Shown here piece after piece: positions 1-64,000 of a stretch of 64,000 bases of DNA. The DNA lies in contig NZ_CP011280.1 in NCBI RefSeq assembly GCF_000973085.1, positions 894,642 through 958,641 on the forward strand, read 5' to 3'. The first letter of the stretch is position 1; each line of letters starts with the position of its first letter. Source of the DNA: Sneathia vaginalis. GTDB lineage: Bacteria > Fusobacteriota > Fusobacteriia > Fusobacteriales > Leptotrichiaceae. The translations under genes were made by a program, and so were the position numbers. The notes under the pieces were generated by a model that searched no databases, was not told the origin of the DNA, and was given only the letters and a program-made list of their open reading frames with translations.

Positions 1-755
1 ATGAAATATACAATAAAGAAAACCATTTACCAGAATTTTCACATACTTGGAGCAATGAAGATTTAAGTTTAATTGAAGGGCAAGTTGGTGTATTAAAAGG
101 TGCAAAAATGTATTTTATAAAAAAAAGAAAAGAAGCAATATACTTTGATCAATACTCAAAAGAAAAAAGAATTAACCTATTTGAATTAAAAAATGTAACT
201 AAGATAGATTACAATAACTTCAAACTTAAAAACTCTTTATACCTTTCAAAAGATAATTTCTTTAAAACTTTTGCACTAGATAATGAATTAACTTTAAGCT
301 ACCTATACAAAAATGGAATATTTGAAGCTAAACCATATATTACCCACAACTATGATGTATTTTACAAAAAAGATTTAAAACTCTACGACTACAATGTATT
401 AACACCTGGTATAGATATTGGTATAAATTACAAAAAGGATAATTTTTCTCTAAAACTTGGTACTGATATTAAAAATGATTTTCAATTTAGAAGAGCAACT
501 AAACTTGGTATAAATGATACATTAGGTAACCAAAATGAAATAGATAAATTAGTTAAGGGTTCTATCATATATGTTAAGCCATATTTAAAGGTAGAAAATA
601 AATTTGGTGATCACTTAACAGTTAAAGGTGATTTTAGCTATGAATATATGAAGTCATTTGACGTTACAAGAGGTAGTACATATACGATGTATAAGCCAAT
701 AGAATTCAAACAACACAACATTAAAACTAAAATTAGTTTGCAATATGATTTATAG
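1..755 (+). CDS. Autotransporter beta-barrel, C-terminal part (partial)
   Basis: The reading frame is open from base 3 (the first two bases finish a codon) through the ATG at 108, so this is the 3' end of a larger gene cut by the window edge, not a gene starting at 108. The visible ~250 residues are alternating polar/aromatic strands (YKNGIFEAKPYITHNYDVFY, INYKKDNFSLKLGTDIK) and end in IKTKISLQYDL. That is the pattern of an outer-membrane autotransporter barrel closing on a hydrophobic or aromatic last residue. The passenger lies outside the window, so its function is unknown. A hairpin follows the stop codon. Confidence 0.75.
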   Translation, partial: EIYNKENHLPEFSHTWSNEDLSLIEGQVGVLKGAKMYFIKKRKEAIYFDQYSKEKRINLFELKNVTKIDYNNFKLKNSLYLSKDNFFKTFALDNELTLSYLYKNGIFEAKPYITHNYDVFYKKDLKLYDYNVLTPGIDIGINYKKDNFSLKLGTDIKNDFQFRRATKLGINDTLGNQNEIDKLVKGSIIYVKPYLKVENKFGDHLTVKGDFSYEYMKSFDVTRGSTYTMYKPIEFKQHNIKTKISLQYDL

Positions 756-760
756 AAAAT

Positions 761-792
761 AAAGTGTGTAAGCCTCAAAACTTACACACTTT
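761..792. terminator. Bidirectional hairpin between autotransporter and metQ
   Basis: A perfect 12-bp inverted repeat (AAAGTGTGTAAG, 8-nt loop, CTTACACACTTT) lies between the convergent ends of the autotransporter and metQ. T-runs on both sides are short, so strength is uncertain, but the placement fits a shared terminator. Confidence 0.6.
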
Positions 793-798
793 GCTTCA

Positions 799-1515
799 TT
801 AAAATGCAGGTATTATTAAACCATTATATTTTTCTTCTATGAACTTTTTAACTTTTTCTGAACGTAATGCTTTCATTAATTTCTTTATCTTTTCGTCATT
901 TTCTCTACCCTTTAATACTGTTACTATATTAGCATATGGTGAATCTTTGCTTTCAACTAATATTGCTTTATCTTGAGGTATTTTGCTTGAAATAGCAAAG
1001 TTAGTATTAATAACTGCACCATCAACTTCTTTTAATCTTGGACCTATTTGTTCAGCATTTAATGGTGTAATATCTAAGTCCTTTAAATCTTTTAATAATG
1101 TTAAAGCTCTTGCCTTATTTGTTGGATCATTAGGTATTAATATCTTAGCGTGTTTTGGTAATTGTTTAACATCTGTATATTTATCTGAATAAAGTTTTAA
1201 TGGTTCTAAGTGTACTGCTCCAACACTTACTAAATCAATATTATTTTTCTTTCCAAATTCAATCATGTATGGTATATGTTGGAAGAAGTTAGCATCTAAG
1301 CTCTTATCTTTTAAACCTAAATTAGGTTGAACATAATCATTAAATACAACTATTTTTAAGTCTATTCCTTCCTTTTTCAAATCATCTTTTACTGCTTCAA
1401 CTATCTCTTTATGTGGAACTGGTGAAACCCCTATTACTAATGTATTGTTTTTCTTCCCTGAACATGACACTAATGTTAGTGTTAATAAAATAAATAATAA
1501 AATCTTTTTAATCAT
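799..1515 (-). CDS. metQ: Methionine ABC transporter substrate-binding lipoprotein MetQ
   Basis: This is the solute-binding component for (D/L-)methionine uptake, of the NlpA/MetQ family, anchored at the outer face of the inner membrane. The N-terminus is a lipoprotein signal with lipobox LVSC (Cys18), followed by GKKNNTLVIGVSPVPHKEIVE, the usual first strand of the family. The length of 238 residues is normal for the mature fold plus signal. It is the last gene of metN-metI-metQ, two bases after metI, with a GGAG box before the ATG. Methionine specificity is inferred from the family and the operon. Confidence 0.9.
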   Translation of the reverse strand: MIKKILLFILLTLTLVSCSGKKNNTLVIGVSPVPHKEIVEAVKDDLKKEGIDLKIVVFNDYVQPNLGLKDKSLDANFFQHIPYMIEFGKKNNIDLVSVGAVHLEPLKLYSDKYTDVKQLPKHAKILIPNDPTNKARALTLLKDLKDLDITPLNAEQIGPRLKEVDGAVINTNFAISSKIPQDKAILVESKDSPYANIVTVLKGRENDEKIKKLMKALRSEKVKKFIEEKYNGLIIPAF

Positions 1516-1517
1516 AA

Positions 1518-2159
1518 TTATCTCCCTCTTCTTTCTTCTACTGTTTTTGCAATTTTTGTCCCTAAATATTGTATTATTTGTACCAGTAATATGATTATCA
1601 CTGTTGATAGATACATTGTTTTTTGATCTGCTCTTTGATATCCTTCTATGACTGCCATATTACCTAATCCTCCACCACCAATTACACCAGCAATTGCTGT
1701 GTATGATACAAGTGAAATTAATGTTAGTGTTAGACCGTTAATAATAGCTGGCAATGCTTCAGGTATTAATATTTTAAATATTATTTGACAAGGTGTTGCA
1801 CCTATTGAAAGTCCCATTTCAATTAGCCCCTTATCTACATCATTTATTGCATTTTCTATTATTCTTGCAACAAATGGTACACTAGCTATAGAAAGTGGTA
1901 TTAAAAATGCTGTAGTTCCATATGATCTTCCTACTAATAGTCTTGATAATGGTATTAATAGGACTATTAGTATTACAAATGGTATTGATCTTGTAATATT
2001 AACTAATAGTACATCTAGTATTCTATGATATATTCTATTTTCGCATAAACCACCTTTTCTTGTAGTTATTAATGATATTCCTAATGGTATACCTAGTAAA
2101 CAAGATATTACCATTGAGACTAATAACATGTATATTGTTTCTAAAGTTGCATCAATCAT
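1518..2159 (-). CDS. metI: Methionine ABC transporter permease MetI
   Basis: This is a 213-residue inner-membrane permease with about five hydrophobic helices. The EAA loop, which contacts the ATPase, reads EMGLSIGATPCQIIFKILIPEALP, and GGGGLGNMAVIEGYQRAD is characteristic of MetI. The start codon overlaps the last codons of metN by 8 bases, which suggests translational coupling. Family length is normal. Confidence 0.92.
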   Translation of the reverse strand: MIDATLETIYMLLVSMVISCLLGIPLGISLITTRKGGLCENRIYHRILDVLLVNITRSIPFVILIVLLIPLSRLLVGRSYGTTAFLIPLSIASVPFVARIIENAINDVDKGLIEMGLSIGATPCQIIFKILIPEALPAIINGLTLTLISLVSYTAIAGVIGGGGLGNMAVIEGYQRADQKTMYLSTVIIILLVQIIQYLGTKIAKTVEERRGR

Positions 2160-2874
2160 TTTTTATACCTCCTATCAACTTCTTTGTGAATTCATTTTCT
2201 GGATTAGTAAATATTACATCCGTTTGTCCTTTTTCAATTATGTGCCCCTCCTTTATAACAGCTATTTTATTGCATATTTTTTTAATAACTTCCATTTGGT
2301 GTGTAATTACAACTATTGTAATTCCGAATTTTTTATTTATTCTTTGTAATAATTCTAATATATTATTTGCTGTTAAGGGGTCTAGTGCTGATGTTGCTTC
2401 ATCTGATAAAATTATCTTGGGATTAGTAATTAATGCCCTTGCAATAGCTACTCTTTGTTTTTGACCTCCAGACAACTTCTTTATATACTCATCTTTTTTA
2501 TCATACAATTCAACTAATTCTAGAACTCTTTCTATTTTTTGCTTATCGACATTACCAACTAATTCTAGAGGTAACTTGACATTTTCATAAACAGTTCTTG
2601 ATTCTAATAAATTAAAGTTTTGAAAAACCATAGATATTTCTTTTCTAAATTTTCTTAAATCTTTAACACTTAAATCTTTAACAACCTTACCATCTACCGT
2701 TAATTCCCCACTATCTATATCTTCTAATCGATTTATAGTTCTAATTAATGTGGATTTACCTGCTCCCGATAAGCCGACTATTCCAAATATGTCACCTTTC
2801 TCTATTTTTAGCGATATATCTTTTAAAACCTCAACATCTCCATATTTTTTACTTACATTTTTAAACTCTATCAT
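2152..2874 (-). CDS. metN: Methionine ABC transporter ATPase MetN, short form
   Basis: The ATPase subunit carries Walker A GLSGAGKST, Q-loop FQNFNLL, signature LSGGQKQR, Walker B IILSDEAT, D-loop SALD and the switch histidine in VVITHQ. It has only 240 residues and stops soon after the nucleotide-binding domain. Typical MetN proteins of about 340 residues carry a C-terminal NIL (ACT-like) domain that binds methionine and inhibits transport; that domain is absent here. The metNI pairing makes MetN more likely than a general polar amino acid ATPase. It lies directly behind a terminator-containing leader with a Met-rich peptide. Confidence 0.88.
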   Translation of the reverse strand: MIEFKNVSKKYGDVEVLKDISLKIEKGDIFGIVGLSGAGKSTLIRTINRLEDIDSGELTVDGKVVKDLSVKDLRKFRKEISMVFQNFNLLESRTVYENVKLPLELVGNVDKQKIERVLELVELYDKKDEYIKKLSGGQKQRVAIARALITNPKIILSDEATSALDPLTANNILELLQRINKKFGITIVVITHQMEVIKKICNKIAVIKEGHIIEKGQTDVIFTNPENEFTKKLIGGIKND

Positions 2875-2885
2875 GGTTACCTCCT

Positions 2886-2918
2886 AAAAAAAAATCAGAC
2901 ACAATTGTGTGCCTGATT
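2886..2918 (-). terminator. Intrinsic terminator in metN leader (attenuator)
   Basis: On the minus strand AATCAG-GCACAC-AATT-GTGTC-TGATT folds into an 11-bp stem with a 4-nt loop, followed by ten T. It ends just before the AGGAGG that serves metN, so it sits inside the transcript rather than after a gene. This is the layout of a transcription attenuator. Confidence 0.85.
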
Positions 2919-2994
2919 CATCAATCAATAATCATACCTCTTTAATGATTGGCACACGCAAACTAGCTTGTACCAAATCAAATTTAGTTACAAG

Positions 2995-3042
2995 CTACCT
3001 ACACATGTACATCATCATTAAAGTTAAAGCATAATTATTCAT
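2995..3042 (-). CDS. Met-rich leader peptide of metNIQ
   Basis: A 15-codon ORF reads MNNYALTLMMMYMCR. It starts at ATG 3042 with a perfect GGAGG nine bases upstream. Five of its 15 residues are methionine, four of them within five codons just before the stop (MMMYM). It lies between a consensus promoter and an intrinsic terminator upstream of a methionine transporter, as amino-acid attenuator leader peptides do (trp, his, leu operons). Its product is probably of no consequence: ribosome pausing at the Met codons would be the signal. Confidence 0.72.
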   Translation of the reverse strand: MNNYALTLMMMYMCR

Positions 3043-3077
3043 ATATATTTTCCTCCGTTTTTTTCATTTATGTTGTC

Positions 3078-3106
3078 ATTATACAACAATAAAAAAAATA
3101 TTGCAA
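3078..3106 (-). promoter_or_regulatory. metNIQ promoter
   Basis: On the minus strand TTGCAA (3101-3106), a 17-bp spacer and a perfect TATAAT (3078-3083) give a sigma70-type promoter. It starts only a few bases beyond the end of the autotransporter gene and would initiate near 3071. Confidence 0.75.
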
Positions 3107-3115
3107 GTACTTTTT

Positions 3116-5788
3116 TTAAAAAATATATGATAAAGTTATAGAAGTCCCTATTTTACTTGCACTATTGATACTCAAACTAGAAGCTAAAGTAAAATTATTA
3201 TTCATCATATATCTAATCATACCTTTATATTCAAAGATATTTTTATTTGGATTTTTACCCACTAATTTAAAGTCTGTATTAGCCATTCTTGCGTTTAGTT
3301 GTATATCTTCGCTTAAATTTCTTGTATACCCTATACGATTTATGAATGTAAGCTTATTATTCTTATACACAAGATTTAAACTAGGACTTAAATACCAACT
3401 ATTTATCGTATTATTCCTTAATTCTAGTAATATCCCTTGCATTAGTGTATCTGTTGCACTTTCTTTTACATGTCCTATGCTTGTATTCATATACCTAAGT
3501 GCTAATGAGGGGATAATAGACAAGTTTTCTGTTAACCCTAACACATATCCTGCTTTTAAGTCTAAGTTAAAAGTATTAGTATTAAACTTTGAATTTATTT
3601 CAACACTTCCATCATTAATATATCTTGTAGCCTTATTTTTACTCTTACTATACCCTAAATTAGATAATAGATATATATTTTTGTATGTATAATCTCCTGT
3701 TAAATTTACACTAATTGCATCATTTTGTATATTATTCTTATTCTTCTCAAAAAAATTGTAATTCGAGTTATGCATACCAAGTGAAAGTCCCATATTAAAA
3801 TCTTTAAACACTTTCTTTTTAATACCTATTGTGGCACCACTTACTCTTCTATTAAACAAGGTATACTTCTTACCATCATTTAAATTAAATGAATTATATG
3901 TATTAAAAAATACACTATTAGGCATTACATTCTCATATTCACTAATATTATTATTAATTATTTCATTTTGTATATCAATATTTTCGCTAATAAAGCTTGA
4001 GTAATTGTCTGTAAATATTCTCTCCAGTGCATAAGCTTCTGTGTCATTTCTTACATTTCTAAGTACTTCTGTATCCTTATACTCATCAAAAAACTTCTTT
4101 GTATTCATGTTATATGATGGTATATCTTTTAATTCTCCATCACTTAGATCTTTTAATTTCACTTTTTTATCTTTAATTTGATATACAGTATCACTGACTT
4201 TTTCTACTCTTAAGAAAGTATTTTTAAGGCTATTTTCATCCATTTCTAATTTTTTGTTACCCGTTATCTTAGGTAAGTCTTGTTTCCCATCGTTTTGTAC
4301 TACTAATTCTCCTTTTTGTACATAACTATTTGTTTGTATATCATCACTAATTATTGTCTTAGAATTAGCACTTGCATAGTAATTATTTACCTTTAGTTTC
4401 TTTCGTACCTCTAATACAGATTTATCATTTAAGACATCATTAGAAATATTTACATCTTTTTTATCTATTAGTAACTTTGATCCATTTAATATCTCATATT
4501 TAGACTTACTATCATTTTGTAAATTAAGTACTCCATCTAAAATTTGTGTTTTTGAAGTGTAGTTCTGTTTACCAGTTAATATTAGAGTTCCTTTACCATC
4601 TTTTCTAAAATTAGCTGGGTTATAGTAATTGTGTTCTGAATTAAGTATGCCTGGTATTCTATAGTTATATTTTCCTACCTTTACATATTCATCCGCCTTA
4701 TTTTTTTCTTTTAACCCACCTTCTATATCATTAGACCATGTATATGTTCCACTTGGTATATTAACGTACATATAGTAATTACCATACTCATCTTTTATCT
4801 TGTCTTTAGTGGAGTTATAGTATTTTTCTTCTTCAACTAAACCTAGATTAAATGCTCCAGGACCTTTTAATGCTTTTTCAAAATCAACATCGCCCCACCC
4901 ATATTTATTATCTAGACTACCATTATTTTTTGCTGTAGTTAATATTACTTGCTTAATTTGATTATACCTTAAAAAAGGATAACGTTTCTTTATTTCATAA
5001 GCTAGTCTTGTAACTCTAGGTGCTGAAAAACTAGAACCTGTCTTGCCAGATATATTACCATCTTCAAACACAACAAAAGACCTTAAAAGCATGGCTTTAT
5101 AGTTAGTATTAATATCTTTTCTACTCTTATTACCCACATAAATTATGTTGTTTCTAACTTCTTTTTGTGTTTCGCTATCTAATACTTGGTATATTGCTTG
5201 TAAATATGCACTAGTCCACTGATTTTCACCGCTATTACCTAGTGATTTTATACGTAACTGATTATTCTCACTACTCTTAACAGATATATATGGTTTATTC
5301 TTACTAAGTAAGCTTTTAGGATTGTGCTCTGATTCAGGATTTAAATAATCACCTAAATATAGATTACTTCCTCTTCTTATACCATGTGATATATTAATTA
5401 TCCCATTATACTCACCTTCACTATGGTGAAATTGTATATCATCGTTATTTATTCCATTTTTACCATTACTCAAAAATGAATCTAGCACTAATTTAGCATG
5501 AGTTTCATTTAAACTATCATACTTCCAAAAATCTCTTCTTAGCTTATCATTTAGCTGAGATACTATTAACCTTATATTCTTATTATCTTTACCTTCTATC
5601 TCAAAAAAATGAACTTCATTTTTTTCTTTCTTTTCTTTTCTTTCTTCTATTTTTCTTTCTTCTATTACTCGTTCTACTCTTTTAGGGGCATAACTAATAT
5701 CTAAACTGCTAGTCCTCGCTACACCACCACCTGCACCAGAACATGATAATATATTTATTGCTAATATTAAATAACCTATTTTCTTCAT
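3116..5788 (-). CDS. Lipoprotein autotransporter with subtilase-like (S8) passenger
   Basis: This is an 890-residue surface protein. The signal ends in lipobox ILSC (Cys16), followed by Gly-rich and Glu/Lys-rich segments. A compact S8-like region follows: NETHAK with a candidate catalytic His97, INISHG at 131-136 resembling the substrate-binding INMS motif, and GSSFSAP with candidate catalytic Ser253. I cannot find a convincing catalytic Asp motif. After YGWGDVDFEKAL comes an autotransporter-associated strand repeat (GTLILTGKQNYTSKTQILDG), and the last ~260 residues form a beta-barrel ending SYIF. Lipidated autotransporter proteases are known from Neisseria NalP. The gene starts one base after rimI, with an SD inside it, so it appears co-transcribed with lepB-rimI. 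The protease may be inactive. Confidence 0.8.
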   Translation of the reverse strand: MKKIGYLILAINILSCSGAGGGVARTSSLDISYAPKRVERVIEERKIEERKEKKEKNEVHFFEIEGKDNKNIRLIVSQLNDKLRRDFWKYDSLNETHAKLVLDSFLSNGKNGINNDDIQFHHSEGEYNGIINISHGIRRGSNLYLGDYLNPESEHNPKSLLSKNKPYISVKSSENNQLRIKSLGNSGENQWTSAYLQAIYQVLDSETQKEVRNNIIYVGNKSRKDINTNYKAMLLRSFVVFEDGNISGKTGSSFSAPRVTRLAYEIKKRYPFLRYNQIKQVILTTAKNNGSLDNKYGWGDVDFEKALKGPGAFNLGLVEEEKYYNSTKDKIKDEYGNYYMYVNIPSGTYTWSNDIEGGLKEKNKADEYVKVGKYNYRIPGILNSEHNYYNPANFRKDGKGTLILTGKQNYTSKTQILDGVLNLQNDSKSKYEILNGSKLLIDKKDVNISNDVLNDKSVLEVRKKLKVNNYYASANSKTIISDDIQTNSYVQKGELVVQNDGKQDLPKITGNKKLEMDENSLKNTFLRVEKVSDTVYQIKDKKVKLKDLSDGELKDIPSYNMNTKKFFDEYKDTEVLRNVRNDTEAYALERIFTDNYSSFISENIDIQNEIINNNISEYENVMPNSVFFNTYNSFNLNDGKKYTLFNRRVSGATIGIKKKVFKDFNMGLSLGMHNSNYNFFEKNKNNIQNDAISVNLTGDYTYKNIYLLSNLGYSKSKNKATRYINDGSVEINSKFNTNTFNLDLKAGYVLGLTENLSIIPSLALRYMNTSIGHVKESATDTLMQGILLELRNNTINSWYLSPSLNLVYKNNKLTFINRIGYTRNLSEDIQLNARMANTDFKLVGKNPNKNIFEYKGMIRYMMNNNFTLASSLSINSASKIGTSITLSYIF

Positions 5789-6145
5789 CTATCTCCTCAT
5801 TATTATTGCATCATCTGTATTATAGTAATTTTTTCTTAAAGATATTTGTTTAAATCCCATTTTTTTGTATAAACTTATCGCAGGTAGATTTTTAATATTG
5901 ACTTCTAGCATAATAGGTTTAGTATCAGGTAGCATATTTAATAGCTTTTTAGCTAGTCCCTTGCCTCTATACTTTTTTTCTACTGCTATTTCAAATATTT
6001 CGTATACATCTATACTATCTATTAGTATCAAGTATGCTCTATTGTCTAATAAGTATGTTATATATCCTAACGATTCAAAGAATTTTTCATCATATTTTTT
6101 TGAAAAACTCTCATTATGTATTTTAGCTATACTTTTAAAATTCAT
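5789..6145 (-). CDS. rimI: RimI-like N-acetyltransferase
   Basis: A 118-residue GNAT enzyme. The acetyl-CoA motif A is AVEKKYRGKGLAKKLL, and the C-terminal LEVNIKNLPAISLYKKMGFKQISLRKNYYN followed by DAIIM is the pattern of RimI, which acetylates the N-terminal Ala of ribosomal protein S18 and sometimes other N-termini. It is slightly shorter than usual (~145) at the N-terminus. Its start overlaps lepB by 11 bases and it abuts the autotransporter downstream. The general GNAT assignment is firm; the substrate is inferred. Confidence 0.85.
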   Translation of the reverse strand: MNFKSIAKIHNESFSKKYDEKFFESLGYITYLLDNRAYLILIDSIDVYEIFEIAVEKKYRGKGLAKKLLNMLPDTKPIMLEVNIKNLPAISLYKKMGFKQISLRKNYYNTDDAIIMRR

Positions 6146-7400
6146 CTCGTATAAATCCTATTCTATTTAATGGCATCCATCTTAAGAATAATCTTCCTTT
6201 TATTCTACTCTTCTTTACATATCCAAAGTATCTTGAATCTTCACTATTATCTGTATTATCACCCATAGCCATGTAGTAGTCATCCTTTAAAATTACACTA
6301 TTACCTTCTAATAAGCTTTCAAATACTTTCTTATTGTATTTAAAGTCTAGTATAGGTAGCATTATTTGTTCGTGTCCTTTAGCTTGCATTACAAATGTAT
6401 ATCTTCTTTGTAAGCTTGTATCTTCTAAATGATTATATAGCCCTACTAATTTTCTGTAATCTTGACCCTTACATTTTTCTAAAAATTCTTGAGGTGTTAA
6501 TACATTTATACTCATTGTACTTCTATCAAATTCTAATACCTTTATAATTACTACTTCATCACCTTTTTTAGGTATGTATATTTCTTTTAAACCTAACATT
6601 TGATAAAGTGAGTCTCTACCTGTATTATACTTTCTATCACTAATTGGAGTACCATTACTATATATCTTATCATTTTCTATTTTAAATACTGTACCTTCTA
6701 CACCAGTTATTCTCTTAGTATACATAACTTGATTATTCAATGGTTCTTCAAAAGAGATAATATCATTTAACTTAGGCTTTGTGAATTTGTAGATTATATT
6801 ATTTGAAAATATTCTATCCTTAGCTAAAATTGTAGGTTCCATTGATTGTGTTGGAATTACATAGTTTCCTAAATAGTGTAATTGTAGTACTGCTATTATG
6901 AATATTAAGAATATTCCATTAACTAAAACTCTAAAACTTTCTTTTAACTTTTCTTTTTCAAGTATTATAGACACTAGTATTAATGGTAGTGACACAGCCA
7001 TACTAAGTTTAAACATATTATCATATATTCCAAATATATTTGTACCTGCTAATAGCATTATTAGGTTCAATATTACCAAATATTCTTTTTTTCTATTAGC
7101 TATTAGTAGTATAGCGTTTGCTACTACTGTTACATAAATACCTATTTGTCTTAAAGGTAAAATATCACTTTTTGTCTTATCAACAAAAAATACAAATATA
7201 CCTATAACGACAAAACAAGTTAAAATATTAATACCTAACACTATATTTTTATTTATCACTTTTTTTATTTCTATCTTACTCGATATCTTATCTGATATAT
7301 CCTTTAAAATTGTATTTAATTTCTTTTCATTTAGCAGGAATAACAAAAGTATTAAACCTGTTATAACATAGAATAAAACCCATAAAATCTTATCTAACAT
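6135..7400 (-). CDS. lepB: Signal peptidase I with extended membrane domain
   Basis: This enzyme cleaves signal peptides of exported proteins. The catalytic Ser lies in VIPTQSMEPTI, the general-base Lys in MYTKRITG, and the conserved C-terminal box is MGDNTDNSEDSRYFG. The ATG at 7400 is preferred because AAAGGAG lies five bases upstream; the ATG 15 bases earlier would place that SD inside the gene. At 421 residues it is long for the family (often 170-320). The extra ~180 N-terminal residues form several hydrophobic helices with a lysine-rich loop between the first two, so the catalytic domain sits on a polytopic anchor. Confidence 0.9.
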   Translation of the reverse strand: MLDKILWVLFYVITGLILLLFLLNEKKLNTILKDISDKISSKIEIKKVINKNIVLGINILTCFVVIGIFVFFVDKTKSDILPLRQIGIYVTVVANAILLIANRKKEYLVILNLIMLLAGTNIFGIYDNMFKLSMAVSLPLILVSIILEKEKLKESFRVLVNGIFLIFIIAVLQLHYLGNYVIPTQSMEPTILAKDRIFSNNIIYKFTKPKLNDIISFEEPLNNQVMYTKRITGVEGTVFKIENDKIYSNGTPISDRKYNTGRDSLYQMLGLKEIYIPKKGDEVVIIKVLEFDRSTMSINVLTPQEFLEKCKGQDYRKLVGLYNHLEDTSLQRRYTFVMQAKGHEQIMLPILDFKYNKKVFESLLEGNSVILKDDYYMAMGDNTDNSEDSRYFGYVKKSRIKGRLFLRWMPLNRIGFIRDEF

Positions 7401-7439
7401 CTCTTCTCCTTTCATTTCTACTTATTATATCATATCTTG

Positions 7440-7468
7440 TTGATTTTTTCGATAAATAATGTTATTAT
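7440..7468 (+). promoter_or_regulatory. Promoter of SRP RNA
   Basis: TTGATT (7440-7445), a 17-bp spacer and TATTAT (7463-7468) predict initiation at about 7475, exactly where the SRP RNA terminal stem begins. A perfect inverted repeat, GATAAATAAT-N3-ATTATTTATC (7451-7473), covers the spacer and -10. It also lies upstream of the divergent lepB. Confidence 0.7.
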
Positions 7469-7474
7469 TTATCT

Positions 7475-7747
7475 AGTCATACAAACTGGGGAGCTAGCGG
7501 TGCCCTGAATCCACAATCCGCTTTAGTGGAAGTCATATTAAATTTGAGGGAGACTTAGGTATTACGCCATATATTAAGGTGTTGAGAGTGTAGTCTTATT
7601 TGGTAGAAATTAGGCGAATTATGTCAGGTTGGGAACGAAGCAGCATTAAGTCTAGATTTCTAGGTTTATAAGGTAGCTATTACTTGAGCTAAGATATGTG
7701 AAACGGGTGTTTGGGTTGTTTCGATTATTTAATGTATGACCTTTTTT
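7475..7747 (+). ncRNA. ffs: Large (Alu-containing) signal recognition particle RNA
   Basis: The 5' part, CTGGGGAGCTAGCGGTGCC followed by CAATCCGCTTTAGTGGA, matches the Alu-domain start of Firmicutes-type large SRP RNA. The Ffh-binding domain IV is at about 7622-7651: GTCAGGTTG-GGAA-CGAAGCAGC keeps the GGAA tetraloop and the AAGCAG internal loop, with a G-C closing pair. Ends GTCATACA (7476-7483) and TGTATGAC (7733-7740) pair, and a T6 run follows. The RNA is ~270 nt, far longer than the ~110-nt E. coli 4.5S RNA. Confidence 0.93.
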
Positions 7748-7764
7748 GTTTAAATGGAGGATTT

Positions 7765-8913
7765 ATGAATTTTTTTAATGAAAATGATACCATATACCTT
7801 TTAGAGAATAATGAGAAAATTTGTTATGCTAAATTAGATAAGAATAATATAGCTTCTTTTTATGTTAAACCTAATATGAGATATATTAGCTATGGGAAGT
7901 CTTTACTTTTACACTGTGTAGAGGTCGTAAAGCTAAGAGGATATAGCGAACTATATGTAGATACTAATGATATAGGTTTTTCAAATCTTTTAGAAAAAGA
8001 AGGCTTTATACTTGAAAATGGTAGGTATGTTTACAAGGACTTAGATAAAACATTAAACAAACAAAAAAGTGTATTTAATGTTAGTCTATTTTCTTTTCTA
8101 CTAAACCTATTTTTATCTATAGCAAAACTATTTGTCGGTATTACATTTAATATCTCATGTATTATAGCTGACGGTATTAACTCTAGTTCTGACTGTATTA
8201 CAAATTTTCTAGTTGTAGTTGGTAGCAAAATTTCAAATTCTGAAGAAAACGAAAAATATCCATTCGGGTATGGTAAGATTGAATCTATCTTCAGCTTATT
8301 AATCGGATTTATCATGGTAGTATCTTCGGTTGTAGCGATAATAGACTCAATTGATAATATTAATAAGAAAATATATTATGATAATAGATATATAGTTTAC
8401 TTTTTTACTGTGTTATTCATATTCTTAAAGGTTATACAATACCTTTATGTTAGATATACGGCTATAAAATACGATAACCTCTTACTTAAAACTCTAATTA
8501 AGGACTATTTGTCTGATATACTCTTATCAACTTTTGTCCTAATTGGTACAATTTTAAGTATAAGCATATCAAAAAATATAGATATCGTCTTATCTACTCT
8601 AATTAATCTATACATAGTCTATCAAGGAGCAGTTATTGTAGTACAAAATACAAAATCTCTTTTAGATGCACAGAATAGAGGCTTACTAGATAAAGTAAAA
8701 TCTATCCTATACCAAGACTCTAATATACATTACATTCATGATATATATATGCTAAGTTCAAATCATAATATATATATTTATGCTGATGTTAGAGTAGATG
8801 GAAACTTAACAGTTACTGTATCACATGAATTAGTAGAAAAAATTAGTCTTAAAGTTAGAAAAGAAATACCTAAGATTAAAAGAGTTACTTTACATGTAGA
8901 ACCAATATATTAA
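7765..8913 (+). CDS. GNAT-like domain fused to a cation diffusion facilitator transporter
   Basis: The ATG at 7765 follows GGAGG (7756-7760); the frame is open further upstream, but that part lies inside the SRP RNA. Residues ~1-90 resemble a small GNAT fold (FYVKPNMRYISYGKSLLLHCVEVVKLRGYSELYVDTNDIGFSNLLEKEGF). From ~100 it is a CDF metal-ion/proton antiporter: the helix-2 site reads ADGINSSSD, then PFGYGKIES, the helix-5 site KDYLSD, SLLDAQNRG, and a C-terminal domain ending THHEL-like SHELVE and VTLHVEP. The metal is not predictable. Whether the GNAT-like part is catalytic is doubtful, because the acetyl-CoA loop is weak. U32 follows 11 bases later. Confidence 0.82.
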   Translation: MNFFNENDTIYLLENNEKICYAKLDKNNIASFYVKPNMRYISYGKSLLLHCVEVVKLRGYSELYVDTNDIGFSNLLEKEGFILENGRYVYKDLDKTLNKQKSVFNVSLFSFLLNLFLSIAKLFVGITFNISCIIADGINSSSDCITNFLVVVGSKISNSEENEKYPFGYGKIESIFSLLIGFIMVVSSVVAIIDSIDNINKKIYYDNRYIVYFFTVLFIFLKVIQYLYVRYTAIKYDNLLLKTLIKDYLSDILLSTFVLIGTILSISISKNIDIVLSTLINLYIVYQGAVIVVQNTKSLLDAQNRGLLDKVKSILYQDSNIHYIHDIYMLSSNHNIYIYADVRVDGNLTVTVSHELVEKISLKVRKEIPKIKRVTLHVEPIY

Positions 8914-8924
8914 AGAAGGTGAAA

Positions 8925-11072
8925 ATGAATATAATAGGACCTGCTGGAAATTATGAAAAATTAGAAGCAGCAATCAAAGCTGGTGCAGATGAAGTTTACT
9001 TTGGGCTTAAAGGTTTTGGAGCTAGAAGAAATAATGATAATCTTGGCTTTCAAGAACTATTAGATGCTATAGACTACGCACATCTTCATGGTGTTAAATG
9101 TCTTTTAACATTAAATACTGTAATGAAAGACATTGAATTAAAAAGTGTCATAAAAAACTTTATGCCCATATATGAACATGGTATAGATGCCGTTATAGTC
9201 CAAGACTTAGGACTAATATCTATACTTCGTGAAAATTTTAAAGACCTTACAATACATGGTAGTACACAAATGACTGTATCAAATCATGTAGAAGCAAATT
9301 TTCTAAAGTCTATAGGTCTATCACGTGTTGTTTTAGCAAGAGAGTTGTCTTTTGAAGAAATTAAACAAATCAGAGAAAATACAGATATAGAGCTTGAAGT
9401 ATTTGTTTCAGGTGCAATGTGCATATCTTATTCTGGTAATTGCTATGTAAGTAGCTTTATAGGTGGAAGAAGTGGAAATCGTGGTATGTGTGCATATACT
9501 TGCCGTAAAGCTTTTAAACAAGATGATGGAAAATTATGCTACACACTATCTCCAAATGATCAACTACTAGAATATGAGGAAATAAAGAAATTAGAAAGTA
9601 TAGGTATAAATGCTATTAAGGTTGAAGGACGTAAGAAAAATGAAAATTACGTTTATGAAACTGTTAGCTACTACCGTGATGTATTAAATGGTATTAATAG
9701 AAAGTCTGAAAGTTACAAGCTATTTAATAGAGGTTATTCAAAAGGATACTTTTATCTAGATAACAAATTAATGAATACAAAGTATTCATCAAATTTTGGA
9801 TACTTAATTGGGGTTAATAAGAATAATAATATACATCTTTATGATGAACTTGAAAATGGTGATGGAATACAATTTGTAAATTCACACTTTAAAACTCTTG
9901 ATGGAGTATTTGTTAATAAGATTCTATGTAAGGGTAAAAAGGTCAAAAAAGCCTTTTCTGGTGATGTTATTACCCTTGATATGCCTAAAGATACTGCCTT
10001 TATTTACAAAAACTATAGTAAAGCTTTAAATGATGAAATAAAGAATAGAATAACAACTAAAAAGAGATATATAGGTATTGATATTAGTCTATATGCAAAA
10101 AAAGATGATAATATACGTTTAGTGTTTAAGTATAAGTCATTTAGCATAGAAGTTTTAGGCCCTGTAATATCAGAACTTAGTAAAAACAAAATCACAAATG
10201 AGGTTATAGAAAGTAAGGTATCTGAATTAGGTGACACACCTTTTATTGCTAAAAGCATTAACGTTATTTATGATGGCACTTCCTTTATACCTTTTAGTGA
10301 ATTAAAGAAGCTTAAAAGAACTGCTACTGACTTACTTAAAGAAAAAATACTTGATTCATATAGAAAAGAGCCTGTAGTTGTTAATTTCAAAACTTATCCT
10401 AAAGAAAATGCTAAAAAGAAATATATTCTTTCTGCACTAGTTTCAACAAAAGAACAAGAAAAAGCTTGCATTGATTTTGGGATAACTAAAATTTATCATT
10501 CTGGTTTTGATATATCAAAAGAAATGAATCTTAACAAAAAAGAAATTAAAAATGTAGGTAATCTTGCATATAACTTTCAACAAATACAATTAGGTGAAAA
10601 AGAAAATATATTACAGTCTACAAACTGGAACTTAAATATTTTTAATAATTACAGCTTAGACTTTATGAAAAGATTTAAGAATATAGACACCGTATTCTTA
10701 TCACCTGAATTAAGCTACAAGCAACTAAGACACCTTACATCAACTAGCCTAAAAAAAGGACTTGTTATATACGGACATCTAAAAAGTATGTATATAGAGC
10801 ATGACTTAATGAATAAAAACTATATGCAAATACAGGGTGAATTCTTTGATAGATATATTTTAAAACGTAATAGTTTAAATAATGTAGAGTTATACTTATA
10901 TAAGCCTATGAATCTTATACCTAAATTAGATTTAATAGAAGAACTAGGACTAGATGAGTTAAGACTTGACTTTACTTTTGAAACTTATGATGAAGTAATT
11001 AAAATATTAAAAAGTATAAAAAAAAGGGAAGGAAAATACAATCCTTACGCCTTCAATATGGGAGTTTCATGA
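8925..11072 (+). CDS. Peptidase U32 family protein (possible tRNA/rRNA hydroxylation factor)
   Basis: A 715-residue U32 protein. The N-terminus MNIIGPAGNYEKLEAAIKAGADEVYFG and the signature ELEVFVSGAMCISYSGNCYVSSFIGGRSGNRGMCAYTCRK hold the conserved Cys set. A long C-terminal extension matches the large U32 forms (DUF3656-containing). E. coli relatives RlhA and TrhP/YegQ act in RNA hydroxylation and some U32 members are described as collagenases, so the substrate is open. ATG 8925 is chosen over GTG 8919 because AGAAGG would overlap the latter. The 3' end overlaps the convergent AraC gene by 28 bases. Confidence 0.88.
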   Translation: MNIIGPAGNYEKLEAAIKAGADEVYFGLKGFGARRNNDNLGFQELLDAIDYAHLHGVKCLLTLNTVMKDIELKSVIKNFMPIYEHGIDAVIVQDLGLISILRENFKDLTIHGSTQMTVSNHVEANFLKSIGLSRVVLARELSFEEIKQIRENTDIELEVFVSGAMCISYSGNCYVSSFIGGRSGNRGMCAYTCRKAFKQDDGKLCYTLSPNDQLLEYEEIKKLESIGINAIKVEGRKKNENYVYETVSYYRDVLNGINRKSESYKLFNRGYSKGYFYLDNKLMNTKYSSNFGYLIGVNKNNNIHLYDELENGDGIQFVNSHFKTLDGVFVNKILCKGKKVKKAFSGDVITLDMPKDTAFIYKNYSKALNDEIKNRITTKKRYIGIDISLYAKKDDNIRLVFKYKSFSIEVLGPVISELSKNKITNEVIESKVSELGDTPFIAKSINVIYDGTSFIPFSELKKLKRTATDLLKEKILDSYRKEPVVVNFKTYPKENAKKKYILSALVSTKEQEKACIDFGITKIYHSGFDISKEMNLNKKEIKNVGNLAYNFQQIQLGEKENILQSTNWNLNIFNNYSLDFMKRFKNIDTVFLSPELSYKQLRHLTSTSLKKGLVIYGHLKSMYIEHDLMNKNYMQIQGEFFDRYILKRNSLNNVELYLYKPMNLIPKLDLIEELGLDELRLDFTFETYDEVIKILKSIKKREGKYNPYAFNMGVS

Positions 11073-12277
11073 TTTTTGACTCCCATTTTTTTAAATTCTG
11101 TTGGTGTTATTTGCTTATACTTAATAAAGTTATTATTAAATGTCTTGACGTTATTATATCCTACCTTAAAGCAAATATCTATTATACTATCATCAGTTGT
11201 TTTTAATAGCTCACAAGACTTATTAATCCTTGTATAGTTTAAAAATGAACTGAAGTTTCTATCTACATAGAGTAATAATAACTTATTAATCTTAACTTCA
11301 TTAATACCAAACTTTTTAGCTGCCATATATATGTCAATTTGATCTTTATAGTTTTTCTTTACGAAGTTTATAATCTCAAAGGCAAGATGTTTATCCTCTT
11401 CAGATGAGGTTATAAATGACGCTCTATATAGCTGTCTATATACTGCTGGTGTCATATTTTTTTTCATATTCCAAACTTTTGTAATATGTGAACCATCTAC
11501 AAATCCTGCAATCTGTGCAATTTCATCTAAGTTTAAATTAGTATAAAGTAAAAGCTCCTCTGTCTTTTGTAATCTTATCTTATACAACAACTCATTGAAA
11601 GTTAAACTTGAAAATGCTTCTATATATTTTCTAACTGTTGATTCACTCATGAAAAAGATTGTTGCTAATTTCATTATTGTCAACTTTTCAGATGAATGTG
11701 CATAAATGTATTTTATTATTGTTTGTCCCATAGAAAACTCTGATTTTTGTTCTGCATCTGCTACATTTCTTGAAATTTCTATTAACAATTCTATTATTTT
11801 TAATAGAACAGATAATTTAGTGAACTTATCCTCATTATACTCTGATAACTCAAGTATATTCTCATCACCCATTTCATTACGTATATCTAGCATTAATTTT
11901 ACTATGCCCTTGGCTGATTTAGAATCAAAACTAATTTTTTCATTTTTATCTATAGCCTCAAATAGACTAGTATTTGCGTTAATAAGACTATTTAATATAC
12001 TTGTTAAATGTAGTCTACTATATGAAAGTATGATATAGTTTATGGGCTTTTTTATTTCATATATTTCTAGCACCGTCCAAGGTGTTACATTTATCAATGT
12101 ATCTTTTTTTACTTTATACTCATTTTTATTTATCTTAACTTTTGCATCTCCACTAAGTATAAGTATCATTTTATCTGTTGTATACAAAAAACCTTTTGCT
12201 TCCTCTAATACTTTAATTTGTATACTAACACTTTTTTTCATATCATACTTTGATGTAGTATCTATTTCATTTAACAT
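11045..12277 (-). CDS. AraC-family regulator with two HTH domains
   Basis: A 410-residue DNA-binding protein. The N-terminal ~130 residues look like a cupin-type sensor (ILILSGDAKVKINKNEYKVKKDTLINVTPW). A middle AraC domain (about 185-295) reads LTIMKLATIFFMSESTVRKYIEAFSSLTFNELLYKIRLQKTEELLLYTNLNLDEIAQIAGF. A second, C-terminal one reads IDIYMAAKKFGINEVKINKLLLLYVDRNFSSFLNYTRINKSCELL and DICFKVGYNNVKTFNNNFIKYKQITPTEF. Two complete AraC DNA-binding domains in one chain are uncommon. It lies downstream of cstA on the same strand, so a role in controlling that transporter is possible but unproven. Confidence 0.85.
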   Translation of the reverse strand: MLNEIDTTSKYDMKKSVSIQIKVLEEAKGFLYTTDKMILILSGDAKVKINKNEYKVKKDTLINVTPWTVLEIYEIKKPINYIILSYSRLHLTSILNSLINANTSLFEAIDKNEKISFDSKSAKGIVKLMLDIRNEMGDENILELSEYNEDKFTKLSVLLKIIELLIEISRNVADAEQKSEFSMGQTIIKYIYAHSSEKLTIMKLATIFFMSESTVRKYIEAFSSLTFNELLYKIRLQKTEELLLYTNLNLDEIAQIAGFVDGSHITKVWNMKKNMTPAVYRQLYRASFITSSEEDKHLAFEIINFVKKNYKDQIDIYMAAKKFGINEVKINKLLLLYVDRNFSSFLNYTRINKSCELLKTTDDSIIDICFKVGYNNVKTFNNNFIKYKQITPTEFKKMGVKNHETPILKA

Positions 12278-12302
12278 TAACCACTCCTTTATAAGAAAAC
12301 AA

Positions 12303-12332
12303 TTAGGACAAGCCGTTTATAACTTGCCCTAA
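12303..12332 (-). terminator. Hairpin after cstA
   Basis: On the minus strand TTAGGGCAAG, a 10-nt loop and CTTGTCCTAA form a 10-bp stem followed by TTGTTTTCTT. The T-run is imperfect, so some readthrough into the AraC gene is likely. Confidence 0.55.
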
Positions 12333-12338
12333 ATATTA

Positions 12339-13844
12339 TTAATCTTCTATATATGAATTTTCTCTTTCACATCTTGCTTTTGATTTGAAGAATACAACTA
12401 TAGCTATTATTGCAACTATTGCTGCTATTATAAAGCTTATTAATGAACCTTGTGCTGTTATATTCTTATTTGCGTCTACAAAGAATCTACCAAATCCTTC
12501 TGGAGCTATTATTATATATGATATACATACTAATGTCATAAATATAGCTGGTATAAGTGTGATTAAGTAATTCTTCTTACGTTTCATCAACCATGTAGAT
12601 GCTGACCATAATCCTATCATAGCTAATGTTTGGTTAGACCATGCGAAATATCTCCATATTATATTAAAGTCTACTTGAGATAATATTCCACCAACTATGA
12701 ATAATGGTATAGCTATCATATATCTGTGTTTTATTGATTTTTGATCTAGATGTAACATATCAGCGATTGATAATCTTGCACCTCTAAATGCTGTATCCCC
12801 TGAAGTTATAGGAGCTGCTACAACACCTAAAACTGCTAGAACTGAACCAACACTACCTAAAGTTATCTTTGCAACCTTATTAACTACTACTGGTGCTTTA
12901 CCTGCTGCTGCAAGTCCTGTTAAGTGTGCAGCGATTGTGTGATCAGTACCACCAAATAATGTAATAGCTGCTGCTGCCCAAATTACTGCTACAATTCCTT
13001 CACCTATCATTGCTGCATAGAAGACTTTACGTCCATCTGCTTCTGTTTTTATACATCTTGCAATTATTGGTGATTGTGTTGCGTGGAATCCACTTATTGC
13101 CCCACAAGCTATTGAAATAAATAGGAATGGGAATAATGTAAATTTAGAATTATAATTTATTTTATTTGCCAATTCTGTAATTTCTGGTGTGTAGTATTTT
13201 CCAGTAACATTCATATATATTAATGAAATTGAAATACCAACTGCCATAAAGAATAATGCTAAACCAAATAATGGATATAGTCTTCCTATTAATTTATCAA
13301 CTGGTAAAATTGTTGCAAGTATATAATATACAAATATTACTACTATAAATATGTTATATACATTAGCGTTCATCTTACCACAAACTAATGTTGTTAAAAT
13401 TTGTGCTGGTGAAGTTAAAAATACGACACCTACTAATACTAGTAATATTATTGAGAATATTCTCATAACTTGTCTTGCAAATTCTCCCAAATTATTACCA
13501 ACTATTTCCCCAACTGTAGCACCTTTCATTCTTACTGATAACATACCACTAAAGAAATCGTGTACTGCTCCAGCGAATATACATCCTAATACTATCCATA
13601 CAAATGCCATAGGACCAAACATAACCCCTGCTATTGCACCGAATATTGGTCCTGTACCAACTACGTTTAAAAATTGAATAAATAATGATTTAAATGTTGA
13701 TAATGGAACGTAGTCAACACCATCTGGTTGAGCTATTGCTGGTGTTGGTCTACTATTATCTGAACCAAATACTTTGTCTACATATTTTCCATAGAAGACA
13801 TAACCTAGTATAAGGATTACTAATGATAAAATAAATGTATACAT
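12339..13844 (-). CDS. cstA: CstA-family (carbon starvation) transporter
   Basis: A 501-residue polytopic inner-membrane protein. The family hallmarks are in order: NVVGTGPIFGAIAGVMFGP, GAVHDFFSGMLSVRMKGATVGEIVG, ISGFHATQSPIIARC and ITSGDTAFRGARLSIAD. Relatives in E. coli transport peptides (CstA) or pyruvate (BtsT/YjiY); this is the shorter form lacking the C-terminal extension of the ~700-residue proteins. An AGGAG box precedes the ATG. The substrate cannot be told from sequence. Its promoter carries a repeated element. Confidence 0.9.
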   Translation of the reverse strand: MYTFILSLVILILGYVFYGKYVDKVFGSDNSRPTPAIAQPDGVDYVPLSTFKSLFIQFLNVVGTGPIFGAIAGVMFGPMAFVWIVLGCIFAGAVHDFFSGMLSVRMKGATVGEIVGNNLGEFARQVMRIFSIILLVLVGVVFLTSPAQILTTLVCGKMNANVYNIFIVVIFVYYILATILPVDKLIGRLYPLFGLALFFMAVGISISLIYMNVTGKYYTPEITELANKINYNSKFTLFPFLFISIACGAISGFHATQSPIIARCIKTEADGRKVFYAAMIGEGIVAVIWAAAAITLFGGTDHTIAAHLTGLAAAGKAPVVVNKVAKITLGSVGSVLAVLGVVAAPITSGDTAFRGARLSIADMLHLDQKSIKHRYMIAIPLFIVGGILSQVDFNIIWRYFAWSNQTLAMIGLWSASTWLMKRKKNYLITLIPAIFMTLVCISYIIIAPEGFGRFFVDANKNITAQGSLISFIIAAIVAIIAIVVFFKSKARCERENSYIED

Positions 13845-13879
13845 AACTCCTCCTAAGTTTATATAATATTTACATTCTA

Positions 13880-13945
13880 ATTATATTATGATTTTTCTAT
13901 TATGCAAATAAACTTAATTACAAATTTAACTTACGATTTTTCTAT
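13880..13945 (-). promoter_or_regulatory. cstA promoter with repeated element
   Basis: On the minus strand TTGCAT (13902-13907), a 16-bp spacer and TATAAT (13880-13885). The 11-mer ATAGAAAAATC occurs in the spacer and again exactly 45 bp upstream (plus-strand GATTTTTCTAT at 13890 and 13935), with similar flanks. This is a candidate regulator site; which protein binds is unknown. Confidence 0.55.
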
Positions 13946-14044
13946 CATTTCTTTTTTATTCCCTAAAATTTTTTTATCGCTTAAGACTATTATTACAATA
14001 TTTTTGCTTATTTTATACATTTTTAATATATGTTAAAAATCATC

Positions 14045-15766
14045 TTAATACAAAAAATCTTCTGTCATTTTTGTTTTATCTATCAATTTTTTATAAACCT
14101 TGGATTTTTCTAAAAGTTCTTTATGAGTTCCAACACTTTCTACCTTACCCTTATCAATAACTACAATATTATCTACATTTTCTATAGATTTCATTCTATG
14201 TGAAATGATAATAACTGTCTTATTCTTTATTAACTTATTAAGACTTTCTTGAATCTTATTCTCATTATCCACATCAAGATTTGCAGCAATTTCATCTAGA
14301 ATAAGTATGGGTGCATCTTTTAAAAATGCTCTTGCAATAGATAATCTTTGTCTTTGACCACCTGATAATTCTAATCCATTTTCACCTATTATAGTTTCAT
14401 AACCATTAGGAAGTTTTTCTATAAATTCACTACAATTAGCTAGTTTTGCTGCTAATTTTACCTCATCTTCTGTTGCATTTTGTCTTCCTATACGTATATT
14501 TTCCATAATACTTGAGTTAAATAGGGTGACATCTTGAAAGACTACAGAAATTTTTTCAAATAATGACTTTGTTGATATATTCTGTATATCTTTACCATCT
14601 ATTAAAATTTTTCCACTATTATAATCATAAAGTCTTGATATTAGTCTTAAAATACTAGTTTTACCACTACCAGATTCTCCTACAATAGCTGTTACTTCTC
14701 CTTGATTAGCTCTAAAACTTACACCTTTTAATACTTCGGTATCTTTATCATATGAAAAATGTACATCCTTTAATTCTATATCATATTTTCTAAGTTCTGT
14801 ATCAACACCTTTTTGTAGCTTTTGTGTCATTATTTCCTTTATTCTATTAACCGCTGGTGTGATATAATAAACTTCCATAAGGCCTTCTTTTGAAGAATCT
14901 AATACATCTTTAATTTTTATTGCACATAATAGATAAGAAACAAGGTAAACAACATTAATTTCTCCTTTAATAATTAAGCTTATACCCACAAGTATGACAA
15001 TAGCTATACCTACAAAACTAAATATTTGTGAGATTGCAATTATTAACATCATATTGAATTCAGATTTTGTTTTTACTTTTTCTCCTTCTTCCATATTACT
15101 ATAAAGTATATTTTTCATCTTTTCTACAATATTAAAGCTCTTTATTTCCAATTGCATTTCAATATTTTCTTGAAAGCTTTCTGAATTTCTTCTCAAAGCA
15201 TCAAAGTTTTTTTGGTCTAATAAAATTTGATACTTTTTTAATAATGGCATGAAGATACAGCTAAATATTGTTGGAATTATTACAGCTAAACCCATCTTCG
15301 CATTACCAATCAAAAGTAAAATTGAAATTATTGGGAAAAACATTAACATAGCATATAGCTTTGGTATTGAGTGACTTATAGCGTGTTCTATAGTACTAAT
15401 ATCTGACATTATAGTCTGTGATATATCAGATAGATTATTTCTAGAAAAATATGATAGTGGCAATTCTGATAATTGCTCTGCTATTCCTATTCTTAAATTT
15501 GCACATTCACTATAAGTTGTGTTATATAATTTTTCATACTCAAGATTAAGAAAAATACCTAATAGAACAAGTGATACTATGGCAAATATTACATAAAAAC
15601 TCTTTGTTTCAACTACACCTTCTAGTATTTCTCTTGCAAAAATCATAAGTACTATTGCAGGCAACATATTAATTAGATATATAATAAATGAGAGTATAGT
15701 AGCTTTTACTAAATTATTAGCTCCATCTTCTGTAAGAGCAAATTTTTCCCTATAATACTTCTTCAT
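14045..15766 (-). CDS. ABC transporter permease/ATPase, second half of a heterodimer
   Basis: A 573-residue type IV (exporter-fold) half transporter. Six membrane helices occupy ~1-300. The ATPase has Walker A GESGSGKTS, signature LSGGQRQRLS, Walker B ILILDE with catalytic Glu, and H-loop IISHRM. The start overlaps the upstream partner by 17 bases, so the two are translated together as a heterodimer. A divergent AraC-type regulator next door recalls YbtPQ/YbtA and similar siderophore or metallophore importers built on an exporter fold. Such a role is inference; drug or lipid export remains possible. Confidence 0.82.
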   Translation of the reverse strand: MKKYYREKFALTEDGANNLVKATILSFIIYLINMLPAIVLMIFAREILEGVVETKSFYVIFAIVSLVLLGIFLNLEYEKLYNTTYSECANLRIGIAEQLSELPLSYFSRNNLSDISQTIMSDISTIEHAISHSIPKLYAMLMFFPIISILLLIGNAKMGLAVIIPTIFSCIFMPLLKKYQILLDQKNFDALRRNSESFQENIEMQLEIKSFNIVEKMKNILYSNMEEGEKVKTKSEFNMMLIIAISQIFSFVGIAIVILVGISLIIKGEINVVYLVSYLLCAIKIKDVLDSSKEGLMEVYYITPAVNRIKEIMTQKLQKGVDTELRKYDIELKDVHFSYDKDTEVLKGVSFRANQGEVTAIVGESGSGKTSILRLISRLYDYNSGKILIDGKDIQNISTKSLFEKISVVFQDVTLFNSSIMENIRIGRQNATEDEVKLAAKLANCSEFIEKLPNGYETIIGENGLELSGGQRQRLSIARAFLKDAPILILDEIAANLDVDNENKIQESLNKLIKNKTVIIISHRMKSIENVDNIVVIDKGKVESVGTHKELLEKSKVYKKLIDKTKMTEDFLY

Positions 15767-17504
15767 GTTCTACCCTCCATTCATTTGCACTATTAAACTT
15801 TTCTTGTAACTTCTTGTATTTTGTATCCTTTGACATTAAATCTTTGTCACTACCTCTTTCAATAATTTGCCCATTTTCAACTACTAATATTTCATCTACA
15901 TTTCTAATACTTGTTAATCTATGAGCTATCATTATGACAGTCTTACCTTTTATTAGATTCTTTAAGGCTCTTTGTAGTTCATATTCATTTTCTGGATCTA
16001 TTGAAGCTGATGCTTCGTCTAGGATAATAATATTTGAATTTTTTAAAATTGCACGTGCTATAGCTATTCTTTGTTTTTCACCACCAGAAAGATAAACTCC
16101 CTTTGAACCTATTATTGTATTTTCTCTATCTTTAAATTTTTCTAGTATAGAATCACAACCAGCTAAATGTAGAGCATTCATAGCTTCTTCTCTACTAGCA
16201 CCATTTTTTGCAAGTAAAACATTTTCTATTATACTGATTTTAAACAATTTTGCATCTTGGAATACAAAAGATATTGCATCTATAATGCTTTTTTTAGTGT
16301 ATTGTTCTATAGATTTTCCACCTATCTTTATACTTCCATTATCTACTCTGTAAAAGCCTGAAATAAGTTTGGCTATCGTTGTTTTACCTGAACCTGAACT
16401 TCCAACTAGGGCGTAATATTTACCACTTTCTAGCTTAAATGATAAGTCTTTTAATACCATCTTTTTATCATATGAGAAAGTTACATCGCTAAACTCTATA
16501 TCATAATTTTCAAATTTTTCTAGACTGCCATGTTCCATTTGATCTTTTTGCATACTTTCATACAATTTTTCTAAACTATCAACTGCATAATTAGCTTGAA
16601 AAATATACATTGAAAACCACATTATTCTCATAAACGATACAAAGATAACACCACTTAAAAATGTAATCATTATTAAATCTACTAAAAGTACTTTTAAATT
16701 ACCAAGAATTGGTAACATTAAGACTATAGGTATAATTAAAATTGATACAAAACCAAAAAATATCCATTGATACAAAACATATGCTTTTTTGCAAGAATTT
16801 GAATATTCATAAGCATATTTAGAGTAGTCTTTAATAGACTTATACAAGTTTTTAAATGACTTAACTTTCATACCAAATATCTTAATGACTTGCATACCTC
16901 TAACATATTCTACACATTCAGCACTTAATTTTTCTAATGATTTTTGATATATTTCAATAAACTTTGATTCGCCCATCATAGATGCTAGTATTCCACCACA
17001 AATTACTATTAATAGGACTAAAATGATACCTACTCTAATACCTACTACAAAACTTAAAACTATAGTTAATATTGGGATAATAAATGCTTGTGAACTATCT
17101 GGTATCATATGAGCTACAGCTTGATGCGTTTGTGACGCATTATCATCTAATATCTTTCTAACCTTTCCAGAAGGATTTAAATCAAAAAATCTAAAACTAG
17201 ACTTACTAAGACCTTCTATACCTTTTTTTCTCAAATTAGTTTCTAACCTAAAACCTACTAAATGAGAAAAAGCTCCCGATACAATATACGATAATGCCCC
17301 AAGTACCAAAAAGATAACTGTCCTTATAGCTAAATATTCTGAATTTTCTAACTTGTTTTGTATTATTAGTTCATATAGAAATCTATAAATGTAGTAATAT
17401 GCAAGAACTGTTAGAAAAGCAGACACTACAGAAAAAAATATTGCAAGAAGTATAAAATACTTTTTTTCTTTGATATATGAAAAAAGCTTTCTATAAACAA
17501 ACAT
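15750..17504 (-). CDS. ABC transporter permease/ATPase, first half of a heterodimer
   Basis: 584 residues with the same architecture as its partner: six N-terminal helices, then Walker A GSSGSGKTT, signature LSGGEKQRIA, Walker B IIILDE, D-loop ASID and H-loop MIAHRL. Both halves keep complete catalytic motifs, so neither site appears degenerate. GGAGG lies before the ATG. The promoter (TTGCAT, 18 bp, TATAAT) lies between this gene and the divergent AraC gene, with tandem repeats upstream of the -35 where an activator would bind. Confidence 0.82.
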   Translation of the reverse strand: MFVYRKLFSYIKEKKYFILLAIFFSVVSAFLTVLAYYYIYRFLYELIIQNKLENSEYLAIRTVIFLVLGALSYIVSGAFSHLVGFRLETNLRKKGIEGLSKSSFRFFDLNPSGKVRKILDDNASQTHQAVAHMIPDSSQAFIIPILTIVLSFVVGIRVGIILVLLIVICGGILASMMGESKFIEIYQKSLEKLSAECVEYVRGMQVIKIFGMKVKSFKNLYKSIKDYSKYAYEYSNSCKKAYVLYQWIFFGFVSILIIPIVLMLPILGNLKVLLVDLIMITFLSGVIFVSFMRIMWFSMYIFQANYAVDSLEKLYESMQKDQMEHGSLEKFENYDIEFSDVTFSYDKKMVLKDLSFKLESGKYYALVGSSGSGKTTIAKLISGFYRVDNGSIKIGGKSIEQYTKKSIIDAISFVFQDAKLFKISIIENVLLAKNGASREEAMNALHLAGCDSILEKFKDRENTIIGSKGVYLSGGEKQRIAIARAILKNSNIIILDEASASIDPENEYELQRALKNLIKGKTVIMIAHRLTSIRNVDEILVVENGQIIERGSDKDLMSKDTKYKKLQEKFNSANEWRVEHEEVL

Positions 17505-17556
17505 ACGCTCCTCCTTTATGATATAAATAGACTGAAATTTACTTTCTTGTGCTTTT

Positions 17557-17633
17557 ATTATATATCTTGTATAATAATAAATGCAATAATTATCGTTAGA
17601 TATGTCTAAAAGGATTAATGTCTAATCAGGATA
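17557..17633. promoter_or_regulatory. Divergent ABC/AraC control region with tandem operator-like repeats
   Basis: The ABC promoter (minus strand) is TTGCAT (17581-17586), 18 bp, TATAAT (17557-17562). Upstream of it two direct repeats begin ATGTCTAA at 17602 and 17618, each followed by an AGGAT core. The first overlaps an inverted repeat TTAGA-TATG-TCTAA (17596-17609). The repeats start about 50 bp upstream of the ABC start site, suitable for activation, and between the AraC gene's promoter and its ATG, suitable for autorepression. Confidence 0.6.
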
Positions 17634-17648
17634 TTTTGGAGGTTACAT

Positions 17649-18599
17649 ATGAATTACTATGATTTTGTAAAAAAATATATGGGTACTGATGAAAATTTAG
17701 ATAATACAAAATATTCAAGAGTTGGTCACTCTTTTAATTTGGACACACAAGAAATCAAAGGGGTTTATTGGTTTTATCAAACCGATGAATTCATTATCGA
17801 TATACATGACTTTTTTATAAAAAAACAAATAATCTCAAATAAAATATATAATATTTCTAACTACATTTCTATATACACTTGCTATTTAATTAGTGCAAAA
17901 GGTGAGAAATTTAGCCCTTACCAAACTCTAAGTTCTAATTCTTTATACTCTCTTGATTTTGATAATATGGCTAAAGATTTTTGCTTTATACTACATGAAA
18001 ATTCATACTATTTATCTGTTTCTATTGGTTTTAAAAGAGAAATATTAGAAAGAAAACTTAAAGCCTTAAATATTGATTCAAAGGCTTTTTATTCAGAAAT
18101 ATTTTTATCTAATCAAACTATACTAACAAAAGTATTAGAACCTATTGCTTTTGATATTTTAAATTGTAAAAAGGAATCTCTTGCTGCTAAATTTTTCTTC
18201 AATGCAAAAGTTAATGAATGGTTAAGCGTTATTATTGACACATATCTAAATAAAAAAAATTTTAATTTTTTTCCTGATGATGAAGAAAGCCTTGAAAATG
18301 TATCAAAATATTTAGATGATAATTTTTCAAAAGATATTTCTCAAAATATCTTAGAAAAAATTTCAATGATGAGTGGAACTAAGCTAAAAAAACTTTTTAA
18401 AGAAAAATATGGTCAAACAATAACAGAATACACACAAAGAAAGAGAATGAAGATGGCAGAAATGCTACTAATTAACACAGACATAAAAATACGAGAAATA
18501 GCAAAATCTGTAGGTTATCTTTCACCTAGCAAATTCAGCACTTACTATAAAAGATATATGGGCATCTTCCCTAGCGAAGTAAGAAAGATGAAGAAGTGA
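17649..18599 (+). CDS. AraC-family transcriptional regulator (PchR/YbtA-like)
   Basis: A 316-residue regulator. The N-terminal ~200 residues are a divergent sensor domain. The C-terminal AraC domain contains LEKISMMSGTKLKKLFKEKYGQTITEYTQRKRMKMAEMLLINTDIKIREIAKSVGYLSPSKFSTYYKRYMGIFPSEVRK, with both helix-turn-helix units recognisable. GGAGG sits nine bases before the ATG. The divergent arrangement with a two-gene ABC transporter points to control of that transporter, perhaps in response to its transported ligand. Confidence 0.85.
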   Translation: MNYYDFVKKYMGTDENLDNTKYSRVGHSFNLDTQEIKGVYWFYQTDEFIIDIHDFFIKKQIISNKIYNISNYISIYTCYLISAKGEKFSPYQTLSSNSLYSLDFDNMAKDFCFILHENSYYLSVSIGFKREILERKLKALNIDSKAFYSEIFLSNQTILTKVLEPIAFDILNCKKESLAAKFFFNAKVNEWLSVIIDTYLNKKNFNFFPDDEESLENVSKYLDDNFSKDISQNILEKISMMSGTKLKKLFKEKYGQTITEYTQRKRMKMAEMLLINTDIKIREIAKSVGYLSPSKFSTYYKRYMGIFPSEVRKMKK

Positions 18600-18644
18600 A
18601 ATTATATAGACTTTTAAGGTTGTTGAATTGTAAAAAACAACAAC

Positions 18645-19064
18645 TCATACATCTCCTCGTATTAATAATACCCAATTTTTAATAAATATTATACCTGCTA
18701 TTAGAAGAGCACATCCTAAGCCTGAATAAAAGAATGCAATAAAATATTCTGGCAAAATTTTTAATGCTCTTAAACCTATTCCTCCACCCATCATAATTAT
18801 CATTATAATATATGACTTCACATCAAAAAAATTCCAGAATGCTACATAGTCATCATAGCTTAATATTCTTTCAGTGTGTTTTTGACTCATCTTAAAAAAC
18901 ATTGAACCAAATATTAGGAATATAAGGAAAGATAAAAGATAAAGATACCACTTACCCTCAATACCCATATATGAAATTATACCTAATCTTGCAACATTAA
19001 AACCAGCCACACACCAAATAAGTCCAGCTATTATTAAAAGATTTATTTTCTTAACTTTAAACAT
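18645..19064 (-). CDS. Small membrane protein of unknown function
   Basis: A 139-residue protein with four predicted membrane helices: LLIIAGLIWCVAGFNVARL, WYLYLLSFLIFLIFGSMFF, IIMIIMMGGGIGL and FYSGLGCALLIAGIIF. A polar loop in the middle reads SQKHTERILSYDDYVAFWNFFDVKSY. AGGAGG precedes the ATG. I do not recognise a characterised family. It stands alone, convergent with the AraC gene, at the edge of the accessory island. Confidence 0.7.
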   Translation of the reverse strand: MFKVKKINLLIIAGLIWCVAGFNVARLGIISYMGIEGKWYLYLLSFLIFLIFGSMFFKMSQKHTERILSYDDYVAFWNFFDVKSYIIMIIMMGGGIGLRALKILPEYFIAFFYSGLGCALLIAGIIFIKNWVLLIRGDV

Positions 19065-19151
19065 ACATACCTCCTAAACCAACTGCTTCTAACATTAAAT
19101 TATAAGATTTTGATATTACTTTAAAATAAAGTGTATAAATTATTTTTTTAT

Positions 19152-19583
19152 TTATACACCATCAATAAATCTAATGAATTTATTTAACATTATTAAATCT
19201 TTTTCAATAACTTTAACGATTGAAATATCTATATTTTTTATTTTAAATTCTAATTCATCATATAACTCCTTACATATATCTCTTCTTATACTAGTTAATA
19301 ATTTATCACTATACCATACACCACTTGTATTAAATAATTTATCACAATCAATTCGTGTATGTTTAGTAAATGAATTTCTATTTTCATTAGGAAATTCATC
19401 TATAAAATTATTAACTGGATTATTCTCACCTATCATATATGGCTTTAAGGTTTGACATTTTATAAATTTATAATCATTGAATTCTTTTTTATAACATATA
19501 TACATATGTGCTTGATATGCTAATTTTGAATCTATTTTTGGATAAGGAATTTTCATTCTTAAAACATCACTATTTTTAATCAA
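19152..19583 (-). CDS. Candidate toxin partner of the Panacea-like antitoxin
   Basis: A 143-residue soluble protein of no family I can name. It overlaps the last 8 bases of the upstream antitoxin gene and starts with TTG, which has GAAGGAG nine bases upstream. Visible features are QAHMYICYKKEFNDYKFIKCQTLKPYM near the N-terminus, a barrel-like strand pattern vaguely like PemK/MazF, then KHTRIDCDKLFNTSGVWYSDKLLTSIRRDICKEL. Antitoxin-first order with overlapping genes is normal for type II toxin-antitoxin modules, but the toxic activity is inference from context only. Confidence 0.6.
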   Translation of the reverse strand: MIKNSDVLRMKIPYPKIDSKLAYQAHMYICYKKEFNDYKFIKCQTLKPYMIGENNPVNNFIDEFPNENRNSFTKHTRIDCDKLFNTSGVWYSDKLLTSIRRDICKELYDELEFKIKNIDISIVKVIEKDLIMLNKFIRFIDGV

Positions 19584-20232
19584 TTGCTAATGCTCCTTCC
19601 TCATCAATTTCTATATAAACAGGATTATGTAATTCTTCATTTTTTACGATTTTCAGTAATGTATCTAAATGCGTTTCTGTTAACATTGGATATTGTTCTT
19701 TAGATATAACAAAATTAATGTCATTTATAGGAACAATTATAGAATTTTCAATTTCTTCTATAGAATACATTTTTTCTAATGTTTCAATCATTTTTTTATC
19801 TCTATCATCGAAATCCGATTCACTTAATTCAACTTGTTTATAACCAGAATTAATTAAGTTTTCTTTATTACTCCATAAATTAAGTTTATGTGTTAATTCA
19901 GATAATTCAATTTCATTAAGAATTGAAACTAAATAATTACATATAATAGCTATTCTTTCATTTATATTTTTTTTATTTTTCATATATGTAGATCTTGCTA
20001 ATGAATTGAATTGATTTCTATCTTTAGTATAATCTCCCCAAACCACACTAAATACTGGTCCTTTTTGATATCCTTTTAAATAAGTAAAATCTGTTTTTTC
20101 TCCATTAACCTTACTCATTAATTCATAAAATAATAAAAATTTTTGTAATTTTAGTGGAGAATTATATGCAACAATATTTTTTTCCAATAACCAACCACTT
20201 AAATTTAGTTTTCTTTCATTTGAATTTACCAT
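19576..20232 (-). CDS. Panacea (SocA/DUF4065-like) domain antitoxin
   Basis: 218 residues. The N-terminal ~130 residues match the Panacea pattern: LSGWLLEKNIVAYNSPLKLQKFLLFYELMSKVNGE, a spacer, then YQKGPVFSVVWGDY, followed by helices. The remaining acidic region may bind the partner. Panacea domains neutralise many unrelated toxins, each encoded beside the antitoxin. GGAGGGG lies before the ATG. The gene overlaps the downstream small ORF. The family call is by motif and fairly confident; its role as an antitoxin is known for the family but untested here. Confidence 0.7.
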   Translation of the reverse strand: MVNSNERKLNLSGWLLEKNIVAYNSPLKLQKFLLFYELMSKVNGEKTDFTYLKGYQKGPVFSVVWGDYTKDRNQFNSLARSTYMKNKKNINERIAIICNYLVSILNEIELSELTHKLNLWSNKENLINSGYKQVELSESDFDDRDKKMIETLEKMYSIEEIENSIIVPINDINFVISKEQYPMLTETHLDTLLKIVKNEELHNPVYIEIDEEGALAID

Positions 20233-20308
20233 TATAACCCCTCCACCAATTTATATACAAATTATATCATTTTTTTATTTTAAAATATAGTTTTTTTACA
20301 TAAATGTA

Positions 20309-20564
20309 GTTTCCAATCTGAAAGCAGACCCACCCTTATTGCTTTTTTATTATTTTTTTAGATTATAATCTCTTTAGAAGATGGTATATGGTAATAGAAC
20401 CATTTCACTGGATGTACAAACCCTTTAATGATAGCTTTTTTAATTGTGTTAGGGAGTGTATAACACCCTCATCAAAAATAAGCTTGCAAAACATAACTGA
20501 AACAATCTTCAATTCTAGATAAACTATGATATTTTTTATGCTTTTTCGTCATTTAATTATACAG
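20309..20564 (-). mobile_element. Internally deleted IS30-like element remnant
   Basis: Both ends match the larger remnant at 29524-30187: TTTCCAATCTGA at the left and TTTTTCGTCATTTAATTATACA at the right. On the minus strand an ATG at 20552 opens MTKKHKKYHSLSRIEDCFSYVLQAYF before a stop, the usual IS30 transposase N-terminus. The rest jumps to the 3' end of the element. It fills the gap between the Panacea gene and the membrane protein and looks non-functional. Confidence 0.7.
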
Positions 20565-20631
20565 TTTTTTAACTAAAACTTGTATTTCAAAAAGACGATA
20601 GAGTTTTTAATTTCTATCGTCTAATACCTTT

Positions 20632-21081
20632 TTAAATCTTTTTTGACCAATATATTTTTAATAATTTAGAAAATATTATTTGTACAATTGCGACTATCAT
20701 TAATGCTAAAAAGGCTTCATAACTTACATACGCTACAATTAAAGAAACAATTACAATAATCATTGAAAATATAGGTATTATATTTTCTCCTGACTTCATC
20801 TTTATTAATATCACTCTTTCATCTGTTTCTTTAATATACATCTTTTCCAATATATCTCTATTCCTATATGCTTTAATAAACATTGACATATAGAATACAC
20901 ATGCTAATTCAATTCCAATAAAAAATCCTACTACATAATCTGTCATATCTTCTTTTAATGGAAATTTATATTTTAAATAAAAATTGCCAATAACAACTGC
21001 AAGTAAGGCTAGTATACATAATAATAGTAAAATATTAATTCTAAATCCTATTTCTTTTTTATATTTTTCTAATTTGTTCAT
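20632..21081 (-). CDS. Membrane protein paired with small XRE regulator
   Basis: About 149 residues with four hydrophobic helices (INILLLLCILALLAVVIGNFYL, VVGFFIGIELACVFYMSMF, IIPIFSMIIVIVSLIVAYV, ALMIVAIVQIIFSKLL) and a central polar segment RNRDILEKMYIKETDERVILIKMKSGE. ATG 21081 is chosen because GAGGAGG lies nine bases upstream; an earlier ATG at 21090 would overlap that box. It overlaps the XRE gene end. Such XRE/membrane-protein pairs are common in Firmicutes, with unknown function. Confidence 0.7.
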   Translation of the reverse strand: MNKLEKYKKEIGFRINILLLLCILALLAVVIGNFYLKYKFPLKEDMTDYVVGFFIGIELACVFYMSMFIKAYRNRDILEKMYIKETDERVILIKMKSGENIIPIFSMIIVIVSLIVAYVSYEAFLALMIVAIVQIIFSKLLKIYWSKKI

Positions 21082-21082
21082 A

Positions 21083-21283
21083 TTAATCATCCTCCTCTAT
21101 ACTAAATATTTCTTCAATACTCATATCAAAAAACTTAGCAATTTTAAAAGCCAACGGCAGTGACGCTATATATTTTCCAGTTTCAATGGAAGTTATGGTC
21201 TGTCTTGTTACTCCAACTTCATTTGCCAATTCTTCTTGAGTTATTTTATGTTGTTTTCTTAATTGAGAAATTGTATTTTTCAT
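21083..21283 (-). CDS. Small XRE-family transcriptional regulator
   Basis: 66 residues consisting almost entirely of a helix-turn-helix: ISQLRKQHKITQEELANEVGVTRQTITSIETGKYIASLPLAFKIAKFFDMSIEEIF, the YgzD/Cro-like compact type. ATG 21283 is preferred because GGAGG lies five bases upstream; a TTG further upstream keeps the frame open. The promoter carries three phased repeats, so this protein probably regulates itself and the downstream membrane protein. Confidence 0.88.
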   Translation of the reverse strand: MKNTISQLRKQHKITQEELANEVGVTRQTITSIETGKYIASLPLAFKIAKFFDMSIEEIFSIEEDD

Positions 21284-21300
21284 TTTTTCCTCCAATAGCA

Positions 21301-21356
21301 AGCTCGCTTTACATATTTAGTATAGCTCACTTTACTTTTTTTGTCAAGCGTGCTTT
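21301..21356 (-). promoter_or_regulatory. XRE promoter with three operator-like repeats at 23-bp spacing
   Basis: On the minus strand TTGACA (21342-21347), 17 bp, TATACT (21319-21324) is a near-perfect sigma70 promoter. Three related 10-mers, AAAGCACGCT, AAAGTGAGCT and AAAGCGAGCT (plus-strand starts 21347, 21324 and 21301), are spaced by exactly 23 bp. They touch the -35, the -10 and the initial transcribed region. This suits cooperative repression by the XRE protein. Confidence 0.7.
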
Positions 21357-21419
21357 GCTTTTTTTTACTTTTATACTCGAAAATAATTATGAATAAAGAA
21401 ATGAATAAAAATAAAGAGC

Positions 21420-21444
21420 AACTATTAGGAATTTCTTAATAGTT
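21420..21444. repeat. Inverted repeat between divergent XRE genes
   Basis: AACTATTA-N9-TAATAGTT, an 8-bp perfect inverted repeat with further partial pairing. It has no T-run on either side and no adjacent gene end, so terminator function is unlikely. Role unknown. Confidence 0.4.
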
Positions 21445-21485
21445 CACTAGATCGATATTCCGTCTAATCACACAAATACAACGCA

Positions 21486-21514
21486 TTTACAAATTTGAAT
21501 GTTTGTGCTATAAT
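21486..21514 (+). promoter_or_regulatory. Promoter of second XRE gene
   Basis: TTTACA (21486-21491), 17-bp spacer, TATAAT (21509-21514). The spacer holds an ACAAA-N8-TTTGT inverted repeat, a plausible operator for the gene it drives. Confidence 0.6.
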
Positions 21515-21557
21515 ATGAATATAAGTTCAGTTTGTATTGTATCAGGAGGTTAAAGTT

Positions 21558-21947
21558 ATGGCTTTTGCGGATAGATTAAAGAATTTTCGTGAAAAAGAAC
21601 ATTTAAGTCAAACAGATTTTGCAAAAATGATAGGAATAAGTACAAGAACTCTTATACATTATGAAGACGGAGAAAGATACCCAAGAGATATCGAGGTTTA
21701 CAAAAAAATAGCTGAAGTTATGGATTGTGATTACAATTATCTCCTAGAAGAAAGTGACGAGTTTTTAAATCGAGTTTATAACATGGGTGGCAAAAAAGAA
21801 TTGGAAAAAGCTAGAGCATTAACAGAAGGTATAAGTTCTTTATTCGCAGGTGAAGAAATTTCTGACGAAGATAAAGATGCTGCTTTTGAAGCTATTACCC
21901 GTGCTTATTGGGAGGCTAAAAGAGAAAACAAGAAATACAAAGATTAG
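21558..21947 (+). CDS. XRE-family regulator
   Basis: 129 residues. The HTH is at about 7-62: FADRLKNFREKEHLSQTDFAKMIGISTRTLIHYEDGERYPRDIEVYKKIAEVMDCDYNYLL. A short helical, acidic C-terminus (LFAGEEISDEDKDAAFEAITRAYWEAKRENKK) follows, as in phage-type repressors that lie beside ImmA/IrrE peptidases; none is present here. The ATG at 21558 has GGAGG upstream. It may control the RhuM gene 120 bases downstream. Confidence 0.85.
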   Translation: MAFADRLKNFREKEHLSQTDFAKMIGISTRTLIHYEDGERYPRDIEVYKKIAEVMDCDYNYLLEESDEFLNRVYNMGGKKELEKARALTEGISSLFAGEEISDEDKDAAFEAITRAYWEAKRENKKYKD

Positions 21948-22069
21948 GTAATTTTATGATCATGAATCGCTATATATAAAAATCTCAACATTTTTATTTG
22001 ATTTTAATGTATTCTTGATTAGCATTCCAGTGTTTAAAGATAGAATGAAATTTATACTTGGAGGAAATT

Positions 22070-23119
22070 ATGAGTAAAGAAATGGATAAAAAAGAAATTC
22101 AAATTACATCATCTGCTGCTGAATACTTGACTTTTATTGCAGCTAACGGTGATGACCAGAAAGCCATTGAAATTAGATATGAAGATGAAAATATTTGGTT
22201 AACTCAAAAGATGATGGCAGCTCTTTATGATGTAAGTGTATCGGCAATAAATCAGCATCTAAAAAAAATATTTGACGATAATGAACTAGGTGAAAATTCA
22301 GTTATTAAGAAATACTTAATAACTGCAAATGACGGAAAATCATATAACACAAAACACTACAACCTACAAGCAATTATTGCAGTAGGGTTTAAAGTAAATA
22401 ATGAACGTGCCGTCCAATTTAGAAAGTGGGCAAACCAAATTGTAAAAGATTTTACAATTAAAGGGTGGGCAATGGATGATGAAAGACTAAAAAATTCTGG
22501 CACAAAACTTACCAAGGATTATTTCGAAAAATTACTTGTAAAAATTCGTGAAATTAGATTATCTGAAAGAAGATTCTATCAAAAAATCACAGATATTTAT
22601 GCCACATCTTTAGACTATGACCCATCTGCAAAAGCAACAAAAAGATTTTTTTCAGCTATTCAAAATAAATTGCACTACGCAATTCACGGAAAAACTGCAG
22701 CTGAATTAATTGTAGATAGAGCCAATCACAAAACTAAAAATATGGGACTTACAACTTGGGAAGGAGCACCAGATTCAAAAATTCATAAATATGATGTAGT
22801 AGTTGCAAAAAATTATCTAAACGAAAAAGAATTAAATCAAATGCAAAGAATAGTGTCTGCTTACTTAGACATGGCAGAAATGCAAGCAGAAAGACATATC
22901 CCGATGACAATGGAAGATTGGGAAAAAAGATTAAATGGATTTTTACAATTATGGGATAAAGAAATTTTAAATGATGCTGGAAAAGTATCTGCAGCTCTTG
23001 CTAAAAAACACGCAGAGAGTGAGTTTGAAAAATATAGAATTATACAAGATAGACTCTACAAAAGTGATTTTGATAAGTTCCTAGAACTAGAGGATAATAC
23101 TAAAGATTTAGAAAAATAA
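22070..23119 (+). CDS. RhuM family protein
   Basis: 349 residues of the RhuM family, first named in a Salmonella pathogenicity island and frequent in mobile islands of many bacteria. Typical stretches are ENIWLTQKMMAALYDVSVSAINQHLKKIFDDNEL, KHYNLQAIIAVGFKVNNERAVQFRKWANQIVKDFTIKGWAMDDERLKN, LSERRFYQKITDIYATSLDYDP and LTTWEGAPDSKIHKYDVVVAKNYL. The N-terminal part resembles an HTH; biochemical function is unknown. ATG 22070 is chosen because GGAGG lies five bases upstream. A strong terminator follows. Confidence 0.88.
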   Translation: MSKEMDKKEIQITSSAAEYLTFIAANGDDQKAIEIRYEDENIWLTQKMMAALYDVSVSAINQHLKKIFDDNELGENSVIKKYLITANDGKSYNTKHYNLQAIIAVGFKVNNERAVQFRKWANQIVKDFTIKGWAMDDERLKNSGTKLTKDYFEKLLVKIREIRLSERRFYQKITDIYATSLDYDPSAKATKRFFSAIQNKLHYAIHGKTAAELIVDRANHKTKNMGLTTWEGAPDSKIHKYDVVVAKNYLNEKELNQMQRIVSAYLDMAEMQAERHIPMTMEDWEKRLNGFLQLWDKEILNDAGKVSAALAKKHAESEFEKYRIIQDRLYKSDFDKFLELEDNTKDLEK

Positions 23120-23124
23120 ATTGA

Positions 23125-23155
23125 TGGGGCAGACCTTAACGGAATGCCCCATTTT
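23125..23155 (+). terminator. Terminator after RhuM gene
   Basis: TGGGGCA, a 13-nt loop and TGCCCCA, followed by TTTT, six bases after the RhuM stop codon. Unusually GC-rich for this genome. Confidence 0.8.
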
Positions 23156-23245
23156 AGGAATATACACATATTATAACTAAGCTAAATGAGAGTGTCTTTC
23201 TATCCTCTTATATATAACTTGTCAATCTCTTTGCAACAAAAACTT

Positions 23246-23335
23246 TTATTTTTTATCCCTCAGTGCTTCCTCTTTTAAATAAACAATATGTGTGACAATA
23301 ATACCCTTTATTTTTCCATGCCAATATAAAATTCT
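23246..23335 (-). pseudogene. Possible RelE/Gp49-like fragment in an otherwise empty gap
   Basis: The gap 23156-23469 has no full gene. On the minus strand a ~30-codon fragment without a start reads CVRILYWHGKIKGIIVTHIV then YLKEEALRDKK and stop. This faintly resembles the RILY-x-GK core of RelE/HigB (Gp49-like) toxins. It is bounded upstream by a stop codon. At best this is a decayed remnant; chance is a real alternative. Confidence 0.25.
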
Positions 23336-23469
23336 AACACATTATATGATATTATTTTCTTTATCAGATTACAGTTATCTATCCATTATTTAAATATATA
23401 GTTTTTAATTTTTATAATTTACGCACTTTATTATACACTCCTGCTTTATACGAGAATTAATCCTTAGTT

Positions 23470-24213
23470 CTATTTTTTAAACACAAACAAGTATTCATGT
23501 GCTATTAATAGAAAATTATATTTTATGCTATTTGTTTTCCAAAATCCTGTTGCACTGCAATTATGCTGTTCTTTTATTATAATTTCTTTCAATTTAAATC
23601 CATTTTCTAAAAAAACATTCATAGTTTTAAATGCTAAAGGCACCATATTGCCTTTTATTCTTGTATCTCCCATTAATATTGCACAAAATTTATCTTTTTT
23701 TAAAACTCTATAACTTTCTTTTGCAACTTTATCCATTTCTAATAAGAATTCATCTATTTTTAATAATGATAAATCTCCTTTTATACCATCACTATATTTA
23801 ATAATATTAGCATACGGTGGATGAGTACATATAAAATCTATTGAATCATTAAAAATAAAATTTAAATCCCTTGCATCTGCTTTTTTTAAATAAATCTTGC
23901 TATCTGACTCTTTAAATTCAAAATTTATTTTTTCTCTACATATATTCAATGAATTTTCATTAATATCTACACCTATGATATTACGGTTTAATAATTTTGC
24001 TTCTACTAATGTAGTTCCACCACCAATAAACTGATCCAAAATTAAGTCTTGTTCTTTTGTATATCTTAAAATTAGATTTCTTGGAATATATGGTGACCAA
24101 TTTCCTCTATATTTTGCATCATGAGTTGCCCATTTACCTCTATTAGGAAATGACCAATGTGTATTTAGCTCCATTTCAAAATTTTCAGGTTGAATTTTTC
24201 TTACTTTAGGCAT
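23470..24213 (-). CDS. dpnA: DpnA-like adenine DNA methyltransferase (GATC, second methylase)
   Basis: 247 residues. The beta-class order shows the catalytic motif THPPYANIIKYS (an S/N/D-PPY variant) and the AdoMet site FIGGGTTLVEAKLLNRNIIGVDIN. In the Streptococcus DpnII system, DpnA methylates adenine in single-stranded GATC, protecting incoming DNA during transformation. It is the last gene of the three-gene set here, one base after the nuclease gene. A stand-alone beta-class methylase of other specificity is possible, but the context argues for DpnA. Confidence 0.82.
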   Translation of the reverse strand: MPKVRKIQPENFEMELNTHWSFPNRGKWATHDAKYRGNWSPYIPRNLILRYTKEQDLILDQFIGGGTTLVEAKLLNRNIIGVDINENSLNICREKINFEFKESDSKIYLKKADARDLNFIFNDSIDFICTHPPYANIIKYSDGIKGDLSLLKIDEFLLEMDKVAKESYRVLKKDKFCAILMGDTRIKGNMVPLAFKTMNVFLENGFKLKEIIIKEQHNCSATGFWKTNSIKYNFLLIAHEYLFVFKK

Positions 24214-24214
24214 T

Positions 24215-25072
24215 TTATTTCAACCTTTCAATAATTCCATTTTTTAAATCATTAATATTATATAAATGTTCCATAATTTCATAAGTTTCTATCAAATTAT
24301 TTTTTGCACCTTTCCAACCATAACCATCAGTTATCCAAACAAATTCAAATTTTTCTATTTCATTTGACTCTAATGCAATAGTTTTATAGCTACGAGCTGT
24401 TTCATTTAACTTACTACCATTATTAAAGTAAAAATTTGTTTCTATTCCATAAACTTTATTTTCACCTTTAATTACAAAATCAAATCTTTTTTCTGTTTTA
24501 CCTTTATTAGAAATTGCTGATAAATCTAAACCCCATTTCCCCTCTATTTTAGAAATCTTCATTTCTTTAAAATATGTTACATCTTTTTTTAGTCCACTTT
24601 TTATTAAATATCCTTCTACTAAATCTTCCATTAAATGCCCACCACGATTTTTTCTTCCATTAGAATCTAGCCCAACTTCAACACCTAAAACGTAGTCAAC
24701 TAAATTATTTATACAATGTTTTGAAATTAAATTAAATAAACCTGACCTCTTCATAAAATATTTAAATTTTTCAATATTTTCATCTTTTCTATCGAAATTA
24801 TACTCTATCACTTCTTCATTTTCAAAAATTTTAATTTCTTTATTTCTTACTGCCAATAAAATTGGGATACATTCTAAACATTCTGGATATTTTTTTATTA
24901 TTTCAACAAAGACTTCTTCTATATTTGGCTTTCCTACCATATAATTTAATAAATTTAATTTTATTTCAATGTCAGAAACATTTTCATACACTTTTTTAAA
25001 ATTAATGTAATAATCATAACTTGATATACTTTCTATAAAAGTTTCAAACCATTTATCAAAATCTCTCTCCAT
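24215..25072 (-). CDS. dpnB: DpnII-type restriction endonuclease (GATC)
   Basis: 285 residues of the DpnII/MboI type. Recognisable stretches are FKYFMKRSGLFNLISKHCINNLVDYVLGVEVGLDSNGRKNRGGHLMEDLVEGYL, then FDFVIKGENKVYGIETNFYFNNGSKLNETARSY, whose D/ExK core (ETNFY region) is the likely metal-binding catalytic centre. It would cut unmethylated GATC. It lies between the two methylase genes, 10 bases after dpnM, with AAAGGAG before the ATG. Confidence 0.88.
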   Translation of the reverse strand: MERDFDKWFETFIESISSYDYYINFKKVYENVSDIEIKLNLLNYMVGKPNIEEVFVEIIKKYPECLECIPILLAVRNKEIKIFENEEVIEYNFDRKDENIEKFKYFMKRSGLFNLISKHCINNLVDYVLGVEVGLDSNGRKNRGGHLMEDLVEGYLIKSGLKKDVTYFKEMKISKIEGKWGLDLSAISNKGKTEKRFDFVIKGENKVYGIETNFYFNNGSKLNETARSYKTIALESNEIEKFEFVWITDGYGWKGAKNNLIETYEIMEHLYNINDLKNGIIERLK

Positions 25073-25082
25073 TTTTCTCCTT

Positions 25083-25970
25083 TTAATAATTTATTATTAC
25101 AAGTTCATCAATTTCTCCTCTTGAACTTGCGTTACTATTTATAGTTCTTTTAGCTTTTACTCTAAATATATTATACTTATTATAGAGTTCATCAAAAAAA
25201 GCATCATTTTTGTTAACATTTTTAGGATCTGAATTGCTAAGCATAATCTTCGCTCCTTTTTCTGTTAACTTATCTATATATTTTGCTAATTCTATTTGCT
25301 CATTATCTGTAAAACTATCTTTTGTATAAGCTGTAAAACTAGAAGTTATATTGATTGGTCTATACGGGGGATCAAAATAAACAAAAGTATCTGAATCAAT
25401 AAATTTAATACTCTTTTTATAATCACCACAAATTATTTTTACATTTTTAAGTTTATTTGAAACTTGCTTTAAATTTTCTCTATCACAAATTAATGGTTTT
25501 TTATATTTACCCATTGGAACATTGAATTCTCCTTTTTTATTAACACGATATAATCCATTAAAGCACGTTTTATTCAAAAAAATAAAAAGTGTTGCTATAT
25601 CAATATCATTTAAATTAGATAAATTGAATTCTTTTCTTTTTTCTAAATAATATATTTTTCTTGAATTTTCATCTAATCTTAGATACTCTTCTTGTATTTT
25701 TTCTAATTTAATAATTAATTCATCAACATTTTTTTTTATCATTTTGTAAGTTACAATCAATTTTGAATTTATATCACTAATATATACTTCTTTTATATTA
25801 TAATTATTAAGTATATAAAATAAAACAGCTCCTCCTCCTACAAAAGGTTCTGCATATTTTGTAATATTATTATAATTTTCAAAAGGTAGCTTTTTTACCA
25901 ACTCATTTAACAGTTGGTTTTTGCCACCTGCCCACTTAATAAAAGGTTTAACTATCACATTCTTCTCCAT
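25083..25970 (-). CDS. dpnM: Dam-family adenine methyltransferase of the DpnII system
   Basis: 295 residues of alpha-class MTase: the AdoMet motif PFIKWAGGKNQLL, FVGGGAVLFYILN, the catalytic DPPY in FVYFDPPYRPI, and the C-terminal SNASSRGEIDELVI typical of GATC-specific Dam/DpnM enzymes. It methylates adenine in double-stranded GATC and protects the host from the nuclease encoded next. It is first in the operon. Order here is M-R-A, whereas the pneumococcal operon is M-A-R. Confidence 0.9.
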   Translation of the reverse strand: MEKNVIVKPFIKWAGGKNQLLNELVKKLPFENYNNITKYAEPFVGGGAVLFYILNNYNIKEVYISDINSKLIVTYKMIKKNVDELIIKLEKIQEEYLRLDENSRKIYYLEKRKEFNLSNLNDIDIATLFIFLNKTCFNGLYRVNKKGEFNVPMGKYKKPLICDRENLKQVSNKLKNVKIICGDYKKSIKFIDSDTFVYFDPPYRPINITSSFTAYTKDSFTDNEQIELAKYIDKLTEKGAKIMLSNSDPKNVNKNDAFFDELYNKYNIFRVKAKRTINSNASSRGEIDELVIINY

Positions 25971-26051
25971 TTCTTCTTTGAAAGAATTATAACATATATT
26001 TTACTTATTTTACAATTATGTTTATTATGTAATGTCAACATAATAATGTAC

Positions 26052-26094
26052 AAAAAAACACCCTACATGAGTTAAAAAAACTCACGTAAGATGT
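26052..26094 (-). terminator. Terminator after the secreted-protein genes
   Basis: On the minus strand ACATCTTACGTGAGTT and AACTCATGTAGGGTGT pair over 16 bp with G-U pairs, followed by seven T. It ends the run of three secreted-protein genes. Confidence 0.8.
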
Positions 26095-26102
26095 ATTACC
26101 CA

Positions 26103-26516
26103 TTACTTTCTTAAGATGTATTTTATATTTTGAAAATCTGAATCACTAAAATGATATTTAATATCTTTTTCTCTTGCACGTATATATATATGTCTAATTC
26201 CAGGTGCTGTTTCTATTATTTTACCATTTTTTTCAGTTAAAACTAAATACCCTATTAATGAACCATTATGTTTTTTTAATGTATTACAATAAATTTTTTT
26301 ATTATAACCGCTTCCTATTCTAAAATCAACAAAAATGTATTTGTTACCTCTTTTTTTAATTTGGAAAGCAAGATAATTATCATCATCATTTGAATAGTTA
26401 TCTTCTAGTATATACGATCCTACATACTTATCATAATCAAAATTATCCTTTGGTTTATTTAATGCAAATCCTACAAATGTTATCATCATCATTAATATCA
26501 TTATTAGCTTTTTCAT
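26103..26516 (-). CDS. Small secreted protein, paralogue A
   Basis: 137 residues with a signal peptide (MKKLIMILMMMITFVGFA) followed by NKPKDNFDYDKYVGSY and a beta-strand-rich remainder (YLAFQIKKRGNKYIFVDFRIGSGYNKK). No known domain recognised; the strand pattern could be a small lipocalin-like or beta-sandwich fold. The first ~33 residues are almost identical to the next gene upstream while the rest diverges strongly. Probably periplasmic or surface-exposed. Confidence 0.65.
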   Translation of the reverse strand: MKKLIMILMMMITFVGFALNKPKDNFDYDKYVGSYILEDNYSNDDDNYLAFQIKKRGNKYIFVDFRIGSGYNKKIYCNTLKKHNGSLIGYLVLTEKNGKIIETAPGIRHIYIRAREKDIKYHFSDSDFQNIKYILRK

Positions 26517-26557
26517 AAGTTACTATCCTTTCATATTTTTGGCACTTTTTAATAATA

Positions 26558-26986
26558 TCAATATTGTATGCTATCACCATCATAAAATTTTGCTATTTTA
26601 TAATCTTCACCAGAAGTAAATTCCTCTATTTCTTGTTTAGAATCTTTTTTATACGCATATTTTTCATTACCATAATCCATAATTAATTTATCACCTTTTA
26701 AAATATATTGTATTTTATCTTTATCATAAAATTTTCCATTTTTAGAAATTAATTTAAAATACGGTAATTTTCCATTATATCCTGAACCATACATATATGT
26801 ATAATCTATCAATATATATTTTCCATTTTTTAATTTTCTTATTTCTATTTTTTTAGATGTTGATTCTTCACCTTCATATGTATAGTATCCAACATACTTA
26901 TCATAATCAAAATTATCCTTAGGTTTATTTGTTGCCATCCCTACAAATGTTATCATCATCATTAATATCATTATTAGCTTTTTCAT
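26558..26986 (-). CDS. Small secreted protein, paralogue B
   Basis: 142 residues, with signal MKKLIMILMMMITFVGMA, then the same NKPKDNFDYDKYVG linker. The mature part is different (KKIEIRKLKNGKYILIDYTYMYGSGYNGKLPYFKLISKNGK) and keeps only the KYI-x2-D and GSGYN positions in common with paralogue A. DNA identity is very high over the signal region and ribosome binding site, and poor after. Function unknown. Confidence 0.65.
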   Translation of the reverse strand: MKKLIMILMMMITFVGMATNKPKDNFDYDKYVGYYTYEGEESTSKKIEIRKLKNGKYILIDYTYMYGSGYNGKLPYFKLISKNGKFYDKDKIQYILKGDKLIMDYGNEKYAYKKDSKQEIEEFTSGEDYKIAKFYDGDSIQY

Positions 26987-27022
26987 AGGTTATTTATCCT
27001 TTCATATTGATATCTTTTTATA

Positions 27023-27940
27023 TTAATCTACATAATCCATTACTATTCTAGTCTTTGTTGCACCATCATAGTAATATGGATCCCATTCACCAGTATCTTT
27101 TTTAAAAACTTCGTGTTTAATTTTTTTCTTTTTAAATGCTTCTATTTCTTCGTTTGTCATTTTTCTTAAAGGATTAGCTATAAATTCATAGTCAATATAT
27201 CCTTTAATTTTTCTATCTGTTGGGTAATCATCATATTGATAATCTTTAAATTCACCAAATTTGAATACAAAATCTCCATATGATATTGGTTCTTTATCTA
27301 AAGGTTTTAAAAAAAGTTTTCCATCTTTAGTTAATGTAAATGGACTAATGTATAATAATATTCCATTATTTTTAAGATTTTTAGGTGTTTTTTCACCAGT
27401 AAACACATAATTATCCCATAAATCGCCTTCTTCATCAGAAAGTAACGCAGCTGGTTCATCATATGTATAAATAGTTTCATTTGATGTTAAAATATTATAT
27501 TTTTTCTTGACATCTTCTCCTTTTTTTTCTAAATCTTTTATAAATTCTTCTAGTGTTTTATTTTTTTTCTTTAATTCATCTCTATATATTTTAAAATCTT
27601 TTTCTCTTTTATTTAAGATTATTTTACCACCATTCATTTCTGCATAATATTTATTTTTATATAACATATAGCTATATACATTATTTTCTCTCTTTTTAAT
27701 ATTAACTACAACACTTGAACCATCAGTCCACCAACCACACATTTTTTCCCATTTATCTTTCCATTTTTTATGGTATTCATAATTTTTTAAATTTATTATA
27801 TCTCCACCATATTTTTTATATTCTTCATATGTTACACTATCAATCATTTTTTGTTGATCACCAAAATCAAAATCTAATGCACTTTTTGAATAAGCTGTTA
27901 AACTAGATAATAATACAAGACTAATTAAAAACTTTTTCAT
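27023..27940 (-). CDS. Secreted protein of unknown function
   Basis: 305 residues with signal MKKFLISLVLLSSLTAYSKSA, then a charged, Lys/Tyr-rich mature protein: a WTDGSSVVVNIKKRENNVYSYMLYKNKYYAEMNGGKIIL strand block, a helical segment ELKKKNKTLEEFIKDLEKKGEDVKK, and a C-terminal ETIYTYDEPAALLSDEEGD part. It is the first of three consecutive secreted-protein genes, 36 bases before paralogue B. No recognised family. The KKxENNxYSYMLYKNKYY block and the paralogues' KY(I/F) strands suggest a shared ligand-binding type, but this is weak. Confidence 0.65.
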   Translation of the reverse strand: MKKFLISLVLLSSLTAYSKSALDFDFGDQQKMIDSVTYEEYKKYGGDIINLKNYEYHKKWKDKWEKMCGWWTDGSSVVVNIKKRENNVYSYMLYKNKYYAEMNGGKIILNKREKDFKIYRDELKKKNKTLEEFIKDLEKKGEDVKKKYNILTSNETIYTYDEPAALLSDEEGDLWDNYVFTGEKTPKNLKNNGILLYISPFTLTKDGKLFLKPLDKEPISYGDFVFKFGEFKDYQYDDYPTDRKIKGYIDYEFIANPLRKMTNEEIEAFKKKKIKHEVFKKDTGEWDPYYYDGATKTRIVMDYVD

Positions 27941-28123
27941 ACTAATATACCTCTTCTATTTCAAATGTACTTGTAATTGATAAAACAATTATACCATTTA
28001 AGTCATCATTTTAACAGGGTTTTATTATATATAATCTAAAAAAATACATTAAATGATATTAGTTATAAACGTATATTAAAATATATATTGACTCTCAGTA
28101 AATTGACATTTTTAATTTCAAAT

Positions 28124-28175
28124 AAAAAATGACACCTTCTATGATTTATATATTCATCATAAAAGATAGCATTTT
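28124..28175 (-). terminator. Terminator, copy 1 of a duplicated hairpin
   Basis: On the minus strand TGCTATCTTTTATGAT, a 10-nt loop and ATCATAGAAGGTGTCA form a 16-bp stem with G-U pairs, followed by six T. It is nearly the same as the hairpin at 30189-30234. The rest of the gap 27941-28123 shows only AT-rich promoter-like sequence for the secreted-protein genes. Confidence 0.7.
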
Positions 28176-28189
28176 TACTATTTTTTAAA

Positions 28190-28321
28190 TTACATACTTT
28201 TTAAGTCATCATCATTTGCCCTCATTGATAAATTAAAATATAGGCATTGACTGCTTAGTGGCATATACAAAAATAAGTCGCTATCCACTATCTTTAGTGA
28301 AAACATTCTTTTATCTGACAT
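28190..28321 (-). pseudogene. Truncated phage replisome-organiser-like ORF (43 codons)
   Basis: An ATG at 28321 with GAAAGGA upstream opens MSDKRMFSLKIVDSDLFLYM then PLSSQCLYFNLSMRANDDDLKSM and stop. This resembles the N-terminus of phage replisome-organiser proteins of Firmicutes prophages (..RMFSLKIVDSDxFLDMPxSxQxLYFxLxMRADDDG..). The usual continuation is missing, and RANDDDLK looks like a junction between ADDD and a later DDLK. It is a decayed phage relic, though a short ORF could still be translated. Confidence 0.55.
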
Positions 28322-28399
28322 TTGTTTCTTCCTTTCTTCAAATAAAAAAGAAGATAGATACTGCCTTGCATATTGCTATGATTTTTTCATAATTATATA

Positions 28400-29386
28400 T
28401 TAAATTTTTAAGTCTTTATTATTTAACATCTTGCTAAACATATCATGATACATATCTTTAGAAAATTCTTCTATCTTGGTAATACTTGATATCTTATTTC
28501 CTGCATCTTTTGATGAAGCTCCGCAAAGATAAAAGGCTTCATTTTCTGTTCCATAATCTATTGCAATATATCTATCGTGATACTTTTTACTGGCTATTTT
28601 TAACTTCAAATCTATGTTAGGATAGCCTTTTCTAAAATCATCTAAGATATTTTTTGTAAGCATATCCTTATTTTTAACATTATCACTAAAGACTATGATT
28701 TGAGTTTTATCTCTTGCAGCCCTTAAAAGTTCCAATGTTTTAAGCCCTATATAGTTATCTATAACATAAATACTTCTCTTTGCTGATTTATATATTTTCG
28801 TATAAGCAACATTAGCTTCTATCTTATCTCCATTCATCAAAAGGAAATGTTTATATGTTTCAGGGTCTATAAAATTATCCATTACCTTTTTCAAATCTTC
28901 TTTTGTAGCCATTTTAGATTTTATTTCTGCAATATCATTTGTGTTTTGGTTGGTTTGAATAGCAATTTGTACTAATTCCTTTGAACTGATAAAATCCTGA
29001 TTTTCAATAATAAAGTCTTTCATCTGCTTAAACATTCGTATTAAAGCCTTGCTCTGTATAACTGCAAGCTCTCCCCTTAATACAGTCATAAGCATATATA
29101 TTCCCTGTTCTGTAAAAGCATAAGGTAGTTTTCTACGCCCACCCCAACTTGATGTCGATTTTTTCGATATCAAGTTTTCAAACTCTGACTTCGTCAGCTG
29201 AAACATAAAATCAGTATCAAATTTCTCCAAATTATTTTTTACTTGTTCGTTAAATCTTGTCGTCGTATACCCGTAAATTTCAGCAAGTTCAAAATCAAGC
29301 ATAACCTTTTGATTTCTTATATAGTAAATCTTATTCTTAATAGTATCTTCATTGATTACTACAATTTCCTTATTTTGTTCTGCCAC
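28400..29386 (-). CDS. ORF6N-domain protein with C-terminal PLD-like domain
   Basis: 328 residues starting at GTG (GGAGG eight bases upstream; the frame also extends to a TTG inside that box). The N-terminal ORF6N domain, of phage antirepressor type, reads KIYYIRNQKVMLDFELAEIYGYTTTRFNEQVKNNLEKFDTDFMFQLTKSEF, then GGRRKLPYAFTEQGIYMLMTVL. A short coiled region follows. The C-terminal half (YKSAKRSIYVIDNYIGLKTLELL ... KYHDRYIAIDYGTENEAFYLCGASSKDAGNK) resembles PLD-like nuclease/effector domains with an HDR motif. Function is unknown, with a phage or defence association. Confidence 0.75.
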   Translation of the reverse strand: MAEQNKEIVVINEDTIKNKIYYIRNQKVMLDFELAEIYGYTTTRFNEQVKNNLEKFDTDFMFQLTKSEFENLISKKSTSSWGGRRKLPYAFTEQGIYMLMTVLRGELAVIQSKALIRMFKQMKDFIIENQDFISSKELVQIAIQTNQNTNDIAEIKSKMATKEDLKKVMDNFIDPETYKHFLLMNGDKIEANVAYTKIYKSAKRSIYVIDNYIGLKTLELLRAARDKTQIIVFSDNVKNKDMLTKNILDDFRKGYPNIDLKLKIASKKYHDRYIAIDYGTENEAFYLCGASSKDAGNKISSITKIEEFSKDMYHDMFSKMLNNKDLKI

Positions 29387-29523
29387 AAAATGTACCTCCA
29401 ATATATTTTTTTATCATAATCAGTTTATAGTCCACAAGCCCATTCTATCATTACAAATTTAGTTTAATTTATATAATTATACCAAAAATATTACTTCTTT
29501 TCTATCTCTCATTTTCCTTATGT

Positions 29524-30187
29524 GATTTCCAATCTGATATTAGACCCCTATTATTGTTTTTTATTATTTTTTAGATATAATTTCTTTAGAAGTGGATATA
29601 TGGTAATAGTACCACTTCACTAGATATATAAACCCTTAATGATAGCTTTTTTAATAGTGTCAGTCTATAATGTTCTATAATCATTTCATTAGGGGTTTCC
29701 CCTTTATATTTCTTTTTCTTTAAACTTTTTTCTTTTAGATATACTCTTCTTAACATTAAATATATATTCTCTATATTTGATTTTTGTGTTGGACTTTTTG
29801 AATCACAATAAAATATTTTAGTTTTTTTTCTTAATTTTTCTTTGCTATAGCATATTTCATTCACTTTTAAAAATTTACTTCCTCTATCTAATAATAAACA
29901 ACTAAAGAGCTTTTTAAATGTTAAATATCCTATTTTAGCTTCTATTCCATCAAATACTCTAACTACTTCTTTTTGAGTTTTTTCTTAACCCTATACTTGT
30001 ATAGCAAATTATTCTTATTAACTCCATATGGCTCTAATACGCCTTTATTTATGAAGTTGTATATAGTTTTCTCACATACAGATTATTCTTGCTAGCTTCT
30101 CCATGATGCATCTGCTCATTTGTTTACAAATTATATGATAACATATCTACCTGTTTTTTATACTTTTTCGTCATTTAATTATACAAT
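29524..30187 (-). mobile_element. Decayed IS30-like transposase copy
   Basis: A minus-strand transposase relic. An ATG at 30174 opens MTKKYKK, then frames break. In-frame pieces downstream read KGVLEPYGVNKNNLLYKYR, then VVRVFDGIEAKIGYLTFKKLFSCLLLDRGSKFLKVNEICY, then CDSKSPTQKSNIENIYLMLRRVYL and KYKGETPNEMI. These follow the IS30 catalytic order (D..GSEF.., C-P-SxxQxxxNExxN..R, TPxE), but catalytic positions are altered and several stops are present. The element shares both flanks with the smaller remnant at 20309-20564. Confidence 0.75.
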
Positions 30188-30188
30188 T

Positions 30189-30234
30189 AAAAAAATGCCA
30201 CCTCCTATGATTTAATTCATCATAAAAGATAGCA
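30189..30234 (-). terminator. Terminator, copy 2 of a duplicated hairpin
   Basis: On the minus strand TGCTATCTTTTATGAT, a short loop and ATCATAGGAGGTGGCA form a 16-bp stem with G-U pairs, followed by seven T. It ends the guaA-membrane-protein transcript and closely matches the hairpin at 28124-28175. Confidence 0.8.
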
Positions 30235-30239
30235 TTTTA

Positions 30240-30563
30240 CTAATAATTTTTAGGCTTTATTGAGCATAACCATTGATATATTCTCTTAGTAAGTATCCAT
30301 AGCAATATTCCAATAACGGTTAGTAAAACTCCAACAGTTAAAGAAATGATTAGGTCAGGGTAAACTCCTAAACTAATGCTAGCATTATTTAACCAATGTA
30401 AGTCTATTTTCAGCAATTCAAGCACAAATTTCACAATACTCAAAAATATTGTAAGTGGTCCACTAATCATAAAAGCCCACGCAGTTATTCCTGTTACAGG
30501 GAATATTACTAACCAAATACATGTAGCTATGATATACCACATACACCACTTTAAACTTTTCAT
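30240..30563 (-). CDS. Small membrane protein
   Basis: 107 residues with three hydrophobic segments (CMWYIIATCIWLVIFPVTGITAWAFMI, LTIFLSIVKFVLELL, IISLTVGVLLTVIGILLWIL) and a basic C-terminus. ATG 30563 is chosen because AAAGGAG lies a few bases upstream, within the end of guaA; an upstream in-frame ATG would overlap guaA. Function not recognised. It is the last gene of the guaA transcript. Confidence 0.6.
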   Translation of the reverse strand: MKSLKWCMWYIIATCIWLVIFPVTGITAWAFMISGPLTIFLSIVKFVLELLKIDLHWLNNASISLGVYPDLIISLTVGVLLTVIGILLWILTKRIYQWLCSIKPKNY

Positions 30564-30579
30564 ACTTATCTCCTTTTTT

Positions 30580-32115
30580 CTACTCCCACTCAATTGTTGC
30601 AGCAGGCTTAGATGAAATATCGTATACTACTCTATTTACTCCTCTAACTTCATTAACTATTCTATTTGAAACTATTTCTAAAAATTCATATGGTAGTCTT
30701 GAGAATGTTGCAGTCATAAAGTCAATAGTATTTACTGATCTTATCGCTACTACATATTCATATGTTCTAACATCTCCCATAACACCTACTGTTTTAACAG
30801 GTAATAGCACTACAAATGCTTGGCTTACCTTGTCGTATAGATCATTTTTTATTAATTCTTCTATAAATATATTATCTGCTTCTTGTAATAGTCTAACTTT
30901 TTCTTCTGTAACTTCTTCTATTACCCTAATACCTAAACCAGGCCCTGGGAATGGATGTCTTTTTATTAACTCATCACGTAGTCCTAAATTTTTACCTAGT
31001 CTTCTTACTTCATCTTTGAATAAGTTTCTTAAAGGTTCTATTAATTCAAATTTACAGTCTTTTGGTAAACCTCCAACATTATGGTGTGATTTAATAGTAT
31101 GTGATAAACCATCTTCACTAGCTGATTCTATTACATCAGGGTATATAGTTCCTTGTGCTAAGAACTTAATTTCTTTTTCTTCTTGTAATTTTTTAGCTTG
31201 TTCATTGAATACTTCTATGAACTCTTTACCTATTATCTTTCTTTTTTCTTCAGGTTCTACTACACCTTTTAATTTTTCTAAGAATCTCTTTCTAGCATCC
31301 ACAAAGACTATATTAAATCCATCTATACCTTCATATTGTTTTTTTACCTTTATTGCTTCATCTTTTCTTAATAGGCCAGTATCAACGAATACACAAACTA
31401 GCTTATCTCCTATTGCCTTATTAATCAATAATGCTGCAACAGATGAATCTACTCCTCCAGATAGACCTAATAGGACTTTTTGTCCATTAGTTTTTTTCTT
31501 TATATCCTCTATCTTTTCCTTTATTACATCTCCCATTTTCCAGTTTTTTTCTATCTTACATATATCAAATACGAAGTTTTCTATCATATTTTTACCATAT
31601 TGTGAGTGAAGCACTTCTGGATGGAATTGCAATGCATATACCTTATCATCATTACAAACTGCTGCATTAGATGAGCTTGTTTTAGCGATAGTTCTAAATC
31701 CTTGTGCCATTTTTGTAATATGATCTCCATGACTCATCCAAACTAATGACTCTTTCGGAACACCTTTAAATAGTGGATTTTCTTCTTCAATAATTTCTAA
31801 TGTTGCCTTACCGAATTCTCTCTTATCTGACTTTTCAACCATTCCACCATTTAAATATGTAATTAATTGCATACCATAACATATTCCTAATATTGGTATA
31901 TTCAAACTAAATATTTTTTTATCTATACTAGGTGAGTTTTCTTCATACACTGAAGCTGGTCCACCTGAAAAAATTATTCCTTTTACATCATTTCCTATCT
32001 TACTAACATCAACTCTTGATGTGATTTCACAGTACACTTCCATTTCTCTAATTCTTCTTGCAATCAATTGGCTATATTGTGAACCATAATCAATAATTAA
32101 TATTTTTTCTCTCAT
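30580..32115 (-). CDS. guaA: GMP synthase (glutamine-hydrolysing)
   Basis: 511 residues, full length. It converts XMP to GMP using glutamine and ATP. The class I glutaminase domain has nucleophile Cys in GICYGMQLI and His/Glu in QFHPEV. The ATP pyrophosphatase domain has the P-loop [14 protein letters not shown]. The C-terminal dimerisation domain ends in the conserved KPAATIEWE. The start overlaps copA by 4 bases (ATGA), implying translational coupling with an unrelated copper pump. Confidence 0.98.
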
Positions 32116-34103
32116 CTATTACAACTCCTTTTTAATCTTAATGTATTTAAAAGCACTGATATTGAACTCAATATCATACACATAGACGCTATCATGGGCG
32201 TTAATTGTATACCGAATATTCCTGTTGCTATCATTATCCCAAATATATTATATATCAAAGTAAAGAAAAGATTTTCTTTAATATATTTAAGACAAAGTTT
32301 GCTATACTCCTGCAATACAGGTATATCCATTAAATCATTTATTACAACATCACTAGTTTCTAATGTAGGTACAGCTCCATTATTAATAGCTATCCCTATA
32401 TCAGCACTATTAATTGCCGTTATATCATTTATCCCATCACCTACCATAGCTACAACCTTATTCTTTTCAAGAATATTTTCAATATACCTACTCTTATTAT
32501 ACGGCAAAACCTCAAAGGCATATTTTTCTATGCCTAGTTTATCTGCAATATATCTTGTAGTATACATATTGTCACCACTTAGTATACTTGTATCTATGTG
32601 ATTTTCTTTGCAGTAATTAATAAATAAAGGGGTATTGTCATTAATATCATCAATTAATGTAACTAAACCTCTAATTTCTTTGTATTTAGATATTAGTATA
32701 ACAGTTTTACCTTCTTTTGACAAGTCATCATATTTATTATTTATTTCACTTACATCTATACCTTTTCTTTTTAAAAGATTTATGCTACCTACAAGATAAT
32801 CTGAATACCCTACACCTAGACCTTGGTAATTTCTAACCTTAATATCCTTATCCTCAACTACATATTTTCTTTTTAGATATTCTTTAATTGCCTTTGCTAG
32901 TGGATGTGATAAGTTTTTTTCCATATTATACACAATATCTATATCTTCTTGTAATATCTCAATGTCCTTTATACTTGGTTTCCCTTTAGTCAAAGTCCCA
33001 GTCTTATCAAAAACTATCTTATCTATTCTAGTTGCATTTAATATTGCACTTCCATCTTTAATTAAGATATTCTTTTTTGCTAAGCTACCTATTGTAACAA
33101 CAAGGCATATAGGGATGGATAACCCTATTGCACAAGGACAAGAAATTAAAAGAACACATATTGCATTATTTATACTTCTACCTAATATATATGTTACAAT
33201 GGCTATTAAAATTACCGTAGGTACAAATATTTTTGTTACCTTGTCTGTAAAATTTGTAATGGGAGATTGAATTTCACATGCTAATTCCAACATATTTTTT
33301 ATCTTGTAAATCACCATATCTTCTTTTTTAATATCAACCACATATTTAATACTACCATCTATTAACTTACAGCCTGCATAAACTCTATCATTTTCTCTTT
33401 TTATCTTTTGCTTGCTCTCACCTGTTATTAACTTTTCATCAAAGATTCCATAACCTTCTATTATCTTCCCATCAAAACTTGCAACCATGTCTTTATTTAA
33501 ACTTAGTACAGTCCCTATTTCAATATTTTCTTTAATGGGTATAATATTAGTTAAATTTTCTATAGCCTTACTAGTATTTTTCTTCAATCTTTTTTCTATC
33601 TTTTTTCCTAATAGTACTATGAATATGGTCATACAAATACCATCAAAATATATTAGATTGTTTTTCAAATTAAATACACTATACAAAAAAGAAATTAATA
33701 CTCCCAAACTAATTAGTGAGTACATAGTAAATGTTAGTTTAAATATACTTTTTACACCAATTAGCAATATATCCCTTGATAAGATAAGTACAATTAAGCT
33801 TAATATTAACTGTACATACTCACTATTTTGTATATGAAACATAGCTAAAATTAGAACTATAATAGCTATTATTCCAATAGGAAGTAAATTAACTTCTTTT
33901 TCCTCTATATTCTCATTGTCTTTAATCAATTCATATCCTAGCTTAGAAACAATATTAACAATATCTACACTATTATCATCTTCTACTACAAGTTTTTCAG
34001 AAACAAAATTAACTTTAGCCCTAACACCATATTTTTCTAGGCCTTCTTCTATTTTCACAGCACAAGCACTACAACTCATACCTTTTATTCTATATATCTT
34101 CAT
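32112..34103 (-). CDS. copA: Copper-exporting P1B-type ATPase
   Basis: 663 residues. One N-terminal heavy-metal domain carries [12 protein letters not shown]. The transmembrane metal site is SCPCAIGLS, the phosphorylation site is DKTGTLTKG, the ATP-binding motif has HPLA, and the hinge is GDGINDI. The CPC motif and the single CxxC domain fit Cu(I) export from cytosol to periplasm. No copper regulator or chaperone gene is adjacent; it lies in an operon with a phosphatase and guaA, suggesting constitutive housekeeping expression. Confidence 0.93.
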
Positions 34104-35496
34104 GATCTCTCCAAATAGTAAGTAATGTTAAGTCATCTTCAAGTGTATATGTATCTAATGTATCTTTTAAAGCTAGTATATTATTTCTTTTCTTTAAAAA
34201 GTTTTCTTTTAGTCTTTCAAAACCATATAGCTTATCATCTTTAACAGCTTCAGTTATTCCATCAGTATACAAAAGTATTACATCATCTTTTGAAAAGCTT
34301 CTAGTTTTAACCTCAAAGTTAACTAAGTCTGGGAAATCCTCTTTAGAAAATACTCCTAAAACTTGCCCTTCTGTCTGTAATTCTTCCACCTTATTATCAT
34401 GTATTAAAAGTGCTGGTTCTTGTGAGGCTTTACAGTAGCTTATGGTATTTTCTTTTGTATTAAGTAAGATGTAAAACATACTTGCAAATTTACCCATAGG
34501 AAATATCTTATTTATTCTTTCATTCAAAAGACTCATTAAGTCTTCTATGTTCATATAGTTTTTGAATTCTGAGTGTATAACAGCTTTTAGCATTGTTGAT
34601 AGTAGGGCAGCTGGTATTCCATGTCCTGATATATCTGCAAAAACTACAGCTATCTTATCCTCATCTATTTTAAATATGTCACAAAAGTCTCCTCCTATTT
34701 TTTGTGATGGACTAAATATATATTCTATATTATATCCCTTAAAATTAATCTTTTCTGGAGGCATAAGTTTCTTTTGTATATCATTTGCAAGAGCTAATTC
34801 CTTTTCAAGATTTTTGTATAGCCCTTTAATCTTATTATTTAACGCTATATTTTCTGCTCTTAACTGTGATTGCATTGAAAGATTTTTTACACTGGCTAAT
34901 ATTTCATCTGTGTTAATAGGTTTTTCTATTATACTATCTACACCCATTTTTACAGTTCTTAACGCCTTATATGCTGTTACCTTATTAATTAAAAGTATTA
35001 CCTTACTATTAGGATTTTTCTTTTTTATCTTTTGTATTTCTTCAAGCTTTTCTTCCTGATATTTCTCAAAATTTATTATATATATATCCTTATCTAAGCT
35101 ATCGTGTTCCTTATTTAAAAATCTTTCTTCTTTTCTTTCTTTAGTCTGAAAACCGTTAGTAACAAAAAGATTTCTTAATAGGTTTCTAGTATAGCTGTTA
35201 TCGATGTATAACTTTACGACAAAAGAAGAAAATATCTTTATCTTATTGTATTCTTCCAAGGTTTGAAACACTCTAAAATACTTATTCATTTCTGCCGTAA
35301 ATACTTCTTTTGATATGAAGGCTATATCCATATTTTTTGATTTTACAAGTCTGAATACTTTTAATAAATAAATTAAGAATGGGGGATTTATATCTAAATC
35401 CCCTAAATCTAATATTATTGTATCAATTTCGTCGTCTATATTAGCTATCTTCTTGTAAGTCTCTTCTTCATTTGAAAAAACTATATATTTTTCCAT
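34090..35496 (-). CDS. PP2C (SpoIIE/RsbU-type) serine phosphatase with receiver-like domain
   Basis: 468 residues. The N-terminal ~100 residues resemble a STAS-like or degenerate sensor fold (DTIILDLGDLDINPPFLIYLLKVFRLVKSKNMDIAFISKE). The middle ~100-200 looks like a receiver domain lacking a clear phospho-acceptor context (KVILLINKVTAYKALRTVKMGVDSIIEKPINTDEIL). Then comes a coiled linker and a C-terminal PP2C domain: LANDIQKKLMPP, IGGDFCDIF, VFADISGHGIPAALLSTML, LLYTDGITEA and DDLTLL with metal-binding Asp residues. Such phosphatases usually act on anti-sigma antagonists; no partner gene is visible here. Confidence 0.85.
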   Translation of the reverse strand: MEKYIVFSNEEETYKKIANIDDEIDTIILDLGDLDINPPFLIYLLKVFRLVKSKNMDIAFISKEVFTAEMNKYFRVFQTLEEYNKIKIFSSFVVKLYIDNSYTRNLLRNLFVTNGFQTKERKEERFLNKEHDSLDKDIYIINFEKYQEEKLEEIQKIKKKNPNSKVILLINKVTAYKALRTVKMGVDSIIEKPINTDEILASVKNLSMQSQLRAENIALNNKIKGLYKNLEKELALANDIQKKLMPPEKINFKGYNIEYIFSPSQKIGGDFCDIFKIDEDKIAVVFADISGHGIPAALLSTMLKAVIHSEFKNYMNIEDLMSLLNERINKIFPMGKFASMFYILLNTKENTISYCKASQEPALLIHDNKVEELQTEGQVLGVFSKEDFPDLVNFEVKTRSFSKDDVILLYTDGITEAVKDDKLYGFERLKENFLKKRNNILALKDTLDTYTLEDDLTLLTIWRDHEDI

Positions 35497-35497
35497 T

Positions 35498-35896
35498 TTA
35501 TCTCATTTCTTCAACTAAATCTGCTAAAATTCCATTTATGAAATTCTTAGTTTTTACATCTCCATAAATTTTAGCTATTTCTACTGCTTCGTTTATTACT
35601 ATTTCATGTCCAATTTTACAATTTACTATTTCATAAAATGACATCTTTAAAAGTACCTTTTCTACTACACCTAGTCTTTCATATGTCCAACCTTTTAGGT
35701 GTTTTTTAATATTTACAACTAAATCTTTTTCATTTTCAAGATAACCATCTATATATTTTACAAAAAATTCTTCTTTAGACTTACTTAACTTATTAACTTC
35801 TAAAAATTCTTTAGATCTAGTTTTAGCATCTGCGTTAACTATTTCATGTTCAAATAATATTTTAAATATTTCTTCTCTAATTTTTCTTTGTTCCAT
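35498..35896 (-). CDS. nusB: Transcription antitermination factor NusB
   Basis: 132 residues, the normal length. All-helical, with REEIFKILFEHEI at the start and the C-terminal signature NEAVEIAKIYGDVKTKNFINGILADL. It binds boxA RNA with S10 in rRNA antitermination. It lies 7 bases after amaP and 1 base before the phosphatase gene, in the same operon. Confidence 0.95.
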   Translation of the reverse strand: MEQRKIREEIFKILFEHEIVNADAKTRSKEFLEVNKLSKSKEEFFVKYIDGYLENEKDLVVNIKKHLKGWTYERLGVVEKVLLKMSFYEIVNCKIGHEIVINEAVEIAKIYGDVKTKNFINGILADLVEEMR

Positions 35897-35903
35897 TTTT
35901 ATC

Positions 35904-36500
35904 CTAATCTAATTCTTCTATATTATCATTTTCACTACTTATTTTTTCTTCTACATTAGTAGACTTAATTTCTTCAACAACTTCTTGATTATTAACCTTA
36001 CTTATACTCAAATTAATTTTTTTAACATTTAGACCTAACATCTTCTTTATATACTCTTCTAGTTCCTTACTAATTAAGTCTAATTTGCTATTCATTTCAT
36101 CAGTTTTAAAGTTTTCTATACTTGCGTTAATAATAGCACCATTAACTGTTCTTTTAGCAACTACTTTTGCTTGCTTTACAATATTTTTTGATTCTAAGAA
36201 ATTCTTTGAAACTTCTTCTAGTGTTTTTAATGTAACTTCAATATTACCATTAGAACCCTTAATTACAACTGATTTTTTCTTTTTAAATACTTTTTCTAAT
36301 AATGAGAATATTAGTATTAATAAGTAGACTACTATTGCTATTTCAAGTCCAAATCTTGCTATTGCATCATTTGAAAGTTCCATAGAACATTCATCTAATA
36401 TATAAGTTATTAGACTTGGATTAACTACTAAAAAGTATAGTACTAATATTAGGGATAATAAAAGTAATGTATTAATTATACGTGATATCCATTTAAACAT
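35904..36500 (-). CDS. amaP: AmaP-like membrane anchor of Asp23-type protein
   Basis: 198 residues: two N-terminal membrane helices (IINTLLLLSLILVLYFLVV, AIVVYLLILIFSLLEKVF), then a soluble domain related to Asp23 (GNIEVTLKTLEEVSKNFLES, VKAKRTVNGAIINASIENFKTDE), and an acidic tail. In Firmicutes AmaP tethers Asp23 to the membrane near the cell envelope. The adjacent asp23-like gene upstream supports the assignment. Confidence 0.8.
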   Translation of the reverse strand: MFKWISRIINTLLLLSLILVLYFLVVNPSLITYILDECSMELSNDAIARFGLEIAIVVYLLILIFSLLEKVFKKKKSVVIKGSNGNIEVTLKTLEEVSKNFLESKNIVKQAKVVAKRTVNGAIINASIENFKTDEMNSKLDLISKELEEYIKKMLGLNVKKINLSISKVNNQEVVEEIKSTNVEEKISSENDNIEELD

Positions 36501-36509
36501 TGTTGCCTC

Positions 36510-36854
36510 CTATTCTTCATCAACCTTTTCAACTTTTTCGATAACTACATTTATTTCTCTAACATCTACTCCAGCTAATTCTTCTACTTTTTCTTTAATT
36601 GCCTTTTGTACATTTTGAGCAACTTCTTTTATTTTACTTCCATATACAACACATATTGAAACATCAATAACGCATTCAGTTTCTCCCATTTCAACTTCCA
36701 AACTTTTCTTACTGTCTTGTTTGAATAAGTTAGTAATTTTTGTTTTTATTTCTGGGTCACTAACACCTACAACATTTTCAACATTTTTTAGTACTTCCAC
36801 TACTATATCTTTTATTACATTAGGTGATATTACTATATTTCCAAATTCGTTCAT
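36510..36854 (-). CDS. Asp23/Gls24 family envelope-stress protein
   Basis: 114 residues, covering nearly the whole Asp23 domain: FGNIVISPNVIKDIVVEVLKNVENVVGVSDPEI and VIDVSICVVYGSKIKEVAQNVQKAIKEKVEELAGVDVREINVVIEKVEK. ATG 36854 is chosen for its upstream AAAGGAG; an earlier in-frame ATG would precede that box. It lies nine bases before amaP. Function in the family: alkaline/envelope stress, often with AmaP. The pair precedes nusB, as in many Firmicutes. Confidence 0.88.
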   Translation of the reverse strand: MNEFGNIVISPNVIKDIVVEVLKNVENVVGVSDPEIKTKITNLFKQDSKKSLEVEMGETECVIDVSICVVYGSKIKEVAQNVQKAIKEKVEELAGVDVREINVVIEKVEKVDEE

Positions 36855-36899
36855 ATTTTCTCCTTTTCTAACTCTATTATACAATTATATCATATAGCG

Positions 36900-39857
36900 T
36901 TATTTCAACTCAATACGTAAATTATTTTTACCCACTATACTTATTAATTCTTCAATGTTTTTCTTAGATAAATATATATATCTATTAGTTTTTGTAGGTA
37001 ATTTTTGTTTTTGCTTATAGAAAACTACCTTTGAGTATCCACCATTTTTTAATATATATTTTTTTAATTTTCCCAAATTATCCTCATCTACATTGTCTAG
37101 TAGTATATTGGTTATACTTGCCTTATGCTTTCCTATCTCACTTAATTTTACTAATAATCCATTTTTTAAAACCAGATTATATTCACTTAAAAAGATATGT
37201 TTGTTCTTTATTACATCTAACACTTCTTCTCTAGGAAAACTTAATTTTAAACCAAGCATTTTTTCTTCCATATCAAGTAGTTCTAATATTTCATACTCTT
37301 TTGTATCTTTTTGTATGTATTTAACATCATCCTTTTTATCATCAAAAAATATTGTCCTACATACATCTTCTTTTTGTTCTTTTTTCTTTAATGCCATGCT
37401 ATATATCTCATCAACATTCAAAACGACTTCTTTTCTTGTTATTCCCAAGCTATCAAAAACTCCTGCATCAGCTAATATTTGACACTGTTTTTTTGTTATA
37501 CCATATTCAAGTAGTCTATAGCAAAAATCAAGAATATTCAAAAACTTACCTTTTTTTCTCTCATTTAATATATCATTACTAAACGATACCGATATACCAG
37601 ATATATTGCATAGTCCATAACGTATACCATCTTTTTCTACGGTAAATTTCACATCTGATAAATTAATATCTGGCTTTAATATATTAACTTCTTTTGCTAC
37701 ATCTTTTAGATTATCATGTATACCTAATTGAGAATTTAAGTATGAGCAGAAGAATTCTTTTGTATAATTAGTCTTAAAATACGCTGTATAATATGAGAGC
37801 ATTGCATAAGGTATGGTATGTGACTTATTAAATCCATATTCTCCAAACTTTTCAATTTGATTATACAAAACTTCTACCTTGTATCTATCAAATCCTCTAT
37901 TAACTGAGTCTTCTATAAATCTTTTTTTATAGTTTTCAAGTATGTCCATCTTTTTCTTACTTATTGCTTTTCTCAAGTCATCTGCTTCATTTAAATCAAA
38001 GCCTGCAATTATTCTTGCTATTTTCATAACCTGTTCTTGATAAATTATTACACCATAAGTTGAGCTTAAAACTTCTTCTAATTGTGGGAATAAATACTCT
38101 ACCTTACCATTACCATTTTTTATACTTATTAACTTATCAATCATACCGCTTTTTAATGGTCCTGGTCTGTATAGTGCTAAAACTGTAGATATATCTTGAA
38201 ACTCATTTATTATATATCTTTTAATTAACTCTGTTATTCCTCTTGCTTCTACTTGAAATATACCCAAAGTCTTCCCCTTGTTATATTCCTCAAAAGTATT
38301 CTTGTCATCTAGGGGTATATCATCTAATTTCACATTAGTTAACTTTGTACATGAACTTAATATATCAAGGTTTGACAACGATAAGAAATCCATCTTTAAA
38401 AGTCCCATAGTTTCTAACTCTTCCATTTGATACTGAGTTATATTAACATTAAGTAAACTATCAAAATTAATAGGAACTATATCTGTTAACTTTTCACTAG
38501 ATATTATTACACCTGATGGGTGTATGGAACTATGTCTAACATTACCCTTAAGTTTTTCTACAACTTCATCTATTACATATTTATTTTCTCTATTTTTAAA
38601 TACTCTTTTTAAATCCTTTATTAGAGCTTTTTCTTTCATTGTAGAAAAGGTTATAATATTTGAAACGTAGTCTTTACCATACTTATCCATTACATACTGT
38701 ATTATCTTGTCTTTTTTTGCTGTTTCAAAGTCTAGGTCTATATCAGGCATATTCTTTCTTGCAATATTTAAAAATCTTTCAAACATAAGGTCATATTTTA
38801 ATGGGTCTACCTTTGTAATACCTAATAGATACGAAACTATACTACCACTAGCACTACCTCTTCCAGGCCCTACTAATATATCATTTTGTCTTGCATACCT
38901 TACTATATCTTCAACTATTAAAAAATATCCATTAAATCCCATCTTTGATATTATCTCTAGTTCATAATCAGCTCTTTTTTTAGCTTCATCATATCTTTTA
39001 GTATATTTTTTTGCTAAGTTGTCATACACTAAATTTTTTAAATACTGTTCTTGAGGTATATCAAACTGTAATTTGGGTACTTTTTTACTAGATAAGTCTA
39101 ACTCCATCTTGTACTCTTCTAATATTTTTTCTGTATTTTCTATAGCCTTATCTAAAATATTTTTATCTAAAAAACTTAAGTCTTCCCTTATTTCTTCTTC
39201 AGTCTTAAAGTAAAGGCCTTTTTCTTCATACCCCTTCTTATTACCTATTCTTGCAACTATTTTCTGTAACTTTCTGTCTTCTTTTTGTAAATAGAATGTA
39301 TCATTAACTGCTATTAATTCTACATCCATTTCTTTTGATATCTCTATATACTTTACTAGTCTTTTTTCGTCATTTAAAAAACATGGTAATTCTAAGTAAA
39401 TATCCTTAAATTTACTAGAATATTCTTTTAATACCTCTCTTACATTAGAATATTCTAAGTCCTTCATTAAAACATATACCTCAGAATTAAGTGAACCTGT
39501 AGTTACTAATATATTATTGCATTTTGATATATCAGATATATCTAATACACCTTTTTTCACGTATGATAGACTTGATAAATTCACTAATTCCTTATACCCT
39601 TTTTCTCCTTTTGCATAAAGAGTTAAAATATATTTACCCTCTCTTTTTACACCATACACAAAAACTGTTAGTCCCATTAAAAGATTAATGTTGTTTTTCT
39701 TGCACAAATTGTACATTTTCATAGCTGAGCACATAGACTTATCTACTAGACCTAGTCCTTTTAACCCTAATTCACTGACTTTTTTAACATAATCACTTAT
39801 CTTACCTACACCTTCTAAAAGGGTGTAGTCAGTATATACTTTAAGATTTATATACAT
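36900..39857 (-). CDS. dnaE: DNA polymerase III alpha subunit DnaE with degenerate PHP site
   Basis: 985 residues, short for the family (about 1,000-1,170). The N-terminal PHP domain starts INLKVYTDYTLLEGVGK. The polymerase palm motif MPDIDLDFE, GPGRGSASGSIVSYLLG, FLNIARKNMPDID, GFNKSHTIPYAMLSYYTAYFKTNY and DLRKAISKK are all present. In the PHP domain the usual HLHVHS becomes NLKVYT (4-9) and TDHG becomes VDKS (38-41), so the metal-binding His residues are lost. The OB/C-terminal part is reduced. It is the replicative polymerase, or an auxiliary one if a PolC exists elsewhere. Confidence 0.93.
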   Translation of the reverse strand: MYINLKVYTDYTLLEGVGKISDYVKKVSELGLKGLGLVDKSMCSAMKMYNLCKKNNINLLMGLTVFVYGVKREGKYILTLYAKGEKGYKELVNLSSLSYVKKGVLDISDISKCNNILVTTGSLNSEVYVLMKDLEYSNVREVLKEYSSKFKDIYLELPCFLNDEKRLVKYIEISKEMDVELIAVNDTFYLQKEDRKLQKIVARIGNKKGYEEKGLYFKTEEEIREDLSFLDKNILDKAIENTEKILEEYKMELDLSSKKVPKLQFDIPQEQYLKNLVYDNLAKKYTKRYDEAKKRADYELEIISKMGFNGYFLIVEDIVRYARQNDILVGPGRGSASGSIVSYLLGITKVDPLKYDLMFERFLNIARKNMPDIDLDFETAKKDKIIQYVMDKYGKDYVSNIITFSTMKEKALIKDLKRVFKNRENKYVIDEVVEKLKGNVRHSSIHPSGVIISSEKLTDIVPINFDSLLNVNITQYQMEELETMGLLKMDFLSLSNLDILSSCTKLTNVKLDDIPLDDKNTFEEYNKGKTLGIFQVEARGITELIKRYIINEFQDISTVLALYRPGPLKSGMIDKLISIKNGNGKVEYLFPQLEEVLSSTYGVIIYQEQVMKIARIIAGFDLNEADDLRKAISKKKMDILENYKKRFIEDSVNRGFDRYKVEVLYNQIEKFGEYGFNKSHTIPYAMLSYYTAYFKTNYTKEFFCSYLNSQLGIHDNLKDVAKEVNILKPDINLSDVKFTVEKDGIRYGLCNISGISVSFSNDILNERKKGKFLNILDFCYRLLEYGITKKQCQILADAGVFDSLGITRKEVVLNVDEIYSMALKKKEQKEDVCRTIFFDDKKDDVKYIQKDTKEYEILELLDMEEKMLGLKLSFPREEVLDVIKNKHIFLSEYNLVLKNGLLVKLSEIGKHKASITNILLDNVDEDNLGKLKKYILKNGGYSKVVFYKQKQKLPTKTNRYIYLSKKNIEELISIVGKNNLRIELK

Positions 39858-40958
39858 CTACATCTTCTCCAAACAATCTATGAAATAGTCTATCTCCTCT
39901 TTAGTATTATGTAAGCCTAAAGATACCCTTATAGATGAATTAGCCTCTTCTTCACTTAATCCCATTGCAATTAGTACAGGAGAAGCACTAAGGCTACCTG
40001 ACATACAAGCAGATCCTCCACTTACCATGATACCCTTCATATCAAGCATAGGTAAAAGAGTTTGTATATTTTTACCCTTAACTTGTATACTCAATATATC
40101 ATCTATCCTATTTTCACCATTTACAATGCACTTGTCACTTAGTTTAGATAATAGGTATCTATTTAATTCTTTTATGTACGCTCTTTCATCTTTCATATTT
40201 TTATACGCTAACTCTAGTGCATATGCACTTGCAAGTATAGCATCAAGATTTTCTGTACCTGCCCTCTTATTTCTTTCTTGAGGACCACCATATATTAGCT
40301 TTTCTACTGGTATATCATCACGTAAATAAAGGACACCTACACCTTTTGGTCCATAAAACTTGTGTGCTGAACCTGTCATACTATCTATTCCTAATAGGTA
40401 GGGGTCTACTTCCATCTTACCTAATAGTTGTGCACCATCGACATGGAAATATATTCCAGTATTAGCTAATAGCTTTGATATTTTATCTATAGGTTGTCTT
40501 ACTCCAGTTTCATTATTAACTGCCATAACACTAACAAGTGCTGTATTTGTATTTAAATATTTTTTTAAATCTTCTACATCTACTTGTCCATTAGGTAAAG
40601 TTTTTACATAGTGTACAATGTACCCCTCGTCTGATAATCTATTCATTAATTTCAAAATACTTGAGTGCTCTATGTTTGATGTTATTATCTCTTTTTTATC
40701 AGTTTTAGATAAAAGCCCTCTTATAGCCAAATTATTTGATTCTGTTGCTCCAGATGTAAAAAGTATATCTTGCGTTTTTACATTTAGTAAACTTGCAACA
40801 GTAGCTCTAGCCTTTTCTAACATAACCCTTGATTCACGTCCCATACTATGAACTGATGAAGGATTTGCATAATATTTTTCTAAGCATTCTACTAGGTAAT
40901 CCAATACTTCTTTTCTAATTTTTGTAGATGCTGCATTATCTAAATAAACACTTCTCAT
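39858..40958 (-). CDS. Cysteine desulfurase (NifS/IscS family)
   Basis: 366 residues of PLP enzyme, providing sulfur for Fe-S clusters and tRNA thiolation. It has NAASTKIRKEVLDYL, TSGATESNNLAI, HVDGAQLLGKM, the PLP Lys in TGSAHKFYGPKGVG, and the active-site Cys in SGGSACMSGS, a short loop typical of group I enzymes. It lies one base before dnaE and starts the run toward nusB. No iscU-like gene is adjacent. Confidence 0.93.
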   Translation of the reverse strand: MRSVYLDNAASTKIRKEVLDYLVECLEKYYANPSSVHSMGRESRVMLEKARATVASLLNVKTQDILFTSGATESNNLAIRGLLSKTDKKEIITSNIEHSSILKLMNRLSDEGYIVHYVKTLPNGQVDVEDLKKYLNTNTALVSVMAVNNETGVRQPIDKISKLLANTGIYFHVDGAQLLGKMEVDPYLLGIDSMTGSAHKFYGPKGVGVLYLRDDIPVEKLIYGGPQERNKRAGTENLDAILASAYALELAYKNMKDERAYIKELNRYLLSKLSDKCIVNGENRIDDILSIQVKGKNIQTLLPMLDMKGIMVSGGSACMSGSLSASPVLIAMGLSEEEANSSIRVSLGLHNTKEEIDYFIDCLEKM

Positions 40959-41055
40959 TTTTACTCCTATTTTTCTTTATTTACAGCCTTATTATATCAT
41001 ATTTTAAAATTGAAAAGTAGGTTTATTTTATGTTATACTAATTACAGGTGATTTT

Positions 41056-41628
41056 ATGAGATTAATAGTTGGATTAGGTAATCCAGGTGATGAGTACAAA
41101 AACACAAGACACAATCTTGGATTTATTGTCCTTGACAATTACCTTACTGAAAAGAATTTGATAAATGGTCTTAAAAAAGATTTTAAATCTGAATATTTAA
41201 AGTTTAATGACTGTTTCTTTCAAAAACCTCTTACATACATGAATGATTCAGGTGTTGCAATAGAACAGTTGATGAAGTATTACAAGATAAGTGTCAATGA
41301 CCTTTATGTAATATATGATGATATGGATATGGAAGTAGGTAAAATACGTATCAAAAATTCTGGTAAATCTGGTGGTCATAATGGTATAAAGTCTATTATA
41401 TCCCACTGTGGTGACGGATTTACAAGAATAAAAGTAGGAATAGGACATAAAAAAAATGACGCAGTTTCTCATGTACTTGGTACATTTCCTAAAGAAGACA
41501 AAGAAATTTTAAACGCAAAACTTACTATACTAAATGAACTAATAGATGACATACTAAATGGTGTAAGTTTTAATAAGTTACAAAATATGTATAGCGGGAA
41601 AGGAATAAATGGAAATAAGGAAAAGTAA
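41056..41628 (+). CDS. pth: Peptidyl-tRNA hydrolase
   Basis: 190 residues, the normal length. The conserved set is all present: VGLGNPGDEYKNTRHNLGF with catalytic His, the substrate-contact QKPLTYMNDSG, YDDMDMEVGKIRIKNSGKSGGHNGIKSI and FTRIKVGIGHK. It frees tRNA from peptidyl-tRNA. The gene diverges from the cysteine desulfurase and overlaps the next gene by 20 bases. Confidence 0.97.
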   Translation: MRLIVGLGNPGDEYKNTRHNLGFIVLDNYLTEKNLINGLKKDFKSEYLKFNDCFFQKPLTYMNDSGVAIEQLMKYYKISVNDLYVIYDDMDMEVGKIRIKNSGKSGGHNGIKSIISHCGDGFTRIKVGIGHKKNDAVSHVLGTFPKEDKEILNAKLTILNELIDDILNGVSFNKLQNMYSGKGINGNKEK

Positions 41629-42124
41629 TATCTCTGACATACCCAGGTTATTAGAGATATCTAATGATGCCAAAGAATTTATGAAAAAAAATGGCCTTAA
41701 CCAATGGAACAATGGTTATCCAAATGAAAAAACTTTTAAAAATGACGTTTTAGATGATATAGGTTACTGTGTTGTCAAAGAAAACATTGTAATTGGATAT
41801 TTTGCACTAGTATTTGGAAAAGAAAAAACGTACGAAAAAACATATGAGGGTAACTTTAAATACACTGGCGATTATTCAACAATACATCGTTTAATGATTT
41901 GCGGGGATTATAGGGGTAAGAACTTAACAAAAGATATATTCTTATACATACAAAAACTTACTCAAGATAAATTAGTACAATTTGTACGAATAGATACACA
42001 TAAAGATAATATACCTATGAAAAAAGCAATTTTTTCTAATGGTTTTAAATATTCTGCCATAATACATGTAGAAGATGGTAGTGAAAGAATGGCTTTTGAA
42101 AAGGAGGTTAATAATGGACTATAA
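41609..42124 (+). CDS. GNAT-family acetyltransferase
   Basis: 171 residues: MEIRKSNISDIPRLLEIS start, FALVFGK strand, IHRLMICGDYRGKNLTKDIFLYI acetyl-CoA region, and VRIDTHKDNIPMKKAIFSNGF. The Q/RxxGxG/A loop is changed to DYRGKN, so binding may be altered. The substrate is unknown. It overlaps pth upstream by 20 bases and the phosphate symporter downstream by 11, in one operon. Confidence 0.85.
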   Translation: MEIRKSNISDIPRLLEISNDAKEFMKKNGLNQWNNGYPNEKTFKNDVLDDIGYCVVKENIVIGYFALVFGKEKTYEKTYEGNFKYTGDYSTIHRLMICGDYRGKNLTKDIFLYIQKLTQDKLVQFVRIDTHKDNIPMKKAIFSNGFKYSAIIHVEDGSERMAFEKEVNNGL

Positions 42125-43739
42125 GGTTACATTATTTCAATTTATGGGTGGTTTAGGACTATTCCTATTTAGTATTAAATATATGGGTGATGGTCTACAA
42201 ATGTCAGCTGGTGACAGATTAAGAAATTTATTAGATAAATATACCACCAATCCATTTTTAGGAGTTTTAACAGGGATACTTGTTACTATTCTTTTACAAT
42301 CAAGTTCTGGAACTACTGTTATAGTAGTTGGATTAGTTGGAGCTGGACTGCTTAACTTAAAACAAGCAATAGGGATAATAATGGGGGCAAATATTGGTAC
42401 TACCATTACAACCTTTATTATCGGGTTTAATCTTTCAAAATATTCACTTCCTATTATATTTTTAGGAGCTGCACTACTATTTTTCACAAAAAGATCTACT
42501 TTGAATAATATAGGTAGAATACTATATGGTTTTGGAGGAATATTTTATGCATTGACTTTAATGTCATCTGCCATGCAACCTCTTAAGTATGAACCTTGGT
42601 TTACACAACTTATGATAGACCTTGGTAAGAATTCAATATTAGGTGTTTTTGTAGGTACTGGTCTTACTATGCTAATACAAGCATCTTCTGCGACTATAAG
42701 CATACTACAAAATCTGTACTCCGAACATATTATAACCCTTAAAGCAACATTGCCAGTTTTATTCGGAGATAATATAGGGACTACAATAACTGCAATAATT
42801 GCATGTATAGGTGCTACACGTTCAGCAAAAAGAGTTGCAGCATCACACGTACTATTTAATGTAATAGGTACAGTAATATTCTCAATATTACTAACACCAT
42901 TTACTGAATTTGTACTATTTATTGAAAAACTACTTAAAGTTCCACCTAAATTGACAATTGCTCTAGCACACGCAACATTTAATGGTGTTAACACTTTAAT
43001 TTTATTCCCATTTATTGGGGCACTTGCGTATATAGTAACAAAACTAATACCATATAACGAAGATGAAGAAACATATAAGCCAAAATTCCTAGACACTATG
43101 CTTATACACAACGCTCCATCAGTAGCACTTGGACAAGCAAAAAAAGAATTGTCTGTTATGTTAACTAAGGCAAGAGAAAATTTAGAAAGATCTGTTAACT
43201 ACTTCCAAACTAGAGATCCTAATGTTGGTAATAGGGTTGCAATTAAGGAAGATGAATTAAATAACTTAGATAGGGCTATAAACAACTATCTTACTGTACT
43301 ATTCCATGAACATTTGGCACAAACAGACAGTGAAATAGGTTCAAACTTAATGGATATGTCACGTGATATAGAAAGAATTGGAGATCACGCTATGGCATTA
43401 GTTAGAGATGTAGACTATCAAATTAAAAAAGGCATGGCTTTTTCTGATGATGCTAAGTATGAAGTTACAATATTATCAAATATTACAAACGAAATGCTTA
43501 AACTTGCCTACGAGGCTTTTGTTAATAATGATAAAGAAAAAGCAATAGAAGCACTAGACTTACATAATTCTATTTATGTATACGAAAAAAAATCACGTAA
43601 AAAACATATAAATCGTTTGAGAAACGGTGAATGCGATATTAAAGCAGGACTATACTATGTTGATATTATCTGTCACTTTACAAGAATATGTGACCATGGT
43701 AGAAACGTAGTTGAAAAAGTAATAAATAACCAAATATAG
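42114..43739 (+). CDS. Na+/phosphate symporter with PhoU-like C-terminal domain
   Basis: 541 residues; ATG 42114 has AAGGAGG upstream. Two inverted NptA/PF02690 repeats carry LLQSSSGTTVIVVG and LIQASSATISILQN, the substrate-site SSS motifs. The C-terminal ~190 residues form a PhoU-like helical bundle (SNLMDMSRDIERIGDHAMALVRDVDY). It takes up inorganic phosphate with sodium, with the soluble domain likely regulatory. Confidence 0.93.
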   Translation: MDYKVTLFQFMGGLGLFLFSIKYMGDGLQMSAGDRLRNLLDKYTTNPFLGVLTGILVTILLQSSSGTTVIVVGLVGAGLLNLKQAIGIIMGANIGTTITTFIIGFNLSKYSLPIIFLGAALLFFTKRSTLNNIGRILYGFGGIFYALTLMSSAMQPLKYEPWFTQLMIDLGKNSILGVFVGTGLTMLIQASSATISILQNLYSEHIITLKATLPVLFGDNIGTTITAIIACIGATRSAKRVAASHVLFNVIGTVIFSILLTPFTEFVLFIEKLLKVPPKLTIALAHATFNGVNTLILFPFIGALAYIVTKLIPYNEDEETYKPKFLDTMLIHNAPSVALGQAKKELSVMLTKARENLERSVNYFQTRDPNVGNRVAIKEDELNNLDRAINNYLTVLFHEHLAQTDSEIGSNLMDMSRDIERIGDHAMALVRDVDYQIKKGMAFSDDAKYEVTILSNITNEMLKLAYEAFVNNDKEKAIEALDLHNSIYVYEKKSRKKHINRLRNGECDIKAGLYYVDIICHFTRICDHGRNVVEKVINNQI

Positions 43740-43748
43740 GAGGATAAT

Positions 43749-45170
43749 ATGAAATTTAATTTAGAAAAAAATGGTGGTCTTTTAGTTGAAATATATTTTG
43801 AAGGCCTAAGCTGTGAATGTAAGCTATATAATCATTTAAAAGAAAAGAAAATATTTGAAGGTAAATTAGGACAAGTTTATGTTAATACCTTTGAAAATGT
43901 TGCCTTTGTTGGACTAGGTAAAAAGGATGAACTTGATTTAAATGAAGTACGTACAGCATTTTTCAATCTTGCTAAAGAATTAGAAAAAAATAACGTAAAT
44001 GAAATTAGTTTAACTGTTGAAAAAATTGATGGTGTTTGTATGGCTGGATTTACATCAGCTGTTGTTGAAGGTTTAAAACAAGCTGAATACAAGTTTGATA
44101 GATTCCATACAGATAGAAAAGAAGCTTTCGAATTAACTGTTAACTACACATTAAATATTGAAGAAGAAAAATTACCTGTTATACAAAAAGCAATAGACGA
44201 AACTCAAAGCTTAATTGATTCTGTCTTTATTACTAGAGATCTTGTAAATCTTCCATCAAATTATATTTACCCAGAAACATTGGCTAATAAGGCAAAAGAA
44301 TTATTAGAAAAAGTTGGTGTAAAAGTTACAATATATGGAGAAGAAGAAGCAAGAAAGATGGGATTAAATGCCTTCCTTGCAGTAGGTAGCGGTTCAGATA
44401 GAGAACCTAAGTTTATAGTAATGGAATATTCAAATGATCCAACATCTAATGAAAAATTAGCTCTTGTTGGTAAAGGAATTACATATGATTCAGGTGGATA
44501 TTCACTAAAACCAAGTGATGGAATGAAGACTATGTTTGATGACATGGGTGGAGCTGGAACAGTTATAGGTACTATACATGCAATTGCAAAATCTAAATTA
44601 AAAGCTAATGTAGTTGGTGTAGTTGGAGCTTGTGAAAATGCTTTATCTGGTCATTCATACAAACCTGGTGATATTGTAACATCATTCTCAGGTAAGACTA
44701 TAGAAATTGATAATACAGATGCTGAAGGTAGAGTTACATTAGCTGACTCTGTATACTATGCTTCAACTGTAATGAAAGCTACTAAGGTAATAGACCTTGC
44801 AACTCTAACAGGTGCTTGTCTTGTAGCATTTGGTGAAGTTTATACAGGTGCTGTAACAAATAACCAAGAATTCTTTAATCAAGTTGTAAGTGCTGCTAAA
44901 TTATCTGGTGAAAAGATATGGCAATTACCTACAGATAAAGAATTTGCTAAATTAAATAAATCAAGAGTTGCAGACATTAAGAACACTGGTGGAAGAATGG
45001 GTGGAACTATTACAGCAGGTATGTTTGTTGGAGAATTCAATAACAACTTACCTTGGATACACTTAGATATAGCTGGTACTGCATTCTTATCAAAGGCATA
45101 CAGCTACTTATCTGTTGGTGCAACTGGAATACACGTTAAAACATTATACAACCTTGTTAAGGGATTATAG
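43749..45170 (+). CDS. pepA: Leucyl aminopeptidase (M17)
   Basis: 473 residues. The C-terminal catalytic domain has the two-metal site: GKGITYDSGGYSLKPSDGMKTMFDDMGGAGTV with the catalytic Lys, and the M17 signature NTDAEGRVTLAD. A typical variable N-terminal domain precedes it. It is cytosolic and releases N-terminal residues. The gene is nine bases after the symporter, with AGGAGG before the ATG, and ends in a strong terminator. Confidence 0.95.
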   Translation: MKFNLEKNGGLLVEIYFEGLSCECKLYNHLKEKKIFEGKLGQVYVNTFENVAFVGLGKKDELDLNEVRTAFFNLAKELEKNNVNEISLTVEKIDGVCMAGFTSAVVEGLKQAEYKFDRFHTDRKEAFELTVNYTLNIEEEKLPVIQKAIDETQSLIDSVFITRDLVNLPSNYIYPETLANKAKELLEKVGVKVTIYGEEEARKMGLNAFLAVGSGSDREPKFIVMEYSNDPTSNEKLALVGKGITYDSGGYSLKPSDGMKTMFDDMGGAGTVIGTIHAIAKSKLKANVVGVVGACENALSGHSYKPGDIVTSFSGKTIEIDNTDAEGRVTLADSVYYASTVMKATKVIDLATLTGACLVAFGEVYTGAVTNNQEFFNQVVSAAKLSGEKIWQLPTDKEFAKLNKSRVADIKNTGGRMGGTITAGMFVGEFNNNLPWIHLDIAGTAFLSKAYSYLSVGATGIHVKTLYNLVKGL

Positions 45171-45176
45171 AGAAAA

Positions 45177-45207
45177 AAAAGTGTCAAATTTAATTTGGCA
45201 CTTTTTT
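45177..45207 (+). terminator. Terminator after pepA
   Basis: AAAAGTGTCAAATT and AATTTGGCACTTTT pair closely, followed by more T. Nearly symmetric, so it could also work on the other strand. Confidence 0.8.
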
Positions 45208-45216
45208 AGTATTCTA

Positions 45217-45245
45217 TTGAATTTTTAAATTTTAGGTAGTATAAT
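45217..45245 (+). promoter_or_regulatory. Promoter of lacI-kdgK-kdgA
   Basis: TTGAAT (45217-45222), 17 bp, TATAAT (45240-45245), then TGTATCGGTTTC (45251-45262), which has the central CG step of LacI-family operators, just before the SD of the regulator gene. Confidence 0.6.
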
Positions 45246-45276
45246 ATATATGTGTATCGGTTTCTAAGGAGGTTAT

Positions 45277-46263
45277 ATGGAATTAACAATAAATGATATT
45301 GCTAAATTAGCCAATGTTTCTAAGACTACAGTTTCAAGATTTTTAAATGGTAAGTATGAATTTATGTCTTCTGATACTAGAAAACGTATTCAAGAGATAA
45401 TAGACAGTACTGGATATACTCCTAGTAATCTTGCAAGAAGTCTTAAAACAAGAAAAGGTAAGATTATAGGTCTGACTATTGCTGATATGCAAAATCAATT
45501 TTCTAGTTTCATCTTCAAAGGTATTAGTGAAGTTTGTTGTAAAAAAGGTTATCACGTTTTAGTGACTGAAGTTAATGGAGATGAGAAAGACGCAATAAAT
45601 TCTCTATTATCATATAATATAGATGGGTTAATAATTAATACAATAGGTGGTAATGATGAATATATTATAGACCTTGCAAAGAAAAAAAATATACCTATAG
45701 TCCTAGCTGATAGAAGTATAGGCTCAAAAAACACTATAGATACCGTTACTTGCGATAATTATATAGCTAGCTATAATTTGATGAAACATTTAAAAAAACA
45801 AGGTTTTGAAAATGTAGCTTTTTTTACAAGCAATATGAAGAATAATAGTGTTAAGAATTTAAGGTATAGTGCATTTTGTGATGCTATGTCAGATATTTTT
45901 AAAAGAAACCCTAAAGACACTACCTATATTGATAACTTTAACTTAAAAGACTTTATACAAAAATACAGAAATTCTAATACAGCCATATTTTGTGTAAATG
46001 GATCTATATTACTTAAAGTTTTAGATGAGGTTAATAATCTTAATCTATCATTAAAAGAAGAAAATATAGGGATTTGTAGTTTTGATGATTGGGGATGGCA
46101 AGAATTATTAAATATCACAACTATACGCCAAGATTCATATGAGTGTGGTAAGATATGTGCTAATCTTTTATTCAAGAGACTAGAAAATATGGATAAAACT
46201 GTTGAATTTATAGAATTACCAACAAAATTAATTGTAAGAAATTCAACAAAAAATGAGGTGTAA
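45277..46263 (+). CDS. LacI-family regulator of KDG catabolism
   Basis: 328 residues. The HTH, INDIAKLANVSKTTVSRFLNGKYEFMSSDTRKRIQ, lies at the N-terminus, followed by the hinge NLARSLKTRKGKIIGLTI and a sugar-binding-protein-like effector domain (GLIINTIGG, VLADRS, ICSFDDWGWQELLNITTIRQD). It is the first gene of an operon with KDG kinase and aldolase, so its effector is likely KDG or a precursor, as for KdgR proteins of Bacillus. Confidence 0.85.
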   Translation: MELTINDIAKLANVSKTTVSRFLNGKYEFMSSDTRKRIQEIIDSTGYTPSNLARSLKTRKGKIIGLTIADMQNQFSSFIFKGISEVCCKKGYHVLVTEVNGDEKDAINSLLSYNIDGLIINTIGGNDEYIIDLAKKKNIPIVLADRSIGSKNTIDTVTCDNYIASYNLMKHLKKQGFENVAFFTSNMKNNSVKNLRYSAFCDAMSDIFKRNPKDTTYIDNFNLKDFIQKYRNSNTAIFCVNGSILLKVLDEVNNLNLSLKEENIGICSFDDWGWQELLNITTIRQDSYECGKICANLLFKRLENMDKTVEFIELPTKLIVRNSTKNEV

Positions 46264-46264
46264 C

Positions 46265-47218
46265 ATGAAAAATATATTATTATTAGGTGAACCACTAGCG
46301 TTGTTGGTTGCTGAAGAAATAGGTGATTTAGAAGATATTAATACGTTCTATAAAACAACAGCAGGGGCTGAGTTAAATGTTGCTGTTGGTTTAACTAGGT
46401 TAGGTTTTAATACACAATATGTCACAAATTTAGGTGATGATCCTTTTGGAAAGTCAATATATAATTTTATAAAAAAAGAACATATAGGTCTAAAATATAT
46501 TAATATTTTAGAAAATAAAAAAACTGGAATAATTTTAAAAGCTAAAACAAATGTAGGTGACCCCAAAGTATATTATTATAGAACCAATAGTGCTGCAACA
46601 AAATTAGATATTTCGAATATAGAAAATATTGATTTTGAAAATATCTGCTTATTACATATTACTGGAATACCTCTTGCAATTTCAAATTCATTCAGAAATG
46701 CTATATTTTACGCAATAGAAAAAGCTAAAAAACATAATATTACAATAACTTTTGATCCAAATATTAGGCTATCGATGTGGAAGGATATGGATGACTTAAA
46801 AGATACTATACTTAAAGTCGCAAGATTATCTGATTACTTTATGCCTGGTTTAAATGAATGTAAGACTTTGATATCTGAAACTAATATTAATAATATTAAG
46901 GAAAAGTTCTTATCCACAGGTATTAAAAGGATAATAATTAAAGATGGTTCTCTTGGATCATATTACATAGATAAAAATCAAACAATATTTGAACCAAGTT
47001 TTATTGTTAAAAAAGTTGTAGATACAGTTGGTGCAGGTGATGGATTTGCTGTTGGGATAATAAGCTCTATATTAGAAAATATAGACTTACATTCTATGCT
47101 AATACGTGCTAACGCTATTGGAGCAATACAAGTAACAAGTAAAAGTGATAATGAAGATTTACCATCAAGAAATGAATTATCTAATTTTATATCTAAAAAT
47201 GAAAGGAAAAAATTATGA
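46265..47218 (+). CDS. kdgK: 2-keto-3-deoxygluconate kinase (PfkB family)
   Basis: 317 residues from ATG 46265 (GAGGTG upstream). It phosphorylates KDG to KDPG. The PfkB motifs are GAELNVAVGLTRLGF and the C-terminal DTVGAGDGFAVG, whose Asp is the catalytic base. Overlapping the aldolase gene by 4 bases couples the two pathway steps. Ribokinase-type alternatives are less likely given the neighbour. Confidence 0.9.
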   Translation: MKNILLLGEPLALLVAEEIGDLEDINTFYKTTAGAELNVAVGLTRLGFNTQYVTNLGDDPFGKSIYNFIKKEHIGLKYINILENKKTGIILKAKTNVGDPKVYYYRTNSAATKLDISNIENIDFENICLLHITGIPLAISNSFRNAIFYAIEKAKKHNITITFDPNIRLSMWKDMDDLKDTILKVARLSDYFMPGLNECKTLISETNINNIKEKFLSTGIKRIIIKDGSLGSYYIDKNQTIFEPSFIVKKVVDTVGAGDGFAVGIISSILENIDLHSMLIRANAIGAIQVTSKSDNEDLPSRNELSNFISKNERKKL

Positions 47219-47841
47219 AACAAAAAATTTTAAGTAAAATTAAAGAAAATGGCTTAGTTGCTGTTGTTCGTGGTACAGATGATATTAATGCTGTAGAAAT
47301 TTCAGAAAAAATAATAGAAGGTGGAATAAAAACTATTGAACTTACATTTTCTACTAGATATGCAGACAGTGCAATAAATAAATTAAGTAGAAAATACCAT
47401 GATGATGAAAATATTTTAATTGGTGCTGGTACTGTATTAGATGATATTACAGCAAGAATTGCCATATTAAATGGTGCTCAATTTGTTGTATCTCCTCATT
47501 TTGATAAGAAGATTTCTAAAGTATGTAATAGATACTCTATTCCATATTTAGCAGGTTGTGGTAGTGTTACAGAAGTTATATCAGCAATTGAAAATGGATC
47601 TGATATAGTAAAAATATTCCCTGGAGGAGTATTAGGAACTAACTTTATTAAAGATGTACATGGACCTATTCCTTATGCAAATATGATGCCATCAGGTGGT
47701 GTAAATATCGATAATATGGATAAATGGATAAACGCTGGTGCATACGCTATAGGTATAGGATCTGCACTAACAAAAGGTGGTATGGATAAAATCGTTGATA
47801 CTACTAAAGCATTCGTTGAAAAATATAATGGGATAAAATAA
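47215..47841 (+). CDS. kdgA: KDPG aldolase
   Basis: 208 residues, normal length. It cleaves KDPG to pyruvate and glyceraldehyde-3-phosphate. The signatures are KTIELTFST, GAGTVLDD, FVVSPHFDK, the Schiff-base Lys in IVKIFPGGVLG, and PSGGVNIDNMDKW. Together with KdgK it completes the lower Entner-Doudoroff branch used by the uronate genes downstream. A short GGGTA/TACCC hairpin after the stop may end the transcript. Confidence 0.93.
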   Translation: MKQKILSKIKENGLVAVVRGTDDINAVEISEKIIEGGIKTIELTFSTRYADSAINKLSRKYHDDENILIGAGTVLDDITARIAILNGAQFVVSPHFDKKISKVCNRYSIPYLAGCGSVTEVISAIENGSDIVKIFPGGVLGTNFIKDVHGPIPYANMMPSGGVNIDNMDKWINAGAYAIGIGSALTKGGMDKIVDTTKAFVEKYNGIK

Positions 47842-47861
47842 GGGTAGGCTAAAAACTTACC

Positions 47862-48842
47862 CTACTCTTCATATATTTTTTTAATAATTTTATCTATATT
47901 AACCTCTTCAAATCTTATCTCATCAATATCTATTGCTTGGAAGACTTTAGATAGAACTTTTTTTTCAATTTGTATATCTTTTTTTATTGTTAATTTTAAG
48001 ATGTTGTTTTCTATTCTATATGATTTAACTAGGTCTTTCATGGTTTCCATTGTATTTTTAATATCCCCTACATTTCTTAGAGTTAATTTTATTAATTTAT
48101 CATTTCCATAGTATTCTTTTAATTTTTCTAGACTATCATCATATATTATTTCACCATAGTTGATTATAATAGCCCTATTACATAAATATTCAACATCTCT
48201 CATATCATGAGTTGTTAAAAGAATTGTAACACCCTCATCCTTATTAATCTTTTTTAATGATTTTAATATTTTATCCTTTATTACAACATCTAAACCTATA
48301 GTTGGTTCATCTAAAAAAAGTATCTTTGGACTATGTAGCAATGCTCCTGCAATGTCTGCTTTCATACGTTGACCAAGCGATAAAGATCTTATCTGACTAT
48401 ATTTAATTTCATCTAAATTTAAAATTCCATTTAAATATTCATATCTTTTTTCAAAGCCTTCATTTGTTAGTCTGTAGATTTCTTTTAAAAGACATAAATT
48501 ATCCCAAACTGATAAGTCCCACCAAAGTTGTGTTCTTTGTCCAAAAACTACACCTAGATTATATGCATTTTGCTTTCTGTTTTTTATAGGACTAAAACCA
48601 TTAACAAGGCAATTACCAGAAGTTGGTGTTAGTATTCCTGTTAGCATTTTAATAGTTGTAGATTTACCAGCACCATTAGGACCTAAAAATCCAACAATTT
48701 CACCTTTTTTTACGTTAAAGCTAAGGTGTTTTACAACTTCTTTTTCGCTTTTTTCTCTTTTAAATATTCCTATTCTTTTGTAGGTAGTAAACTTTTTAGT
48801 TAAATCATTAACTTCTATTATTCTATGATCCTGAGCTTTCAT
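47862..48842 (-). CDS. ABC-2 exporter ATPase
   Basis: 326 residues: Walker A GPNGAGKST, signature LSLGQRMK, Walker B ILFLDEP, H-loop LLTTHDM, and a C-terminal ~80-residue extension (LTLRNVGDIKNTMETMKDLVKSY). This is the YbhF/NatA-like type that partners with ABC-2 permeases. The start overlaps the permease gene upstream by 20 bases. The transported molecule is unknown. Confidence 0.88.
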   Translation of the reverse strand: MKAQDHRIIEVNDLTKKFTTYKRIGIFKREKSEKEVVKHLSFNVKKGEIVGFLGPNGAGKSTTIKMLTGILTPTSGNCLVNGFSPIKNRKQNAYNLGVVFGQRTQLWWDLSVWDNLCLLKEIYRLTNEGFEKRYEYLNGILNLDEIKYSQIRSLSLGQRMKADIAGALLHSPKILFLDEPTIGLDVVIKDKILKSLKKINKDEGVTILLTTHDMRDVEYLCNRAIIINYGEIIYDDSLEKLKEYYGNDKLIKLTLRNVGDIKNTMETMKDLVKSYRIENNILKLTIKKDIQIEKKVLSKVFQAIDIDEIRFEEVNIDKIIKKIYEE

Positions 48843-49635
48843 AACGTTTTTCTCCTTCTTTCCAAAATATGCTAGTAAATACGATTAAGATAACTATTAA
48901 AAATATTATAGATACAAAATCCTTTATCTTCATAGGTTCTAGTAATATGTACTTAATAGGGTAATATGCTGTAAATCCATAAGCTAAAATATATGTTAAT
49001 ATCATTTGCATTACTTTCGGATATATTGTTATAGGGTACTTAGCAAAATCTGATACTGAGTATATTGCTCTTAAAACTGTGAAACTACGTTTAATGAAAA
49101 ATGCAAAAGTTGTTCCTATAATTTTTATAGACGTATAGATTATGCAAGCAATTACTATGAAAAATATTGTTTTTACTAATATTGTGTAGCTAAATGATAT
49201 ATTTAAAGCTTTTAATGAATATATGTATAGGGCAAACCCTGTAATAATTTCTCCTAGTGCATCGAATTGTACGGTTTCTATAATAATCTGAAATAAAGGA
49301 TTTAATGGTCTTGTTAAGTACTTATCATATGTTCCACTTATTACACCATTTGATGCAAAAAACCAAAGGTAGTCTGAATAAAAATGATCTAGACCTCTTG
49401 TTATTTGAGAAAATCCATACAAGGCTATCATTTGATTTAAGTTAAATCCTGCAATTTCTGGAGTTTGTTTGAAAATTATACTAATAAAAAATAATCCACT
49501 TATTTGAATTAGCAAAAAGGCTGTGACACCTATAAAAAAATTAACTAGAGAATTACTAAATATCTTAAACGAATATTTAAATCTAATAATATATACTTTG
49601 AAATAGTGTAAAAATGTATTCATATTACCCTCCAT
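48823..49635 (-). CDS. ABC-2 exporter permease, subunit 2
   Basis: 270 residues with six hydrophobic helices and no ATP-binding motif (FFIGVTAFLLIQISGLFF, IITGFALYIYSLKAL, TIFFIVIACIIYTSIKIIGTTFAFF). It resembles DUF990/ABC-2 permeases whose genes come in pairs with a NatA-like ATPase. Overlaps on both sides indicate an operon of three. Confidence 0.82.
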   Translation of the reverse strand: MEGNMNTFLHYFKVYIIRFKYSFKIFSNSLVNFFIGVTAFLLIQISGLFFISIIFKQTPEIAGFNLNQMIALYGFSQITRGLDHFYSDYLWFFASNGVISGTYDKYLTRPLNPLFQIIIETVQFDALGEIITGFALYIYSLKALNISFSYTILVKTIFFIVIACIIYTSIKIIGTTFAFFIKRSFTVLRAIYSVSDFAKYPITIYPKVMQMILTYILAYGFTAYYPIKYILLEPMKIKDFVSIIFLIVILIVFTSIFWKEGEKRYESSGS

Positions 49636-50440
49636 TTACTGTCAAATACTTTTGTGCTGATAACCAAAGCAAATGTGTTAGTATGCCTAAAATTACACAC
49701 CATAAAATTTGTATACATATCAATCTATATGTTTCATATGGGCTAAATTGATTAAGAAGTATAGATACTGGTCCGAAATTCATGTAATAAAATGGAGTTA
49801 GTTTAAGTATCATTACTACTTTATCAGGGAAAAAGGTTAGTGGGAATAGTTGACCTGTAACTAGTGCCATTATAGTAGATTTTAATGTGAAAAATCCCCA
49901 GATGTAATTTAAATAGAAAGCTGCAAGACCTATTATGAAACTTAACATAAAGTTTAGTATAATACTAAATATTACGGTTATAGCATAAAAGAAAATACTT
50001 AAATATGTGACGTTAAAATTTGTTTTAGAATAAAGTGTATAACAGACAAGTCCAAATATTACTGGAAAAATTAGAAATAGAAAGGTAAATGATATTTCCC
50101 CCATTGTTTCTCCAATTAATCTTTTAAAATATGATACAGGTCTTATAAAGTTATTTACTACCTGACCTGACGAGACCTCATCTGCAATAGTATGTTCAAT
50201 TTCACTATTATACATTCTAACAGTTAAATTTGACATTATTGTATATAGGATTAGTGAATTGAAATCAAATCCTTTAATTAGGTGATTGCCATTGTTTCTA
50301 TAAACAACATACCAAATAAACATCATACTTATTACATGGAAAATATTAGCAAGTACACCTATAATGAAATTCCATCTATACACTAAGTTCGTCTTCCAAA
50401 CACTTCGTATATATATTTCCATCGCCTTCATTTTTACCAC
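49625..50440 (-). CDS. ABC-2 exporter permease, subunit 1
   Basis: 271 residues, six helices, related in plan to subunit 2: an N-terminal basic stretch, then NFIIGVLANIFHVISMMFIWYVVYR, a conserved EIEHTIADEVSSGQVVNNFIRPVSY loop like those of DUF990 permeases, and a C-terminal helix. It is the first gene of the exporter operon. No promoter was clearly recognised in the AT-rich 227-bp gap upstream, which also holds the gusA terminator. Confidence 0.82.
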   Translation of the reverse strand: MVKMKAMEIYIRSVWKTNLVYRWNFIIGVLANIFHVISMMFIWYVVYRNNGNHLIKGFDFNSLILYTIMSNLTVRMYNSEIEHTIADEVSSGQVVNNFIRPVSYFKRLIGETMGEISFTFLFLIFPVIFGLVCYTLYSKTNFNVTYLSIFFYAITVIFSIILNFMLSFIIGLAAFYLNYIWGFFTLKSTIMALVTGQLFPLTFFPDKVVMILKLTPFYYMNFGPVSILLNQFSPYETYRLICIQILWCVILGILTHLLWLSAQKYLTVNGG

Positions 50441-50560
50441 CTTTTTAATAATTTATATGTTATTGTATATTTTTTAAGTTTTATTGTCAATTATATTTTG
50501 ACTAAAATTAATTTTAATATTGAATATTATATAAAAATTGCTTTTTTAATACACTCTTAC

Positions 50561-50593
50561 AAAAAATCCCTCTATCTTTAAAAATAGAGAGAT
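50561..50593 (-). terminator. Terminator of the glucuronide operon
   Basis: On the minus strand CTCTCTAT, an 8-nt loop and ATAGAGGG, followed by ATTTTTT, ~75 bases after the gusA stop. Confidence 0.75.
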
Positions 50594-50667
50594 TTACACA
50601 CTATAACATTTATACCCCACCATATAGCAAGTGGTTAACATTTATCTGATTAAATTATATCACAGTA

Positions 50668-52422
50668 TTATTTCTTTTCCAATACTAATTCCTTATACCC
50701 ATAATTTGGTATCATAGTCCATCTGTTTTTTAGGTGCTTTGCAATTGACTTAGGATTTCTTTCTCTTGTAAATATTCCTTTCTTATTACCTTGAACTCTA
50801 AATAGACCATATTTAGTTTGAAAGTCTGCATAATTCCATGTTTGTTCTCCAATAAAGTATGATAAACTATCGAAAACTTCTTCATTCATTTTGTAATACT
50901 CTATTTGAAATTCTTCAGAAAAAGGTGTCATTTCATCTATATCATGTATACCAGCTATAGTATCTACGCCATATTCTGTAAACATTATTGGTTTATTAGG
51001 ATATTTTTCATGCCATAGATTTAATTCTTCTAGCATTTTTTCTCTAGCAACTTTTAAATCTCCTAAATTTACATACCAACCATAATATCTATTAAGACAA
51101 AGTACATCACATAAACTACTAGCTAGACATTTATTTACTGGTGCTAACATAATATTTGCAAAAGTACAAGGTCTTTTTTGCTTATCTAATTTTCTAGCTA
51201 ATTTAAATAATGGTTCAAAATATTCATAAGCCCCTTTTTCTGCAGTAGATGGTTCATTTGCTATAGACCACATTACAACACAAGCATAATTTTTATCTCT
51301 ATCTATTAGTTCTCTTATCACTTGTTCATGAGCTTCTTTTGTATTTATTTTTTCCCAAGTATTCTTTTTTTCAGTTGTTCCAATTAAATCAAAACCAAAA
51401 TTAGCCATAAGACCAACAGCTGTTGTTTCATCTATTACAACAAAACCTTCTCTATCAGCTAATCTCATCATTTCCTCAGAATATGGATAATGTGATGTTC
51501 TAAATGAATTTGCACCTAACCACTTCATTCGATTAATATCAGATACATTTAAAACCTCATCTAAGCCTCTTCCATGTATATATGAGTCTTCATGTCTACC
51601 AAATCCTTTAAAATAGAATGATTTTCCATTAATTAAAAACTTATTATCTCTAACTTCTACAGTTCTTATTCCAAACTCTTCTGTATATTCATCAATAACT
51701 TTGCCATCATTTGATAATAGTTCTACTTTTGCTTTGTATAAATATGCATTTAATGGTTCCCATAATCTTACATTTGTAATTACACCATCAGTTGACACAA
51801 CAGTATTTTTTTCATCTAATATACTTATTTTCAATTTAGGATTTTCAACATTTGTTTTTACATCAAAACTTACTTTAGCATTATTTTTATTAACTTCATA
51901 TGTAATTACTATATCATCTATATGTTGCTTAGGTTTTATCCATAATTTAACAGGTCTATGTATACCTGCATAATTAAAGAAATCAAAATTTTCATCAACT
52001 TTTTCTTGACCATTTTCATTACTATAGTTTCCAACAGGTAATGAAGTATAGTCTAACTTATTTGAAACAATAACTTTTAATCTATTTTCTCCTTCTTTTA
52101 CATATTTATTTATATTAAATTCAAAAGGCGTAAAACCACCTTTATGTGTTCCCACTAATTCGTTGTTTATATATACCTTTGCAACATGTGTAACTGAACC
52201 AAATCTTAAAAATATTTCGTTTAGTAACATTTCTTCTTTTATCAAAAAGTCTTTTTGATAAATTAAATTTCCTACATAATTTTTCTTATCATGCCCTACC
52301 ACTTGATCATTAAACGAACCAGGAACAGCTATCATTTCTTCTTTTTCATTCTCAAAATTAAATTTCCATATACCTGATAAATCTATTAAATCACGTGTTT
52401 TAGTTTGTAATGGATACAACAT
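50668..52422 (-). CDS. uidA: Beta-glucuronidase (GH2)
   Basis: 584 residues. It hydrolyses beta-D-glucuronides, releasing glucuronate. Acid/base Glu is in WSIANEPS and the nucleophile in MFTEYGVDTIAG. GNKKGIFTRERNPKS near the C-terminus matches the N-x-K motif of glucuronidases that contacts the uronate carboxylate, so galactosidase activity is unlikely. There is no signal peptide, so it acts on imported conjugates or disaccharides. Last gene of the operon, 12 bases after the GH3 gene. Confidence 0.95.
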   Translation of the reverse strand: MLYPLQTKTRDLIDLSGIWKFNFENEKEEMIAVPGSFNDQVVGHDKKNYVGNLIYQKDFLIKEEMLLNEIFLRFGSVTHVAKVYINNELVGTHKGGFTPFEFNINKYVKEGENRLKVIVSNKLDYTSLPVGNYSNENGQEKVDENFDFFNYAGIHRPVKLWIKPKQHIDDIVITYEVNKNNAKVSFDVKTNVENPKLKISILDEKNTVVSTDGVITNVRLWEPLNAYLYKAKVELLSNDGKVIDEYTEEFGIRTVEVRDNKFLINGKSFYFKGFGRHEDSYIHGRGLDEVLNVSDINRMKWLGANSFRTSHYPYSEEMMRLADREGFVVIDETTAVGLMANFGFDLIGTTEKKNTWEKINTKEAHEQVIRELIDRDKNYACVVMWSIANEPSTAEKGAYEYFEPLFKLARKLDKQKRPCTFANIMLAPVNKCLASSLCDVLCLNRYYGWYVNLGDLKVAREKMLEELNLWHEKYPNKPIMFTEYGVDTIAGIHDIDEMTPFSEEFQIEYYKMNEEVFDSLSYFIGEQTWNYADFQTKYGLFRVQGNKKGIFTRERNPKSIAKHLKNRWTMIPNYGYKELVLEKK

Positions 52423-52434
52423 ATTATCACCTCG

Positions 52435-54147
52435 TTATAGTTTAGCTTGAAATTGATTAGCCCAAACATTTTCATTAAAATGTTTTCCTTTAAATTCTGA
52501 TTTACCTAATAGTTTATCTACTAGTTGGTTAATTGTTTCCTTGCAATCAGAATATGCATTAATGTAGCACTTTGCCATTGTTAAGTCATGTAAATGATTT
52601 GTAAAATTAAATGAAACAACAACAGTAGGTACTTCATGAACAAACCAAGGTATTTCATTTGACATAGGCCCGCTATATTTAATTCTCATATTATTTTGTT
52701 CAGCATACCCTTTAACATCTACAAATACTAATGCTAAATCAACTTCTTTTTTGTATTTTTCTACACTTCCTTTAGCACGAACTCCTCTATCATTTAAAGT
52801 TACTATAAATCCTTCTTTTTCTAATTTTTCTACACATAATTTTTCAAATTCTTCGTTTGGCTTATATATTCCATTTTTTTCACCTTCTATTATGTATAGT
52901 CTTACTCTTTTATGTTTTTTATTATTAATAGGCAAAACATTTTTTGTATCTTTAATTAAACTTATACCTTTATCTATAGCTTCTTTTTGCATTTCCTTAT
53001 GTTCTTTGCAACCAATTACATCTAAATCTTTTAGACTTCTTTTTGGTTTTTCAATATTTAGTCCTAACTTTGCCTTAAGACCTAAAATTCTTCTTAATGC
53101 ATCATGTAATCTTTCTTTTGTTATCACACCATTTTTGTACCCATTTAACATATAGTTAAAGTCTTCATCTATATCATTGAAGAATAAGAACATATCGCAA
53201 CCAGCTGCTATTGCCTTAGGTACATAATCTTTTCTTTGCATACTAGAAGTCATACCTAGCATATGTGATGCATCTGTAATAACTAAACCATTAAAGTTTA
53301 ATTTTTCTTTTAATAAGTCTTGTATTAATTCACTTGCTAATGTTGCTGGTAACACATCTTTATCTTCTAATCCTTTAACTAAGTATTTTTGATAATTAGG
53401 TAATGCAATGTGACCTGCCATTATCATTTCAACACCATTATTTATATGAGTTCTGTATACTTCTCCAAAACTTTTTTCCCAATCTTCTATACTTAAATTG
53501 TTAATTCCTAACACTAAATGTTGGTCTCTTTCTTCTATTCCATCTCCAGGGAAATGTTTTATGCATTTTATTACTTTGCTCTTATCTAAACCTTTTAAAT
53601 ATGAGACTGTATGTTTAATTACAACATCTGTATCTCTACCATATGCTCTTGTATTAACAATTGTATTTCTAAAGTTTTTTATTATATCTACGCAAGGATC
53701 AAAATTAACATTTATTCCTAGTGCTTGTTCTTCTACTCCACTAACATATCCAGCATTATATGAAACAGTTTCATCTCCACTAGCTTCACATTGTGCAGCT
53801 GTTGCTATATATGTACCATCGCTACAAGCACCATCTCCACCTGAATCACAATTAGCTGCAACTAATAGAGGTATTTTTGAATATTCTTGTAAATCATTTA
53901 TTAAATTCATTACAGCTTCTTTATTACCACCTTGGTATCTTGCACCTCCTATATGATATTTTTCTATAATTTCCTTATTTGTTAAATCTGTTTCAGTAAA
54001 TTTTCTATCTTCTAGACTGAAAAGATTAAAGAATAGTTGTCCTATTTTTTCTTCATCACTCATTGAATTTATTGTATTTTCAACCCATGAAATTTGTTTA
54101 TCACTCAAATTATATGGTTTTTCTTTTAAATTAACTGTTCTTGGCAT
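52435..54147 (-). CDS. GH3 glycosidase, beta-N-acetylhexosaminidase type
   Basis: 570 residues, cytoplasmic. The GH3 domain has KHFPGDGIEERDQH, in which the Asp-x-His pair matches the NagZ acid/base dyad (usual form KHFPGHG-x4-DSH), and nucleophile Asp in GLVITDASHMLGMT. A C-terminal second domain (RVRLYIIEGEKNGIYK ... VPTVVVSFNFTNH) is present, as in two-domain hexosaminidases. Beside a glucuronidase it could finish glycosaminoglycan disaccharides (GlcNAc or GalNAc joined to GlcA). The overlap of 17 bases with the HAD gene couples it to the operon. Confidence 0.85.
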   Translation of the reverse strand: MPRTVNLKEKPYNLSDKQISWVENTINSMSDEEKIGQLFFNLFSLEDRKFTETDLTNKEIIEKYHIGGARYQGGNKEAVMNLINDLQEYSKIPLLVAANCDSGGDGACSDGTYIATAAQCEASGDETVSYNAGYVSGVEEQALGINVNFDPCVDIIKNFRNTIVNTRAYGRDTDVVIKHTVSYLKGLDKSKVIKCIKHFPGDGIEERDQHLVLGINNLSIEDWEKSFGEVYRTHINNGVEMIMAGHIALPNYQKYLVKGLEDKDVLPATLASELIQDLLKEKLNFNGLVITDASHMLGMTSSMQRKDYVPKAIAAGCDMFLFFNDIDEDFNYMLNGYKNGVITKERLHDALRRILGLKAKLGLNIEKPKRSLKDLDVIGCKEHKEMQKEAIDKGISLIKDTKNVLPINNKKHKRVRLYIIEGEKNGIYKPNEEFEKLCVEKLEKEGFIVTLNDRGVRAKGSVEKYKKEVDLALVFVDVKGYAEQNNMRIKYSGPMSNEIPWFVHEVPTVVVSFNFTNHLHDLTMAKCYINAYSDCKETINQLVDKLLGKSEFKGKHFNENVWANQFQAKL

Positions 54148-54934
54148 CTAAGTCACCTAACTTTCTTTCATATTTTTCTATATATTCAGCATCTTTGTAT
54201 TCATCTTTCAAAAATTTTTCTAGGATATGGTTTATGAATAAATCCCAACTCTCATTTTCTTCGTTTACTATTATAGGGTACATAAGAACATTATTTTCTT
54301 TTGCAGACAATATATCTCCTGGTGAATCACCCATCATTACTATATTTTTAGGTTCATACCCTTTATCAATTAAATATTTAATACAATCTTTCTTTGTACC
54401 TTGACTTTGACCCATTACATAATCTACATAATCTATTAATCCAAATTTTTCCCATTCGTCTTTTATAGCCTCATTATTTGCTGCTGACACTATTGCTATA
54501 TCCACATATTTTTTCATCTTATGTATTGCATCTTTAACGCTAGAAAAAGGCTTAGCCATATATTTTATACCTTCTATTTTTTTATTAACTTCATTGCTCC
54601 ATATAAGTGCCTTTTCTAGCTCACCACTCTTTTTTTTCGAAATTTCTTTCTCTAAAGACTTATTAGATAACTCATTTGTCGAATTTATCCATGCTTTTAA
54701 ATCATTTAAAGGTTTATTTATACTATCAAACACTAAGGAAAGTCCAACAAATCTATTTACTCCTCTTGTTTTTGAATAAAGATTTATCTTATTCCATTTT
54801 TTTAAAAATTCTTCTTTTTCCTTTATATTAAACACTCTTACAGCAATAGGTCCAAAACAATATATATGTTTGTAATTCATGGTATCCATAGCACAACCAT
54901 CTGAATCTATACATACAATTTTCCTATTTTGCAT
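54131..54934 (-). CDS. HAD-family hydrolase in the glucuronide operon
   Basis: 267 residues. Motif I is CIDSDGCAMDTM (nucleophile Asp and acid Asp), motif II IVSAANNE, motif III region SQGTKKDCIKYLIDK, and motif IV VMMGDSPGDILSAKENN. A large helical cap lies between I and II. The substrate is not predictable; a sugar or uronate phosphate is likely given the operon. It is translationally coupled on both sides (11- and 17-base overlaps). Confidence 0.85.
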   Translation of the reverse strand: MQNRKIVCIDSDGCAMDTMNYKHIYCFGPIAVRVFNIKEKEEFLKKWNKINLYSKTRGVNRFVGLSLVFDSINKPLNDLKAWINSTNELSNKSLEKEISKKKSGELEKALIWSNEVNKKIEGIKYMAKPFSSVKDAIHKMKKYVDIAIVSAANNEAIKDEWEKFGLIDYVDYVMGQSQGTKKDCIKYLIDKGYEPKNIVMMGDSPGDILSAKENNVLMYPIIVNEENESWDLFINHILEKFLKDEYKDAEYIEKYERKLGDLDAKNS

Positions 54935-56342
54935 TTTCTACCTCTCTACGTTTATTTAATTTTTCTGTATTTATCATAACTTGCTTTATACCTAAAGGAT
55001 ATATAAATAGTAGTACTACACCACATAAAATACAACCTACTCCTTGTGCTAATGTGTATATTGAATAAATACTATTGCTTACACTTACACTTTGTATTAC
55101 TTGACTTGAATTATATCCTATATATGATAATATGAATCCTGTCATACCTCCTGCTAATGCTTGACCTAACTTTCTAGCAAATGAATACACAGCATATACT
55201 GTACCATCTTCTCTACAACCTGTTCTAACTTCTTGATCATCTATTATGTCTGTTATAAAGGCCCAAACTATTACATTAAAGTATGATGTACCTAGTGCAC
55301 ATAGTACAAAGAACGCAAAGAATACCCATGCATTATTAAGTCTTAAAAGGTATAGGATTATGAATATACCTCCTGATATTAATAGACCTATTGATCCTGA
55401 TGTCTTTTTACCTATCTTTTTTACTATTTTACTTGCAATAGGTGAAACAGCAAATGTTAAAATTGCTCCTATCATACCTGAATACGCTAATACTTCTTTG
55501 TTTTTAAAATAATCAATATAAATATATGCTGATAAACCACTACCTAACATTGTTGTTAATAAATATATTAAAGATATTACCAAAAATACTTGTAATGATC
55601 TATTAACTTTTAAACTATTTCCTATCTTCTTTACTTCTTTTAAAAAACTCTTTTCTTCTTTATTATACTCACAAATTTTAACTTTTACTCTTTCTATAGA
55701 AAATTTATAGCAAAACATATAGAATATGAATGATAAAATTGAAAATGCTAAGGCTAAAATTGTAAATCTTTCTGGGACTATTACATTTTCTAATTTACCA
55801 TTTATATACTTTTCAACAAATATCACTTTAGGAACTATATATGAGATTAATAAAACTGATATACTTGCTCCTACGCTTCTATATACTGATAATGATGCTC
55901 TTTTTTCACAATCTATAGTTATGACTGAAGCCATTGATCCATACGGAATATTTATCGCTGTATAGCATATGCTTCCCCAAAAAATGTATGTAACAAATAT
56001 ATATGCTATTTTTATAGGCATTGAAAAATCTTTAACTACATATACAAATAGTAAAAATGACGATAAACTTACAAAAGGTGCAACCATTTTTATCCAAAAT
56101 CTAAATTTACCTTCTTTTCTTGGTTTGATTATGTCAACTAATCTCCCCATTCCTATATCAGTAAATGCATCAACTATTCTTGCTGTTAAAAATAGTAATC
56201 CTACTACTGCTCCTGATATACCTAATACCTTAGTATAGAATACCATTAAATACATCATTACAAATATAAATGACAAATCATTTGCTACGTCACCTGACAT
56301 GTATGCTAATTTATCTAACATACCAAATTTTCTATATTCCAT
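54924..56342 (-). CDS. GPH-family glycoside/hexuronide:cation symporter
   Basis: 472 residues with about 12 helices, MelB/UidB-like: GDVANDLSFIFVMMYLMVFYTKVLGISGAVVGLLFLTARIVDAFTDIGMGRLVDI, then NIPYGSMASVIT and the C-terminal helices with a YAVYSFARKLGQALAGGMTGFIL segment. It sits in the middle of a uronate operon and most likely imports glucuronides. It ends 3 bases after the SDR gene upstream begins translation downstream of it. Cation partner unknown. Confidence 0.9.
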   Translation of the reverse strand: MEYRKFGMLDKLAYMSGDVANDLSFIFVMMYLMVFYTKVLGISGAVVGLLFLTARIVDAFTDIGMGRLVDIIKPRKEGKFRFWIKMVAPFVSLSSFLLFVYVVKDFSMPIKIAYIFVTYIFWGSICYTAINIPYGSMASVITIDCEKRASLSVYRSVGASISVLLISYIVPKVIFVEKYINGKLENVIVPERFTILALAFSILSFIFYMFCYKFSIERVKVKICEYNKEEKSFLKEVKKIGNSLKVNRSLQVFLVISLIYLLTTMLGSGLSAYIYIDYFKNKEVLAYSGMIGAILTFAVSPIASKIVKKIGKKTSGSIGLLISGGIFIILYLLRLNNAWVFFAFFVLCALGTSYFNVIVWAFITDIIDDQEVRTGCREDGTVYAVYSFARKLGQALAGGMTGFILSYIGYNSSQVIQSVSVSNSIYSIYTLAQGVGCILCGVVLLFIYPLGIKQVMINTEKLNKRREVENAK

Positions 56343-56345
56343 ATA

Positions 56346-57155
56346 TTATACCCCCGAATATGCACTGAATCCGCCGTCAATAGGTATTATTACTCCTGTA
56401 ATAAAACTTGCTTTTTCATTATCTACTAAAAATTCTAATGCTCCTAGCATTTCTTCTGGTTCTCCAAATCTTTCCATTGGTGTGTTTCTTAATATCTTAC
56501 CTGTTCTTTGTGTTGGTGTTCCATCATCATTGAATAATAACTTCTTATTTTGATTAGTTACTAAAAATCCTGGTGCTATTGCATTACATCTTACACCTAC
56601 TTTTGCTAAATGTACTGCTAACCATTGTGTAAAGTTATTTACACTAGCTTTAGCCCCTGAATATGCAACTATCTTTGTTAAAGGTGTGTATGAGTTCATA
56701 CTTGATATATTTATTATGCTACATCCTTTTTCCATATCTTTTGCAATTACTTGTGTTGGTAATATTGTTCCTAAAATATTTAAATCAAAAACAAAACTTA
56801 TACCTTTAGGATCTAAGTCAAAAAAGCTTGTACCCTTGTTTTCTTTATCGTAGAATTCTTGGTCTGCTGTTGCTTTTGGATTATTTCCTCCAGCACCATT
56901 TATTAATACATCTACCTTACCCAAATCCTTTTTTATATCTTCATAAACTTCTTCAATATTTTTTTTATCTAAAACATTACACTTATATGCCTTAGTCTTT
57001 AGACCTTCTTTTGCAAATTTTTCTTCATATTCTTTTGCTTTTTCATAATTTAAATCTAGCATCGCTACCTTTGCACCTAACTTTGCAAAATGTTTTGCTA
57101 TCATTGAACAAATTACACCTGCTGCTCCAGTTACAACTACTACTTTATTTTTCAT
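56346..57155 (-). CDS. uxuB: Fructuronate reductase, SDR type
   Basis: 269 residues of short-chain dehydrogenase: nucleotide motif VVTGAAGVICSMIAKHFAK, NGAGGNNP, and the catalytic Ser and Tyr-x3-Lys in NISSMNSYTPLTKIVAYSGAK. D-fructuronate to D-mannonate reduction in Gram-positive and fusobacterial uronate pathways is carried out by SDR enzymes of this type rather than the E. coli long-chain UxuB. Position between uxuA and the transporter supports it. Confidence 0.88.
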   Translation of the reverse strand: MKNKVVVVTGAAGVICSMIAKHFAKLGAKVAMLDLNYEKAKEYEEKFAKEGLKTKAYKCNVLDKKNIEEVYEDIKKDLGKVDVLINGAGGNNPKATADQEFYDKENKGTSFFDLDPKGISFVFDLNILGTILPTQVIAKDMEKGCSIINISSMNSYTPLTKIVAYSGAKASVNNFTQWLAVHLAKVGVRCNAIAPGFLVTNQNKKLLFNDDGTPTQRTGKILRNTPMERFGEPEEMLGALEFLVDNEKASFITGVIIPIDGGFSAYSGV

Positions 57156-58200
57156 TTTTACCCCCTTTTAATTTTTCACACATTTCCCATAATCCGTTTA
57201 TATATGCTACTCCTAATGCTCTGTCATATAGACCATAACCTGGTTTACCTGTTTCTCCCCATATCATTCTTCCATGATCTGGTCTAAAGTAACCTTTGTA
57301 GCCTAGATTATAGTATGTCTTAACTATTTCAGAAAAATCTAAACTACCTTCTTTTGTGATATGACCTGATTCTTCAAAGCTTCCATCTTCTAGTATCTTT
57401 ATATTTCTTAAATGTGCAAAATGTATTCTTCCTTCACTACCAAATTCTTTAACCATAGCTATATAATCATTTCTAGGATCACATCCTAAACTTCCAGCAC
57501 ACATTGTTAAACCATGGTGTTTATCAGGATATATATCTAAAAATCTTCTTAAATTATCTCTACAAGTTATTATTCTTGGTATACCAAATATTGAATATGG
57601 TGGATCATCTGGATGTATTGCCATATATACATCATTTTCTATAGCCACTGGTATTATTTCTTTTAAGAAGTATTCTAGATTCTTCCATAATCCTTCTTCT
57701 CCTAATTCTTTATACTCATTAATTAACTTTGCCATTTCTTCAACACTATATGATGAATCCCATCCAGGAAGTGCTAATTTTGTAGGGTCAAGTTTTTTTA
57801 TTTGATCCTTATAGAATACTAAACATGTTGATCCATCTTCTCTTTTATGATCTAATTCACTTCTTGTCCAGTCAAATACAGGCATGAAGTTGTAGCATAT
57901 AACCTTTACTCCAGCTTTTGCACATCTTCTAATATTTTCCTTATAGTTTTCTATATATCTTTTGTAATCTCTTTTACCTAATTTAATATCTTCATGTACT
58001 GGTATACTTTCTACTACATGGAAGTTAAGTCCTACCTTATTAGCCTTTTCTTTTAACTCTAATATATCTTCCATAGGCCAAACTTCTCCTACTTTTACGC
58101 TGTATACAGCTGTTACTACTGTATCCACATTCGGTATATGTCTAATATATTCAACTGGTATATTATCCTCTGTACCGTACCATCTAAATCCTATTTTCAT
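57145..58200 (-). CDS. uxuA: D-mannonate dehydratase
   Basis: 351 residues; ATG 58200 has a GGGG box 8 bases upstream, and a longer frame exists. It dehydrates D-mannonate to KDG using Fe/Mn. The typical start is MKIGFRWYGTEDNIPVEYIRHIPNVDTVVTAVYSV, with metal-binding residues in AIHPDDPPYSIFG, CAGSLGC, FAHLRN, and PDHGRMIWGE. It overlaps uxuB and lies a base before uxaC ends. Confidence 0.95.
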   Translation of the reverse strand: MKIGFRWYGTEDNIPVEYIRHIPNVDTVVTAVYSVKVGEVWPMEDILELKEKANKVGLNFHVVESIPVHEDIKLGKRDYKRYIENYKENIRRCAKAGVKVICYNFMPVFDWTRSELDHKREDGSTCLVFYKDQIKKLDPTKLALPGWDSSYSVEEMAKLINEYKELGEEGLWKNLEYFLKEIIPVAIENDVYMAIHPDDPPYSIFGIPRIITCRDNLRRFLDIYPDKHHGLTMCAGSLGCDPRNDYIAMVKEFGSEGRIHFAHLRNIKILEDGSFEESGHITKEGSLDFSEIVKTYYNLGYKGYFRPDHGRMIWGETGKPGYGLYDRALGVAYINGLWEMCEKLKGGKNEK

Positions 58201-58201
58201 T

Positions 58202-59590
58202 CTATCTACCCCTTTTTTCAAAATATCTTTTTGCGTTATAGTAACAAATGTTTTGTATTAGTTCTTTTAACATATCCATATCTTTTGGTATTTCGTTTCT
58301 TTCAACTAAATCAGCAATAAAGTCACATAAAATTCTTCTAAAGTAATCATGTCTTGTATATGATAAGAAACTTCTTGAATCTGTTAACATACCTACAAAT
58401 TTTGAGAATAAACCATTATTTGCTAAGCATTTCATTTGTTTTAACATACCTTCTTTAGTATCATTAAACCACCATGCAGCACCAAATTGCATATTTCCAT
58501 TGTTTGGTTGGAAATTTGCTATGGTGCTTGCTATCAAATCATTATACATAGGGTTTAAGTTATATATTATCATTTTAGGTAAACTGTCATTTTCTACCAT
58601 TTCATTTAATAAGCCATTTAACTTGTATGCTAAATTTGTATCATCAGTAATTGAATCAAATCCTGAATCATAGCCTAACTTTTCAAAGTACTTCTTGTTA
58701 TTATCTCTTATAGCACCAAAATGTATTTGCATAGTCCAGTCATATTTTTTGTATTCTTTGCTTAAATCTACTAAGAGTCTTGTCAAATATTTATTTACTT
58801 CTTTTTCACTTAATCCCTCTTTATTTAAAGCTTTCTTGAAAATTTCTTTTACTTCTTCTAAACTAGCCTTTTCAAATGGCATATATGTTAGTCCATGATC
58901 ACAAACACAAGTACCATTTTCATCAAAATATTTTATTCTTTCACTTAATGCTCTAACTAAGTCCTCATATTCCTTTATTTCATAACCTACAACAGAAGGA
59001 ATTTGGTTAATAAAGTTATAGAACTTAGGTTTACCTATACTTAATGCTTCATCGGGTCTAAATCCTGGTAGCACATTAGTTTTAAAGTTACTTTCACGTA
59101 TTAATTTATGATATTTTAAGTCTGATATTGGGCTATCAGTTGTACATAAAGTATTTACATTAGATATTTCTATCAACTTTCTCGGACTATACTTTATATT
59201 ATTAACAGCATCCCAAATAACGTTTGCATTTTTACTTGTTAATATTTCATCTATATTGAAATATCTTTTTAATTCTAGTGCATTCCAATGATAAAGTGGA
59301 TTTAATATGCACTTATCAAGTGTACTAGCCCATGCATAAAATTTTTCATAATCTGTCTTATCACCTGTAATATATTCTTCACGAATTCCATTTGCCCTCA
59401 TAGCACGCCATTTATAGTGATCGCCATTTAGCCAAATTTCAGAAATATTAGAAAATTCCTTATCTTCATATATTTCTTTAGGGTCTAAATGACAATGGTA
59501 GTCATAAATAGGTACATCTTTCGCATATTCAGTGTATAGCTTATTAGCTAATTTACTATTAAGCATGAATTTTTCCATATCTAATTTCAT
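58202..59590 (-). CDS. uxaC: Glucuronate isomerase
   Basis: 462 residues. It isomerises D-glucuronate to D-fructuronate. Recognised by the metal-dependent hydrolase-type start YDYHCHLDPKEI, then WNALELKRYF, TTDSPISDLKYH, WTMQIHFGAIRDNNKKYF, and LTDSRSFLSYTRHDYFRRILCDFI. First gene of the operon, with GGAGG before the ATG and a nearby consensus promoter. Confidence 0.95.
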   Translation of the reverse strand: MKLDMEKFMLNSKLANKLYTEYAKDVPIYDYHCHLDPKEIYEDKEFSNISEIWLNGDHYKWRAMRANGIREEYITGDKTDYEKFYAWASTLDKCILNPLYHWNALELKRYFNIDEILTSKNANVIWDAVNNIKYSPRKLIEISNVNTLCTTDSPISDLKYHKLIRESNFKTNVLPGFRPDEALSIGKPKFYNFINQIPSVVGYEIKEYEDLVRALSERIKYFDENGTCVCDHGLTYMPFEKASLEEVKEIFKKALNKEGLSEKEVNKYLTRLLVDLSKEYKKYDWTMQIHFGAIRDNNKKYFEKLGYDSGFDSITDDTNLAYKLNGLLNEMVENDSLPKMIIYNLNPMYNDLIASTIANFQPNNGNMQFGAAWWFNDTKEGMLKQMKCLANNGLFSKFVGMLTDSRSFLSYTRHDYFRRILCDFIADLVERNEIPKDMDMLKELIQNICYYNAKRYFEKRGR

Positions 59591-59628
59591 TTTTGCCTCC
59601 TTTTGTCCTCGTTGTCATCTTCTATTAC

Positions 59629-59656
59629 ATTGTAACTCGATTTAGAATTTTGTCAA
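59629..59656 (-). promoter_or_regulatory. uxaC operon promoter with palindrome at -10
   Basis: On the minus strand TTGACA (59651-59656), 16 bp, TACAAT (59629-59634). A palindrome TTACA-T-TGTAA (59625-59635) covers the -10 and is a candidate operator for the LacI-type regulator upstream. Seventeen consecutive A (59658-59674), the T-tract of the previous gene's terminator, start two bases upstream of the -35. Confidence 0.7.
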
Positions 59657-59657
59657 T

Positions 59658-59694
59658 AAAAAAAAAAAAAAAAATAGCCATTTTTTTTATGACT
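59658..59694 (-). terminator. Terminator of the second lacI gene
   Basis: On the minus strand AAATAGTCAT, A-rich loop and ATGGCTATTT, followed by about 17 T. The long T-run makes a strong terminator, directly abutting the uxaC promoter. Confidence 0.85.
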
Positions 59695-59696
59695 AT

Positions 59697-60680
59697 TTAT
59701 ATTGTAGACTCTCTTTCAATAATTTCTGCTGGTATAACCATACTTTTAGGTTTATCCTTATTTTCTATAAGTTCAACTATCTTATCTACTAAATTTTTAG
59801 CTATACTTTCGAAATTTTGTTTAATTGAACTCATGCTTGGATATGTTTCGTTACATATAAAGGTATTACCGAAGGTTATAAACTTAAAATTCATTGGACA
59901 AGGAATTTTTAATTTATTAATCGCTCTTACAGCACCTAAACCTAAAACATCACTACCTATTAATACTCCATCATACAAACTATCTTTTAGATACTTTTTA
60001 GTTATTAAAGCTTCAACATCAAAACTAGTTCTGTAATTATAGTGTATATTCTCATCATTTATCATGTATCCAACACTTTTTAGAGCATCAGCATAACCTC
60101 TAACCTTTTCTTTATTAGTTGTTGTATCTGGATCATCTAGTATTACCGCTATATCCTTACAGCCTTTTTTAATAAGTGCCATTGTTGCAATATATCCACT
60201 TTCATACTGATCTGTTCCAACACATACATACTTTTCACTAATACCTGACATCACAACTGGAAGTTTATCTCTAACAGTCTCTTCTATATCTTCCATTTTT
60301 TTAGGATTTAAAAAGATTATACCTTCATAAAACCCTTTATCTATTTTACCTAAATTATTTCTTTTAACCTTATCTAAGCTTTCATGTACTATAATAGTAT
60401 AGTCTTTCATTTTCGCAAAGGTTAATATATGATGTAGTATAATATAGTTCTTACTCAATTCATTACTTTTTGTATTTGTTATTACACCTATTTGTCTTGT
60501 TCTACTACTAGCAAGTCTTTTAGCGTTATAGTTCACACTAAAGTTTTGTTCTAATAAGATCTTTTTAACTTTTTCTTTTGTTTCTTCCTTTACATTATCT
60601 TCATTATTAATAACTCTAGAAACTGTTTTAAACGACACACCTGCCAATTTTGCAATATCTTTAATCGTTAATTTCTTCAT
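59697..60680 (-). CDS. LacI-family regulator of the glucuronide operon
   Basis: 327 residues. N-terminal HTH IKDIAKLAGVSFKTVSRVINNEDNVKEETKEKVKKIL, hinge YNAKRLASSRTRQIGVIT, and an effector domain (GIIFLNPKKM, VVMSGI, IAVILDDPDT, GSDVLGLGAVRAI). It lies directly upstream of uxaC on the same strand but is separated from it by a terminator, so it is likely transcribed alone. Its effector may be glucuronate-related. A putative terminator lies in its own 5' region. Confidence 0.85.
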   Translation of the reverse strand: MKKLTIKDIAKLAGVSFKTVSRVINNEDNVKEETKEKVKKILLEQNFSVNYNAKRLASSRTRQIGVITNTKSNELSKNYIILHHILTFAKMKDYTIIVHESLDKVKRNNLGKIDKGFYEGIIFLNPKKMEDIEETVRDKLPVVMSGISEKYVCVGTDQYESGYIATMALIKKGCKDIAVILDDPDTTTNKEKVRGYADALKSVGYMINDENIHYNYRTSFDVEALITKKYLKDSLYDGVLIGSDVLGLGAVRAINKLKIPCPMNFKFITFGNTFICNETYPSMSSIKQNFESIAKNLVDKIVELIENKDKPKSMVIPAEIIERESTI

Positions 60681-60743
60681 AATACCTCTTCAACAATTCA
60701 TTTTAATTCTAGCTCTATTCTACAACATTTTTTTATAAAACAA

Positions 60744-60866
60744 AAGAAAAAAAGTTGTCATACAACAACTTCATTTTTCTTATATAAGCATAAATCACAC
60801 ACTTATAGCTATTCTTTTAGCTATTGACCCTAAAAGTGTAAAATCAATGTATTTCCCCAAATACAT
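60744..60866 (-). ncRNA. Candidate small RNA or attenuated leader upstream of lacI
   Basis: From a perfect promoter (TTGACA, 17 bp, TATAAT at 60871-60899) a ~120-nt minus-strand transcript would begin with a perfect hairpin ATGTATTT-GGGG-AAATACAT (60847-60866), continue through a stem ACACTT/AAGTGT (60799-60839) enclosing repeated TAGCT arms, and end in the hairpin AAGTTG/CAACTT with TTTTTTTC (60744-60771). No ORF of note is inside. It is either an independent small RNA or a regulated leader of the lacI gene 60 bases further on. Confidence 0.5.
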
Positions 60867-60870
60867 ATGC

Positions 60871-60899
60871 ATTATACCTTTAATCTTATATAATGTCAA
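60871..60899 (-). promoter_or_regulatory. Perfect-consensus promoter of the candidate small RNA
   Basis: On the minus strand TTGACA (60894-60899), 17 bp, TATAAT (60871-60876), a full sigma70 consensus. The region 60900-61174 upstream shows only AT-rich sequence with no gene or clear structure. Confidence 0.75.
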
Positions 60900-61174
60900 A
60901 CTAGACTTTTTCCTTCATTTTTTTCCAGTATTTAAAGATGTAATTAGTGTAATTTAATAAGTCTTAATTTTTTGTATTTTGAAAAAATTGAAAAAATATT
61001 TTTTTGAGTGATTATCTTAATATTATAAATTTTTTATTATTTTTTTCACAACATATCTGCCATTTATAAATATATTTTCTATCATTTGTTAAGTTATTAT
61101 CCACCAAACTTCTTTTGATTTTGTGCATTTTTTTCATAGTTTTTACTTGTATTTTTCATTTTAATCTTTTTTTA

Positions 61175-61203
61175 TTGATTAAAGTACCTGAATATAGTAT
61201 AAT
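61175..61203 (+). promoter_or_regulatory. gpmA promoter
   Basis: TTGATT (61175-61180), 17 bp, TATAAT (61198-61203), about 35 bases before the start codon. Confidence 0.75.
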
Positions 61204-61238
61204 GTATTCAAAGAAAGTTGAAAGGAGATACATACTAT

Positions 61239-61928
61239 ATGAAGTTAGTATTAATACGTCACGGACAAAGTGCTTGGAATTTAGAAAATAAGTTCACTGG
61301 ATGGACAGATGTAGATTTAACTGAAAAAGGTGTTGAAGAAGCTAAAAATGGTGGAAAAACACTTAAAGATTTAGGATTAGAATTTGATGTAGCATTCACA
61401 TCTTACCAAAAAAGAGCAATCAAGACTTTAAACTACGTACTAGAAGGAATAGACCAACTATATCTTCCTGTATATAAATCATGGAGATTAAATGAACGTC
61501 ACTACGGTGCATTACAAGGTCTAAATAAAGCTGAAACTGCTAAAAAATATGGTGATGAACAAGTTCACATCTGGAGAAGAAGCTTCGATGTTGCTCCACC
61601 TAAGGTTGAAGTAACTGATAAAGAAAGATATCCTAAATTCGACAGAAGATACAAAGATTTAACAGATGAAGAATGTCCAAGAGGAGAAAGCTTAAAAGAT
61701 ACAATTGCAAGAGTATTACCATACTGGAACGATGTTATTTCAAAAGAAATAAAAGATGGTAAAAATGTAATTATTGCTGCTCACGGTAATAGTTTAAGAG
61801 CATTAATTAAATATCTTTTAAATATTTCTGATAAGGATATACTAGATTTAAATTTAACAACTGGTAAGCCTTTAATTTTTGACATAGATAAAGATTTAAA
61901 TATTCTTTCAAAACCTGAAAGTTTTTAA
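61239..61928 (+). CDS. gpmA: 2,3-bisphosphoglycerate-dependent phosphoglycerate mutase
   Basis: 229 residues from ATG 61239; GAAAGGAG lies about 11 bases upstream, and a TTG inside it opens a longer frame. It interconverts 3- and 2-phosphoglycerate. The phosphohistidine motif is [20 protein letters not shown], then [17 protein letters not shown] and the C-terminal [14 protein letters not shown]. Normal length. Confidence 0.97.
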
Positions 61929-61933
61929 TAAAT

Positions 61934-61960
61934 AGCTAGGTTATGCCTAGCTTTTTTTTT
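61934..61960 (+). terminator. Terminator after gpmA
   Basis: AGCTAGG-TTATG-CCTAGCT, a perfect 7-bp stem, followed by nine T, a few bases after the gpmA stop. Confidence 0.9.
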
Positions 61961-61970
61961 GTTTTTAATA

Positions 61971-61999
61971 TTGAAAATTTTGCCAAAAAGTGCTATTAT
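61971..61999 (+). promoter_or_regulatory. pfkA promoter
   Basis: TTGAAA (61971-61976), 17 bp, TATTAT (61994-61999), immediately after the gpmA terminator. Confidence 0.7.
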
Positions 62000-62036
62000 T
62001 TACTTAACTAAAAAATGTAATCAGAAGGAGTAAATT

Positions 62037-63008
62037 ATGAAAAAAATAGCTATTCTAACTAGTGGCGGTGATGCACAAGGTATGAACACTGCAATTCGTG
62101 CCGTTGCAAAAACAGCAATGTTTAAAGGTTGGGAAGTTTATGGTATCAGAAGAGGTTACAAAGGTATGCTTGAAGATGACATATACAAAATGACACCACT
62201 AGACGTTTCAAATATTGCAGATAAAGGTGGAACAATATTAAAGACAGCTAGATTGCCTGAATTTAAAGATCCTAAAGTAAGAGCATTAGCTGCAGAAAAT
62301 TTAAAGAAAAGAGGTATTGACTCTCTTGTTACAATAGGTGGTGACGGTTCATATCATGGTGCATACTATTTAAATATTGAACATGGTATACAAACTGTTG
62401 GATTACCTGGTACAATAGACAATGATATTGCAGGTACTGATTTCACTATTGGTTTTTACACTGCATTAAACATTGTAATTGACGCTATATCAAAATTACG
62501 TGATACTGCTCAATCTCATGACAGAACTATCCTTGTAGAAGTTATGGGAAGAAATTGTGGAGATATTGCTTTAAATGCTTGTATCGCTGGTGGTGCAAAC
62601 GGTGTTATTATCCCTGAAATGCCATATAAAATAGAAGCTATTGAAGAAATAATAAGAAAAAGAAGAGAAGAAGGAAAGAATTTTGATGTTATAGTTGTTT
62701 CTGAAGGTGTAAAAGAAGGCACTCAAGAAATTGCAAGACAATTAAAAGAAAGAAATCCTAAATTAGATGTAAAAGTTACAACTCTAGGACATATACAAAG
62801 AGGTGGATCTCCTACAGCATTTGATAGATTACTTGCAACTAGATTAGGTGTAGCTGCAGTTAATTTAATAGAAAAAAATGAAGCAGATGGAGTTATGCTT
62901 GGAATAGAAAAGACTTTAGTTGTTACACACAAATTACAATATGCTTGGGAAAACTATGAAAAGAAAGATCAAAAATTCTATGAAATTGCAATGATGTTAT
63001 CAATCTAA
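62037..63008 (+). CDS. pfkA: ATP-dependent 6-phosphofructokinase
   Basis: 323 residues, the normal bacterial length. The nucleotide loop is SGGDAQGMNTAIRAV (usually GGDAPGMN), the ATP-type Gly is in TIGGDGSYHGA, and catalytic Asp is in PGTIDNDI. MGRNCGDIAL and HIQRGGSPTAFDR bind substrate and effector. It commits fructose-6-phosphate to glycolysis. A pyruvate kinase gene follows 30 bases later, a common pairing. Confidence 0.96.
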   Translation: MKKIAILTSGGDAQGMNTAIRAVAKTAMFKGWEVYGIRRGYKGMLEDDIYKMTPLDVSNIADKGGTILKTARLPEFKDPKVRALAAENLKKRGIDSLVTIGGDGSYHGAYYLNIEHGIQTVGLPGTIDNDIAGTDFTIGFYTALNIVIDAISKLRDTAQSHDRTILVEVMGRNCGDIALNACIAGGANGVIIPEMPYKIEAIEEIIRKRREEGKNFDVIVVSEGVKEGTQEIARQLKERNPKLDVKVTTLGHIQRGGSPTAFDRLLATRLGVAAVNLIEKNEADGVMLGIEKTLVVTHKLQYAWENYEKKDQKFYEIAMMLSI

Positions 63009-63038
63009 TATAATATATAATATAACTTAGGAGGAAAT

Positions 63039-64000
63039 ATGAAAATTAAAATGACAAAAGTTGTTTGTACTATAGGGCCTAAAAGTGAAGATCCAAAGGT
63101 ATTAAAACAATTACTATTAAGTGGAATGAACGTAATGAGATTAAACTTCTCACACGGTGACCACGAAGAACATGGAAAAAGAATTAAAACATTAAGAAAG
63201 CTTTGTGAAGAAACAGGAAAATTTGTTGCAATAATGCTTGATACTAAAGGACCAGAAATTAGAACTGGTGAATTTAGAGATGGTGACATTAAATATGATT
63301 TAGTCGAAGGTCACAAAATCACATTAACAACTGACTATGCATTCAAAGGTGATGACAAGAAAATATCTGTTTCATACAAAGATATTACAAAAGACTTAAA
63401 ACCTGGAGATACTGTTTTAATTGATGATGGTTTAATCGCATTAAACGTTGATTCAATCGAAGGTGAAGAATTACACTGTACAGTTAAAAACAGTGGTGCT
63501 TTAGGACAAAAGAAAGGTGTTAACTTACCAAATGTTTCAGTAAGCTTACCTGCTTTAGCACCTAAAGATATATCTGACTTAAAATTCGGTTGTGAACAAG
63601 GTGTAGACTATGTTGCTGCTTCATTTATAAGAAAAGCATCAGACGTTGCTGAAGTTAGAAAAGTTCTTGATGAAAATGGTGGAGAAAACATTAAGATTAT
63701 TCCTAAGATTGAAACTCAAGAAGGATTCGACAACTTTGATGAAATACTAGAATTATCAGACGGTATCATGGTTGCAAGAGGTGACTTAGGAGTTGAAGTA
63801 CCAGTTGAAAGAGTACCATACATGCAAAAGGTTATGATAAAGAAATGTAATGAAGCTGGAAAACCAGTTATTACAGCTACTCAAATGTTAGACTCTATGC
63901 AAAAAAACCCTAGACCTACAAGAGCAGAAGCAGGAGACGTTGCTAACGCTATACTAGATGGTACTGATGCTGTTATGTTATCAGGAGAATCTGCAAATGG
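63039..64000 (+). CDS. pyk: Pyruvate kinase (partial, cut by window end)
   Basis: ATG 63039 has AGGAGG before it. The visible 320 residues begin [20 protein letters not shown] and include [26 protein letters not shown], the catalytic [26 protein letters not shown] and [18 protein letters not shown]. It ends at [14 protein letters not shown] at the window edge. It makes pyruvate and ATP from PEP and is likely co-transcribed with pfkA. Confidence 0.97.

Follow-up and report, generated by a model that had tools for sequence, protein, structure and literature searches.

In the trp and his attenuators of enterobacteria, the OFF state arises when the ribosome covers region 2. Attenuators that rely on amino-acid leader peptides are known chiefly from Proteobacteria and Actinobacteria, those sensing methionine being rare predictions; a His case has been described in bacilli (PMC2965389). 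In Campylobacter jejuni, a Met leader peptide, MetL, was predicted before metBA and a termination/antitermination mechanism was proposed (PMC3847290), its translation has been seen (PMC11955535), and a second short ORF, CJsORF19 (MMYQMR), precedes Cj0772c, the gene for a Met-transport binding protein (PMC11955535). In Streptomyces lividans, metL (MSTTSDRTPATEATTTPGARCMCRRMCAF) lies before metNIQ and was proposed to act as a Met-dependent attenuator (PMC8079986). A survey of Actinobacteria found no Met structures (PMC1262725), and the Met importer of Lactococcus is under T-box control (PMC7058034). A sequence-only reading of the locus described below had called a Met-codon sensor an unusual design. 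Rare it is, but not unique, as the Met leader-peptide principle is already known from the predictions in Campylobacter and Streptomyces.

The window analyzed here is a 64,000-nt stretch of DNA from Sneathia vaginalis (NZ_CP011280.1, positions 894,642 to 958,641). On its minus strand, a leader spanning about 3071-2887 lies ahead of metN-metI-metQ, the genes of the Met ABC importer. The promoter, GGAGG sequence, 15-codon Met-rich ORF, 9-bp hairpin at the stop codon, GTGTGCC, terminator and metN gene named in the sequence-only reading are all present. The features are as follows.

3078-3106, minus strand: promoter of the sigma-70 type, TTGCAA-17-TATAAT, with 10 of 12 consensus matches (-35 box TTGCAA at 3106-3101, 17-nt spacer, -10 box TATAAT at 3083-3078)
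3052-3056, minus strand: Shine-Dalgarno (SD) sequence GGAGG of the leader ORF; an SD-like sequence is also found in all ten homologs
2995-3042, minus strand: leader peptide ORF, MNNYALTLMMMYMCR, 15 codons plus TAG
3019-3039, minus strand: region 1a, leader codons 2-8, predicted partner of 2b in the OFF (termination) state (minimum-energy fold and arm-swap test)
3004-3018, minus strand: region 1b, the predicted sensor, with Met codons 9, 10, 11 and 13 (ATGATGATGTACATG); 2a pairs with the 3' part of this region as well
2964-2997, minus strand: nested hairpin TAGCTTGTA...TACAAGCTA, 9 bp, beginning at the stop codon; its sequence hardly varies
2951-2957, minus strand: region 2a, GTGTGCC, predicted to pair with 1b (OFF) or with the terminator GGCACAC (ON)
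2923-2950, minus strand: region 2b, predicted to pair with 1a (minimum-energy fold and arm-swap test)
2887-2919, minus strand: intrinsic terminator, consisting of arms 3 and 4 and a U-run, with AGGCAC kept in all ten homologs
2913-2907, minus strand: GGCACAC, the antiterminator partner within the terminator
2152-2874, minus strand: metN, 240 aa, without the C-terminal NIL domain
1518-2159, minus strand: metI, permease
799-1515, minus strand: metQ, substrate-binding lipoprotein (PF03180)

The SD sequence of metN lies directly 3' of the terminator and its ATG is at 2874. The terminator hairpin (2919-2892) comprises 12 bp, one such hairpin being found against 0.1 expected in shuffles, and the leader as a whole folds at -64.4 kcal/mol (z = -9.4), a value matched by none of 200 shuffles. 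Given a local Met frequency of 2.4%, the probability of at least four Met residues in 14 codons is about 2.6e-4; conservation across the ten leaders is much stronger evidence than this value. Just upstream of the leader promoter lies an 890-aa ORF (3116-5788, minus strand), autotransporter-like with a C-terminal beta-domain as judged by eye only, and farther away a bacterial large SRP RNA is found on the plus strand (7477-7739; Rfam, 111 bits).

A covariance model of a 60-nt core was searched over 98 Fusobacteriota genomes. It yielded ten homologous leaders in nine genomes (G000, G001, G019, G020 and G028-G032) belonging to the window's genus, Oceanivirga, Streptobacillus and one more genus, every one of them upstream of metN. 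Values of E range from 1e-14 to 2e-18 in the nine genomes; the tenth leader, a second and diverged copy (MKNLVVVNVMMMHT) before another metN in one Streptobacillus-genus genome (L043 1433-1600, minus strand), scores 4e-6. The model gave nothing convincing in the remaining Fusobacteriota genomes of the set; weak matches, with E of 0.03-0.1, in G081 and in G091 were discounted, the one in G081 falling apparently within a coding gene. A core-pattern scan of 84,980 species' genomes added no lineage: its real matches were confined to Streptobacillus notomytis and Oceanivirga miroungae, and the other seven had a weak score or none with the covariance model. In a MetK phylogeny the tested leader-bearing genomes form one clade (support 99/97). 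MetN itself was found in 32 of the 33 genomes of the family. A Met/Cys leader, MKRFREAMCMS, was seen upstream of metN in a genome of genus g9 (G021, locus L022), with an 11-bp helix resembling 1a:2b (AAAAGATTTAG/CTAAATCTTTT) around a related hairpin and no clear antiterminator; it is possibly a distant relative.

Common to all ten homologs are the hairpin, (G)TGTGCC, a terminator containing AGGCAC, and an ORF that is preceded by an SD-like sequence, is rich in Met and carries two to three successive Met codons close to its end. Their peptides include MKYTTTFMMMHMYT, MKFAITLMMHM, MQFTTNFMMMYMCLSL, MKKFAKNMMMDM, MINKVVTFKMNMMHM, MINIVVILKKKMMHMY, MINNVVTFEMNMMHM and MKNLVVVNVMMMHT. The best promoter match is similar in most, ending 29-36 nt before the leader ATG, and weaker or farther away in three. 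The antiterminator complementarity GTGCC:GGCAC is kept in 10 of 10 leaders. ATGATG is invariant even though columns 1-5 of the core are unpaired, which points to a coding constraint. Comparison of the homologous sequences shows the elements themselves and the conservation of the Met codons, of the terminator and of the pairing of 1a with 2b considered next.

The main helix of the leader had been overlooked in the sequence-only reading: it is a 1:2 pairing of the leader ORF with GTGTGCC and the approximately 27 nt that follow. In the minimum-energy fold, the codons preceding the Met run (1a) pair with the stretch 3' of GTGTGCC (2b), and the Met codons (1b) with GTGTGCC (2a). The stop-codon hairpin lies enclosed by these pairings. 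The 1:2 element is complete, and its 2a part is alternatively complementary to the terminator GGCACAC. It had been remarked that the stop-codon hairpin and GTGTGCC do not overlap, so that the scheme may differ from trp. The difference from trp stands, but the puzzle disappears, since GTGTGCC is the partner of 1b and lies enclosed by 1a:2b.

Because a whole-leader MAFFT alignment misplaces 1a, 2b and one terminator, the helix was evaluated by an arm-swap test instead of pair counting. The 1a and 2b arms have undergone near-total sequence change between lineages, yet their mutual match is always kept. Over seven lineages, the assignment of each arm to its own partner is the best of 5,040 permutations, with duplex energies summing to -84.7 kcal/mol versus a mean of -37.0 (sd 9.4) for mismatched arms, and each 1a:2b helix beats its shuffles (at most 9 of 2000 do as well). 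This coevolution is the strongest evidence that the leader element is real and under selection.

The stop-codon hairpin (GCTTGTA...TACAAGC) behaves otherwise: unlike the rest of the structure, it has kept nearly the same sequence throughout the clade, and the attenuator scheme does not account for this. One could envisage that the hairpin binds a ligand or factor, or times the release of RNA polymerase or the ribosome, making the leader respond to a second signal along with Met-tRNA; we consider such an additional input unlikely. Alternatively, the ORF might be incidental and the hairpin, together with TTTGCGTGTGCC, might form the aptamer of an undescribed riboswitch or protein-binding leader. 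The near invariance of the nested hairpin and of 2a, with no two-sided changes, would fit this proposal, as would the lack of a match to any Rfam family. However, the SD sequence, the start codon and the conservation of Met codons at unpaired positions favor translation, and the predicted fold flips with ribosome position alone (see below), making an incidental ORF a most improbable explanation.

To follow the leader during translation, each homolog was folded with the ribosome footprint held unpaired, using three footprint sizes. If the A site lies within the Met run and arm 4 is not yet transcribed, the 2a:3 antiterminator is predicted in 10 of 10 leaders. Without a ribosome, or with one at the stop codon, folding gives 1a:2b and then the 3:4 terminator, less cleanly in one short leader (L003), where 1a is freed only partly at the stop and the terminator is still favored after arm 4 has emerged. 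In the window, the ON range covers A-site codons 6-12 and shuts at codon 13; generally it ends at, or within one to two codons of, the end of the Met run. These limits are largely robust to footprint size, the antiterminator effect being weak in one homolog (L019) and abolished there by the shortest footprint. At equilibrium with arm 4 present, the terminator beats the antiterminator in seven of the ten homologs, for which kinetic trapping has to be invoked; the antiterminator persists under these conditions in the window and L002 (at the first Met codons) and in L003. As predicted by these folds, the structure adopted at each ribosome position, and hence the leader geometry rather than codon content alone, fits a Met sensor.

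The model does not discriminate among codons within the ON range: a ribosome stalled at several others there also gives the antiterminator. This is what a general sensor of translation slowdown, akin to antibiotic-induced leaders and not specific for Met, would be expected to do. Specificity must then rest on Met, the sole residue common to all leaders in the ON range, and this, with the fact that the downstream genes are Met importers, leaves little room for a general sensor. An equally slight chance attaches to nascent-peptide arrest, in which the MM(M)[HYD]M end would stall the ribosome on free Met or SAM rather than on a shortage of charged tRNA-Met. The C-terminal MM[HYD]M motif is indeed well conserved, but the remainder of the peptide is not; the codons of the motif also pair with 2a, which accounts for the residue that separates the Mets; one copy has MMMHT as its end, and L022 has MCMS. 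Moreover, antitermination following a stall at high Met or SAM would have the wrong sign for an importer.

We therefore favor, with a probability of roughly 0.88, the interpretation that the leader is a ribosome-mediated transcription attenuator that controls metNIQ and senses Met, presumably in the form of charged elongator tRNA-Met. It has an SD-led ORF with a Met-codon cluster, an intrinsic terminator between this ORF and the first gene, and mutually exclusive 1:2, 2:3 and 3:4 pairings (1a:2b as judged by coevolution, 2a:3 by conserved complementarity); selection of the hairpin by ribosome position was seen in masked-footprint folding only. When Met is plentiful, the ribosome would pass the Met codons and reach the stop, leaving 1a exposed to pair with 2b; upon ribosome release, 1b would join 2a. 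With GTGTGCC trapped in the long hairpin, terminator 3:4 would form and transcription would stop before metN. When Met is scarce, the ribosome would wait at codons 9-11, masking 1a and 1b, and the free 2a (GTGTGCC) would pair with GGCACAC of the terminator 5' arm, allowing readthrough into metNIQ. If the leader were not translated, the full 1:2 hairpin would form, leading to termination. Met-tRNA supply would thus be the physiological signal to which expression responds. The ribosome-mediated attenuator with a Met-codon sensor suggested in the sequence-only reading is supported by the conservation of the Met ORF, the terminator and the GTGTGCC antiterminator among homologs, the comparison that had been recommended as a check. 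Neither a SAM or T-box match nor a loss of the Met codons or terminator among homologs, both named in that reading as grounds for refutation, was found. Its label of translation attenuator holds as to attenuation but not as to type, the scheme being one of translation-coupled transcription attenuation.

In the window's genus (the window and L002), MetN has lost its NIL domain, which is kept in the other clade members checked. Elsewhere, this domain is known for the inhibition of transport by Met. Its loss leaves the Met leader as a plausible main control of metNIQ in this genus. The window's genome has metK and a MetE-like gene; metH was not found in it, its metE has no such leader, and neither the core pattern nor the covariance model detects a second leader copy. 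S. amnii has been reported to lack most amino-acid synthesis (PMC3535699).

As the sequence-only reading had supposed, the leader contains neither a SAM riboswitch (at the gathering score) nor a T-box (RF00230), and it matches no other Rfam family even at E up to 10. Among the 98 Fusobacteriota genomes, SAM-I (RF00162) occurs in 83, that is, in 83 of the 89 without a Met leader; a genome-wide RF00162 search finds it in none of the nine Met-leader genomes. Leptotrichia-type relatives have a single SAM-I, which precedes metK, and the attenuator clade has kept metK but with no SAM-I ahead of it. In the sister family Fusobacteriaceae, the orthologous metN lies about 70-190 nt behind a SAM-I in 10 of 11 genomes with a match. 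Such control of the ortholog, and the T-boxes found on Met transporters elsewhere (PMC7058034), could suggest that the leader is a SAM riboswitch or T-box diverged past recognition. This is hardly credible in view of the Rfam scan, the lack of SAM-I in all nine genomes and of any T-box over the cut-off in the family, and the lack of conservation of UGGN (the tRNA-acceptor pairing sequence) in the hairpin. The attenuator clade is one without SAM-I, its Met importer instead being set, by prediction, for reading by Met-codon translation. Since the metN of Leptotrichia has neither SAM-I nor Met leader, direct displacement of SAM-I at metN is no more than a possibility. An evolutionary swap between sensor types becomes directly testable in this clade.

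A literature search that covered few subscription papers found no published description of the Fusobacteriota metN Met leader, which is a candidate for a new RNA family, as Rfam 15 does not include it. It provides a case of attenuation in Fusobacteriota whose anatomy is backed by coevolution. SAM-I, at metN in Fusobacteriaceae and at metK of the Leptotrichia type, resembles it in controlling the orthologous metN in the sister family; it differs in sensing SAM directly and in being missing from the Met-leader genomes. The S. lividans metL, compared here by description, has an identical target operon and is likewise a proposed Met attenuator, but it is leaderless, mixes Cys and Met with no Met run, and its authors found no typical Rho-independent terminator (PMC8079986). 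C. jejuni MetL and CJsORF19, also compared by description, are similarly short Met-codon ORFs before Met genes, proposed to be leader peptides; they belong to a different phylum, are confined to C. jejuni and close relatives and, in the accessible parts of the reports, come with neither alternative RNA structures nor covariation, unlike the Fusobacteriota leader. Like the trp and his attenuators, the Fusobacteriota leader has a peptide with many codons for the amino acid under regulation, hairpins that exclude one another and an intrinsic terminator ahead of the first gene. It departs from them in that the amino acid is Met, in that the stop codon is followed by 2a only after about 40 nt, beyond the ribosome, and in that the OFF state would be set by codons re-pairing behind the ribosome, through 1a:2b.
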